IMG/VR virus record: IMGVR_UViG_3300042898_003781
Span: 1-47,230 of that record
DNA from: a virus
Reading direction: 5' to 3' (one strand)
DNA: 47,230 nt
Shown here: piece after piece, positions 1 through 47,230 of the stretch
Numbering within the stretch: position 1 is the stretch's first letter
Layout: every line of letters begins with the position of its first letter
Translations under genes and position numbers: made by a program
Notes under the pieces: generated by a model
What the model saw: only the letters and a program-made list of their open reading frames with translations
What the model was told of the DNA's origin: nothing
The model's database searches: none

Positions 1-144
1 TCTGGCGTCATTAGAGTCTCCGCAATATGGGCACGAGAAATTAAGACGGTTTCCCGAAGGGTATATCCTCTGTTTACTAGGGGATCCTGGGAATTCCCTA
101 CTGAGGACTTCCCTGACGAGTGATTCTATTTTACTAGGTTCCAT
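1..144 (-). CDS. Zinc-ribbon protein, probable DNA primase (N-terminal part only)
   Basis: An open frame starts with ATG at 144 and runs off the left edge of the window, giving 48 residues. Residues 36-44 read FSCPYCGDS, the first half of a zinc ribbon. CPYCGDS-type ribbons are typical of the N-termini of phage DNA primases and primase-helicases, where the zinc module reads the template. The gene follows gp32 and a RuvC-like nuclease, so a replication role fits. The preceding 36 residues are charged and mostly helical. The second Cys pair, the TOPRIM domain and the rest of the protein lie outside the window, so the primase assignment is inference. The start lies six bases past the U-tract of the gp32 terminator and has no Shine-Dalgarno sequence. 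Confidence 0.6.
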   Translation of the reverse strand, partial: MEPSKIESLVREVLSREFPGSPSKQRIYPSGNRLNFSCPYCGDSNDAR

Positions 145-149
145 TGGAC

Positions 150-183
150 AAAAAACAACCGGAGAACTCAAGCTCCCCGGTTG
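150..183 (-). terminator. Rho-independent terminator after gp32
   Basis: Read on the minus strand, positions 183-156 form an 11-bp stem (two G-U pairs) closed by a six-base loop, CTTGAG. Six T residues follow at 155-150. The stem starts 15 bases after the gp32 stop codon. It is the clearest terminator in the window and separates the gp32 transcript from the primase-like gene, whose ATG is at 144. Confidence 0.9.
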
Positions 184-198
184 CTATTATTTTAAATC

Positions 199-1191
199 TT
201 ATAGATCTGCGTATAAATCTTCTAGTGAAGAAGATCCACCTGAACTCTTAGGTGTCTCAGATTTTAAGAAATCTGAATTTGGCTTCATAGAAGCTGAGTT
301 TGTTGTTACCTCAGCATAGAAGTCGGAAGATTCGCTAGTAGCTTTGTCCTCTTTAAAAGGTGCTTTAGCTGGTCCTGATGAAGCATTAGAAGATGCATTG
401 GATACACCGCTAACGATTTCATTGATAAGTCTTCCGTCTGGTACTGTGCTTCTGATGATGCCCATTACTTTTTCGGTTAAATTATCGTCCCACTCCTTAT
501 ATTCAAAAGATCCAAGATTCTGAGGACCGGTTTTCAAATACTCAAGAACACTGTTCATTCCCTCTTGTGTTTTCTCCATCTTGTTACCATCGATGGTGAT
601 TGGTCCTCTTTCGCCTACAAATTGACAAAGATCGTAGTTGTTCCATTCTCCAACTTTTCTAACGCTAACCCCGAAAAGTTTACCGTCGAATAGGTCATAT
701 GGGTTGCATGGGTCACCATACTCTGGTTTTAATTGTGCCTCTACCATATCATTGATCTTCTTACCAAATTTCCAGATCATTATTTTACCCTCTAATTCAG
801 GTCTATTCTTATCCTGTACTACTTGTACTAAGGAATAATAGTCTTCCTTTCTAGAGAATTTCTTAGCCAACTCCTGATCTGCAGCAGAGTGAGAGTTCTT
901 AAGCTTCCAGAAGATGTCTTTTAAAATAGACTTCTTACCAACTGTAGATGGGCAGTCTACAGAAAAGCCGTCTCCGCTTTGTGGGTCGTTCAAATACACA
1001 TAGTATTTATGGACCTTAGATTTCTTAGGATCTGCAGGATTTGGTACGAAGCGAATAAGTGCTTTATACACACCGTCCTTACCATCCTCGGGGTACGGCT
1101 TGTAAAATTCCAAATCCTTAGATTCTCCAGATTTTGTCTTGGTTACGAACATGTCGCCATCAAGATTGAAAATGTCATTCAAGTTACTCAT
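199..1191 (-). CDS. 32: Single-stranded DNA-binding protein, gp32 type
   Basis: A 330-residue protein of T4 gp32 type. It coats single-stranded DNA during replication and recombination and contacts the phage helicase loader and polymerase. The core matches gp32 closely: ELEGKIMIWKFGKKINDMV at 132-150 corresponds to the T4 segment ENEGKVFKYRFGKKIWDKI, and GKLFGVSVRKVGEWNNYD at 170-187 to the following beta region. A Ser/Gly-rich linker ends in SLEDLYADL, the acidic tail that recruits partner proteins in T4. The T4 zinc cluster (His, Cys, then Cys-x2-Cys) is not kept. His61 and Cys80 are present, but there is no Cys-x2-Cys. The ATG at 1191 follows an A-rich leader without a Shine-Dalgarno sequence, and the gene ends at a strong terminator. 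Confidence 0.93.
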   Translation of the reverse strand: MSNLNDIFNLDGDMFVTKTKSGESKDLEFYKPYPEDGKDGVYKALIRFVPNPADPKKSKVHKYYVYLNDPQSGDGFSVDCPSTVGKKSILKDIFWKLKNSHSAADQELAKKFSRKEDYYSLVQVVQDKNRPELEGKIMIWKFGKKINDMVEAQLKPEYGDPCNPYDLFDGKLFGVSVRKVGEWNNYDLCQFVGERGPITIDGNKMEKTQEGMNSVLEYLKTGPQNLGSFEYKEWDDNLTEKVMGIIRSTVPDGRLINEIVSGVSNASSNASSGPAKAPFKEDKATSESSDFYAEVTTNSASMKPNSDFLKSETPKSSGGSSSLEDLYADL

Positions 1192-1271
1192 AATTTTTAA
1201 TTGTTTTTTTTATTTAAGTTTAATTACTTACTTTTGTTTCGTGGCTTTTGCAAAGGACAGTAATAATTTGG

Positions 1272-1286
1272 CCCATTCTAGATGGG
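1272..1286 (-). promoter_or_regulatory. Hairpin in the gp32 leader, possible autoregulatory site
   Basis: CCCAT and ATGGG arms flank a five-base loop, about 80 bases upstream of the gp32 ATG. The leader between hairpin and ATG is very A/T-rich and looks unstructured. T4 gp32 represses its own translation by nucleating at a 5' pseudoknot and spreading over an unstructured leader. The layout here is similar, but I cannot show a pseudoknot. The stem is short, and no T-tract follows it on the minus strand, so it is not a terminator. Confidence 0.3.
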
Positions 1287-1291
1287 TTTCC

Positions 1292-1299
1292 CAAATTTA
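1292..1299 (-). promoter_or_regulatory. Candidate host-type promoter -7 element for gp32
   Basis: The minus strand reads TAAATTTG, a full match to the Bacteroidota -7 element TAnnTTTG. A start about seven bases downstream would place the 1272-1286 hairpin at the 5' end of the gp32 transcript. I find no TTG-type -33 element at the usual distance, so support is limited to the one box and its place in the 152-base gap between the RuvC-like gene and gp32. Confidence 0.3.
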
Positions 1300-1343
1300 A
1301 TAAGTCGCTATTGATTTTAGATACAGCTGCAGAACGCTGCTGA

Positions 1344-2066
1344 TCAGGCTTTAGCCAGTTTCTTTTTTTTGCTCTTAGTTTTCTCCAAATTTTTCTCATT
1401 TTTACCTTCTAATATTTCTCTTAAGTATAATAAAATCCAAGTTGCATCTACTAAATCATCAACCGGCTTATTCACAGCTTTCGCTCCTGTAACCCATTCA
1501 GATTTGTTATCTGCTAGTATTCTACAAAAATTATCCAAGTTTGTTCCGTCTTTTTCTCTAGTACTCAAAGCATCATATAATTCATCCTTCTTAGCATTAC
1601 CCTTTAAAGCGAATTTTTTTATAGACGTAGGAGAGAAAACGTAGAAATTATCGCTTCCTATGTGGCTGCATATTCTTTCTCTTAATAGCGCTGTAGCCAT
1701 TGATATATCGATCAATGCATTACCATTAGAGGAAAAACTAAGTCCCTCCATAGCTATCTTAACCTCTTCCCCTTTATTGTCTATTATGTCACAGATGCCA
1801 TTCCATAAAGTCAGAACAACATCCAGGAAATAGTCGATCTTTATTCTTTCCCTTTCCGAATATTCATCAGGAATAGGTTTTCTATCTAGGAACTCTATTC
1901 TGAAATCGGAACTAGCTGATAGAACAGCATAAGGCTTCTTTGCGTTCTTCAAAAGGGAATCACGGTCTCTGTCAGACCTAGTGATTGATCCCCAATGGTA
2001 CTTACCATCGGCTAACACACAAAAAGCAGGTGAGTTTAAGGAAAAGTCTATTCCTACTAGAATCAT
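1344..2066 (-). CDS. RuvC-like Holliday junction resolvase / RNase H-fold nuclease
   Basis: A 240-residue protein with the RuvC-type RNase H fold. The first strand, MILVGIDFSLNSPAF, carries Asp7. The second acidic residue is Glu107 in IAMEGLSF. The last acidic motif is DDLVDATW, with Asp203, Asp204 and Asp207. A Lys-containing segment KGNAKKDEL (155-163) matches the region before the last acidic helix in RuvC-like enzymes. The Lys-rich tail (222-240) probably binds DNA. Classical T4 resolves branched DNA with the unrelated gp49, so this may fill that role during recombination or packaging. It sits three bases downstream of the 80-residue gene and 152 bases upstream of gp32, which suits a DNA-metabolism group. 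Substrate preference cannot be read from sequence. Confidence 0.8.
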   Translation of the reverse strand: MILVGIDFSLNSPAFCVLADGKYHWGSITRSDRDRDSLLKNAKKPYAVLSASSDFRIEFLDRKPIPDEYSERERIKIDYFLDVVLTLWNGICDIIDNKGEEVKIAMEGLSFSSNGNALIDISMATALLRERICSHIGSDNFYVFSPTSIKKFALKGNAKKDELYDALSTREKDGTNLDNFCRILADNKSEWVTGAKAVNKPVDDLVDATWILLYLREILEGKNEKNLEKTKSKKKKLAKA

Positions 2067-2069
2067 AAA

Positions 2070-2312
2070 TTAGGCTCTTGACTTCAACTCAACTCTTTGT
2101 CCAGCTGCGCCAGTGTATCCATAAACCTTAATGAGCTTATTGTAGCACTTCTTCATTTGATCCTCTGTTAGACAATTTACAATGTCAATCAAAACTCTTT
2201 GATCATTTCCAGAAGCTGCTACAAGCAGATCCATCATGTTTTCTTTGGAGTTTATAAGGGGTTGTGCAAACTCCATTTCGTTTAATTCCTTAACTGTTGA
2301 AAATTTCTTCAT
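2070..2312 (-). CDS. Small protein of unknown function upstream of the RuvC-like gene
   Basis: An 80-residue, mostly helical, soluble protein that I do not recognise. It has no membrane segment, no Cys motif and no obvious DNA-binding motif. The middle (24-60) looks like two or three amphipathic helices, and the C-terminus is basic. The ATG at 2312 lies about 20 bases below a GATATATA box (2333-2340), and the stop is three bases from the RuvC-like start, so the two are probably co-transcribed. T4 encodes the small late coactivator gp33 near gp32, so position alone allows that role, but I see no sequence support. The gene is real by spacing and coding fit. Confidence 0.6.
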   Translation of the reverse strand: MKKFSTVKELNEMEFAQPLINSKENMMDLLVAASGNDQRVLIDIVNCLTEDQMKKCYNKLIKVYGYTGAAGQRVELKSRA

Positions 2313-2332
2313 CTTGTTTAAATTTCTTTATG

Positions 2333-2340
2333 TATATATC
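2333..2340 (-). promoter_or_regulatory. Late-promoter-like box GATATATA
   Basis: The minus strand reads TGATATATACATAA, overlapping the TGA stop of the tail-tube-like gene and ending about 20 bases before the ATG of the 80-residue gene. The same 14 bases occur at 40184-40197 upstream of the S1-like gene. The core is close to the T4 late promoter TATAAATA. Confidence 0.45.
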
Positions 2341-2896
2341 AAACTCCCTCTTTGGCTTCCAGATGTATCTCAATGAAGTTACAGGAGAAGTTAAGTGTAA
2401 AAGTTTGGACCTCCGGAGAGTTTTGTGTATAGCCTAATGTGAGGTTAGAGATGGCTGTAAGAATAGTATTCTTGAAACCCACGGTAGATATTATATTACC
2501 ACTATTATCCATCAATCTGATACTCAGATCATAGTCATACTGTATTGGATTTTTAAAATCAAGAAACCAAAGCAATGTGTCCATCATAACTAAATAGTTA
2601 ATATAGCCATCGAGGAGTTTGAACGAAACAGTGAAATCCTGTGTAAATAAATCCTGTATTGGAACGGATCCCTTATATCTTTGCTTCTTACCAAGATATC
2701 TTGTCTGCTCCACGGTACCAGACTGTAGCTCCGGAAAGGTTATGGATTGTATCGTACTATTCATCATTTGTGCAATAGTATCGTACGGAATGGGTTGCTT
2801 CCTTAAATAAGGAAGGTATTTATTAGTTACACTCTCCGGAAAAAATCCTTTCGGAAAGACGAAGTAAAAATTACTACCTTTGGAATTAAGAATCAT
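2339..2896 (-). CDS. Tail-tube-fold protein (gp19/gp54-like)
   Basis: A 185-residue protein whose second half follows the T4 tail-tube plan. FPELQSGTVEQTRYLGKKQ lines up with the T4 gp19 segment around LPAGIVEKIPVGFMNRK. The next stretch, DFTVSFKLLDGYINYLVMMD, matches the DWTVTVMND region. The end, VQTFTLNFSCNFIEI, matches the IQTFEVTLALDYWE ending. Proteins of this fold build the inner tail tube or cap it on the baseplate. It lies at the far end of the virion cluster, about 45 kb from the hub gene by transcript order. It could therefore be the main tube protein or an extra tube-like initiator or terminator. The ATG at 2896 follows an AAATAAATAAGGAT leader. Confidence 0.62.
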   Translation of the reverse strand: MILNSKGSNFYFVFPKGFFPESVTNKYLPYLRKQPIPYDTIAQMMNSTIQSITFPELQSGTVEQTRYLGKKQRYKGSVPIQDLFTQDFTVSFKLLDGYINYLVMMDTLLWFLDFKNPIQYDYDLSIRLMDNSGNIISTVGFKNTILTAISNLTLGYTQNSPEVQTFTLNFSCNFIEIHLEAKEGV

Positions 2897-2902
2897 CTAT
2901 CC

Positions 2903-3511
2903 TTATTTATTTTTTTGAGTTAAAAGAGAACTAACATTAATTATAGTCCCCGCAGCCTGAATAAACAAAGCAGTGGTCAATCCTGGGAATTGCTTATACC
3001 CAAGATTCCCGGGGGTTAGAAAATATGTTATTATAGCAGCATCAGTCCATCCAGTGGACTTAAAAGCGCTAACTATACCTGATACACCTTGAACAAGCTC
3101 AGCGTTTGTGAAAGCAGCTGCTGCTGCTTTTGTTTGTGTCTTCGTGAGGTTATTTTCACTTGTGCCGGTTAAGCCAGCTTGCGGTCCTATGCTATAAAGG
3201 AACGATCCCGCTGAAGTTGCTTGCTGTAGTAATTCCTGAGGACTAGACACAGTGGTTTCCCTCTGTGCTGCTGCAGGTCCTGTTGCTGCTGTCACTCCGA
3301 TCTGTGTCGATTCACTTACGATAGCAGAACCGGGAATAGTATAAGTTGTTCCTGTTGGCTTCCAGTAACCCCAATACACAACGGATATTGGCAGATTGCT
3401 AGAAGCATCAGGACGTGTAGAAACCACCTGTGGAGTTGACCTTCCGCCAACAACAGAATACTGAGATTGTCTTCTAGCGGGGATTCCGTTCTGATTTCTT
3501 GATGATGCCAT
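2903..3511 (-). CDS. Probable virion protein, Ala/Ser/Thr-rich, unknown function
   Basis: A 202-residue protein I do not recognise. The N-terminus (1-45) is polar and basic (SSRNQNGIPARRQSQYSVV) and probably disordered. Residues 46-60 contain VVYWGYWKPTG, then a Ser/Thr/Ala-rich middle and a C-terminal half that looks helical (TAAFTNAELVQGVSGIVSAF). There is no signal peptide. The gene sits between the 594-residue protein and the tail-tube-like gene with gaps of 11 and six bases, so a structural role is likely by context only. Confidence 0.5.
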   Translation of the reverse strand: MASSRNQNGIPARRQSQYSVVGGRSTPQVVSTRPDASSNLPISVVYWGYWKPTGTTYTIPGSAIVSESTQIGVTAATGPAAAQRETTVSSPQELLQQATSAGSFLYSIGPQAGLTGTSENNLTKTQTKAAAAAFTNAELVQGVSGIVSAFKSTGWTDAAIITYFLTPGNLGYKQFPGLTTALFIQAAGTIINVSSLLTQKNK

Positions 3512-3522
3512 TTCTAAATTTA

Positions 3523-5307
3523 TTATGTATTTCTAGTAACTGTAACGTTCACATTAGGATTTGACTGTACGCTGGTTACACTACTAACCCGATCACCACC
3601 TTGAGTTATGAAGAATCTTCGATCCCTCAGCTGAAGTATGGTGCCAGATATAGAATCGTCCATTCTGAAAGCTACCTCACCCTTAGATGGGTTAGCTAGA
3701 TTTTTGTCCTGTAAAGAAGCAACGTACAGTTTCTTTCCGGTGTTATCTATAAACACCATCTTATAATTACTAGTGTCACCTAGATCTATCTCAACAGGAG
3801 CACCATCGGATCCGCTCTTATACATCTTGAACTTATAGTAGTTGTCAAATGGTGTTACATCTACAACCAATCTACCAGAAGGCTGCGCAATGTTTGGTGC
3901 AGCAGACGTATCGTTCTGTATAGATCCATCACGGATAATAAGAGGGATGTTTGTAGTTGATATGTTGCTGTAGTTAATAAAAAGATTATTCGTTCTAACT
4001 ACCTCTGTTGGAGTTGGATTTGATTGTCCAGGAATATTAAGTGCCGCTTGATTATAGACCTTGTTATAGATCTTCATAACCTGCGGAAAAGTATTTAGCT
4101 GTATTGGGGAAATATTTGGACCCCATTGACCCGGATTATTCGACGTATATGTTCCAATTCTAACCACACGTGAATTATCAACAGTGTTTACGAGAGACAT
4201 TGTGTATCTGAGGGTGAAGCTTGCAGCCACCGCAGAATTTCTAACTATAGGTCGATAGAAATTAGGAACGTCATACCCCGTTGTCTGTATTGTCTGGAAA
4301 GTATTTGTAGTAATAATCGCAACACCAATTTGTTCTAGTGTTTCTATTTGGTGATTGATGTAGTAATTATTTCCTATTGAATTTTGGAAAAGTATAAAAT
4401 CCTCTACAAATCCCTCATTGTCTGTTGCAAAATATTCAAAAAATTGTCCCGAAGTAGATTCCTTAATAACAGCTCCTATATTAGAAAAAGGATCCTCACT
4501 CTCTAGTGAGAGAGCGGAAATTAATTCAGAATCGTATCTCTCGTATCCTAGATAATCAGATTTGCTAACTACACTCCAAACCTCTATCCTAATGGGAGAA
4601 GCGTATACGTATCCCCTTCCACTTTGACTGGTTAGAGCTGCAAGTGTTTGGCTTTTGAAAGAGGAAGCAGCCGCCTGATATTTATTGTTCATATCAACCA
4701 AACTAGGAACTTTCACCTCGAGATATCTATCATAGATATTAGCCCCTATCTTAAGTGGACTAGGGTTAAGAGTATAAGATTGCTGAGTCCCCTTCTGTAT
4801 AAGTGCTTGTGAGAATGTCACAAATGTTTGATTGACGTCCTGATATTTTACACTTAAGATAACACCATCTATATTAGATAGGTTATAGCCGGCAACTATA
4901 TGGTATCTTATAGAATCATAGACAACCTCTATGTTACCAGGAAACGTAATTTCCAATTCGTTAGTTGGAGTTAGCTCATCAGAGAAATCGTTGAATGGTA
5001 TGATCAATCCGGGATCTAATGTAACAAAGGAGTTGGTCGAGATCTGTACAACGCTATTCTCACCAGTGTTGTGTGTCACTGGATAATTAGAATCCAGGTT
5101 ATAGATCTGGTTAGTTGGAACTATAGACGAGTTATTTACAATGGCTGTAATGTATCCATTCACCATCTTATTGTATCCCACCGTTACAGTGCCTGTGTTT
5201 ACTGGATACGTCTCAGGATTTGGTTGATCCGCATACATCCACTCCATTAGTAGGTATGGTGTAAGCTGAACGAATTTAGATGTTGTACTATAAGCCACTT
5301 TAATCAA
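3523..5307 (-). CDS. Large probable virion protein, TTG start
   Basis: A 594-residue beta-rich protein with many Asn, Thr, Tyr and Ser residues, as in phage tail-periphery proteins. I recognise no domain. The first codon downstream of the in-frame TAA at 5310-5308 is TTG at 5307, and no ATG is available until residue 21 (LLMEW). TTG, or less likely the ATT or GTG just after it, is therefore the start. It begins three bases after the stop of the membrane-anchored gene, which suggests translational coupling. Short Thr/Val-rich strands near the end (SVTSVQSNPNVNVTVTRN) resemble surface-exposed beta structure. Function is inferred only from context. Confidence 0.6.
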   Translation of the reverse strand: MIKVAYSTTSKFVQLTPYLLMEWMYADQPNPETYPVNTGTVTVGYNKMVNGYITAIVNNSSIVPTNQIYNLDSNYPVTHNTGENSVVQISTNSFVTLDPGLIIPFNDFSDELTPTNELEITFPGNIEVVYDSIRYHIVAGYNLSNIDGVILSVKYQDVNQTFVTFSQALIQKGTQQSYTLNPSPLKIGANIYDRYLEVKVPSLVDMNNKYQAAASSFKSQTLAALTSQSGRGYVYASPIRIEVWSVVSKSDYLGYERYDSELISALSLESEDPFSNIGAVIKESTSGQFFEYFATDNEGFVEDFILFQNSIGNNYYINHQIETLEQIGVAIITTNTFQTIQTTGYDVPNFYRPIVRNSAVAASFTLRYTMSLVNTVDNSRVVRIGTYTSNNPGQWGPNISPIQLNTFPQVMKIYNKVYNQAALNIPGQSNPTPTEVVRTNNLFINYSNISTTNIPLIIRDGSIQNDTSAAPNIAQPSGRLVVDVTPFDNYYKFKMYKSGSDGAPVEIDLGDTSNYKMVFIDNTGKKLYVASLQDKNLANPSKGEVAFRMDDSISGTILQLRDRRFFITQGGDRVSSVTSVQSNPNVNVTVTRNT

Positions 5308-5310
5308 TTA

Positions 5311-6174
5311 TTATTTAAAACCGTCTGTTTGCAAAAATTTTGGGGAGAAGTGAAATCCCGCACCAATATAAACACCAGGTGAAATGCCACCTGCACCTAC
5401 AACATAACCAAATCCCATATTTAACCCAAGGCCAAATCTCTTTCTTTCCTGCATTAAAGTTTTTCTATTCTCGGGGGTATCTTTTATTTGGAATGAGTTA
5501 ATGTCGCTAAAGGTTATACCAGGATAGTCCGTGGATACCCTCGTCATTAGTCTTTTAGTTTTAGGATCTCTGTAAAGTCCAGACACAATGGATATTTGCT
5601 GTTCTATGTTAATCTCTGCGGGGTTGGTAATTAAATTAGCACTTACAATCTTAGGGTCGGTCTCGTCTTGATTTATCTTAATTTCATATGGAATCTTACC
5701 AGAGATCTTCAATGAATTCTGACCAGGCAGTGTTGGATTGTGTGTAAAGCTTACATACTCCTGACCTGTCTGATCTTTATGTACCTTAGTTGGTACGTCT
5801 CTAAAAACATCAATATATTTAACAACAGTCTGTATTACAACCTCTGGTGTTTTTTTCTTAGATAAATCTAGCTTCTCTATTAGCTCTTTATTGTCCTCAG
5901 ATAATTCAGACATCTTTAGTTCGTAAGCAGATTTCTCATTAACCAGGTTGCCATTCTTATTGGAAATAAATCTCACTGAATCCTGTGAGGCCAATAAATT
6001 ATTATGCTCTCTTTTTACTTCAGCTTCCATTCTATCACTTACGTTGCATTGTCTAAGAAGCAGCAAAGCTAAAATAACAGCTGCTATGGCAAAACCATTC
6101 CTTTTAAGAAACGAATAGGATTTTTCCTTTATTGTTTCCTCGTTATCCTTGATAACTTGCTTCAGATTTTTCAT
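5311..6174 (-). CDS. Membrane-anchored coiled-coil protein with glycine/aromatic beta C-terminus (spanin-like candidate)
   Basis: A 287-residue protein with three visible parts. One transmembrane segment spans 26-41 (NGFAIAAVILALLLLRQ), with a basic N-terminal flank suggesting the N-terminus stays inside. A charged coiled coil covers about 46-108. The periplasmic part is beta-rich and ends at 245-283 in glycine/aromatic strands (GLGLNMGFGYVVG, GVYIGAGFHF) like those of outer-membrane beta proteins. This could link inner and outer membranes, as a spanin does, or be an envelope-anchored structural protein. No lysis gene lies nearby, so this is inference. Its start overlaps the 92-residue coiled-coil gene by 32 bases. 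Confidence 0.55.
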   Translation of the reverse strand: MKNLKQVIKDNEETIKEKSYSFLKRNGFAIAAVILALLLLRQCNVSDRMEAEVKREHNNLLASQDSVRFISNKNGNLVNEKSAYELKMSELSEDNKELIEKLDLSKKKTPEVVIQTVVKYIDVFRDVPTKVHKDQTGQEYVSFTHNPTLPGQNSLKISGKIPYEIKINQDETDPKIVSANLITNPAEINIEQQISIVSGLYRDPKTKRLMTRVSTDYPGITFSDINSFQIKDTPENRKTLMQERKRFGLGLNMGFGYVVGAGGISPGVYIGAGFHFSPKFLQTDGFK

Positions 6175-6421
6175 TTTCTTCTATTTTTTTCCACTTCAAA
6201 GAGAAGATGTCAATTTGTCCCTTTCCGTATTTTTCAGAAAGCTGATCTAGAAAATTTAATTCATCTGATCTTTTTCCCTCTAAATCCTTAATGAGTATCT
6301 CAGTTTTTTCTGAGAAATCCTTCATCATTTTCTCTATCTCACCTATTTCAGAATGCAATTTCTTATAGGTTCTAGATAGATCAAGTACATAATCTCTTTC
6401 ATCTTTTGTTAAATCAATCAT
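6143..6421 (-). CDS. Small coiled-coil protein
   Basis: A 92-residue, highly charged protein that is helical over nearly its full length. Residues 5-67 have the heptad character of a coiled coil (LSRTYKKLHSEIGEIEKMMK). There is no membrane segment or signal peptide, so it is not a holin. The last 32 bases overlap the start of the membrane-anchored gene in another frame, which points to coupled translation and perhaps a shared complex with that protein's coiled coil. I do not recognise the family. Confidence 0.6.
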   Translation of the reverse strand: MIDLTKDERDYVLDLSRTYKKLHSEIGEIEKMMKDFSEKTEILIKDLEGKRSDELNFLDQLSEKYGKGQIDIFSLKWKKIEENEKSEASYQG

Positions 6422-6455
6422 ATTTATCTATAGTTTAAAAGTATCACATTTTATA

Positions 6456-8183
6456 TTAAGGGAAGCTTAATAGAGCTGCTGGGGGTTCACCAGAAAGAAT
6501 CGTAACTTTTGATGTATAGTTTGTTATTCTTAAAGGATAGCTTTGTCCTGAGCATGTTTTCACATAAGCCATGACCTGATTGCTATTGTTATAATGATAC
6601 ATTATATCAAAGTAATAGCAGGGTGTTCCAAAAGTAACAAATTGCTGCTGATATGTAGACTGTGTCGTTCCAGATATGTTTGTTAATTGATCCCACACTA
6701 CGCCGACTATCTTTCGGTTAGCGTTTGTAAAACTACCATAGTCAAGAAATACTCTGAATTCATTAACATAAGAGGAGCCGTATAAAGGGTAGCCCTCCGG
6801 TTGCTGTGGATTTGTTACTGTACTTGGTATTTTTACATAAACCAAATTCCCCCCTCGCCACGATGTGAGTAAAGTGAAAGTTACAGTATCCGTGTAAAAA
6901 TTAGAAACGGAAGAAACGTCAGCGAAATATCTTAAATTTGCAGGTAAGGTATTAGCTGCGATATAAAAACTTCCAGACTGAGCTGCAATCGAGGTGTTAC
7001 CTACAACATGATATGAGAAAGGTCCTGTAGGTCCTGTTGGAACACCGGATGTCCATATATTATAAGAGGTGTAGCCATCACCAGTGGCTCCAAATACTGC
7101 TCTGGATCTAACATCCCTGTATGTAACATCTGTTATCGGATCGACCTCATCCAGTATAGCAGTTGATTGTTCAATACTGAAAACCTGTCTCCATACTGAA
7201 GAAGGCGGATTCTGAATCTCCGATTGAGATTGTGTTGTATAGAAGCTAGATATCGCATTACTAGAAGTCGCTCCCCTGCTTATAACTACACCCTCTTTTC
7301 TGCTCGCTACAGAAGCTGCAGGCTCTATGTTTACAGCTCCGTACACATACGTTTCCATTGATGCATTTAATTGGCTGCTTGTGAGCTGATAATTATTGGT
7401 CTGTATTTGTAGACTTCCGGTAGAAGAGAAAGTAACAGATGACATCGTAATATCATTATAAGCATTAAAATGTGCTCTCTGAGCAGACATATTAGCGTAT
7501 CCTGAATACTGCGGATAGATTAGTAGTGATCCGCTATTAGACAATACATTGAAATCGTAATTACTATTGAAATTTACCCTAGTATTATTCCCCGCTTGAG
7601 CCCAGTAGAAAGATGGCTGAGAAGTAGATGAGCTATTGGATTTGCGGAAAGAAAAAACAGGTGTAGTTACCTGATCATTCGTACTCACCAAAAGCTTTGA
7701 ATAGTTAGGATTTATGTAGCTGGATGAGTTCTCGCCGTCTGAAATAACCAATGACTTTGTATTCTGATCAGGATCTGTAAAATAGATCGCCGAATATTCG
7801 GTTGGGGCTGAAAAAGTAGGGATATCGTTTTTAACTTTAAAGAACTGTGATTCTATTAAGGATATCCCTGTACTTTGCCAGTTAGATCCATCATATTGAT
7901 AGATGCTGCCATTACCGGTTACACCCTGATCTATCCACTGGTCATATTCATTGGCATTAGAAGGCGGAATGACACTAAGCGTCCATTCGGATGCTCTCTG
8001 TCCACTTACACCAGTAGCACCAAGTTGACCAGCTCCACCTGGATATCCTGTTGGACCTATTACTCCAGATCTGCCATAAGGGCCAGATGAGAAAGATATA
8101 ATCTGAGAAAAGTTCTCGTTTATCTTGTCTACTATGAGATCCTTAGTGTCTCCGGTGAATATTTGCTTATTACTAAATCTCAT
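6456..8183 (-). CDS. Tail fibre protein with collagen-like segment (575 aa)
   Basis: First of the fibre trio by coordinate. The N-terminus has the shared module KINENFSQI (19-27), followed at 33-64 by about ten Gly-X-Y triplets (GPTGYPGGAGQLGATG), then a Trp-rich stretch (SEWTLSV, YDQWID). Collagen-like runs in phage proteins form trimeric shafts, so a fibre is likely. The remaining 500 residues are Ser/Asn/Tyr/Thr-rich and beta-structured with no recognised tip domain. A second short GPTGPTGP-like run near residue 388 may be another trimer joint. The gene lies 10 bases after the 559-residue fibre and 34 bases before the coiled-coil gene. Confidence 0.75.
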   Translation of the reverse strand: MRFSNKQIFTGDTKDLIVDKINENFSQIISFSSGPYGRSGVIGPTGYPGGAGQLGATGVSGQRASEWTLSVIPPSNANEYDQWIDQGVTGNGSIYQYDGSNWQSTGISLIESQFFKVKNDIPTFSAPTEYSAIYFTDPDQNTKSLVISDGENSSSYINPNYSKLLVSTNDQVTTPVFSFRKSNSSSTSQPSFYWAQAGNNTRVNFNSNYDFNVLSNSGSLLIYPQYSGYANMSAQRAHFNAYNDITMSSVTFSSTGSLQIQTNNYQLTSSQLNASMETYVYGAVNIEPAASVASRKEGVVISRGATSSNAISSFYTTQSQSEIQNPPSSVWRQVFSIEQSTAILDEVDPITDVTYRDVRSRAVFGATGDGYTSYNIWTSGVPTGPTGPFSYHVVGNTSIAAQSGSFYIAANTLPANLRYFADVSSVSNFYTDTVTFTLLTSWRGGNLVYVKIPSTVTNPQQPEGYPLYGSSYVNEFRVFLDYGSFTNANRKIVGVVWDQLTNISGTTQSTYQQQFVTFGTPCYYFDIMYHYNNSNQVMAYVKTCSGQSYPLRITNYTSKVTILSGEPPAALLSFP

Positions 8184-8192
8184 TTTATTTTT

Positions 8193-9872
8193 TTATGAAG
8201 TTGTGGACACACACCCGCAAACAATAGCGCTGTCGTTGGTAGTGTAATTTTTTAAATTCCCTCCCCAAGCTTTGAAGTATACTTTTAGTTCGGTCCCTGT
8301 TCTAACTATACTAAATTCAAATTGGTCCGCGTATGTGTCCTCATCCCCGCCTGTTACAAGATCGCCCAGTAAAACGGCATTTTTCACAGTTGAAGTAGTG
8401 AAGTTGAAAAATGCTGCGGGATTATTGAATGCTGAGTCCAATATAACAGTGTTAAATCCATACCCACTAGATGTTGTATTAACTCTAAATGTCATAGATT
8501 GGTTATTGTCAACTAGATACCCATATCCAGTTTTATTACTGCCTGGATTTGGTACAAATATGGCAAGTGCTTGGTTTCCCCCTGAAGCTCCGGATATATC
8601 AGGATGGAAAAATTCACCAATCTGGTGACGCATTAAATCCGAATCTGATGTTGTACTTATTGCTGCTCCCACTGTGTAAACGTCCTGTGATCCTGTAATT
8701 TTTCCAGTCCAGACATAGAAACTCGTATTATTACTACCGGATGCAGTTTTAGGATTTGGGAAATAGCCACTAGTTTTTTTAGCAAATTTATTGTTACCGT
8801 CCGAATCAGCCAGATAAAAATTATTTGGACTTGCTAAATAAGGTCCGTATTCAGAATACGAAGAAGATCCAGTGTATTTGACACTTAATAGATTTTGGCC
8901 CGTAGTATAAGATGTAGTTCTATTATAGGTTATCCCATTTTGAACCATTAGAGTGTTTCTGCCAGAATTTATTCTATCAACACCAGTAGTCGCTGAAAAA
9001 GAAACGGGTCCGGTAAATCCAACATTATTCCACACAGCATTTACCGAGTTTATAGATAGCGTCGTACCAATTCTAAAATCGCCAGTTGCTGCATAATAGT
9101 TAAGATCACTAGAGAATGCTCCGGTTATTCCAGATACTATACTTCCATCAGTGAATCTGACATCGTTATATGAGACGCCATTAAAGTTTGCAACATTAAA
9201 TCCAAGTCCACCTCTTGCCTCAAAATTCAATCCATATGCATCGGAGCTACCTGTATTTGTAGTGTACCACTTTATTTTAGGTGTTAGAGAATTAAAAGGG
9301 GAATTGCTTTGGTATTCATATTTGGAAAACTCTAGAAGTGGAAATCCCGTTGTTCCTCCTGTTTCTAGCATTACCTTAGAAAGCTGTGGATTTTTAACAT
9401 TAGGACCGGAGGCTCCCGAAAGTACTAATGTTTTTTCGAAGGGAGACGGTAAAGCTATCGTATAGGCCTGTGTGGGATAGCCTGATGTAAGGCCTGTAGT
9501 AGAAGCTGCAATTTCAAAAACACCACTCTGAGACAGTAGAAATCCCTGACTGACCCAGCTATATGTGCCATCCGATTCTATCCATTCGAAAACCTCGCAG
9601 TCACTAGCTAAATCAACCCAATAATCACCTCCTGTTACACCAGCAGTTGGTCCAGTTTCCTGAACAAACCAAAAATTACCTCTTTGTCCCTGGAATCCAG
9701 CAGGACCTGTGATACCAGTTGCACCATAAGATCCAACTGCTCCTGGTATTCCAACTGACCCGTACGCTCCGTCCCCAGCATTTATAATCTGATTAAAATT
9801 ATAATTCAGCTTATTGGCAATGTCTGCTTGAGAATCTCCTTCCTGTATGTTTAAAAGCCTTAAGTCTATCAT
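8193..9872 (-). CDS. Tail fibre protein with collagen-like segment (559 aa)
   Basis: Second member of the fibre trio. The N-terminal module KLNYNFNQI (21-29) leads into ten Gly-X-Y triplets at 34-64 (GIPGAVGSYGATGITGPAG), then GQRGNFWFVQETGPT and GGDYWVD, closely matching the 396-residue paralogue (GSRWFVQVSGPT, GDFWMD). These regions probably set the trimer attachment and shaft. The variable C-terminal 450 residues are beta-rich and end in CGCVSTTS, an unusual cysteine-containing tail. Receptor binding is inferred from fibre architecture. The start at 9872 has an AT-rich leader (ATATATAGATAG) and no Shine-Dalgarno sequence. Confidence 0.77.
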   Translation of the reverse strand: MIDLRLLNIQEGDSQADIANKLNYNFNQIINAGDGAYGSVGIPGAVGSYGATGITGPAGFQGQRGNFWFVQETGPTAGVTGGDYWVDLASDCEVFEWIESDGTYSWVSQGFLLSQSGVFEIAASTTGLTSGYPTQAYTIALPSPFEKTLVLSGASGPNVKNPQLSKVMLETGGTTGFPLLEFSKYEYQSNSPFNSLTPKIKWYTTNTGSSDAYGLNFEARGGLGFNVANFNGVSYNDVRFTDGSIVSGITGAFSSDLNYYAATGDFRIGTTLSINSVNAVWNNVGFTGPVSFSATTGVDRINSGRNTLMVQNGITYNRTTSYTTGQNLLSVKYTGSSSYSEYGPYLASPNNFYLADSDGNNKFAKKTSGYFPNPKTASGSNNTSFYVWTGKITGSQDVYTVGAAISTTSDSDLMRHQIGEFFHPDISGASGGNQALAIFVPNPGSNKTGYGYLVDNNQSMTFRVNTTSSGYGFNTVILDSAFNNPAAFFNFTTSTVKNAVLLGDLVTGGDEDTYADQFEFSIVRTGTELKVYFKAWGGNLKNYTTNDSAIVCGCVSTTS

Positions 9873-9890
9873 CTATCTATATATTGATCA

Positions 9891-10415
9891 TTAAGGGGCT
9901 AGCACAAAATATCCACTCCATCCGCCCTTTCCGTTGTAACTATAAGCTTCCCAGAAAACCCAGGGATAAGCAGTTGCACCTGGTTGTGTGCTTGCTGTTG
10001 TAGTTGTATTTGATCCAAACACAGTAACCTCTATCTGAGAACATATGTTAAAATTAGAGGTAGTAGCACCAAATATAAAATAATCAGAATTGAGCGTCTG
10101 AGGCCTAGTTGTACCGTTCCAGAACCCTATAAAAGAGAAACCGCTGAGTGAGGGAGTAGAAGAACTGGGTATAGGTCTATCACATATTATTCTCAGCTTA
10201 ACAGCCTCGCTCTTTGGTATAGCGTCTATTGAAATATAATTATCCAAATTAAATCCAATGCCCAGATAAGCCCCATTAGCCCCAGCTGTAGCAGTGCTGT
10301 CTGTTCCAACAGCGCCATAAGATGGATCTATAAAGATAGTTCTAGAATCTATTAGATCAAAATATGGTATTTCATACCAATTTATTTTATTTCTTAACTG
10401 AGGAGGAGCTGCCAT
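9891..10415 (-). CDS. Small beta-rich virion protein within the fibre cluster
   Basis: A 174-residue protein of unknown family between two collagen-bearing fibres, with gaps of 18 and 16 bases. It is rich in aromatic residues, Gly, Ser and Thr (WVFWEAYSYNGKGGWSGY at the C-terminus), which suggests a compact beta-sandwich such as a fibre tip, adhesin or fibre-associated protein. It has no collagen run, no N-terminal fibre module and no signal peptide. The ATG at 10415 is preceded by an A/T-rich leader. The role is inferred from position and composition only. Confidence 0.55.
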   Translation of the reverse strand: MAAPPQLRNKINWYEIPYFDLIDSRTIFIDPSYGAVGTDSTATAGANGAYLGIGFNLDNYISIDAIPKSEAVKLRIICDRPIPSSSTPSLSGFSFIGFWNGTTRPQTLNSDYFIFGATTSNFNICSQIEVTVFGSNTTTTASTQPGATAYPWVFWEAYSYNGKGGWSGYFVLAP

Positions 10416-10431
10416 ATTCTAAAATAAATAT

Positions 10432-11622
10432 TTAAGGGGTAGTCCAAGTAAAGACTGGACTGTTAGTATTATTATAGTACTTTTCCGAAGTTTTTTTCGT
10501 ATAAACTTTACCATTTGATCTAATTTCCAAAACAGTACCAGATTGTCCGGAAGAAAACTTAGCTAAATTGACCCCAGTTGATGCATTCAGAGATGAGCCA
10601 TAGTCAAAAAGTCTAGTAACACGGAACGGTATCTGTAAATAAGGTTGCGTAGAGATAGAATCACCGGCATTTTTAGTGATGTTGAAGTATCCATCATTCT
10701 TTGCTACGTTTGGAATAAAATTAAAATTAAATTTTATTCCCACGGAAGAGTCGTTTCCAAAGTCAGCGTATGATTGAGTGATTAGAATATTAGTAGTTCC
10801 TGCAGATAATAAATTACCACCTGGTGCATTGAGTACAATGTTTCCGCCAACAGTCATATTTTGATTTGCTAGAGTTATGGAGCTAGCCAGGGATTCGAAC
10901 TTAATCTGATTGGATGCGGTTATACTCATATATCCTGTAGCACCGCCGCCAAAATCAATCTTATATGGCCCATAAGGAACGATCGAATCTAAATTCAGAC
11001 TATCGCCCCACGAGAAAAATGGATGCTTAACGAAATCTGACGTTGCACCAGTTGATCCCGCTGTATCTAAATCAGCTCTGCTGAATTCCAGGAGGTAGTC
11101 GGAAGCTATATCGGTGTTAGTGGACACAACGAATTTAGCACCCTGTGGATTTAAGTTACCGGCTTGCTCCGGATTATCGTCTGCAACAACAAATGCAAAA
11201 TCCTGTAGATCCCCCTGATTTAAAGCCACAGCTACACCATAGCTTTGACCACTAGGTCCAACAACACCAGTTATATTCTTAAATAAGTCCTGATCTCTTT
11301 GTAGACTGGCAATGTAATTCCACCCAGTAGCTCCGTAGATATAACAATCTGCGTTTGCATCCATCCAAAAATCTCCGGTGTTCACATCTAGCCCGGTTGG
11401 GCCAGAGACCTGTACGAACCATCTGCTTCCTCTTCTTCCGGTTTCTCCTGTTGAACCAGCCGGTCCAGCATGTCCTATAGTTCCTCTTTCCCCCGTAGGT
11501 CCTTGATCACCTAGAGTGCCGCCCATAGCATTGGACATCTGATTAAAATTCTGGTTCAGCTTGCTAACCAAATCAGATTGTGGATCTGCGGGATAAAAAG
11601 TTTGTAAATTTAGTCTAGACAT
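10432..11622 (-). CDS. Tail fibre protein with collagen-like segment (396 aa)
   Basis: Third member of the trio and first in transcript order. The module KLNQNFNQM (21-29) precedes nine regular Gly-X-Y triplets at 37-64 (GPTGERGTIGHAGPAG), then RRGSRWFVQVSGPTG and GDFWMD. The distal part (about 100-396) is beta-rich, with AKFSSGQSGTVLEIRSNGKV near the end, the type of strand found at the ends of trimeric fibres. It starts five bases after the stop of the 1833-residue protein, so the two are likely translated from one message and may sit together on the baseplate rim. Confidence 0.77.
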   Translation of the reverse strand: MSRLNLQTFYPADPQSDLVSKLNQNFNQMSNAMGGTLGDQGPTGERGTIGHAGPAGSTGETGRRGSRWFVQVSGPTGLDVNTGDFWMDANADCYIYGATGWNYIASLQRDQDLFKNITGVVGPSGQSYGVAVALNQGDLQDFAFVVADDNPEQAGNLNPQGAKFVVSTNTDIASDYLLEFSRADLDTAGSTGATSDFVKHPFFSWGDSLNLDSIVPYGPYKIDFGGGATGYMSITASNQIKFESLASSITLANQNMTVGGNIVLNAPGGNLLSAGTTNILITQSYADFGNDSSVGIKFNFNFIPNVAKNDGYFNITKNAGDSISTQPYLQIPFRVTRLFDYGSSLNASTGVNLAKFSSGQSGTVLEIRSNGKVYTKKTSEKYYNNTNSPVFTWTTP

Positions 11623-11627
11623 TCCTA

Positions 11628-14600
11628 TTAAATTTTATCTATATTAAATCTGAATATAATCTGGTAATTAAAATTGGGTTCCAGCTTATATGTGAAATTA
11701 TAAACTAAATTATTAACCTTAGTTAGGATTAAGTTCTTATCTGGTAAATATCCATTTCTTAATCTTTCCGATGCAGCTATATCACCTCTAACCTGGTATT
11801 TTGCATCCTGCGTACCCGTTGCTGTCTTTTTAGCATAGACAAGTAATACAGATCCTTCATATACAGGTGCTATATTCAATTCAAGATAAGACAGTATATC
11901 ATCCTGTATAGAAGCAGGATCACCTACCCCAAATTCAGATATAATGTTATCCAAGAAAACGTTTCCTACGCCATCATTCATTAGATATCTTCTTAGCATT
12001 CTATCCAATCTAATTACACCTGTTATAGTTGTGGCGTTTGGTTTTTGCCAGAATATCTCAACATTAGGAAATATATTAACATTCAGTGACTGAATAGGAA
12101 TAGATGTATTATAGGGTAGAAGTACACCTATACCTGATGCCGAATTAGAGGTCGTTATATTCTGTATGGTGATTAATGAATTGAAAGCATCTGTGTTTAT
12201 AGTGCTAACGTCGCTAGTCCCGGCGGTATTACTCAGCTGAAGAACTATCTGATTATCTATAATGATATTCTTTGGAGTCTTCATCATCTTACTTCCAAGA
12301 AAGCTTTTTTGCTCAATCATGGACCTAGTACCAGCAACTGGTGTTTCCACAGTAGCCGAAGTGTACTTGTTGTAATATCCAGCATCCCACGAGGACTGGA
12401 AAACGTTAAAATCTTTTCTAGCAATAGGTGTTTGACCAACGAGTGGGTATCTTGGACCTGCTGGTAATTTCTCGCTAGCCTGTAGAATATTGTTTTCCGA
12501 TACCTTTGTGTAATTCAGATTTCTTATTAATCCAAAATCGAGTGTTTGAGGAGAAAAGGTACAGTTTCTAAATGATAAATTTATTCCCGTGTTAGGTATG
12601 GTATCGTCCTTATCAGACTGGAAGAATATCGTCTTCCTAAACATGGGCTCGTATTTTCCAGAATGCCTAAGAAGTTGAGACGGAACACCTGCTGGTAAAA
12701 CCTGTATATCGTAAGAATTAGCTTGCCTCACAGATTCAGTCTGTGGACCTCTTCCTGGTATCAATCCGGGTCTAAAGCTAGCAGCAGTAGACGAATAAAC
12801 TTTAACAGGTCTGGATTCTGCAATTTTATACAGTTCAGCTGGATCCTCGAAGTAGATAGAAAAATCATCCGGTTTTACAGAAGACGTTGATGTGGAATCG
12901 TTATAAAAATAAGATTCGTAGGTAACATAGGAATTAAGAGCATTTACTTTATCAGCAACATAAGAAAAAGAAGTTCTTTTTGCTATGAAATCAAAATAAT
13001 TTTGTCCTCCTTCTACTTGAAAAACAGGCTTGTTTCTATAGATACTGCTAGCACCGACAGGAACGGTAACAGGACTTGAAAATGAGAAAGGTACGGTAAA
13101 ATAATAATTGCCATTTTGTCCCACTGGTCCAAATTCTAAAAATCTCTCGCCAACTCCAGTTGCCCAAGGGTACTGAGTTCCTATATCAGGTACGGAGAAA
13201 CTTCCTGGTCCTTGATAACTCAATCCCGAAGCTGAAGCGCTATTTGGGTACGTTAGATTAACCTCCTCTCTTAAATCTGTATCGTAGCTGGGATTTGGTG
13301 TTATCACTATCCTTCCAGGATTTGTTGAAGTATTAACAATACTGCCTGATGCATTAGATAGATTTAAAGCTGCACTTAGTTTTGTATCCGCAATAGTATA
13401 TAAAGGCTGTCCGTTAACAAAAGATGAAGCAAGCTCGTTCTTGTCGCTCAGAGTATAAAGGAGGGTATAGTCAGCTATAGGTGATCCGCCAGTTCCCCCG
13501 GTATATCCCAATGGTTGTAGCTTATAGTCATTCATCACAACATCAATCAGCATAATTATAAACTTCTGGGTGTTGTTTTCTATGAATCTGTATGATACGG
13601 GAGTTTGTATTGTAGTGGAATTCTCCGGGATTACTCTTAGCAGAGAAGCATATCTATATCCCTCATATCCTCTATATCCATCGACATAAAGATTAACATC
13701 GTTTCCTTGGATATCAGCTTTGAAATCAGATCTTTTCTTTAATACAACTTTTGCTCCTCTAAAGATAGTTTCATAATAACCGTTACCCTCGTTGTAGGTA
13801 AACTCTGTAAATAGCTCCTTTGTCTGATCTGTCAAATCTTGATATTCAGATGGATAATCCTCAGGTGTTACTGTAAAGTAAGACGGCAAATAATCAGAAG
13901 AATTAGGTGTTGTATCTACAGCTGAACCAAGATCTATAGGTCCAGCCATATAACTTTGTTGATCCTTCATAAATTCTACAGGAAATTCCCTTGGTACATT
14001 TTCCAGAAGGAACCATTCGTGAGTCAAATACTTAGGGTCAGGATAGAAATTCTGGAACGTAGGTGAAAAGTTACTTGGAGAAAAAGAAGGACTAAGATTT
14101 AATCTATATTGGTGACCTCTAGAATCAGTACCGTTTTTATATCCCCATTTATTTATGAAAGGAACTATTCTAGATAAATTAGCTCTTTCAATTGTGTAAT
14201 TCTCCTGTAAATAAGAGTACTCGCTAGCAAGCAATCCGTAATTAAATTGCTGCTCTTTTGTTGCATTATTTGGCTGTAAATTAGTTTGCTCTATCGATCT
14301 GATACCAATGAACCCCTGGAAGCTGTTTAGATTTTTTTCATATCCAGTATCTGTACTATATGTCTCATATAAAGCATTGGAAAACTCAAGAGGATAAACA
14401 ACAGGAATTATCGTTGATGTATTATTATTTGTAAAACTAGAAGCACCGCTAACACCGGTGAAGGTGTTAGTTCCATTATAAAGAATGCCGTTATAATAGA
14501 CGGATCCGTTCTTTACATAATAAGGTATATCAGCTACTATTTCTCCTTCCGTATCGGGTAAAAGTTGGAAATATCGGAACGTCTCGTAATTTGGATTTAT

Positions 14601-17129
14601 ACCATATACAGATGACCAAAAATCGAAATCAAAATCCTTGAAATCAAAAAATGTAAATACGCCAGTTTTTAAAATATAGGGTTCAAATACATTGAACTTC
14701 GAATCAGAGCCTAGAACTATTTGTTCATACGGGTCAGCAATAACAGCAGTTCTAAATAGACTATAGTCATTAAATCCAGTAACAAGTTTGGTGTTTGTAT
14801 CATATATCGGATCGTCAACATATCTACCAACCTCCTGTATTCTGGAGAATCCCTGCTTGGTTTGTATGAAGTTACCTATTCTGACAATATTTAAAATATC
14901 ATCGTCAAAGGATACCCTAACTAGAGGCTTATCTGTACCACCTTGAAAATACTTAACTCCGGAAACTGAGGCTGCGTCTTCGTCTTTAATATTAAGGTAT
15001 CCGCTGCTAGAAAATGAATAATATTTTTCCCAGGTAGTTCCCTCTAAAACATCAGGATTTTGATTGGACGAGGAAGGGGAAGCGGTAACGTTTGAAAGTG
15101 CCTGGTAATATTGGCTGCCATATCTTACAATGTCACCAATAGAATATGCGCTAGATGGTGACCACATCCATTGATATTTTGATTCAAAATAGTCATAGTC
15201 ATCGAAAACCGATATGTAATAGGTGGAATTGCCTATATCGTTAGCATTTTTAACTCTAATTATAGAGCTAGATTCAACTGTACCAGAATCCCACACCAAT
15301 TCAGAAACTTCATAAACTGAAGTTGAAAAAGAATTAGCTATGTCACCGGTAGTACCTGCAGATGCGTTAAAATAATAGTCGTTCCCGCTACTATATGTAC
15401 TACCAGCTACCCAAACTATCGTAGCAGAAAAATCACCACTTCTAATTATATCAAATCTCTCCGCTCCCTCCGATCTAGATCCCTGTGGCCAATATACCTT
15501 GATCACAATATCTTTGCTTGGGATATTCCAAGGTTGTAGGAATTCTATGTTGAAATAAGGGTTTCCGTTTTTACCGGCTATAAATCCATTGGCACTCACA
15601 GCTTGATTCTCTATACCTGTGAAGTTTAAAAGATCCACTGATGTGTTCTGTAAAACAAAAGTTCCTGCAGTGCATCCGGTAGATCCAGTAGCACTAAAGA
15701 ATTCTGTAGAAGGATCATAAGGGCCGTAACCATAAGGAGAACTTGCAGTTACTGAACTATCCCAGTTATCGGTTCTCTTAAGTGAATAAAAGTTATCGTT
15801 CTTATCGGTTACATAAAATAACTTCAAAGAGCTAGTCGAATTAGTGTCATTTGATCCAGGAAGGAATCCACTTGCTCCCTCATAATATAATCTAACACCT
15901 GCGGTAGCAGCTACCGGATATGATGTATTGTCGTAATAATATCCGAATGCATTTCTGCTAGGTATTGGATAATTTTGATTACCCTCTGAATTTCTAAATT
16001 GATAAAGGAATTCACCATTTAGTATAAATTCACCAGTGTCATTTCTAGAAACATAAGCTCCGTAATATCTATTGATATCATAGTCAATTGCTTCAGAATC
16101 ATCAAAAAGGAATTCAAGATTTAAAAGACTAGGACAAATTATTCCATTTCTAGAAAATCCTTCTGTGATAAATCTTTCCAAGTCGATTTGTACAGTTGAA
16201 TCAGAGCTTGTGAAATAATCCCAGGTCAATTCACCCGCTTGTGTGTAAACTCCAGAATTTACAGATATACCATTGAAATATGTAAATCCGCCATCCCCTA
16301 GATTAATGTTCACTGGTGAATACGATTCCCCAATGTCCGAAAATATACCTCTGATATAGTTACCTATTCTTGTACCAGACCTGAGATCGAAAGTTTTTAT
16401 TACGCCGGAATTTGGTAATATTTTATCGGTAAAATAAGTCTGTACATCATCTACATTATCAATGTTATAGAGTTCATCGAATATAACAACAGATCCGCTT
16501 CCTGAAAAAATGCTATATGATGTTAGAGAGTTTAGACCAGTGAAAAAATCTCCACTTTGATAATAAACTGGATTTCCACTTCCGTCTACTCCGTATCTGA
16601 CCACAAAATTATCCTGATCGTAATTCTTAACCACCTTATACTTCACACCAGAATTGATAACAGTCTGATTCTGTGAATATGTATAGGAAAGAGGTCCAGG
16701 TACTTTGAATATAACAAAGAAATCAGGTATCTCACTCTTTACCCAAAGTGGTGCAAAATAAGAGAAGTCTTCCGGATAATTTTTATCTATAAGTGTTTGA
16801 GCACCAGCAGAATATAAAAAATCATATTGCCCTGCATAGTTATTAGTGGATTGATTCTCACCGTTTGTCAATTGACCAACCTTAAAAACAATGCTTCTAG
16901 ATATTAGGCTAGGGTTAAAGAATTGAAAAAGATCCTGTGCGTATGTTTTTTCTCCGGTAACATTATACTTTTTAAAAGTATCAGTACTTAAAGCGGTATC
17001 CGCATTAATCGAATTCAGCCAAACCCCTCCATCTGAATCAACAGTGATTTTTACATTTCCCGATAAAACGGGATTTGTTCTCATTAAAGAGAATGAGGTG
17101 TTGTAGTCGTATAACTTTTGAAATGCCAT
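11628..17129 (-). CDS. Giant tail-periphery structural protein (1833 aa)
   Basis: The largest protein in the window, without a signal peptide or membrane segment. It is Tyr-, Asn-, Ser- and Asp-rich and beta-structured along most of its length. The N-terminus (MAFQKLYDYNTSFSLMRTNP) and the segment FSYFAPLWVKSEIPDFFVIF near 120 are distinctive, but I know no named domain for them. A region near 655-685 (WMWSPSSAYSIGDIVRYGSQ) resembles short carbohydrate-binding modules (SxxYxxGDxVxYxGxxY). Giant proteins between baseplate wedge genes and fibre genes usually form peripheral baseplate or fibre-attachment structures. That role is inferred from gene order. Confidence 0.65.
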   Translation of the reverse strand: MAFQKLYDYNTSFSLMRTNPVLSGNVKITVDSDGGVWLNSINADTALSTDTFKKYNVTGEKTYAQDLFQFFNPSLISRSIVFKVGQLTNGENQSTNNYAGQYDFLYSAGAQTLIDKNYPEDFSYFAPLWVKSEIPDFFVIFKVPGPLSYTYSQNQTVINSGVKYKVVKNYDQDNFVVRYGVDGSGNPVYYQSGDFFTGLNSLTSYSIFSGSGSVVIFDELYNIDNVDDVQTYFTDKILPNSGVIKTFDLRSGTRIGNYIRGIFSDIGESYSPVNINLGDGGFTYFNGISVNSGVYTQAGELTWDYFTSSDSTVQIDLERFITEGFSRNGIICPSLLNLEFLFDDSEAIDYDINRYYGAYVSRNDTGEFILNGEFLYQFRNSEGNQNYPIPSRNAFGYYYDNTSYPVAATAGVRLYYEGASGFLPGSNDTNSTSSLKLFYVTDKNDNFYSLKRTDNWDSSVTASSPYGYGPYDPSTEFFSATGSTGCTAGTFVLQNTSVDLLNFTGIENQAVSANGFIAGKNGNPYFNIEFLQPWNIPSKDIVIKVYWPQGSRSEGAERFDIIRSGDFSATIVWVAGSTYSSGNDYYFNASAGTTGDIANSFSTSVYEVSELVWDSGTVESSSIIRVKNANDIGNSTYYISVFDDYDYFESKYQWMWSPSSAYSIGDIVRYGSQYYQALSNVTASPSSSNQNPDVLEGTTWEKYYSFSSSGYLNIKDEDAASVSGVKYFQGGTDKPLVRVSFDDDILNIVRIGNFIQTKQGFSRIQEVGRYVDDPIYDTNTKLVTGFNDYSLFRTAVIADPYEQIVLGSDSKFNVFEPYILKTGVFTFFDFKDFDFDFWSSVYGINPNYETFRYFQLLPDTEGEIVADIPYYVKNGSVYYNGILYNGTNTFTGVSGASSFTNNNTSTIIPVVYPLEFSNALYETYSTDTGYEKNLNSFQGFIGIRSIEQTNLQPNNATKEQQFNYGLLASEYSYLQENYTIERANLSRIVPFINKWGYKNGTDSRGHQYRLNLSPSFSPSNFSPTFQNFYPDPKYLTHEWFLLENVPREFPVEFMKDQQSYMAGPIDLGSAVDTTPNSSDYLPSYFTVTPEDYPSEYQDLTDQTKELFTEFTYNEGNGYYETIFRGAKVVLKKRSDFKADIQGNDVNLYVDGYRGYEGYRYASLLRVIPENSTTIQTPVSYRFIENNTQKFIIMLIDVVMNDYKLQPLGYTGGTGGSPIADYTLLYTLSDKNELASSFVNGQPLYTIADTKLSAALNLSNASGSIVNTSTNPGRIVITPNPSYDTDLREEVNLTYPNSASASGLSYQGPGSFSVPDIGTQYPWATGVGERFLEFGPVGQNGNYYFTVPFSFSSPVTVPVGASSIYRNKPVFQVEGGQNYFDFIAKRTSFSYVADKVNALNSYVTYESYFYNDSTSTSSVKPDDFSIYFEDPAELYKIAESRPVKVYSSTAASFRPGLIPGRGPQTESVRQANSYDIQVLPAGVPSQLLRHSGKYEPMFRKTIFFQSDKDDTIPNTGINLSFRNCTFSPQTLDFGLIRNLNYTKVSENNILQASEKLPAGPRYPLVGQTPIARKDFNVFQSSWDAGYYNKYTSATVETPVAGTRSMIEQKSFLGSKMMKTPKNIIIDNQIVLQLSNTAGTSDVSTINTDAFNSLITIQNITTSNSASGIGVLLPYNTSIPIQSLNVNIFPNVEIFWQKPNATTITGVIRLDRMLRRYLMNDGVGNVFLDNIISEFGVGDPASIQDDILSYLELNIAPVYEGSVLLVYAKKTATGTQDAKYQVRGDIAASERLRNGYLPDKNLILTKVNNLVYNFTYKLEPNFNYQIIFRFNIDKI
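14998..15174 (-). other. Carbohydrate-binding-module-like segment inside the 1833-residue protein
   Basis: This stretch encodes WMWSPSSAYSIGDIVRYG followed by SQYYQALSNVT and, further on, NPDVLEGTTWEKYY. The spacing, with an aromatic start, a Y-x-x-G-D-x-V pair and a final W, resembles chitin/cellulose-binding modules of family 5/12 type that occur in phage tail proteins. If so, it may touch surface polysaccharide. The call rests on motif pattern alone. Confidence 0.4.
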
Positions 17130-17132
17130 TTA

Positions 17133-17146
17133 CTAATAATTATTAG
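17133..17146. repeat. Perfect 14-bp palindrome before the 1833-residue gene
   Basis: CTAATAATTATTAG is its own reverse complement and lies four bases upstream of the ATG at 17129. A third TTATTAG copy occurs at 17153-17159. In RNA the arms would pair right before the start codon, so it could act on translation, or it could bind a dimeric protein. High A/T content makes chance more likely than usual. Confidence 0.4.
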
Positions 17147-17159
17147 AATCTGTTATTAG

Positions 17160-17167
17160 TATTTATC
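17160..17167 (-). promoter_or_regulatory. Late-promoter-like box GATAAATA
   Basis: The minus strand reads GATAAATA, one base from T4 TATAAATA, 30 bases upstream of the ATG of the 1833-residue gene. It lies in the 93-base gap after the 1187-residue gene, one of the larger gaps in the late region. Confidence 0.5.
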
Positions 17168-17222
17168 ATCGATTAAAAAGGCTGTCAATTCCATTTGTTC
17201 AATCCAAAATAGAATTACCATT

Positions 17223-20200
17223 TTAACCACGTAGTACGTTATTTATAATATTAACCGTAGAATTTGCTGGTGGAGTTACTTGAGAGCCAAAGTTAGGAGC
17301 TATAAGGGTCTGGTTTCTATACGAACCGGTAACTTCTATATCAAAAGAAAATACACTAATCGCTCTCTGTTGTAAGTCTATACCAATCTTCTTAGTATAA
17401 GTTACATTACTCAAAGTACCAGCTTTTCTATATCCTCCGATATATCCGCCAACATCCTGTGCTCTAAATTGGAATATAATCGGAATATTGACAGAGTTAT
17501 TCTGTCCTTGATAGATCCTCTTAGATGACTGAGACGTAAATCCATCTACAGCTAAATAAGTTGTTTGTGGTATACCTAAGAAAAGATAAGCACCACAGGA
17601 ATATTTACCAATGAGGTACTGATCGTTTGCATCAAATCCAACTCTATCCTGCCACTGCGAATCGTATATGTCAACAGAGGCAGCAGTTGCTCCTGCCGCT
17701 GCTGTTGGAGTTCTATATTGAGTTTGTGAATAATACTCAGGTAGAGTTATATCAGCGTAGAATCCGATTGCATGTCTGAATGCAGGATACAAAATAGACC
17801 CTGCTACTGTATTATCGAAATTAGGCTTAACATAGGTAACATAATCACCTGTAGCACCAGTATTCAAAGCAGGATGGGTTGTAGATATACAGAATTCTGA
17901 AACGTACCCTCCTCCCTGTGGTGTTGTGCCTGACCATAAACCAGACCAGATACCTGCAGCTGTACCGCCGGAAGCTGTGACTGGCGTATTTTGCGGATCG
18001 TATGGTATCAAACAAGATCCATTGAGAGGCATAATTCCACCAGTTACACCAAAGAAGGAAGTGCTAGGTGTAGTACCTGAATAGTCATATAAAGGATTGA
18101 AAGCTGGTATCTGTGAACTTGTTAGATATAGGTCCTGATTCAATCCAATGTTCTTGTACCTTGAATACATGTACTGTCCATATGTTTGAGCACATGCAAA
18201 AGGAGCAGCCTGATAAATTTCGGTATTTGAAATTACGTCTGAAGATGCGTATGTTGTTACCGATAAAGGAACCGCGCCATATCTAAGGTTAGTTCCATAT
18301 CCATCTATCTGAGGATAAGTCGAAATAGGAGCTTGAGTGGTAAATCCGCCAGGAACTATAGACTGAAGTTCTACAGGGGTTGCCTGAGAGTTAGTAAGGG
18401 ATATAAGATAGGTCTTAGTGTATATCTTACCTACATTTGCAGGAACAGTTAGATCAAATAGATCATTATAGTATCCCGCATTTAATGAAATTACCTGTCC
18501 AGCTGAAACTTGAAGTGAACTAATACCGTCTAACAAATAAACTTCGAGAACACCAACAGTAACAGAGACAAGGGATTGTAGTGTGGCAATCTGTTGTTGA
18601 AGTTCCGCTAATTTATCAAATATGCTTATGGTTCCACCCGCTGAATTGAAAAAGCCAGATGCTATACTCGAGGCCTGGTGGAAATATGTAACTACATTCT
18701 CAGTAAACTGCTCGGAAAGATGCTGAGGAAGTCCCTGTGCATTAAGATTCTCCTGAACAGTTACTACTGCTGAATCCTCGCTATTTTTCTTCAATAGATC
18801 AGTTATACCATTTACAGCTAAGTCGCTAGGGAAGGAAATAGAAACAGGATCGGAATATATCGATACGTGAGGATTATTAGGCCATCCCGCTTCAGACACA
18901 GATGCGATTTGTATTTCTACTTTTTCACCCTTTTGAATGGGAATATCAATTTGATTTATATTTTGAGCATCAGCATTATCAACATTCTCAGGAGCCCAAA
19001 CATAAACTCCTCTATTCTCATCATAGACTTTCTTTCTGATTGGAGTTGTATATTCTACCCAGTTGGAGAAAGCTCCGGTCTTTTGCTGTCCGTTATTATC
19101 AACGAATTTAATTTGCTCAGTTGGCTGTGTTGCACCACTATCAGAAAGATATCTGTATCTTACCTTGAAAGCTATTACCTGCTGAGAACCAGTTAAAGGA
19201 TCGAAAACAGGATCGGGTATTGCCCAGAATCCTCTTACTCTATATTTAGGCTGCGTATCAATCTGTGAAAGATCCGACGTAGTTGTTTGGATGTCCTTTA
19301 CAACAGACGAGTAAAGCTGACTCTTCTTTGATTTCTCGTTTATAAGGGAATCTAATTTCGCTTGTATCGTACTAACTGCTCCGGAGGAAGCTTTAGCTGT
19401 GCCCAGTGATTTAGCTTGGTTTAGCTGAACTTTAGTTTGATTAATCGAAGCATCCAATGCATCTATCTCGGTCTTAAGTGAACTTTTAGCAGCAACCTTA
19501 TCTGTAGCTGTTTTAGCAGAAACAGAGTCAGTAACCTGCTTGTTAATTTGAACCACTTTAAAGTTTGTCTCAGCAACAGTAGGCACATTAGGTGTTAATC
19601 CTTGAATAGCCGGAACTGTTTTTTCCTTTGCCATATCGAGAAATACCTTACCGATATCCGCTACCTGTGTCAAATAAAACTGTTCCAGTGAAACAAGATT
19701 ACCAGCTGAATCCAGCGTGGTTAATTCACTGCTCCAGAATGTGATACCTGTGGACCACTCAGATGAAACTATATTGAAATTATCATCGATTGTCTTAAAG
19801 AAAACTCCTTGTCTTTCATCATTTCCGATGTTAACATCAACGAATCTGTCGCCAAGGTCATTTGAGAAATAGCTAAGTGTATCAGCTCCTAAGAAAACCT
19901 GCTGATAACCGGATACCCTCTGTAATTGAACTGAGGATTCGTCTAGGTTAACAGAGGTGATTAAATAGATCGTTCCGTCTGCGGTTGCTAGTCTATTCCC
20001 GTTATTGAGTGTCCTGCTATTCTTTACCCCTGTTGTTGTATCTGTGTACTTTAAACTTGTTAGTTTATAATTACGAACAGTTGTTTGAACTAGTTGTCCA
20101 TTTTGGCTTGTTGTAGAAACAACGCTATCGTAAAAAGAGGTAACACTAAAAGATCCAGTATATCTAAGTTTTCTCAGAGGTAATTGCTCTAGACTTTCGT

Positions 20201-20786
20201 CAGTGAAGTATTGAATTCCCGCAGCAGTTAATTCGGATACGAAGGTATCATAAGAAACGTCATTTCTACCCTTTAAAGAATTATCAAAGAAATCCTTTTG
20301 AGCCTGAGTTGTTGTGTTAGCAATAATTCTTTTAACAAGTATTCTATCAGCATTTTCAGAGATCTTACCTGTTACATCTATACTCACATATAAAAGTGGA
20401 CTTAGAAAGCTTTCAAAGAACCAATTGTCCTTGGTCTGGAATGTTCCAGGTACAGGAAGATTGGCCATCGGTGCAGGATTCTTTAAAGGTTCTGCTTTGA
20501 AGACCTGAGAATATGTTCCGTCGGGATTTCTAACAGTTGATCCGTTAGATATTCCAGCTAAAGATTTAATATTATTATCAATCCTCTCGATTTGGGCTCT
20601 CATGTATCCATACGAAGGAATGCTCGCTGTTGTGGGATTCCCATTGTCATCTAATACCTCGATTGAAACGGTTTCGTTCGTAGACGTCGCTACCTCATTT
20701 AAACCATTAATAATTTCTAAGGCATTCTTTTGAAGCCTCAGAAATTGAGCCACTAAAGAACTTATCGAATTTTGGGTGCCTGCCAT
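17223..20786 (-). CDS. Large tail protein with coiled coil and Fn3-like region (1187 aa)
   Basis: The N-terminal 40 residues are helical (SSLVAQFLRLQKNALEIINGLNE). A long Lys/Ala/Ser-rich coiled coil spans about 400-510. A beta-sandwich of fibronectin-III character follows at about 515-660 (FKVRYRYLSDSG, FSNWVEYT, EIQIASVSEAGWPN). Fn3-like modules are common in phage tail tips and fibres, where they give weak contact with cell-surface carbohydrate. After another short helix with LQQQIATLQSLV (about 727-738), the C-terminal half is beta-rich and ends in NSTVNIINNVLRG. A baseplate-rim or fibre-hinge role is plausible. It starts five bases after the 733-residue gene. Confidence 0.65.
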   Translation of the reverse strand: MAGTQNSISSLVAQFLRLQKNALEIINGLNEVATSTNETVSIEVLDDNGNPTTASIPSYGYMRAQIERIDNNIKSLAGISNGSTVRNPDGTYSQVFKAEPLKNPAPMANLPVPGTFQTKDNWFFESFLSPLLYVSIDVTGKISENADRILVKRIIANTTTQAQKDFFDNSLKGRNDVSYDTFVSELTAAGIQYFTDESLEQLPLRKLRYTGSFSVTSFYDSVVSTTSQNGQLVQTTVRNYKLTSLKYTDTTTGVKNSRTLNNGNRLATADGTIYLITSVNLDESSVQLQRVSGYQQVFLGADTLSYFSNDLGDRFVDVNIGNDERQGVFFKTIDDNFNIVSSEWSTGITFWSSELTTLDSAGNLVSLEQFYLTQVADIGKVFLDMAKEKTVPAIQGLTPNVPTVAETNFKVVQINKQVTDSVSAKTATDKVAAKSSLKTEIDALDASINQTKVQLNQAKSLGTAKASSGAVSTIQAKLDSLINEKSKKSQLYSSVVKDIQTTTSDLSQIDTQPKYRVRGFWAIPDPVFDPLTGSQQVIAFKVRYRYLSDSGATQPTEQIKFVDNNGQQKTGAFSNWVEYTTPIRKKVYDENRGVYVWAPENVDNADAQNINQIDIPIQKGEKVEIQIASVSEAGWPNNPHVSIYSDPVSISFPSDLAVNGITDLLKKNSEDSAVVTVQENLNAQGLPQHLSEQFTENVVTYFHQASSIASGFFNSAGGTISIFDKLAELQQQIATLQSLVSVTVGVLEVYLLDGISSLQVSAGQVISLNAGYYNDLFDLTVPANVGKIYTKTYLISLTNSQATPVELQSIVPGGFTTQAPISTYPQIDGYGTNLRYGAVPLSVTTYASSDVISNTEIYQAAPFACAQTYGQYMYSRYKNIGLNQDLYLTSSQIPAFNPLYDYSGTTPSTSFFGVTGGIMPLNGSCLIPYDPQNTPVTASGGTAAGIWSGLWSGTTPQGGGYVSEFCISTTHPALNTGATGDYVTYVKPNFDNTVAGSILYPAFRHAIGFYADITLPEYYSQTQYRTPTAAAGATAASVDIYDSQWQDRVGFDANDQYLIGKYSCGAYLFLGIPQTTYLAVDGFTSQSSKRIYQGQNNSVNIPIIFQFRAQDVGGYIGGYRKAGTLSNVTYTKKIGIDLQQRAISVFSFDIEVTGSYRNQTLIAPNFGSQVTPPANSTVNIINNVLRG

Positions 20787-20791
20787 TTTGA

Positions 20792-22993
20792 TTAGATATT
20801 ATTATTTGTTAAACTTTTTCCTATAGCATCAACCTGGAATATCAAGTTATTCTGATCAATACATACGATCTCCAGAACTGGCATATAATCGTACCCAGAG
20901 AAGAAATCGGAATCTAATGAAATAATTAGGGTTGAATAAGGAGTCCCGCTTGGATTTGAAACTGGATATTCACCTGTTGCATTAGTCAAGATATTAACAA
21001 AGAATGCAGAGGGATAGACTCTATCACCAAAGGTTATTCTGAATCTTTGCCCTGTTTTCCATCTAACGGTAGTATCCTGTAGTCTGATGTTTAGATCCTG
21101 CGTTAAAGTTATTGGTATTCCGTTGTTTACGTGCTTGAAGTAGTTGGAAAACTCAACTAACGGTATCACATTAGAACCAGTTTGTGTCAGAGTACCAACA
21201 CCATAATTTGATCCTATATTGAAATCCTGGTTAGCGTTATTTATATAAAGCTCATTTGGTATCGTTCTGTCGACATTAATACCCATCCCTTGCTTTACTA
21301 AATCAAGATCATATGAAACTGTTATAGAGGATTGCCCATTTATAATGGACCTCAAAATCTCATAGTTTTGATCTATGAGCTGCATAACTGCGTTCGTGTT
21401 CGTGAATAACGATTGGTTAGCAGCATAGGAAGATTCAAGTTGTGCTATTCTAGCTTCAAGTGTAGCTGTAGTTGTGCTAGATAGAAGCAAATCCTCCATA
21501 GCAGTAACTCTCTGCTCTAAGAAGATAAACTGTGAAGCCGTGTCATTTATAGTACCAGAGGCATCTTGCAATACATTCATAGCATCCATAAACATAGACA
21601 GCGAGAATGACGAATAGTCATTTATAGCCTGCTCTACTCCTGTCTGATCTACATCGGTATCGAATTTAAGATTGATCTTAAATCCGTAAGAGTTACCGTT
21701 TAGTTTAGTAACTGGATTTGGTCTATATTTACTAAATCTAGGAATGAAAGAATCGCCAGATTCCGAATTAACGTCGTCTAGAAAAAGAACACCATACAAG
21801 TTAGTCGCAACGTCAGCTTCATTAGCAGGATCGTATACATCATAATAAATCAGAACAGCATTAAAATCAAAATCGTTAGCATCCGAGGTGGAATTAAATT
21901 CCTCAATGGTAGAAATGCTAGGATTATCGATAATTTGTTTGTATGAATTTGGATCGAAATCCAATCCTATTGAATCGAGGTTTGATCTAACGAATTCCCA
22001 ATTTGTTATTGATCCATAAGTTTTGCTTAGAATCTTGTTATATGGATTAACGAAAGAATCGTCAGAAAAATAACTGTTTGGTGTATCTAGGGGTGCATAC
22101 CAGTTCCCTGTGTAAGTTGATCCATCAAAAGTATCACTATAAGAAACAGTTGGTACGCCTGAAGCTTCCTCGTCAAAGATAGCTAAAGTACTCAATCCAG
22201 AAGGATTTACATCCAAATAAGATCTTCCAGTTAGATATTCGGCATCTAAAGGATCCGAAGGATTGTTGGTCCAAGTAAAATCTGGGTAGTAATTGGTATC
22301 AACAACGTTCTTAAATAGAACAGTAGGAGTGCTACCGTCAGAGGTTGGCACGTATACATAAACCTCGGAATAAGCATTATCTTGATTCCTAACAGAGTTA
22401 ACAATATCAAGACCACCAATATACTGAACCACTTTACTATAAGGACCTGTTAATCCATAACCTCCGGTTTGCCCAGTAGGCTCATCTCCCTCAACGTATC
22501 TCTTCTGTGTTACTGGCAATCCATTAGAATCGAACGTAACGCTATTTTGATCTAAAGACGGTGACACCTGTTCAGAAGACGCCGCTTTAAATCTCAAAGC
22601 TCCAATCTCTCTCATCCATTTCCAGAAAACCCTCTCCGAGACATTCTGTTTTAACGATGGGTCGTATTCATCGCTGCTGGTTATAGTCGTTTCTAAATTT
22701 AAACAGTACGATTGAAAGCTTTGAGAGAATGCAATATTAGCATCACTAGGCACGAGATTATATGTACCAGTACTCCAATCTATAAATGCGCTATCCGGAG
22801 CGTTTAATTTAACCGTATTATCCTGAGAAGCAGTGGTGCTAATATCAGGAATATTCAATAGTGCAAATTTGGAAAACCTGAATTTATTGACCGAATTATT
22901 AAATGTAAAAGCAAGGTCCTCTGCCGCTGAACTAAATGTATAAAAAGTTCCACCCTGAACTTGCAGGGGCCTAATAAAAGGGGTTTTTGCCAT
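20792..22993 (-). CDS. Tail structural protein with central coiled coil (733 aa)
   Basis: A 733-residue protein with a beta-rich N-terminal part (1-440) and a helical segment at about 454-551. That segment includes LEQRVTAMEDLLLSSTTTATLEARIAQLESS, cited here only as alternating heptads starting LEQRVTAMEDL and LEARIAQLESS. A compact C-terminal beta domain follows (RIRLQ-like ITLTQDLNIRLQDTTVRW, then QRFRITFGDRVYP). The parallel coiled coil suggests a trimer. The C-terminal domain could be a fibre foot or tip. I know no family name. The neighbours are a short fibre and the 1187-residue coiled-coil protein, with which it may assemble. Confidence 0.62.
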   Translation of the reverse strand: MAKTPFIRPLQVQGGTFYTFSSAAEDLAFTFNNSVNKFRFSKFALLNIPDISTTASQDNTVKLNAPDSAFIDWSTGTYNLVPSDANIAFSQSFQSYCLNLETTITSSDEYDPSLKQNVSERVFWKWMREIGALRFKAASSEQVSPSLDQNSVTFDSNGLPVTQKRYVEGDEPTGQTGGYGLTGPYSKVVQYIGGLDIVNSVRNQDNAYSEVYVYVPTSDGSTPTVLFKNVVDTNYYPDFTWTNNPSDPLDAEYLTGRSYLDVNPSGLSTLAIFDEEASGVPTVSYSDTFDGSTYTGNWYAPLDTPNSYFSDDSFVNPYNKILSKTYGSITNWEFVRSNLDSIGLDFDPNSYKQIIDNPSISTIEEFNSTSDANDFDFNAVLIYYDVYDPANEADVATNLYGVLFLDDVNSESGDSFIPRFSKYRPNPVTKLNGNSYGFKINLKFDTDVDQTGVEQAINDYSSFSLSMFMDAMNVLQDASGTINDTASQFIFLEQRVTAMEDLLLSSTTTATLEARIAQLESSYAANQSLFTNTNAVMQLIDQNYEILRSIINGQSSITVSYDLDLVKQGMGINVDRTIPNELYINNANQDFNIGSNYGVGTLTQTGSNVIPLVEFSNYFKHVNNGIPITLTQDLNIRLQDTTVRWKTGQRFRITFGDRVYPSAFFVNILTNATGEYPVSNPSGTPYSTLIISLDSDFFSGYDYMPVLEIVCIDQNNLIFQVDAIGKSLTNNNI

Positions 22994-23014
22994 CTTCTTC
23001 TATCCTTTGTTTTT

Positions 23015-23938
23015 TTATCCAGCTGTAACGTTCTGTCCACCTAGAATAACCCATGAACCTTTTTGTTCTGTTTGGTCACCTGCAATTCTAGATTCCCATT
23101 GTAGTGTAACAGAACTTCTGTATGGAGTATTAGCTGCGAAAGTGATACCAGTATACGAGCCATATGTGCTGGTAGTATTAAACCCAGTATAGTAAGTTTG
23201 TGTTACACCAGTAACTCCAGTTGCAATAAAAGGTGTGGTTGCTCTTGCAGTGTTAACGATAGTAACTCTGTATCCAGAAGGCAAGTTAGATGCTGTGCCT
23301 CCGCTTCCCCCAACAACCTGCATGTAAAATCCGGTTGGACCGCAGTTTGCATAGATAACATCTTCAGTTCCAGTGAAGATGTAAGGATTGTTAACATTAG
23401 TAGATATACCACCGCCGCCTACACCAGTTGTACTAACAGGAAATGCAGAAGTTAATCCAGGTGCTCCACCAGCTAATGATCCATTAGTGCTCCAGTTGTT
23501 TGCATGGACCTCGTTAGAATAAGCCCCGTAAGTCGATCTTCCAGTATAACCAACGTTACCAGCAAAGCTAGCTGTTACACCAGCTGCTTGAGTTAGATTA
23601 CCAGCTATACCCAATGCCCCACTAAATGTGGATGCTCCAGATACTGCTAGTGTCTGTGTTGACGTCGAAACAAAAGAAGCAGCACCGTTACTTGCTATTG
23701 CTGCTAGTGCAGTGCCTGACGCAGGGGTGGAGAAAGTGTTTGCTCTAATAGTCAAAGCAGAAACCCTACCCGTTGAAGCTCCAGTTAGATCCATTACACC
23801 AGTAGAGGTGTCTATTCCAAATACATTTTCAAATCCATTTACCCAATTCTGAAGAATTAGAAAGTTGGAATTTATGGTAATTCTAGATCCCGATATCGAA
23901 TCAGAACCTAAAATTTCAGTAATACTTACAGATGCCAT
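23015..23938 (-). CDS. Short tail fibre protein (307 aa)
   Basis: The N-terminus contains ITINSNFLILQNWVNGFENV (21-40), a relative of the N-x-N-F module found in the three collagen-bearing fibres. It lacks a collagen run and instead continues with Ala/Ser/Thr/Gly repeats (TQTLAVSGASTFSGALGIAGN at about 97-117, first 20 typical), the strand-turn pattern of trimeric phage fibre shafts. The C-terminus is beta-rich with SVTLQWESRIAG. It is probably a short or accessory fibre. A GATATATA box lies 32 bases upstream of the ATG. Confidence 0.65.
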   Translation of the reverse strand: MASVSITEILGSDSISGSRITINSNFLILQNWVNGFENVFGIDTSTGVMDLTGASTGRVSALTIRANTFSTPASGTALAAIASNGAASFVSTSTQTLAVSGASTFSGALGIAGNLTQAAGVTASFAGNVGYTGRSTYGAYSNEVHANNWSTNGSLAGGAPGLTSAFPVSTTGVGGGGISTNVNNPYIFTGTEDVIYANCGPTGFYMQVVGGSGGTASNLPSGYRVTIVNTARATTPFIATGVTGVTQTYYTGFNTTSTYGSYTGITFAANTPYRSSVTLQWESRIAGDQTEQKGSWVILGGQNVTAG

Positions 23939-23970
23939 TTTTTATTATTTTTTTATCCTTTTTTCAGAGT

Positions 23971-23978
23971 TATATATC
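23971..23978 (-). promoter_or_regulatory. Late-promoter-like box GATATATA
   Basis: The minus strand reads CGATATATAAC between PhoH and the 307-residue fibre, 32 bases upstream of the fibre ATG. The leader after it is strongly A-rich. Together they could give the fibre and the following large genes their own late transcript. Confidence 0.5.
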
Positions 23979-24002
23979 GAAGAGAAATTATATCAATAAA
24001 CA

Positions 24003-24683
24003 CTAATCTCTAAAGTCACCGTAAACTCTAAGGATCGGTTCCACTATTTCGTGTCTATGATTAGTTTTAAGCGAGATCACTTTAACACCCTTAACATTCT
24101 CCTCTAATCTAGCAAAAAAGCTTATTCCGCTTTCTTTCTTATTCTTAAGATCCGATTGTGTTATGTCCCCGCAGAAAACCATTTTACCACCTTTACCTAA
24201 GCGGCCTAGCATCATCTCGGTTTGACTGTGTGTGATGTTTTGACACTCGTCAACGACAACGAAGGAATTAGGGAATGTTCTACCTCTCATGAAGGCAAAA
24301 GGCACTATCTCTATTTGATTCTCAGCTAGCATCTTATCAACTTTCTCTCTATCGTATAAAAGATGGAGATTTGAATAGATGGGAGCCAACCACGGATCCA
24401 TTTTTTCCTTGAGATCGCCGGGCAAAAAACCTATGTCCTCTTTTGCTACAGTCGGTCTGGTTATTATGATCTTTTCTATTTCCCTTTTGAAAAACATGTC
24501 CATAGCAACCTGGCAAGCAACTAAAGTCTTACCAGATCCTGCTTGACCTTTTATCAAGACAACAGGATTATCGTAAATCAGTGATTTTGCTATTTTTTGT
24601 TCCTCGTTTAATTCAATTTTGAATCTTATCGGATTTTTAGGTTTTCTTTTTTCCGAATTTGGGATTTTTGATAGTTTTTCCAT
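24003..24683 (-). CDS. phoH: PhoH-like ATPase
   Basis: A 226-residue protein of the PhoH family, a P-loop ATPase related to the RecD/Upf1-type helicase core and common in T4-like and marine phages. Walker A is GQAGSGKT (46-53), Walker B is VVVDECQN (142-149), and the sensor is GDITQSDL (172-179). TRPTVAKEDIGFLPGD (75-90) is a family hallmark. The biological role of phage PhoH is not settled. RNA metabolism and helicase roles have been proposed. I place the start at the ATG at 24683. An in-frame TTG at 24710 would add nine residues (FISNII...), which are less family-like. It stands alone among tail genes, an unexpected place for an ATPase. Confidence 0.92.
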   Translation of the reverse strand: MEKLSKIPNSEKRKPKNPIRFKIELNEEQKIAKSLIYDNPVVLIKGQAGSGKTLVACQVAMDMFFKREIEKIIITRPTVAKEDIGFLPGDLKEKMDPWLAPIYSNLHLLYDREKVDKMLAENQIEIVPFAFMRGRTFPNSFVVVDECQNITHSQTEMMLGRLGKGGKMVFCGDITQSDLKNKKESGISFFARLEENVKGVKVISLKTNHRHEIVEPILRVYGDFRD

Positions 24684-24736
24684 ATTAGATATTATATTAC
24701 TTATAAACAAAAAGGATTCGATTTATCCACTTATTT

Positions 24737-27700
24737 TTATTGATTAAAAGTGGCGTCAGGATTATCCTTAATAACTAGGTTTGAAACAAAAGGTAATTTA
24801 TTATTTTTAGCATTTTCAATTTGATCCTGAGCCATTGTTTTCTCTAAAGCTTGTAGCTTCTGATCAGTGTTTTTTGGTGGTATTGGCCATCCGTAATCTG
24901 ATGAATTAACAGCGAAAGGATTTTTATCATTAGGGTTTTTATCTGTGTAATTCACTACGGTTACAAAAGCAGGATTAGATACTTCATATACATTTCCGAA
25001 TGCATCCTCCACTGAATTGTAAATGGAGTAGTAGCCCTCCTGAGCGAATGTGTAAATAAAATAAGGAGTGTTCTTAACATTCAATATCTCTGTGCCGGTT
25101 TTCGCATCGCTTAGTATCCATACGTTATTTTGCTTTCCGTAGATAGCAGAATTATAATTGGAGAAGAAAACAGTGCAAAGCTGTGGAAGTGTCAGTCCCT
25201 TATCAGATTGGTGTACATCACACCACGTCCACGGGTTCGACCCTGGTCTAGATATAATCTGTCCCATATTGACACCAAGTTGAGGAATGTATTGCTCAGA
25301 GAGGAAAGAATACACATTAGCGTTACTATTAGTCGTAACATAATCCAACCAAGCAGGTCCTGTTGATCCGCCATAGGTGGAATCATTCTGACCAGTAAAG
25401 AATATGTTCCCTATTGAATCAGAAGAGAATACGTTACCCGATACAGTTTTAACGTTTTCCAAACTTAATGTGCTCACTACTCCAGTATTTAAGTCCTGTT
25501 TAAAGACATAAGTATTCTGTAAATTATTCGAGGCTGAAGCGGAGGTTGCTCCTGTGAAAATACCAACTAGATTACCAGTTTCAGTAGCAACAGGTCTCGA
25601 ATTCCAGATATCGCTATCCGATGCTGTCGAAGAGCCAGCTCCGGTTTGTGTAATTGTCTGTATATCAGGCAAAGGTCCGAATATTACCTTCTCTGTTGAA
25701 TTTGAGGGATTTACAAAACCGGTTACTAAGTACTGACCAGGGAGGTCGAACTCTATATCTTTACCAAGATATGTATCAGATGTAGCTCCATAGTGTTGAT
25801 TGGTCACGGTATAATAGCCATTGTACTTGCTCAAATATCCAGCATTTCTTTGGAATGGCTTCAGATTTGTAGTATCAGATCCAAAAGAACTAAAGAAACT
25901 TCCGGTAATTCCTATGTTACCGGGGTCTGAATAATCCATGATAAAATAGAAAGGTTTATAGCCGCTATAAACAGTAGGATTGGTAAGTGTAACACCGGTT
26001 ATATTGATGCTAACATTAGTAGAGCCATTGACCGCTACGGTCTCCGTTCCAGATAGTGAAGCTACGGAAACAGCAGTTACACTATCCATCCCGTCATTAT
26101 TAATCTGTGCCGCTGCTCTTAAGCTGAAATCTAAGGAATTCATAATAATGACGCCATTAACATCTGATGAAGTACCGGTGTTCCCTAATTGGTCGGGTAC
26201 ATAAATGTTATCTGTAGTTCTATTCCATGCATTCTTTAGAGTTGACATTTTGTAAGTAGGACTAACATAATCAGTCTGGAAAGATAAAGCCAATTTACCC
26301 AAAGACGAATCCATCATTAACTGTTCAACCGTATTTGCGTTTACCGAGCTAACATCAGAAGGAAAGTGTCTAAAATTCTTAACTTGATACTTCCAATCAG
26401 TCTCGGAGTTAACGTCCCTTAGAGAAGTAGTGTTTCCAATATTGTTAGTTAATTCCATTATAAAAATACCAGATCCTGCCTCTATTGAGCTAGTATCTGT
26501 TGCACCGTTTCTAATTAGAGGGAAAGATAACTGGTTCCAATACCAGAAATCAAAAGTATAATCGCTTCCCGAGGTTAAGCTTTGCGATCCTGATACCCAG
26601 GTAACACCCATACAGTAAACGTCGGAATTAAAATTACTATCGGGTAAAAAATATGTTATTGTATCAATCCTGTAATAAGCACCCCCTATTTGTACCACCA
26701 TTCCGGTGTACAAATCAGAACCTGCCGTGGAAAGAGATCCGGATGTCGGTGACTGACCAACAGAAATGTATTTGATTGCGGTTGAACTTGATAAATTACC
26801 AGAAACCTGTGTTATGCCGTCCTCGCCATATAATCTAAAATTGGAATCTGATGTACTTGCACTGGACGGATCCACATAAGTCCACTGTATTCCTATATTA
26901 GGAGAATATTCACCGGTTCCACCCGGTGTATAAATCCAGCTATAATCAGTGCCAAGTCCTGGAACATCTGAATTAGTTAACCCGATGGGTGCACCAGTAG
27001 GACCTACAGTAGGAGCTACGGAAGACCAAATATAGTCTCCAACCTCTATTAGTCCATTGAATGATCCTCCAACATAGATTGAATTCCCGTCCTCCGATGG
27101 TATTATTCTTAGCACCTTTGTGCTTTTACCAGAAACCCCCATAGAATCAACCACTCTTCCCTCCTCGTCGTAACTAGCTATAAAACCAGTATATGAATCC
27201 GTTTCTAGAAAGGGTGAATCTGATGCATCATGAGTCTGTCCTCCTTGTATAGAGAGAGATCCCGCTAGAGAAGGGTTACTAGCAAAAAGATAAGAATCGT
27301 CACCGTTTATATCCTTTCCCAGTAGAATACCGGTGAATGCTGGATTAGTCTCAGCTCCATTACTGAAAGGCTGATATATGCCTAATATAGCCCCGCCTAT
27401 AACATATCTTTTATGTGATCCTGTATCAATTATACAATTGGTATAAATCTCGAAACCCGGGACATTTGAAAGATTTGAAACTATCTGTGCCCATTTAGCT
27501 TCTTGCACGCTATCTACTAAATCCATATCCTCCACAGAGGGTATTGGTGGATTATTCCAATAAGGCTGCTTGCCAGCTTCTCCTGAAGCTATAGCGGAAA
27601 GCTCCGTTGTTAGAAAAAGATTTCTTGGATCTAGACCAGGGAACTTGTACTGAAGATAATCCGTTTGATATGTCTGCCAGTAAGGGTATTCCCAGGTGTA

Positions 27701-28837
27701 CTTATTAACACCAGGTATTGAGTTAGCAAAAGGTCTAGAACTTCCAGTTGCCTGCGTGTAATAAGTGAAATTCCATCCAGTTGCGCCCTGTTGTAAACTA
27801 GAAGCTTTCACATAAGGAACCTCATATGAAAGTCTATCTAGCTGATTTTGAGCTAGTATCCAAAGATCGTTTTCGTAAGTCAAAACACCGTCTTGGTTTC
27901 TGTTTCTATTTTGTATGCCCAATGAAAGTATCTGATTACTTCCGCTAAGGCCAATTAGAGAACCAGTAACCCCATTAAAGTGATATAGTCCAGGACCAAT
28001 ATCATAATTACCCCAGAATACGTGGCCATTGTCTCTTATCGCTAAACTAGTAACACTAGCAGTAGCACCTGGTGTATCGAAGGTCTGCCAGGTTTGGAAA
28101 TCCCAGAATTGTAGTTTTCCAGAATCGGAACCTGACCACAGGTTGAAGTTCTCATCTAATCCAAGTGAGTATACATTATCACTTAGGTTTGAAAAATTTG
28201 ATGAATTGTAAAAGTTAGCAGAAGGAATATATGGTATATTACCTTCTAGGTAAGAAACACCAAGTTCTTCACCTGGAATTTCTATTATACCCTGGCTTGT
28301 GCCTAGATAATATCTATAGTCGTCCCCTCCAAACCCTCTAGCTTTAATGTCGTAAATGTGAGGCCAGATGTACCCGTCTGCAACTCTTTTCCAAGAGTCA
28401 TTTGGTATGTCATATCTATAAAGAAATCCACCCGTTAAGCCAGCAGATCCGGTTCCGCCTAATGTTAAGAAAGCTAAAACATCATTTCCATATGGACAAG
28501 CATATATTTTAGAAACCTCCATCGGGGAATTAAAAGTATCTATGTCATTGAATGACCAGGACTTTCCAGTATTAACATCATCCGGTGCTATATAGAAAAT
28601 AGCGGGGTCGTCTAGAGATGCTATCTCCGCACACCCAACCCATTTAGTTCCATCTGGAGAAATCGATACCGTTCTCGTGTCGAGATAGTAAGGAGCCGCT
28701 GAAGGCACTGCTGAATTTTGGTAATTATAGTAGGTCCAAGTTGCTCCATTGAACATTCTTAGATCTTGACCTACCGCCCAAATTTTATCGTTCGAATCTA
28801 TATCGAATCCTAGTGTGTATAATCCTGAGTATGGCAT
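24737..28837 (-). CDS. Very large virion protein with N-terminal beta-propeller-like region (1366 aa)
   Basis: Residues 1 to about 340 carry repeated blades of the two-component-regulator propeller type: GFDIDSNDKIWAVGQDLRMF (9-28), VSISPDGTKWVG, GLDENFNLWSGSDSGKLQFW, SLAIRDNGHVFWGN. The D-x-x-G/N-x-x-W spacing is typical. A second region (about 555-605) has propeller-like GGSFNGLIEVGDYIWS, as in SBBP-type repeats. The C-terminal part includes a PKD-like segment (VWILSDAKTGTEILN, FAQEGYYSIYNSV), then a charged tail with a short coil. In virions, such propellers may bind glycans or organise baseplate plates. There is no signal peptide, so this is not a secreted sensor. Confidence 0.65.
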   Translation of the reverse strand: MPYSGLYTLGFDIDSNDKIWAVGQDLRMFNGATWTYYNYQNSAVPSAAPYYLDTRTVSISPDGTKWVGCAEIASLDDPAIFYIAPDDVNTGKSWSFNDIDTFNSPMEVSKIYACPYGNDVLAFLTLGGTGSAGLTGGFLYRYDIPNDSWKRVADGYIWPHIYDIKARGFGGDDYRYYLGTSQGIIEIPGEELGVSYLEGNIPYIPSANFYNSSNFSNLSDNVYSLGLDENFNLWSGSDSGKLQFWDFQTWQTFDTPGATASVTSLAIRDNGHVFWGNYDIGPGLYHFNGVTGSLIGLSGSNQILSLGIQNRNRNQDGVLTYENDLWILAQNQLDRLSYEVPYVKASSLQQGATGWNFTYYTQATGSSRPFANSIPGVNKYTWEYPYWQTYQTDYLQYKFPGLDPRNLFLTTELSAIASGEAGKQPYWNNPPIPSVEDMDLVDSVQEAKWAQIVSNLSNVPGFEIYTNCIIDTGSHKRYVIGGAILGIYQPFSNGAETNPAFTGILLGKDINGDDSYLFASNPSLAGSLSIQGGQTHDASDSPFLETDSYTGFIASYDEEGRVVDSMGVSGKSTKVLRIIPSEDGNSIYVGGSFNGLIEVGDYIWSSVAPTVGPTGAPIGLTNSDVPGLGTDYSWIYTPGGTGEYSPNIGIQWTYVDPSSASTSDSNFRLYGEDGITQVSGNLSSSTAIKYISVGQSPTSGSLSTAGSDLYTGMVVQIGGAYYRIDTITYFLPDSNFNSDVYCMGVTWVSGSQSLTSGSDYTFDFWYWNQLSFPLIRNGATDTSSIEAGSGIFIMELTNNIGNTTSLRDVNSETDWKYQVKNFRHFPSDVSSVNANTVEQLMMDSSLGKLALSFQTDYVSPTYKMSTLKNAWNRTTDNIYVPDQLGNTGTSSDVNGVIIMNSLDFSLRAAAQINNDGMDSVTAVSVASLSGTETVAVNGSTNVSINITGVTLTNPTVYSGYKPFYFIMDYSDPGNIGITGSFFSSFGSDTTNLKPFQRNAGYLSKYNGYYTVTNQHYGATSDTYLGKDIEFDLPGQYLVTGFVNPSNSTEKVIFGPLPDIQTITQTGAGSSTASDSDIWNSRPVATETGNLVGIFTGATSASASNNLQNTYVFKQDLNTGVVSTLSLENVKTVSGNVFSSDSIGNIFFTGQNDSTYGGSTGPAWLDYVTTNSNANVYSFLSEQYIPQLGVNMGQIISRPGSNPWTWCDVHQSDKGLTLPQLCTVFFSNYNSAIYGKQNNVWILSDAKTGTEILNVKNTPYFIYTFAQEGYYSIYNSVEDAFGNVYEVSNPAFVTVVNYTDKNPNDKNPFAVNSSDYGWPIPPKNTDQKLQALEKTMAQDQIENAKNNKLPFVSNLVIKDNPDATFNQ

Positions 28838-28868
28838 TCAATTATATATTGCATTAAAAAATAAGGGA

Positions 28869-31800
28869 TCAACTTCTGTACGGTGGGGTTGTACCGGTTG
28901 ATGCAGACACAGCAAAAATATTTTCTGATGTGTTAGCAAGATCCGATGTGTTAGCTAATGTGGACGAGTCTATCCCAGGAGGCATAACTGTATAGTAGAA
29001 GTCAGTAATATAGTCATCACTAGAGTTATTAAGCTGGTCAGCAACTTCCTGAAGTGTTAATGTGCTAGGTGAAGAAGCTGTAAATGTTACACCAACGGGA
29101 GCTGGATAAAGCTCAGTTGCAGTGCTTAATTTTAGATGATCACCATCTGTTGCGGTGTGTATCTCGAATCCGCCTAGCCATTCACCATTATAGGCGAAAT
29201 CTTCCCAAGAGTGTGCATAGGCATCAACCCATTGACTCTCCTCGAATATCTGCCAATCTAGATTTTTAACACCCCAATATTTTAGATTAGCATTAGGGTA
29301 CGTCTCAGAAGTTTCATTCCAATATGTATAACCATAATAAGATCCGGTTCCTCCGCTGAGTGATGCAGAAGAACTAGGAACAGATATAGATCCAGTAACA
29401 ACCGTTGTTAAAACGGACCCGTTAAACTGAGCACCCGTTATATCAGGAGCCTGTATCGTAACTATATTTGTAGCACCAATTGGATCTGGAGACGAAGCAT
29501 AGTAATCCGGATACGTAACCAGCTGATTTACAGAGGCAACTAAGCTGTTTGTAGTCTTATAAAGATTATCGCCATTTGTTGTTTCACCAATTAGTCTATT
29601 GTCAATATAGACTTTAATCGACCCAGGCGTAGCAATTGTTTCGTTGCCATTTAAAGTAACCGAGTTCTCGCTCGATGAATAAACCACACCAGACATAGAC
29701 GTATCTAGAGTAAGAGATATGGAAAAAACTGTAGTACTGAATATCTCCTGCACCTGCCAGTTTCCATTAACCTCCGGTGTATCCGAGTTACATATCCAAA
29801 CATAGTCTCCAAGCAAAAGTCCATGAGCAGCAGAGGTTGTAATTTCAGCGAATCCGAATGTTCCTGGATAAGATGGCGAATCCGGAGAAGCTATGGAGGT
29901 TGGAGTTAATATCGATTGTGATAGTTCTAAATATCCGGTTGCTCCTATAGGATCTGAATATGCTCCTACATATAAGCTCTGACCTTCCTCGACATTATTA
30001 CCGTAAGTTGCATAAGCAAGCATCTGAGCTGGCATTTCTTTATTCAGCTCTTGGTAAGTCATTCCCTCAGCAGGATACTCCCATATCGACTGATAAAGCT
30101 CCCATGGCTTGTATACTTGCTCCCAGTCATAATACTCTACTTCTCTATATCTTGTCCATGCATCAATATCAATGGTAGACGGAGCAACCTCAATCAGGTT
30201 ATTCTTGATTACATTTGTTTTTGCATTAAATCCATCATAAACGTTACAGATGACCTTATATTTTCCAGCGTAAGACAGGAAGTGTGAAAATTTATAATAA
30301 CCTAGGATATTCCCTCTAAATTCATAATAATAGGGTAAACCCGGTTCTGTTGGTAGCTTCTGTATGATCCACTCGATCTCAAACATGTTCGAGAAATCTA
30401 TATTAGCCCATGTTAGCATTAGATATTCCTGTATCGGAGAAACCAAAAGCTCGCCTCCTACCGTTACAGATCCACCCACATCCTTCAACAAGGTATATTC
30501 GCCAGTTGCGTAGTTGATTGATGTTACAGTTCCGTAATATCCACCAGTTAAACCAAAAGTAAGGAAATCCTGATATTGTCTAACTAATGCATAGTCACCC
30601 ACACTAAATAAAGGAAGTGTCAGAGAGCTCCAACTCATACTCATCTCGCTCCAAAGCCATATATCGGTTAGCAATTCAAGAACAACTGGCATACCCAGTG
30701 GGTTCTGATATGGCTGTCCACTTATTGGATCAACTAGAGGATTTGGGTCCTGTATGCCATCACCAAGCTTTTTTAGATTACCGTTCTCCTTCTGTTGATA
30801 CCAATTGGATATGGCCTGAACCATAGCTACATTCTCTGCGGCAGATCTAGTTTGCAGATAATAAAGAGGATCCGAAATGTTTCCAAAATCCGAGCTAAGA
30901 GAAGGCAAAACAGAGATGGTGCCATTTATAAAAGCAGGGTTAACCGTGGAGTAGTAATACACAGTAGTAACCTCTTGTGGATTTACATACCATTCTAGAG
31001 GAGTAGCACCTGTCGTACCATTTCCGGTAACCCCCAATGGATCAGTTTGTGTCGGGTATGGAGTAGTGCTCAGATAAAAATCATAATCACCAACCTGTAC
31101 AGACTGCAGATTAGCAGTAAGATTGAAATTATATTGCTTGCCTGCATAAACTTGCAAAGTCTGATTTCCGCCTGTTGCTGGGATTCCTTCGAAATATAGA
31201 GCACCTCCGGAAGATCCAGTAGCACCATATAATTCAACGTTAACACTAACCAAATCCCCGTAATTTTCTGGAGTTTGTAATGTAGTTGAATAAGGTCTGG
31301 TTGAAAAAGCTCTTAGATCCTCAATAAATCCAAAATCTGGATTGGCTACTATATCAAGGTAAAATCCAGATTGTATATCGGATCTGACCATAGAATCCGT
31401 CCAAGCTTTGGTGTTGTAAACCGTAAAGTAAATACCTTCACCACAGATATCTACTATTCTTGCATTCAAAGGAAGATATGTTGCTTTAAGTCTTTCTTTA
31501 AGAGCAAAAAGTTTAATTAAAACCTCTTCCTGTGTGAAGGTAAATGAGTCAACAACAACAGGATATCCATAAACATCAACATCTGTTGTTTGCTTGTTAA
31601 GATCGTAATAAAGACCGAATAACGAAGTCTTTTTATAGGTTCTACTAGGAACTAAAGTAGACTCAGAAGAGACATCGAGAACGTAAGTTCCATCCGGACC
31701 TGGTCCATATGTCTGCTCTAATCTATATTTTCCTTTGTTAGCATTATCTAAAACGTCGCTAATCAGAACACTCTGACTATAGGCTCCACCATTTTGATAC

Positions 31801-34031
31801 TGATACTGTGCTAGGAAAGCATTATTCTGTAAAAGAGGAGATACCCTTTCAACCGAGTTGTATGCGAGATTAAGCCAATATTCTTTGATTCTCAAATCCT
31901 GATAGCCAAAGAATTTCAATGCATTTATCAATCCCTTATAGGCACCTATATAGTTGTATATTTGATCGCCGGCAAATAAAAGTTCCTTTCTTTTCTCGTT
32001 AATCTCTAAGAAGTTAGGTAGGGGTTCTTTTGGATCGCTATCACGTAAAATATTAGCATCCTGTGCATAGAAAGTTCTGCCTAAATTCTGAAGCATCACA
32101 TTGAATCTCTCGTCCTCCCCAACAACCTCACCGTAAAAATCAACTACCAAAATCTTCTCTGGTGTTCCAGATGAAAGATCCTCTACTATCAATTTTCTCT
32201 GATAAACATCAGCATAAAGATCGGTTGCATTTAAAGCAACATTTATAGGGAGGGCTTCCGAATGCGCAGGTCCAGTAGATCCGCTTATCAGATATCCATT
32301 TGAATAATAATCGTCTACGTTATAATCTACAGGTATTGCTATATTAGGATAAGATACGATAAGGGGATATTGTTCACCACCCGTTCCCCCAGCTCCTTCC
32401 ACTATTTTATAGGTGAATATAATCTCGGAAACGTCCACGTCACCGTAGTTGTCGCTCTCCCACCTAGTTCTCCATAGCGAAGGACCGGCAGCTCCCGTAG
32501 ATCCCGCTCTAGGATAAAGGTACTGAAGCTCTATATCTATATTAGCAGATATAACGGTCTCACTCGAGCCGCCAGCAAATCCATAGTTAGATGAAGATGG
32601 ATCTGCATATACCGTGAGTAGATCTGAAGAAGTTGGTGATGGTTGTTGTAACCAAGAAAACCCTCCATTTTTGGTTCTGAGTATAATTCCGCCATCACCA
32701 ACTATGAACCCGTTCATGCTGTCCCAGAAATAAACATCGAATAGATCTACGGATACCCCAGTATCTAGAGCGGACCACGATTGACCAAAGTCACCGGTTG
32801 TTATTAAGACTCCGCCTGTTCCAACAGCAAATCCCTTACCATTAGGTAGCAAAAATCCTCTTATGAAATTCGATGATGCAGGGCTGGTAGCAGCTGTCCA
32901 GGTTGATCCGGAGTCGCTAGAAAAATACAGTATAGAATTCTCGCCTACTATAAATCCATTTCCACTCTGGAAAACAACGTCACGTAGTCCAGAAGTTGAA
33001 GCCGGTGATATATCGGTCCAGTTGTCACCGCTGTCTGTAGATCTCCAGATAACACTAGCTAGTGATGTTCCACCCCCAGTAGGATCAGAGCTACTATAAA
33101 GACGTCCGACGGAGATAGCAACTCCACCTCCGGATTGATCCGTAAAGGCTACGCCTCTCATATCGTTCTTCTGTCCTCCTGGTATAGCGGGCATGGAACT
33201 GGCTGCAGAAACAGTAGGTGAAACACTTGATCCTGTACCTCTAAATATCCTATTAGCCGAGCTCAATGTACTTAGCAAGAACACAGAGGAGGACCCGGAT
33301 AACCCATTCCAACCTAATCCATATACAATTTGGCTTGATATTGATATTGGGGTGAAGCTCTGCCCGCCATCGGTTGAATATCTAAAAAGTCCAGAACCGC
33401 CAGCTCTACCAGCCACAAGAACAGTTTCGCTACCTGTAAACACTGATCTAATGTAAGAATTTAAGCTGGATCCGCTAGAAACGCTGCTCCACGTTTCCGC
33501 TTCCGTTGAAAGTCCATATCCTTCTTCTACTACAAATATCTGCTGGTTTTCGTAAAGACCGGCTGAAACTTGATCGAAATATATGTTACCAGTAAAATAA
33601 CCGCCAGGTCTATATGCGTAGTTAGTTGTAACCTTTATATTTTTTCCGGTTGAAACTATAACAAGTCCATTTACTTGAGAAAAGACAACGGTAATGGAAC
33701 TGCCCCCCACTGTTACGCTAGAAACCCTACCTCTGAATTGATTTTCTGGTAGGATGTCAAGGGTTATATCAACCTCCGCACCTCTGTCTAGAAAGTAACT
33801 TAATTCATTGGCCCATCCTGTGATATTAAATCCGTTAGTATCCTGTATGTTAAATACCAAAGTAGAGGTGTTGTCTAGATTGCTTACGTCCAGCTGCCCC
33901 CTAGAATTCGATGTGGATGAGCTAACATATAGTAGCTTGAAATCAAGAGGGGTTGGTCCAGTTGGCCCAACGTAAGCAAAGTTGAGCGGATTGCCCGATT
34001 TATTAAAGAACTTTAACTTACTGTCTGCCAT
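28869..34031 (-). CDS. Candidate baseplate wedge protein with embedded BNR/YCF48-like propeller (1720 aa)
   Basis: A multidomain protein in the place of T4 gene 7, just after gp6 and a small gene. About 175-495 form a propeller with at least five Asp-box motifs: STDGGQSF (near 223), STDSGDNW (334), SSDSGSTW (370), TGDFGQSW (412) and KNGGFSW (453), with GFIVG-type strands between. About 650-720 (KRKELLFAGDQIYNYIGAYK) resemble the helical part of phage tail protein I/wedge proteins. A PKD/Ig-like domain follows near 1210-1285 (FLSYAGKYKVICNVYDG). The start codon overlaps the preceding stop (TAATG). A GGAG lies 13-10 bases upstream, one of the few Shine-Dalgarno-like sites here. The wedge role is inferred from order. 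Confidence 0.65.
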   Translation of the reverse strand: MADSKLKFFNKSGNPLNFAYVGPTGPTPLDFKLLYVSSSTSNSRGQLDVSNLDNTSTLVFNIQDTNGFNITGWANELSYFLDRGAEVDITLDILPENQFRGRVSSVTVGGSSITVVFSQVNGLVIVSTGKNIKVTTNYAYRPGGYFTGNIYFDQVSAGLYENQQIFVVEEGYGLSTEAETWSSVSSGSSLNSYIRSVFTGSETVLVAGRAGGSGLFRYSTDGGQSFTPISISSQIVYGLGWNGLSGSSSVFLLSTLSSANRIFRGTGSSVSPTVSAASSMPAIPGGQKNDMRGVAFTDQSGGGVAISVGRLYSSSDPTGGGTSLASVIWRSTDSGDNWTDISPASTSGLRDVVFQSGNGFIVGENSILYFSSDSGSTWTAATSPASSNFIRGFLLPNGKGFAVGTGGVLITTGDFGQSWSALDTGVSVDLFDVYFWDSMNGFIVGDGGIILRTKNGGFSWLQQPSPTSSDLLTVYADPSSSNYGFAGGSSETVISANIDIELQYLYPRAGSTGAAGPSLWRTRWESDNYGDVDVSEIIFTYKIVEGAGGTGGEQYPLIVSYPNIAIPVDYNVDDYYSNGYLISGSTGPAHSEALPINVALNATDLYADVYQRKLIVEDLSSGTPEKILVVDFYGEVVGEDERFNVMLQNLGRTFYAQDANILRDSDPKEPLPNFLEINEKRKELLFAGDQIYNYIGAYKGLINALKFFGYQDLRIKEYWLNLAYNSVERVSPLLQNNAFLAQYQYQNGGAYSQSVLISDVLDNANKGKYRLEQTYGPGPDGTYVLDVSSESTLVPSRTYKKTSLFGLYYDLNKQTTDVDVYGYPVVVDSFTFTQEEVLIKLFALKERLKATYLPLNARIVDICGEGIYFTVYNTKAWTDSMVRSDIQSGFYLDIVANPDFGFIEDLRAFSTRPYSTTLQTPENYGDLVSVNVELYGATGSSGGALYFEGIPATGGNQTLQVYAGKQYNFNLTANLQSVQVGDYDFYLSTTPYPTQTDPLGVTGNGTTGATPLEWYVNPQEVTTVYYYSTVNPAFINGTISVLPSLSSDFGNISDPLYYLQTRSAAENVAMVQAISNWYQQKENGNLKKLGDGIQDPNPLVDPISGQPYQNPLGMPVVLELLTDIWLWSEMSMSWSSLTLPLFSVGDYALVRQYQDFLTFGLTGGYYGTVTSINYATGEYTLLKDVGGSVTVGGELLVSPIQEYLMLTWANIDFSNMFEIEWIIQKLPTEPGLPYYYEFRGNILGYYKFSHFLSYAGKYKVICNVYDGFNAKTNVIKNNLIEVAPSTIDIDAWTRYREVEYYDWEQVYKPWELYQSIWEYPAEGMTYQELNKEMPAQMLAYATYGNNVEEGQSLYVGAYSDPIGATGYLELSQSILTPTSIASPDSPSYPGTFGFAEITTSAAHGLLLGDYVWICNSDTPEVNGNWQVQEIFSTTVFSISLTLDTSMSGVVYSSSENSVTLNGNETIATPGSIKVYIDNRLIGETTNGDNLYKTTNSLVASVNQLVTYPDYYASSPDPIGATNIVTIQAPDITGAQFNGSVLTTVVTGSISVPSSSASLSGGTGSYYGYTYWNETSETYPNANLKYWGVKNLDWQIFEESQWVDAYAHSWEDFAYNGEWLGGFEIHTATDGDHLKLSTATELYPAPVGVTFTASSPSTLTLQEVADQLNNSSDDYITDFYYTVMPPGIDSSTLANTSDLANTSENIFAVSASTGTTPPYRS

Positions 34032-34570
34032 TAGAATACTCTCCTGTTATTTTTCTTCACTGTATAGTTAACGAAGTTACTTATCTGTTTTGTCGATTCT
34101 ATTAATCCAAAAACTACCCTCTGGAAGTATTGAAGTATAGAAGCTTTTACTGGATCTCTTAGTATGACTTTAGACATAGATTTCTCAAAAATCTTTTCTT
34201 TATACTCAAAACCTGTATAGATGTTGTCATTAATGCTATTTTTAACATCATCTATATTATCAGTTGGATCGAATGCATAATAGATCCTCTCCTGATTAAT
34301 CTTAGGCATACCCTGCATGAGGATAACATAAGTAGCAGAAGCTGCACACGGAGCATATTTAACGGTTCCTGTTGCATTAACCGTTACGTTTCTGTAACCG
34401 GTGCATCCTATATTATATGATCTTTCCTCTGCTAACTGCGTGGTTGCATACACGTCATTGGGCTGGTAATATGTACTGTTTGTAGTAGGCGGAACCTTTC
34501 TTACAACAGTAAAATTTACTCCTCCTTCAGGGTCCTGGAATTGCGGTAGAAATCTATTATTTGACGCCAT
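34031..34570 (-). CDS. Small baseplate-region protein, unknown family
   Basis: A 179-residue protein between gp6 and the giant wedge candidate. The N-terminal third has strands and a possible disulfide or metal pair, Cys56 and Cys75 (SYNIGCTGYR, KYAPCAAS). The C-terminal third is helical and basic (FQRVVFGLIESTKQISNFVNY), ending in KKNNRRVF. The stop TAA shares one base with the next ATG, and its own ATG is two bases after the gp6 stop, so the three are coupled. I infer a wedge accessory role from this context and have no family match. Confidence 0.58.
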   Translation of the reverse strand: MASNNRFLPQFQDPEGGVNFTVVRKVPPTTNSTYYQPNDVYATTQLAEERSYNIGCTGYRNVTVNATGTVKYAPCAASATYVILMQGMPKINQERIYYAFDPTDNIDDVKNSINDNIYTGFEYKEKIFEKSMSKVILRDPVKASILQYFQRVVFGLIESTKQISNFVNYTVKKNNRRVF

Positions 34571-34572
34571 AA

Positions 34573-36318
34573 TTACATTGTTCTTGGTACGGTCTGGCTG
34601 TTAGAATCAATAATAACAGACTTCTGGTTCTTAGCGGATTCTGTGTTAAATGTATTAGGAACCACATAAGGTATATCAATATTCAAAGAACAAGGTGCGC
34701 CATCAACGATACCTTCTTTATAGGTCACGCCGTAACGGTCTGTCCATCCTCCTCTCATTATTACTAACTCATTTCTTCCTATGAGGATGTCACCGAAAGA
34801 ATCTATTCCAACCTGAGTGTTAAGTGTTGCAGCGTTTAAATTAGTAGCACCCTGCATTGTTAACTGATTTGCTTCATTCTTCTGGCTTGTAAAAAAGAAG
34901 TTAGCTGAGTCAACACCTGGTATAGATTCTAATATAGCGATAATATCAGATCTTGGTATTCTGTCTCTTCTCTTTAGATTGAGCATATAGCTTGCTATGG
35001 ATCTACGGATAGTGTTCTTTATGGTAGTTGGATCGTTGCCTTCAAATATCGTAACAGAAGCGTTACCAACTATCCTAGTTATAGCTGGATCAATTATCTT
35101 TAACACGGTAGTAGCTATCATTTGTCCTGAATCCTCCAGAAGATTTATTATAGCTAATTTCATTTCAGGTGAAAGTATAAACTCCGCTGTGGGTATATCA
35201 AAGTAATCCTGGTTTGATTCTAGGTTAAGGGTTATATCTGGAACTAGATAAATGTAAACTATATTATCATCGTCCAAATATTCATCTTCAAAAGTAGAGT
35301 AAGCATGTATTTGCGAGAAAATATTTAATCTTGTCAAATATATTTCATACGATTGTGGATTTGCCAGAACGAACGCTCTACTAGTATAGGGTGCAACCAA
35401 TCTTATAAGTTCAGTACTCTCGGGATCGCTACCAAACAAAGGATCAACCTCATTTCTGATATTAACACAATCATTAAGATTAAGCTGCTGTCCAAATAGA
35501 TCGGTCCCTAAAGTTGTGAATCTATAAGTAATTGGCTTATCTGCTGTTGATCTAAGATTTCCTTGTCCTCCTAGTGTCTGTATGTACTCTATTCTTATTA
35601 TAGATCCAGGAGGTGGAACCTTGCCAAAATTACCATTACCAAAATAGACATCAATTCCCTGTGAAATACCGGTTCTTACTATGAAAGTAGATCCCTGCAA
35701 AGGCATATCATAAAAAGAATCATATCTTTTCCACTTCTCCTCATTCACATAAACGTTCACATAATATTGATCAATAAAAGCTCCCGATTTAGAAGGTATG
35801 TTAAAAGATTGAAGTGCAAGTCCAGTCCCCGTAACAGTCGCATTTTGAACTGTTCCCTGTGCTATCTTAACCCTTAGAGTGTTATTGGGCACAAGATTGA
35901 AGGTAACCGTCGGAGAGGGTAACATCATAGAATAGTACTTACCGTTCTGTATACATTGAACCTGTGTGTTGTTCGCTATTATAACTGATCCCCCACCAAC
36001 TGGAGCAGTATTAAGATTCCATTGTATTGAGATCTCTCCCTGAGCTGTCGATGCTCTGCCTGGATCGTACCCAGACAGTCTAGCTATACTCTTCACTGAG
36101 TAGTCCCGTGTTGCTTGATAAATGTTTAATTCGGTAATTGAGTCCTCTATGAAATAAAGGATCATCTGCGATAGGTTCTGTAATACAAAAAGTATTTGTC
36201 CCCAAGCTGAAGCAGCGGTAAATACGTTTCTAGACTGATTATATGTTCTCTGTAGAAAAACATAGGTGTCCGATAAGAGACCGCTGATTAGAATTCTATT
36301 CTTTTGATATATGTTCAT
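34573..36318 (-). CDS. 6: Baseplate wedge protein gp6-like (baseplate J family)
   Basis: A 581-residue protein of the baseplate J/gp6 family. In T4, gp6 dimers form the inner iris ring of the baseplate that opens when the sheath contracts. The most telling part is VYFGNGNFGKVPPPGSIIRI at about 222-241, followed by EYIQTLGGQGN, the family's FG-x-x-x-G-x-x-P-x-x-G-x-x-x-x-x-Y-x-x-x-x-G-x-x-GN signature. The N-terminal helices (QILFVLQNLSQMILYFIEDS) and the C-terminal domain with RRDRIPRSDIIAILESIPGV, a J-type hallmark, agree. The length is near that of T4 gp6 (660). It lies directly downstream of gp25, a conserved pair in contractile systems. Confidence 0.88.
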   Translation of the reverse strand: MNIYQKNRILISGLLSDTYVFLQRTYNQSRNVFTAASAWGQILFVLQNLSQMILYFIEDSITELNIYQATRDYSVKSIARLSGYDPGRASTAQGEISIQWNLNTAPVGGGSVIIANNTQVQCIQNGKYYSMMLPSPTVTFNLVPNNTLRVKIAQGTVQNATVTGTGLALQSFNIPSKSGAFIDQYYVNVYVNEEKWKRYDSFYDMPLQGSTFIVRTGISQGIDVYFGNGNFGKVPPPGSIIRIEYIQTLGGQGNLRSTADKPITYRFTTLGTDLFGQQLNLNDCVNIRNEVDPLFGSDPESTELIRLVAPYTSRAFVLANPQSYEIYLTRLNIFSQIHAYSTFEDEYLDDDNIVYIYLVPDITLNLESNQDYFDIPTAEFILSPEMKLAIINLLEDSGQMIATTVLKIIDPAITRIVGNASVTIFEGNDPTTIKNTIRRSIASYMLNLKRRDRIPRSDIIAILESIPGVDSANFFFTSQKNEANQLTMQGATNLNAATLNTQVGIDSFGDILIGRNELVIMRGGWTDRYGVTYKEGIVDGAPCSLNIDIPYVVPNTFNTESAKNQKSVIIDSNSQTVPRTM

Positions 36319-36323
36319 GCTTT

Positions 36324-36695
36324 TTAACTTAACTTTAAACTAACAACTGGACTTTGATCGCCTTGGTAAGGCAAAAGAAAATCTAGAAATGCTATATCCC
36401 TATTCGTACCCAAATAAAACTTCAAATCATATGTTCCACCGAGTACTCTAAAAAGCGGGCAATATGTTGACAGATGCAGATCTAGCTCTTTTCTTATAGA
36501 GTCCTGAGATAGGTTTAATTCGAAAATTAAAGATTCCAAGCCAAGCCCAAATTTAGGATCACCTAAAACTTCACCCTTGTCTGTCAAGAGCATCATTTTA
36601 AGCTGGCCAACACAGATCTCTATTGGATCTGTGACCTCCAAGATGTAAGGTACGTAATTAGGATCTTGTGGATCTCTGTTGTAAATGTCTCTCAT
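36324..36695 (-). CDS. 25: Baseplate wedge protein gp25-like
   Basis: A 123-residue protein of the GPW/gp25 family, which in contractile tails clamps wedge dimers and nucleates the sheath. The motif GEVLGDPKFGLGLESLIFE (41-59) matches the family's GE-x-x-x-x-P-x-(F/Y)G-x-x-L core. The rest is one helix-strand unit with a typical C-terminal strand pair (FLDFLLPYQGDQSPVVSLKL). Length and position before gp6 are as expected. A GATATATA box is 13 bases above the ATG. Confidence 0.9.
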   Translation of the reverse strand: MRDIYNRDPQDPNYVPYILEVTDPIEICVGQLKMMLLTDKGEVLGDPKFGLGLESLIFELNLSQDSIRKELDLHLSTYCPLFRVLGGTYDLKFYLGTNRDIAFLDFLLPYQGDQSPVVSLKLS

Positions 36696-36708
36696 CCCTA
36701 TTTTTGTT

Positions 36709-36716
36709 TATATATC
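36709..36716 (-). promoter_or_regulatory. Late-promoter-like box GATATATA before gp25
   Basis: The minus strand reads CGATATATAAACAAAAATAGGG immediately before the gp25 ATG (first 20 bases: CGATATATAAACAAAAATAG), in the 74-base gap after the 268-residue gene. The core is one box of the recurrent family found at six sites. If used, the transcript leader would be only a few bases long. Confidence 0.5.
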
Positions 36717-36769
36717 GACAGAAATAAAGGGAGCTAAAAGCTGTCCATGACAGACTCACTGTATATTTT

Positions 36770-37576
36770 TTAATTCCACTGTAGGAAATAACTAGGGGTG
36801 TTCTCACCATTGATCATATCCATGACCTCCTGTAACTCTTCGGTTCCGGCACTAATGACGTCCGTTGCATTTACTTGAACCCCTCCAGGAAGGTTATAAT
36901 TAAATGTTCCGAGCATTCTTCCTAAAGCTATCTTGGACTTAGCGATACAATATCTAACAAACAATTCGTCATCGAAAAGATACTCGTCACCTATTTTAAC
37001 AAAACATCTCACATATAGATCGTATCCGCCATTCCCGCTCGAAAATCCTTGAGCTAACTGTGAATTAGAATTACTATTTGAACCCCCTACTCCTGATCTA
37101 TTTGGATCACGTCCTTGAATGGTAAGTCTCTTTGAGTTCTTATTCCATTTGAAAGCATAGGTAGCTAGTAGATAAGCCTTAGCCAAATCAAAATAGGAGT
37201 ACATAACTGTTCTATAAACAAGATTATCACCAATAAAAGGAGATAGCAGCAGTTCGGAACCAAGGAGTTTAGAATCACCAAAATCCTTATCTGGATTACC
37301 ACTAACACCCGCTCCACCCACGTCTCTAACTTCATATACTGATACAATCGAATCAGGGAGTGTCAGTTGTCTAGTTGCCCTCCATTCAGGATGTGCAAAA
37401 ACAGCTTTACCAATTATGAACATTCTATCCTCCACAGAATATTGATAGTTATCATAGAACCAATCCTTGGCTCTCTTTATAATCCTTCTAACCTCCTGCT
37501 CATTAAGGGAATAAGGAAGGCCGCAGCTGAAATTAAGCGCGTCTGTAATTTCTTGTATTAATTCTGTTTCGGTCAT
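36770..37576 (-). CDS. Probable neck/connector virion protein
   Basis: A 268-residue protein with a helical N-terminus (ELIQEITDALNFSCGLPYSL), a central helix pair containing DLAKAYLLATYAFKWNKNSK, and an Asn/Ser/Gly linker near 160-180. It closes with FVRYCIAKSKIALGRMLGTF, LPGGVQVNATDVISAGTEEL and an aromatic end (SYFLQWN). The LPGG-V-x-(L/V)-N-x-x-x-x-x-x-A-x-EEL ending resembles virion proteins of cyanophages and other distant T4-like phages that sit at the neck or baseplate. My assignment comes from memory of that pattern and is not certain. It begins nine bases after the amidoligase-like gene's ending region and precedes the gp25 promoter box. Confidence 0.55.
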   Translation of the reverse strand: MTETELIQEITDALNFSCGLPYSLNEQEVRRIIKRAKDWFYDNYQYSVEDRMFIIGKAVFAHPEWRATRQLTLPDSIVSVYEVRDVGGAGVSGNPDKDFGDSKLLGSELLLSPFIGDNLVYRTVMYSYFDLAKAYLLATYAFKWNKNSKRLTIQGRDPNRSGVGGSNSNSNSQLAQGFSSGNGGYDLYVRCFVKIGDEYLFDDELFVRYCIAKSKIALGRMLGTFNYNLPGGVQVNATDVISAGTEELQEVMDMINGENTPSYFLQWN

Positions 37577-37584
37577 GGTGAAGT

Positions 37585-38991
37585 TTAATAATTCATATCG
37601 CCAAATTTGGCTCCTTTATATTTATCGTTTAGGTCCTGAAGTCTTTTATCAGTTATGAATCTTTCATTTCTAACTTCGTTCCATCCCTTGACTTTTTTAG
37701 TGTCCTTACTCAGTTCAGCATACTCCCCAAGTATACCTGCTCTTAGCACTCCGCCAGCAATCTCGCAATTGATAGATTTTTGTTCGCAGTTTATGTAGCA
37801 GTCCTTAAGCTTGTTGGTAGGTTCAACAGAGCATGCTTCTATTCTAGAATTAAGAACATCTGTACCTCTTACTAGGTAGCATTCATCTAGATTTGATTTG
37901 TTAATCTTAGAATCGTATATGTTGCACTTCTTTAAATAAGAACCCTTTATATCGCAATCGATCACATCGAAATCGTAGATCTCAAAAGAATTTCTAGACC
38001 TTGCACCTTTAAGTTGGCATCTCCCTGTGGATGTGTCATAATTAAAAAAGCAATCTGTTATACCGCCTTCTATAACAAGATCAAATACCTTATCCCTGAT
38101 TGCAGGGAAATATGTTCTTAGGTTACCGTCAAATCCTTTAAGATCTATAAATATCTTGAAGTCGGGATAATATCTAAGGAAAAGCTCAGGTTTAGAGAAG
38201 CATTTTACAACATTAGCATAATCCTTCATCATTGATTTTAGCTTATCTAGGTCCTCCTTACTATAGCCTCCCATTCTTTTGCTAACTATATCATAGAGAT
38301 ACAGAATGGTATATTCAACAACCTCTCTGATTGGCTCTATCTTTTTCTGATAATCCTTACCACCTAAATACCTGAACTCCAAATATCCATCAGGAGCCTT
38401 TGTGAAATTCACACCATAGTACTTGTCACTAGGTGTCTTAAACATCATTGGGTCTATAGTGCTAATATTCTCCAATATCATGTATCTACTTCTGGGTAAA
38501 ACCCTTTTTATAGATTTAGCATAGACATTCTTTGTTCTGTTACCAAACTTAGAATAAATGAAATTCTCGTCAATACCAAGGATGAACTTTAAATGATCCA
38601 TCGTTTGTATCGCATTTTTAAGATTGGCCCTCTCGGGGTTAAAACTAACTGAGAATTGGAAAGCGCATTTATCACTTGTCCATCCATTTTCGTCTATCCA
38701 TTTTAGGACCTTGATCATAACAGGTATAGCCTCGTTATAACTCATTGGGCCAGTAACAAGTTCTAACATACTTATACCGCCCGAGTAATCCGGCTCTAAC
38801 TTGAATCTCTCCCTGTTAACCGGTATATCCGAGTGGTATTTATTAGATACATCTACTTTTTTACCGAGAAGTTTCGAAAGAGCATCAGCAGCTCTTCCTT
38901 TGGTAACATTGGAAAAGAATTCAAATTCAAACCCAACATCAGACAAAGAAAGGGCCTGAGCTTTTTCAAAATGGTTTCTATTATCCTTCAT
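37585..38991 (-). CDS. Amidoligase-like protein with pentapeptide-like C-terminus
   Basis: A 468-residue protein with the motif order of the glutamine-synthetase-like COOH-NH2 ligases (amidoligases): VGFEFEFF (19-26, metal-binding acids), EPDYSGG...ELVTGP (66-82), a strand FQFSVSFN (111-118) where many members have HVHv, YYGVNFTK (191-198) and YLEFRYLGGKDY (203-214). Known members join carboxyl and amino groups using ATP. No substrate can be predicted here. Residues about 310-420 form a Cys/Asp/Ile-rich run such as CDIKGSYLKKCNIYDSKINK that reads like a pentapeptide-repeat beta-helix. The His pair of typical enzymes is absent, so activity is uncertain. It overlaps the S1-like gene by 11 bases, so the two are coupled. 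Confidence 0.7.
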   Translation of the reverse strand: MKDNRNHFEKAQALSLSDVGFEFEFFSNVTKGRAADALSKLLGKKVDVSNKYHSDIPVNRERFKLEPDYSGGISMLELVTGPMSYNEAIPVMIKVLKWIDENGWTSDKCAFQFSVSFNPERANLKNAIQTMDHLKFILGIDENFIYSKFGNRTKNVYAKSIKRVLPRSRYMILENISTIDPMMFKTPSDKYYGVNFTKAPDGYLEFRYLGGKDYQKKIEPIREVVEYTILYLYDIVSKRMGGYSKEDLDKLKSMMKDYANVVKCFSKPELFLRYYPDFKIFIDLKGFDGNLRTYFPAIRDKVFDLVIEGGITDCFFNYDTSTGRCQLKGARSRNSFEIYDFDVIDCDIKGSYLKKCNIYDSKINKSNLDECYLVRGTDVLNSRIEACSVEPTNKLKDCYINCEQKSINCEIAGGVLRAGILGEYAELSKDTKKVKGWNEVRNERFITDKRLQDLNDKYKGAKFGDMNY

Positions 38992-40150
38992 TTATGGATT
39001 TAGCAAATATTTTTCCTGTGTGAACGTCTATCTTCCATATTAATATTTCAATAGGATCACCAGTCTTAGCATTTCTATCGCCTTTACCCAAATGCTCGGA
39101 ACTTATAAATGCCATTAGACCAATATCGCTTATCTCTATAAGCACTCCATTTTTTCTTTTGTGCTTAATGAGAGCTTGCATTGGCTCTATTGTGCCTTCC
39201 TCGACACGAGTCTCAATATCATAAAGGATTACGTTTCTTTCTAAGGGTCTATCTAGTGTTAGAGTCAATTTATTGTTCTCTTTAATCTCCTTCACATAGA
39301 ATTCTATCTCGTCACCTGAACAAAGTTTGGACAATTCATCGTCACTCTCGAACTCGCTCTTATGGATCAAGCCAGTATAGATCTCCTCCCACTCAACAAA
39401 AACTCCAAATGGGCTTGTTCCAGTGATGGAGCCTTTATATTTCCTGGTTAGATCAAGCTCTTGAATCTTCTGCTCCATAATCTTGGAAATATACTTCTTG
39501 TAAGAAACAATGAAGGTATCTTTTGCCTCTATATAGCCTTCCATCATTACGTGTATATCCTTTCCAATATAAGATTCGAAATCCTTGATCTTATTAGCTG
39601 CAGCCAAGGATCCAGGCATGAAACACTTAATACCACAAAGATCGACAATATATCCACCTTTATTTATGCTTTCAACCCTTACTTTATAAGCTGTAGTTTC
39701 TTTTTTGATTTGATCGAAAAGTTCAGACTTTAGGGTCTTTATATAATGCTCAACAACAGATCCAAGATATCCCTTAGGAGTTTTTCTAACATGAGCTTCT
39801 ATTCTACTACCTACTGTAAAATCAATACCCTCGATATTTAATTTTTCAGCATCCCTTCTTTCCTTCTTCAGGTCGATATAAATTGTTTGTCCTGAGTCAG
39901 TCTGGGCAAAAGCCTCTTCTTCAGTTAAAGCAACAATTTTACAAGGGTACATCCTGCCATCAACTAGATCCTTAGCTAGATCATTCCAATCTAGTCCTTC
40001 AGAATGCTTAGCGTATGCCGCAGCGAGTTCTTCAGCATAATCAGCATGACAATAAATAGTCATCCCGTGATTATTCTTAATTTTTTTATTAGGCTTAAAT
40101 CCGTTTGAATTTTCCCAACTGAATTCTTCATTTTCGAATTCTTGATACAT
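38981..40150 (-). CDS. Ribosomal protein S1-like RNA-binding protein, four S1 domains
   Basis: A 389-residue protein with four S1/OB domains at about 66-133, 153-221, 237-301 and 320-389. The second has KGGYIVDLCGIKCFMPGSLA (164-183), the hallmark of domain 2 of bacterial S1 (KGG-x-x-V-x-x-x-G-x-x-x-F-x-PGS). The third has GSITGTSPFGVFVEWEEIYT (240-259), the standard S1 strand pattern. The N-terminal 60 residues are acidic and helical. In bacteria, S1 helps the ribosome bind mRNA. Here it might steer host ribosomes to phage messages or act in RNA decay, which is inference. I choose the ATG at 40150 over the TTG three bases upstream. It is unusual among baseplate genes. Confidence 0.88.
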   Translation of the reverse strand: MYQEFENEEFSWENSNGFKPNKKIKNNHGMTIYCHADYAEELAAAYAKHSEGLDWNDLAKDLVDGRMYPCKIVALTEEEAFAQTDSGQTIYIDLKKERRDAEKLNIEGIDFTVGSRIEAHVRKTPKGYLGSVVEHYIKTLKSELFDQIKKETTAYKVRVESINKGGYIVDLCGIKCFMPGSLAAANKIKDFESYIGKDIHVMMEGYIEAKDTFIVSYKKYISKIMEQKIQELDLTRKYKGSITGTSPFGVFVEWEEIYTGLIHKSEFESDDELSKLCSGDEIEFYVKEIKENNKLTLTLDRPLERNVILYDIETRVEEGTIEPMQALIKHKRKNGVLIEISDIGLMAFISSEHLGKGDRNAKTGDPIEILIWKIDVHTGKIFAKSINEG

Positions 40151-40188
40151 CAATTTTAGTTTTAAATGGTTAATATTAGTTTCTTATG

Positions 40189-40196
40189 TATATATC
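40189..40196 (-). promoter_or_regulatory. Late-promoter-like box GATATATA before the S1-like gene
   Basis: The minus strand reads TGATATATACATAA, identical over 14 bases to the copy at 2328-2341. The box lies 38 bases upstream of the S1-like ATG, in the 59-base gap after the 642-residue gene. Identity between two distant copies supports function. Confidence 0.55.
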
Positions 40197-40209
40197 AGAT
40201 AGCAAAAGT

Positions 40210-42138
40210 TTAAAATACAAGCAAAACAAATCCAGGGGTCGGAACGGTTGCAGGTCCTGCCTGAGTCGATCCAGTATATAAAAACTTCAAAGAAAGCAAA
40301 TGTAATGCAAAAGAAACTGCGAGTTTAGTTGAAACCGCTTTAGAAACTAGATTTTGGCTCTTTGTTGCTTCTAGCAAGGCCTTCTGTGATTCTATAAGGG
40401 AAAGAAGAGCTTTAAATTCTTCAGATTCGATAGAATTGGAAAGCGAAGCTGCTTTTTCTACAAGCCCATTTGGATCTAATTCAGGATTAAAGACGGGATT
40501 CAATCCTGCATTAAAAGACAGTCTCAATTTATTAGCAAGCGTAAACGGAAGACCTGGAAAAATTATAGTAAAAAGTCCAGGCGCTGGTATGCTAGCAGGA
40601 AGTACCGGCGGATTGGCTGCAAAGCAAGTAGGAACCAATCCCAATATAGTCCAATATAGGACCACACTAGATGACATAACTAGATAAGGATCGCTCTTAG
40701 ACATAAGATCAGCTATCTTAGCATCCAATCCGAAATTTATCAACTTTTGTTGGAAGTCAGCGGACAGAGATCCTAGTACACCATTAATTGAATCTTTTGC
40801 GCTTTTTACAGCATCCTGCTCCTGTACAGCAGCGGACGGATAAATTGGCCCGCCAGGAGGAAATCTATATGACTCGTTTTGACTTTCGGCTGGGTAACCA
40901 TTCTGTCCAAAAACTTTATTTATAGTGAATCTTTCCTGAGATCTACTAGATAAATCAGTTACCACTACGCTTAAATCCTCAGATCCATTTAATGTAAACC
41001 TTATGTCAATTACCGGTGTACCAGCAAGGCCATATTGTATGTTATTAAGGGTAACGTCCCGTAATACAGAAACATCGCTTCCCGCTTTTATTGCAATTTT
41101 AAATTGGACCTCCTTCTGAAAATCACCTACTGTAGTCACGGATCGAGAACTAACGGTAGGAAAAACAGAATTCTCTTCTATTATAGATATAAAATTTTCA
41201 CCGTCCGAGGATATTCCTAGAGAAGAAGGAGTTGTCTTGGCTGAGTCGGAAAATGTCTCATCTGATGCATTTGCCAAACTCTTAGAAATATAAGGTGTTA
41301 TTATCTCTATCCATTTCTGTAGTTCTGTAGAATAAAGACTTAGAAATATATTATCTATATCGTTTCTAACTGCCTGGGTTCCACTGTCTGATCCCGTGTT
41401 TGCTCTTACCGCTTGATCCAATCTATCCTTTCTATCGTCATTTAGAGTTTTTACAAGATAGCTATATAGGTCATTAAAGGTTAAAGCTCCAATACCCCTA
41501 GAATTTATCTCATCCTGAGCATCCTCTTTCGCATCCTCCCTATCGTATGTTAATATCGTATTGATACCGGGGAGAAATCCGTACCTAGCTATACCGCTCT
41601 TAGCTTTTTGTAATGTGTTACCAAATATAGAAACCTTCGTATTACCTATGTTATTAAAATCTACTTTAGCTTTATAGTTAAATATCTTGGTTGATTCTTT
41701 GCCGTCCGTCTCATGTAGGAAAAAATTCCAAGTACCATTTTTTCTAATATCCTCAAGATCGTCCTGGGATACTAGATTAAATATATCGTCTATGGATTGA
41801 TCCTGAACCTGAGGCTGTTCTTTAAAAGCCTTTTGCTCCTCCTCGGAAGGTATGGGGCTGGACCCATCGAAATATTTCTCGTCTCCCTGTAACTGTTTGA
41901 AAGTTTTCTGTGAGTTCTGTAGAAGAAAAAAGCCAAGTCCAAATCCAAGATCTAATATAGGCTTGAAGCTCTGTGCTAAATTACCATTTAAAGCATTTCC
42001 TGCGGGAATAGCCTTAGCACCTTTTATGGTATTAACATAATATTCAGATAGTTTTTTGCCGGTCTGAAAGGGACCGCTAGATTGGTTAGAAGATAAAAAG
42101 TTAGAAAAATCCGTTATAAATTGCTGCCAATTAGCCAT
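40210..42138 (-). CDS. Large virion protein of unknown function near the hub
   Basis: A 642-residue protein downstream of the spike, starting two bases after its stop. The N-terminus is helical with WQQFITDFSNFLSSNQ. Acidic, Asp/Glu/Gln-rich linkers (EEEQKAFKEQPQVQDQSIDD at about 100-119) follow. A hydrophobic region near 483-530 includes LVMSSSVVLYWTILGLVP, and the protein ends in the hydrophobic GPATVPTPGFVLLVF. There is no signal peptide, so the hydrophobic parts could contact tube lumen, membrane or other subunits. I recognise no family. The place next to spike and hub suggests a baseplate or tail-tip role. Confidence 0.55.
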   Translation of the reverse strand: MANWQQFITDFSNFLSSNQSSGPFQTGKKLSEYYVNTIKGAKAIPAGNALNGNLAQSFKPILDLGFGLGFFLLQNSQKTFKQLQGDEKYFDGSSPIPSEEEQKAFKEQPQVQDQSIDDIFNLVSQDDLEDIRKNGTWNFFLHETDGKESTKIFNYKAKVDFNNIGNTKVSIFGNTLQKAKSGIARYGFLPGINTILTYDREDAKEDAQDEINSRGIGALTFNDLYSYLVKTLNDDRKDRLDQAVRANTGSDSGTQAVRNDIDNIFLSLYSTELQKWIEIITPYISKSLANASDETFSDSAKTTPSSLGISSDGENFISIIEENSVFPTVSSRSVTTVGDFQKEVQFKIAIKAGSDVSVLRDVTLNNIQYGLAGTPVIDIRFTLNGSEDLSVVVTDLSSRSQERFTINKVFGQNGYPAESQNESYRFPPGGPIYPSAAVQEQDAVKSAKDSINGVLGSLSADFQQKLINFGLDAKIADLMSKSDPYLVMSSSVVLYWTILGLVPTCFAANPPVLPASIPAPGLFTIIFPGLPFTLANKLRLSFNAGLNPVFNPELDPNGLVEKAASLSNSIESEEFKALLSLIESQKALLEATKSQNLVSKAVSTKLAVSFALHLLSLKFLYTGSTQAGPATVPTPGFVLLVF

Positions 42139-42140
42139 CC

Positions 42141-42821
42141 TTACCTAGTTTTAGTGATGAAACTCAATTGAGCTGTTGTCATCGGTGAAGCAGGAGGGGA
42201 GGATGGTCCTGCTGGTGTAGCATGTGTGTGCTGATTAAAGAAGCTTAAAAATGTATCACCAAGTATAACCTTTTCCAATGTACTAGTACCGCTACCTAGT
42301 TCTATATTTCCAGATTCTATGATAACTTTGCTATTCTCCATTCTAATCTCATCGTCACCCATTTTTACAACCACCCTAAGCTGACCACCATTCTGTGTGT
42401 CCAGTTGTATTTTTGCATTATCTAATTCAAAAACAACACCATCCTTATACGTATAGTACATATGCAAAGGACCTGGTTTTGCCTCGGAATCATATATTAA
42501 ATAGTTTGCACCAGTGTAACAGTTATCCTCCTGCATCTTATCCAAAAGATCACTAGATATCTCCTTAATGTAGTGATAGGTAATCTTATAGTAATTATTC
42601 TCCTCGAAGTGAACCGCTACAACAGCTCCCAATCTAGGTATAGTCAGGTTACCCCCTCCGCCACCTCCGCCAAAAGATAATCCAGCGATTTGTTCTGCCC
42701 AAGGGAGATCCTCTACTGCAACATCATCGAAAAATCCAAAAGCACGGATTTTTGCCCTAGCCTCTTTTAGAGGATCATCTATGTCTACTATTATCCCCAG
42801 TAGGGTTCTTTCACTTGGCAT
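42141..42821 (-). CDS. Baseplate spike protein, gp5/gpV-like, without lysozyme domain
   Basis: A 226-residue protein with an N-terminal OB-fold (1-90: RTLLGIIVDIDDPLKEARAK, PWAEQIAGLSFGGGGGGG, IPRLGAVVAVHF), a linker with Cys101, a beta-helix with KDGVVFELDNAKIQLDTQ (126-143), and HTHATPAGPSSPP at 198-210. That H-T-H-x-x-x-x-x-PSSPP ending is typical of phage spike proteins of gpV/gp5 type, which sit on the hub and pierce the envelope. T4 gp5 has a lysozyme domain between OB-fold and helix, and this protein has none. It lies between the 804-residue protein and the 642-residue protein with gaps of two bases. Confidence 0.85.
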   Translation of the reverse strand: MPSERTLLGIIVDIDDPLKEARAKIRAFGFFDDVAVEDLPWAEQIAGLSFGGGGGGGNLTIPRLGAVVAVHFEENNYYKITYHYIKEISSDLLDKMQEDNCYTGANYLIYDSEAKPGPLHMYYTYKDGVVFELDNAKIQLDTQNGGQLRVVVKMGDDEIRMENSKVIIESGNIELGSGTSTLEKVILGDTFLSFFNQHTHATPAGPSSPPASPMTTAQLSFITKTR

Positions 42822-42823
42822 AG

Positions 42824-45238
42824 TTACATTTCAAAATCAGACTCTGGTGAATTAAAGTCACCTAAGCTTATATTATACTTATCAACAGGCTTCAAGTTTC
42901 CTAGAGTTAGATCCTTCTGTGATATAATTTTCTCCAAAACAAAATCCTCTACAGTTTTAGGATAAACCCTACCTATCGCATTATCATTAGGTGCCTGTAA
43001 ATTACCGATACCAGAATAAACATCACCAATTGAATTTGGTGAATTTGTCGCAGGTGGGACCGGAGGATAAACATCTCCAATTGAATTTGGTGCATTTGTC
43101 GCAGGTGGAACTGGTGGATAAACGTCATAGGATCCTAAATCACTATTAGCATTCGGAACATTAGGTGGATATACTTTTTCATTGATATCCGATTCTCTTG
43201 TCCCCAAGTTTGGTGGATAAACTTCCTCCCTAAAAGGAGGATATAGCCTATCTGGAACACCTAAATCAGCTCCCGGAACATCAGAATAAACATCATCTCT
43301 TAACGATGGACTATATAGACGTCCAGGAACACCCAAATCCTCACCAGGTACTCCATTATATGCATCACCCTCAGCTGGCGGATAGACTCTACCAGGACCA
43401 CCTAAATCTTTTCCGGGTACATCAGGATAGAAGTCGCCATCCGAAGGTGGGTATACTCTATCAGGACCACCTAAATCCTCGCCTGGTACTTTATCATAAA
43501 CGTCGCTGTCCACTACGGGATAAACCCTATCAGGTACTCCTAAATCAGGTCCAGGAACGTTGTTGTATGAATCAGATCCTCCAGTTGCATCTGGATAAAC
43601 CCTATCTGGTACACCAAGATCTCTTCCTGGTACATTACGATAAACATCGCTTTGCCCGCCTACCTCAGTCGGATACACCCTGCTAATTGTCTCGTTAGTG
43701 CTGACGCCAAGATCCTGTCCAGGAACCCTTCTGTAAACGTCACCTTCACCTGAGTTAGAGGGAGGACCATATACTCTATCGGGAGGTCCACCGAATCCAG
43801 TTGTCTGAGGGTTCGGTAAAGGTCGATCCAGATTTCTTAGACTAAGTTCTGAATTAGTAACCTGATCTAAGAAATTTTGGGCAGAGTTATAACTCAGATC
43901 GCTAAGAATCTGTGATGGATTCAGGGAGTAAATATTACCCAATAGAGTCTGATCCAGTCCGGAAAGAGCTGGATTTAGGTACTCTGCAACACCCTCGTTT
44001 ATAAAATCATCTACTGTGTTGCTCAGAAAGTTAGTTAAAAGCTCTCCTGCTATACCTAAAGCCCCACCTGTTGTTGTTGGATCCTGCATAACAGAACTCT
44101 TTGATTGATCCCACCCGTCCGATAGTACAAGAGGGTTTTGATCACTTCTAATATTCGGAAATTGATACTTGGTTCTCACCCTTCCGACATGTACTTTGAA
44201 ATTATACCCGATAGGTGTAGCAGACTCAGTCCCAGCATTTATCGATGTAGGCACAGATGTGGAATCATCAAAATCAAACTCGCAATTACTGCACTCTATT
44301 ATCAACATAGGTTTTATCCCCGATTGATCACTCTGATTTCTAAATAAACTAAGATCACCGTCAAGACCAGAGTTATCTATAACATTACCGAGTAAGCCAC
44401 CAAAAGCACTGGGGGTCTGAGAGGGATCAGATCCATAGGACTGATTAAAAGAATTAGCGGTATCAGCCGAATTTGTAGACCCGGGATTGTTGTTATTACC
44501 CACCAGGCTGGATAGGTTGCTTATCGTAGTTAAAGCTGCAGAAGATGCAATAAGTCTAGATGTTTTAAAGAAATTTCTTATCTCCGTAACAAATATGTAC
44601 ATCTTGAATCTTCTCAAGTTTCTAGGAACGGTTTCCCTCATGTAATCAGCATCGAATGTTGCTTGTTTATACATTTCTCCCAGAGCTGTCATTCTCTGAT
44701 TTAAAGATTCGAGACAGTTAAATACTAGCGGTTTACCGGAGGTTCTTGATGGGTTAAAGCCGGTTTCTGCACCACCGATGTATCCAGTTCTAGCCACTTT
44801 AACTAGAGCATCTAATCCATCTATAGATTGCAGGAACCAGGGATAATTGTCCAGTAGATCCTTAAGAGAAACTGAAAATTGATTCAACATATCAGCTCTT
44901 TTACCACCAGACCCGTTGAAGAATTGGCTTTCTCTTTGCCTTAGATAACCCTGTGCGGAGTAAAAGGACACATTCTGACTTCCTTTAACGGAGTAAGCTG
45001 GCTGCCCGAATGGATTTGAACTGAAAAATCCGCTATTACCGGATTGGAATGAATAATTATCCTTTCTAAAAAGAGGACTAGGCGGTTGGCCAAACTCGGC
45101 ATCGATAGGAAGATTTCCGAAGTCTATCACAACCTTAAACCCAAGGTATGTAGGGTCTTCGAATTTGCCCTGTTCTGATAGCTTAAATCCTTTTAGAAAT
45201 AAACTCCTGAGTTGATCTGTTGTTCCCGGCCAAGCCAT
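42824..45238 (-). CDS. Baseplate hub-region protein with Pro/Tyr-rich tandem repeats (804 aa)
   Basis: The first 460 residues look like a virion protein. LRRFKMYIFVTEIRNFF (about 206-222) and PMLIIECSNCEFDFDD (about 309-324) resemble segments of tube-fold proteins such as gp48/gp54, so it might be a tube initiator or hub ring. About 483-745 are repeats: seven or eight units of roughly 23 residues with YxxVPGxDLGxPxRVYP, then two near-identical 17-residue units (DVYPPVPPATNAPNSIG). The C-terminus (SQKDLTLGNLKPVDKYNISL) is again ordinary. The Pro- and Asp-rich repeats suggest an extended linker or a stack of short turns. The gene lies between the gp27-like hub and spike, with a GATAAATA box 17 bases above its ATG. 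Confidence 0.65.
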   Translation of the reverse strand: MAWPGTTDQLRSLFLKGFKLSEQGKFEDPTYLGFKVVIDFGNLPIDAEFGQPPSPLFRKDNYSFQSGNSGFFSSNPFGQPAYSVKGSQNVSFYSAQGYLRQRESQFFNGSGGKRADMLNQFSVSLKDLLDNYPWFLQSIDGLDALVKVARTGYIGGAETGFNPSRTSGKPLVFNCLESLNQRMTALGEMYKQATFDADYMRETVPRNLRRFKMYIFVTEIRNFFKTSRLIASSAALTTISNLSSLVGNNNNPGSTNSADTANSFNQSYGSDPSQTPSAFGGLLGNVIDNSGLDGDLSLFRNQSDQSGIKPMLIIECSNCEFDFDDSTSVPTSINAGTESATPIGYNFKVHVGRVRTKYQFPNIRSDQNPLVLSDGWDQSKSSVMQDPTTTGGALGIAGELLTNFLSNTVDDFINEGVAEYLNPALSGLDQTLLGNIYSLNPSQILSDLSYNSAQNFLDQVTNSELSLRNLDRPLPNPQTTGFGGPPDRVYGPPSNSGEGDVYRRVPGQDLGVSTNETISRVYPTEVGGQSDVYRNVPGRDLGVPDRVYPDATGGSDSYNNVPGPDLGVPDRVYPVVDSDVYDKVPGEDLGGPDRVYPPSDGDFYPDVPGKDLGGPGRVYPPAEGDAYNGVPGEDLGVPGRLYSPSLRDDVYSDVPGADLGVPDRLYPPFREEVYPPNLGTRESDINEKVYPPNVPNANSDLGSYDVYPPVPPATNAPNSIGDVYPPVPPATNSPNSIGDVYSGIGNLQAPNDNAIGRVYPKTVEDFVLEKIISQKDLTLGNLKPVDKYNISLGDFNSPESDFEM
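43005..43790 (-). repeat. Coding tandem repeats in the 804-residue protein
   Basis: Translation shows units such as DVYRNVPGRDLGVPDRVYP, DVYDKVPGEDLGGPDRVYP and DFYPDVPGKDLGGPGRVYP, spaced about 23 residues (69-75 bases) apart. They are followed by units of DVYPPVPPATN type. The copies differ at DNA level at third positions, which suggests older duplication with selection on the protein. Confidence 0.85.
43020..43121 (-). repeat. Two near-identical 51-bp direct repeats
   Basis: Positions 43020-43070 and 43071-43121 each encode the 17-residue unit and differ at five of 51 bases. They are the youngest duplication in the repeat array, and the next unit toward 43005 is a diverged, truncated copy. 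Confidence 0.85.
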
Positions 45239-45255
45239 TTAATTAATTTTTTCTA

Positions 45256-45263
45256 TATTTATC
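45256..45263 (-). promoter_or_regulatory. Late-promoter-like box GATAAATA
   Basis: The minus strand reads CGATAAATATAG, 17 bases upstream of the ATG of the 804-residue gene, in the 36-base gap after the hub gene. It is one base from T4 TATAAATA. Confidence 0.5.
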
Positions 45264-45274
45264 GACCAGTGCTA

Positions 45275-46828
45275 TTAAACATCCACAAGAGGAAACGGAG
45301 AGTATTTTTGAAGAATACCCGATGTGTTAATAGCCCATTGTCTCTTAGCTAAAGTGAGCACCTGCCTCATCCCTCTAGCACTATCATAAGTAACATCCAT
45401 ACCAACAACCACATAATTACCAGAGAGGAAGTTATCGAGAACTGGCTGATCTTGGCTATCTGATTTGTAATTCTCTACTGTACCGGTGTTAGCCTTCCTT
45501 TTATCTTGTGAGGCATAGACATACATCTGAACTGGCAGTACCTGTCCTCTATAGATACCCGCAAAATAGGTGACCATCTCGACTTTAAATAAGAGCTTTG
45601 TAGCATCTTCTATATTCATTAAATTCTGATATCTAGCGTGGAAATAGTTGGGGTGGGTACCTGGATTATCCTCACTATATTCATTCACAACACCCAGCCA
45701 TTCTATTCTTCTCTCATTTTTATACAAATCCTCAGTAGCTCTACCTTTTTGTAAAACTGTATTGGCCCCTATGCTATCGGGTGTTCCTGATTCTATATCA
45801 TAGCCAACAATCTTATCCTCAAGATTACTGGTTTGGTTATTCTCGTCATAATAAGTTATTCTTGTGAAATAGCCGGTCTTATTTGATTTCTGACCTGCAC
45901 CAGAAACTAATATGAATCCGGACAAAGCAAAAGGGACAGATCCGGCCTTCCAAGAGTTACTAATAATAAGCGGGGTCTGTTTAGGTTCGGGATTAGCAGC
46001 ACTAGGCAATACGGTATCTGGTGTGATACTAGAAGGACTTACTGAAACCATTGCGACAACTTCAGGGTCCCCGCTGTATAAAAATTGGCTACCCATATTT
46101 ACAAAATTAAGATTATAATAGCAGTCTATAAAAGACATATAAAAGCTATTGTCATCCTTGTATGAATCCCCAGTGACGTCTTTTACGAAATCGAAATAGG
46201 AATAATTTGGACAAATCCAATTCATCGTATCGTTTAGATTTGAATCATTGGTAGAAAATCCGAGATCTAAATCCTGAGCAACCTGAAAAAGAGCATCATA
46301 AGATGTCGAAGCTCTAAAAGATTTACTTCTGTTTGTATAAATGCCAGGAACCCTGCATTCTGCAAGAATATTAAACTTCAGATTCCGACCTAGTCCATCC
46401 GAATCGATTCCTTTATCTGCTAATTTGGAAGTCAATTCTGCATCTACCGTAAGTATATTAAAATCCATCCTGATAGGCTTATAGACGTCCTCCAGAGATC
46501 TAATATAAACGGATACTATGTCGCCATCTTTAGGGTAGCTGACTGAAAGGAATGATGTTTCCATAGCAGTAAAGCTGAGTCTAATAACGGGCATAAACCC
46601 ATTCATATCTAAGTTAAAATACTGAAGATACTTGGTAACGTAATATCCATTAATAACGACAAGTGGTGTCTTACTTCCCAGGGTAGCGTCGCTATTGTCC
46701 GCTGCTAAATCCTTCGCTAACTCACCCTGTCCCTCTGTGGTTTTAGCTAGGTCCCCTATTTGATCTAGCTTAATGGAGTTACTAGCTACTGTTGCTATTT
46801 GAATTTGGTCTTTAGATATCGTAGCCAT
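45275..46828 (-). CDS. Baseplate hub protein, gp27/gpD-like
   Basis: A 517-residue protein with the layout of phage hub proteins that form a trimeric platform joining spike and tail tube. GYYVTKYLQYFNLDMNGFMP near 61-80 corresponds to the first beta-barrel. SYDALFQVAQDLDLGFSTND near 172-191 with MNWICPNYSYFDFVKDVT after it is the gpD/gp27 helix-plus-strand core, in which a Trp and a YxxFVxDV-like segment set the fold. The rest is beta-rich, with LPVQMYVYASQDKRKANTG near the C-terminus. The start ATG at 46828 is eight bases after the stop of the LysM gene. The assignment comes from pattern and place. T4 gp27 itself is shorter (391). Confidence 0.68.
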   Translation of the reverse strand: MATISKDQIQIATVASNSIKLDQIGDLAKTTEGQGELAKDLAADNSDATLGSKTPLVVINGYYVTKYLQYFNLDMNGFMPVIRLSFTAMETSFLSVSYPKDGDIVSVYIRSLEDVYKPIRMDFNILTVDAELTSKLADKGIDSDGLGRNLKFNILAECRVPGIYTNRSKSFRASTSYDALFQVAQDLDLGFSTNDSNLNDTMNWICPNYSYFDFVKDVTGDSYKDDNSFYMSFIDCYYNLNFVNMGSQFLYSGDPEVVAMVSVSPSSITPDTVLPSAANPEPKQTPLIISNSWKAGSVPFALSGFILVSGAGQKSNKTGYFTRITYYDENNQTSNLEDKIVGYDIESGTPDSIGANTVLQKGRATEDLYKNERRIEWLGVVNEYSEDNPGTHPNYFHARYQNLMNIEDATKLLFKVEMVTYFAGIYRGQVLPVQMYVYASQDKRKANTGTVENYKSDSQDQPVLDNFLSGNYVVVGMDVTYDSARGMRQVLTLAKRQWAINTSGILQKYSPFPLVDV

Positions 46829-46836
46829 TTAAAAAT

Positions 46837-47230
46837 TTATTGCTGATTACTATTAGAATTATTAACCCCATTAACTCCACCGCCACCCGCATCTGGTCCA
46901 AATACTATAATTCCATTCTTTCTTACCGTTGGTCTTTCACCGGCTTGTGACATGTTCGGCGGTAGTATCTGTGCTGGCTGTTTTTTTACCTTAGATTCCA
47001 CAAACTTTTTTCTTCCCTCACTTGCCTTTACTATCTTTTGTTCCTGACTTTTTCTAAATGCATCCGAAGGACTAGAGTTTGTATTCCCGCCTTTTTCTAG
47101 CTTCTTTTTTACATCAAATGCATTCTCAAATGTTGATACCTTAGGTAAATATAAGAATTGGCCAGATCCTATCGCAAATGGATTCGCTATGTTATTAAAT
47201 TTACAAATAGATCCCATTAAAGACTGATCC
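46837..47230 (-). CDS. LysM-domain baseplate protein, truncated by the window edge
   Basis: The frame is open to the right edge. The ATG at 47217 is only an internal Met, because residues D-Q-S-L precede it without a stop. Read together, they give the second half of a LysM domain: DQSLMGSICKFNNIANPFAI then GQFLYLPK, matching the N-x-I-x-NP-x-x-x-x-x-G-x-x-L-x-(I/V)P end of LysM. In T4, gp53 carries a LysM fold and joins wedges, and in other phages such small LysM proteins link hub and tube. The C-terminal part is basic and disordered (KKFVESKVKKQPAQILPPN), ending in Gly/Asn/Ser. The true N-terminus is not in the window. Confidence 0.7.
   Translation of the reverse strand, partial: DQSLMGSICKFNNIANPFAIGSGQFLYLPKVSTFENAFDVKKKLEKGGNTNSSPSDAFRKSQEQKIVKASEGRKKFVESKVKKQPAQILPPNMSQAGERPTVRKNGIIVFGPDAGGGGVNGVNNSNSNQQ

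Follow-up and report, generated by a model that had tools for sequence, protein, structure and literature searches.

In T4, gp9 attaches to gp7 through its N-terminal domain, and gp10 is similar to gp9 over its N-terminal 200 residues (PMC3004832). Among collagen-containing phage proteins, the Escherichia coli prophage fibres EPclA-D have been demonstrated experimentally to form trimers (PMC3368898). With respect to self-processing, S74 is a known self-cleaving fibre domain (PMC7824862), and phage genes for terminase and reductase are known to contain Hint or intein domains (PMC3556154, PMC5259590).

The window analysed here—that is, the whole 47,230-base stretch of the record IMGVR_UViG_3300042898_003781—belongs to a large phage, T4-like and PAU-like, and carries its tail and baseplate block, with genes for a gp32-like SSB, a RuvC-like resolvase, a tail tube protein, a gp6-like wedge protein, and several very long structural proteins, together with a second, weak baseplate-wedge match. 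A PhoH-like gene (24003–24710) also sits within this block. The 1187-aa gp264-like protein, which belongs to a PAU/PTm1/Lak-type large-phage module, matched 31 records at 25–35% identity, the closest annotated relatives being the Tenacibaculum phages PTm1/PTm5/pT24, Chryseobacterium MA9V, Flavobacterium MaF61, Sphingomonas PAU, the Prevotella Lak phages, and uncultured phages of 460–735 kb. Within the block lie three tandem genes, P1, P2, and P3 (Table 1). With a probability of roughly 0.7, their products are three tail or baseplate fibres, paralogous and probably homotrimeric, whose genes go back to tandem duplication, are locked in position, are inherited vertically, and undergo exchange where they encode the far C-terminus.

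Table 1. Coordinates of the fibre genes, their parts, and the neighbouring genes used for comparison (window positions unless otherwise given).
Feature	Coordinates	Strand	Remarks
P1, fibre 1, 396 aa	10432..11622	-	beta-type body after the anchor, an 11-triplet Gly-X-Y stem, and the Trp joint; without the tip found on P1 of relatives
P1 N-terminal anchor module, residues 1-34	11521..11622	-	KLNQNF
P1 collagen-like stem	11422..11520	-	11 triplets
P1 Trp-containing joint, residues 68-115	11278..11421	-	
174-aa ORF, separated P1 C-terminal tip	9891..10415	-	fused to P1 in other trio phages examined and in D1
P2, fibre 2, 559 aa	8193..9872	-	
P2 N-terminal anchor module, residues 1-34	9771..9872	-	KLNYNF
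P2 collagen-like stem	9672..9770	-	11 triplets
P2 Trp-containing joint	9519..9671	-	
P2 conserved C-terminal domain, residues ~430-559	8196..8585	-	homologous to the P1 tip of relatives
P3, fibre 3, 575 aa	6456..8183	-	
P3 N-terminal anchor module, residues 1-33	8085..8183	-	KINENF
P3 collagen-like stem	7995..8084	-	10 triplets
P3 Trp-containing joint	7839..7994	-	
P3 conserved C-terminal core domain, residues 384-561	6501..7034	-	predicted all-beta
P3 cassette position of relatives (Hint, helical or none)	6459..6500	-	here 14 residues, without cassette
1833-aa structural protein, immediately upstream of the fibre genes	11628..17129	-	a homologue lies before the fibre gene(s) whether relatives have one, two, or three copies
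1187-aa structural protein, PAU gp264 family	17223..20786	-	vertical control
307-aa protein, N-x-N-F start only	23015..23938	-	one per trio phage examined, 46-95% identical
Hint domain in P3 of relatives (positions in P3)	L074 1121-1267; L075 1131-1273; L085/L087 about 610-760; L088 621-769		

A preliminary description of this DNA had noticed that all three proteins begin with K-(I/L)-N-x-N-F-x-Q, and this start is indeed common to them (KLNQNFNQ in P1, KLNYNFNQ in P2, and KINENFSQ in P3). The Gly-X-Y runs that follow it were likewise recognized correctly, but they number 11, 11, and 10 triplets rather than nine or ten. Furthermore, the Trp-rich joint is borne out by alignment: W86 and W101 occur in all 32 sequences and W68 in at least 90%. 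The 174-aa ORF between P1 and P2, missing from that description, also belongs to the fibre set. Profile matches of the trio to tail-fibre families span the collagen-like run and the joint. Pfam scans detected no Peptidase_S74 domain in the trio or in any of 20 fibres scanned from relatives, and no Phage Tail Collar domain (PF07484) in the trio; PF07484 is present in the single-copy relative L118 (E 4e-23) and, being the head type of short tail fibres, supports an attachment role for these proteins, which would bind receptors. The C-terminal core of P3 was predicted to be a compact beta domain (pLDDT 77), and a fold search with it returned nothing from the PDB at E ≤0.001, its single viral hit being weak (TM-score 0.25); an AlphaFold2 model of the whole of P2 (pLDDT 40) was discarded as unusable. 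A 287-aa protein (5311–6174) directly after the trio has an N-terminal hydrophobic stretch and weak similarity to DUF6808 and overlaps a 92-aa ORF; ORFs of similar size come after the trio in most relatives.

The N-terminal module of 36 residues occurs in three copies in each trio record and nowhere else in these mostly incomplete records (up to 434 kb) at E <0.1, the two additional matches being at chance level (E >0.1). Comparison of its profile with the N-termini of gp9 and gp10 from T4-like phages by hhalign gave 79.7% with a score of 25.7, whereas none of 100 shuffles exceeded 19.1; the shared register is GD-x7-K-I-N-x-(N/D)-F, and the alignment, at about 22 columns, is short and supportive only. 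Searches of the PDB yielded only chance matches, and thus no solved structure, for the 36-residue module, and matches dominated by collagen composition for a longer module profile. No Pfam or PHROG baseplate-wedge match was obtained for the trio, nor were the middle and C-terminal domains of gp9/gp10 found in it. From the match to the gp9/gp10 N-termini, taken together with the binding of gp9 to gp7 in T4, we infer that the anchor module probably docks on the baseplate as in gp9/gp10. The 307-aa protein, said previously to have the N-x-N-F module only, does carry N-S-N-F equally far from its start as in the trio and without a collagen run; it resembles the module only weakly (hhalign 54.7%, score 22.0; shuffled maximum 20.6).

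Among all ORFs of the window, Gly-X-Y runs of at least six triplets are found only in P1, P2, and P3, the chance expectation for such runs being 3e-9 to 5e-8 per protein. The scores against Pfam PF01391 (14.5, 18.8, and 22.0 bits) fall below the curated cut-off of 27.2 because the runs are about half the model length, and "collagen-like" is therefore used descriptively. The yield of relatives depended on the query: P1 retrieved very close relatives only (tblastn with P1 against 50,697 phage records gave no match), the 1187-aa protein 23 loci, and a P3 alignment 80 loci. The tandem trio recurs at 33 non-redundant IMG/VR loci from which near-copies were removed, a count in which slightly differing loci may represent closely related phages more than once. 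From N-x-N-F to the first Gly, a spacer of eight residues was present in 107 of 108 proteins. Eleven triplets were counted in 66 of the 67 P1, P2, and single-copy proteins, and 10 or 11 in 30 of 31 P3 stems; in relatives with two copies, all D1 stems have 11 triplets (5/5) and all D2 stems 10 (5/5). Given this near-constant number, the stem is close to a fixed ruler. The collagen-like runs are hence kept in relatives, and this part of the preliminary description withstands the comparison. The P2 collagen stretch of contig L034/L059, which reads in two frames, is intact in the near-identical contig L058, reflecting either an assembly error or a real change. The stems would adopt a trimeric collagen triple-helix state.

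Relatives carry one fibre gene (L110, L113, L118, and L122), two (L094, L098, L100, L102, and L108), or three, and in all three classes the gene or genes come right after one homologous to the 1833-aa gene. In PAU, PTm1, and LR756500, the equivalent genes are followed by a single N-x-N-F protein whose start is collagen or collagen-like. Since the copy number is one, two, or three but the position always behind the same 1833-aa gene, the series indicates tandem expansion, the simplest history being from one gene to two (one P1/P2-like and one P3-like) and then to three. The 1833-aa protein itself shows a carbohydrate-binding CBM_5_12 match below threshold (E 0.003).

The rest of the three proteins, described at first as different, does differ by eye; by profile, however, the bodies are paralogous. 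Profile–profile comparison of the parts after the joint gave 99.6% for P1–P2, 98.1% for P2–P3, and 96.7% for P1–P3, whereas reversed, column-shuffled, and unrelated-gene controls reached 0.6% or less. The homology between P1 and P2 extends to the C-terminus; that of P3 covers its shaft, without the last 220 residues. In a tree of the bodies, P1, P2, P3, D1, and D2 each form one clade (SH-aLRT 87–99), with D1 adjoining P1, and a tree of the N-terminal parts (residues 1–116) recovers the same positional groups, with one extra step needed for P3 and moderate support (84–89) for some groups. The copies are thus duplicates and orthologous by position. Moreover, pairwise body identity tracks that of the 1187-aa gene (Spearman rho 0.92, 0.93, and 0.86), at a median of 33–39% for the fibre bodies versus 57–65% for flanking structural genes.

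In the window and two sisters, P1 of about 395 aa is followed by an ORF of 169–174 aa, whereas elsewhere P1 is a single piece of 509–594 aa. The 174-aa ORF matched the last 160 residues of fused P1 with 83% by hhalign (P ~1e-6), shuffled and reversed controls reaching at most 1.4%. As the D1 genes of two-copy phages are in one piece, the split P1 would be the derived state.

Exchange does occur in the relatives, at the last 110–200 residues of P3 and at an extra C-terminal domain of P2, in each case hundreds of residues past the joint. The clearest case comes from the DNA of the sister phages L084 and L109, which is 84% identical across P1, P2, and P3 as far as a Ser/Gly/Thr-rich linker after the P3 core, then unrelated for about 480 bases to the L084 stop codon, and then at once 90% identical. 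P3 ends in a Hint-like domain in L084 and in a helical domain in L109; the latter (L109 5690–6049, LYRQG...ADEKFG) is found as well at the end of the second fibre in the two-copy phages L100/L102 and had no match in annotated phage records. The P2 proteins of L060/L076 and L092/L107 are extended at the C-terminus by a domain of about 100 residues that is absent from close relatives. Across the relatives, the P3 slot holds a Hint/intein-like domain in many, a helical one in others, or nothing, and on the P3 tree the Hint state needs six changes, at least five of them by well-supported branches. In the window, P3 ends 14 residues past the core without any of the Hint residues (C1, T-x-x-H, H-N). 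The very long P3 proteins (1159–1284 aa) of L071, L074, and L075 contain DUF5122 beta-propeller-type repeats at about residues 790–835.

The Hint domains fall into two sets, A7 (L074, L075, L085, L087, and L088) and a divergent form, A8 (L061, L064, L065, L081, L084, L090, and L105), whose profiles match each other at 96.9%. Matches to solved Hint, BIL, and intein structures reached an E of 2e-22 for A7 and 1e-4 (2LWY) for A8. C1, T67-x-x-H70, and H146-N147 are invariant in A7, as are S-x-x-H and H-N in A8, in which Cys1 is kept, also in the full L065 protein. H-N is followed by K, V, I, or L, and not by C, S, or T. In intein chemistry, such a residue misfits splicing and fits cleavage-type domains, and the cassette thus fits a cleavage-type domain. 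Hint-domain matches in annotated phages lay in helicase, portal, similar, or unnamed genes, and were mostly ordinary inteins, not fibres; a Hint-like match in Lak-B2 was not in a collagen fibre gene. A literature search, which may not cover all literature, found no Hint-ended fibre. A tentative proposal, which we hold somewhat doubtful, is that the P3 end is a cassette site in this large-phage family at which the last 110–200 codons are swapped as a unit (Hint, helical, or none), that, as the fibre matures, the Hint domain either cleaves itself from it, making this domain an intein-type analogue of the S74 intramolecular chaperone, or links the fibre end to some other molecule, and that the phage of the window is in the cassette-free state.

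These patterns bear on three other explanations. Tip swapping occurs in fibres of other phages, and the preliminary description accordingly took the trio for duplicated attachment parts on a common anchor, with tips exchanged at the Trp joint between copies and between phages. The common N-terminus and stem and the visibly different bodies speak for this model, and its duplicated fibre genes are upheld, as is swapping in related phages so far as it concerns the extreme C-termini of P3 and P2; exchange of unrelated tips at the joint is not. The bodies are paralogous, the N-terminal and body trees agree on the positional groups, and the recombination breakpoints expected at the joint were absent, identity in 18 close pairs remaining steady across it in sliding comparisons. 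Since swaps were seen only at the extreme C-termini and nothing in the sequences suggests swapping at the joint, this model is very improbable. Assembly of P1–P3 into one fibre, whether as proximal, middle, and distal segments or as a heterotrimer through the collagen stems, has in its favor the tandem arrangement, constant company, and fixed order of the genes, nearly equal stem lengths, and joint vertical inheritance. It nevertheless appears improbable, because an anchor module and a head are present in every one of the three proteins, relatives with one or two copies exist, and P3 often has 10 triplets where the others have 11.

Alternatively, the proteins could be structural baseplate pins, like T4 gp9/gp10/gp11, that couple receptor contact to baseplate rearrangement and whose heads do not bind receptors. 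The gp9/gp10-like N-terminus, the vertical inheritance of the heads, and the location within the baseplate/tail block are all consistent with such a role. Pins, however, are at odds with bodies that evolve faster than the flanking structural genes, with C-terminal cassettes that turn over, and with the collar-fibre head of a single-copy relative, and we regard this explanation as unlikely, if a little less so than the single compound fibre.

On the preferred reading of three separate paralogous fibres, one fibre gene would have given rise to three by two rounds of tandem duplication. The 34-residue N-terminal module of each fibre would dock on the baseplate, as in T4 gp9/gp10, and the triple-helical collagen stem of 10–11 triplets may act as both spacer and trimer clamp, after which come the joint with its Trp residues, a shaft rich in beta structure, and the head at the C-terminus. 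The copies would have diverged into fixed positional roles, with the set inherited vertically, and host adaptation may proceed through divergence of the bodies and through gain, loss, or replacement of cassettes at the very C-terminal end, chiefly that of P3. In the phage of the window, P3 would function without a cassette, and the P1 head would be made as a separate 174-aa protein.

Such a history would mean that a large phage expands its attachment apparatus by whole-gene tandem duplication, with the one-, two-, and three-copy stages visible in relatives, near-fixed anchor and stem length, and positional roles that do not mix. Placing the point of exchange at the extreme C-terminus instead of the stem joint can guide annotators on the site of natural tip exchange. 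Should the Hint cassette cleave, phage fibres would have two kinds of self-processing, the S74 chaperone being the other.

Compared with known systems, the trio has the motif of T4 gp9/gp10—GD, seven residues, and K-I-N-x-(N/D)-F, about 25–30 residues from the start—but gp9/gp10 lack a collagen stem, and the trio bodies have no family match to them. As in EPclA-D, non-collagen N- and C-terminal domains flank a collagen stem; however, the PfN/PfC domains are absent from the trio by Pfam, and the stem length, which varies in multiples of three in EPclA-D (PMC3368898), is nearly fixed in the trio. FibU (gp68; 6V8I) of Staphylococcus phage 80alpha is likewise a baseplate fibre with a collagen run of about 30 residues (profile match E 5e-5, in the collagen part), but has an N-terminal Ig-like BppU domain with no such match in the trio. 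The P3 cassette of relatives resembles the BIL/Hint domains 2LWY and 6Y75 (profile E 5e-14 and 2e-22) and retains C1, T-x-x-H, and H-N; it differs from them in its place at a phage fibre end, the window P3 having no cassette. PAU gp266, PTm1 ORF-008, and the 1789-aa protein of LR756500 share with the trio the position downstream of the same large structural gene(s), N-x-N-F, and a short collagen or collagen-like run; unlike the trio, each is a single gene, with a larger body and a shorter stem (four triplets in PAU and eight in LR756500).
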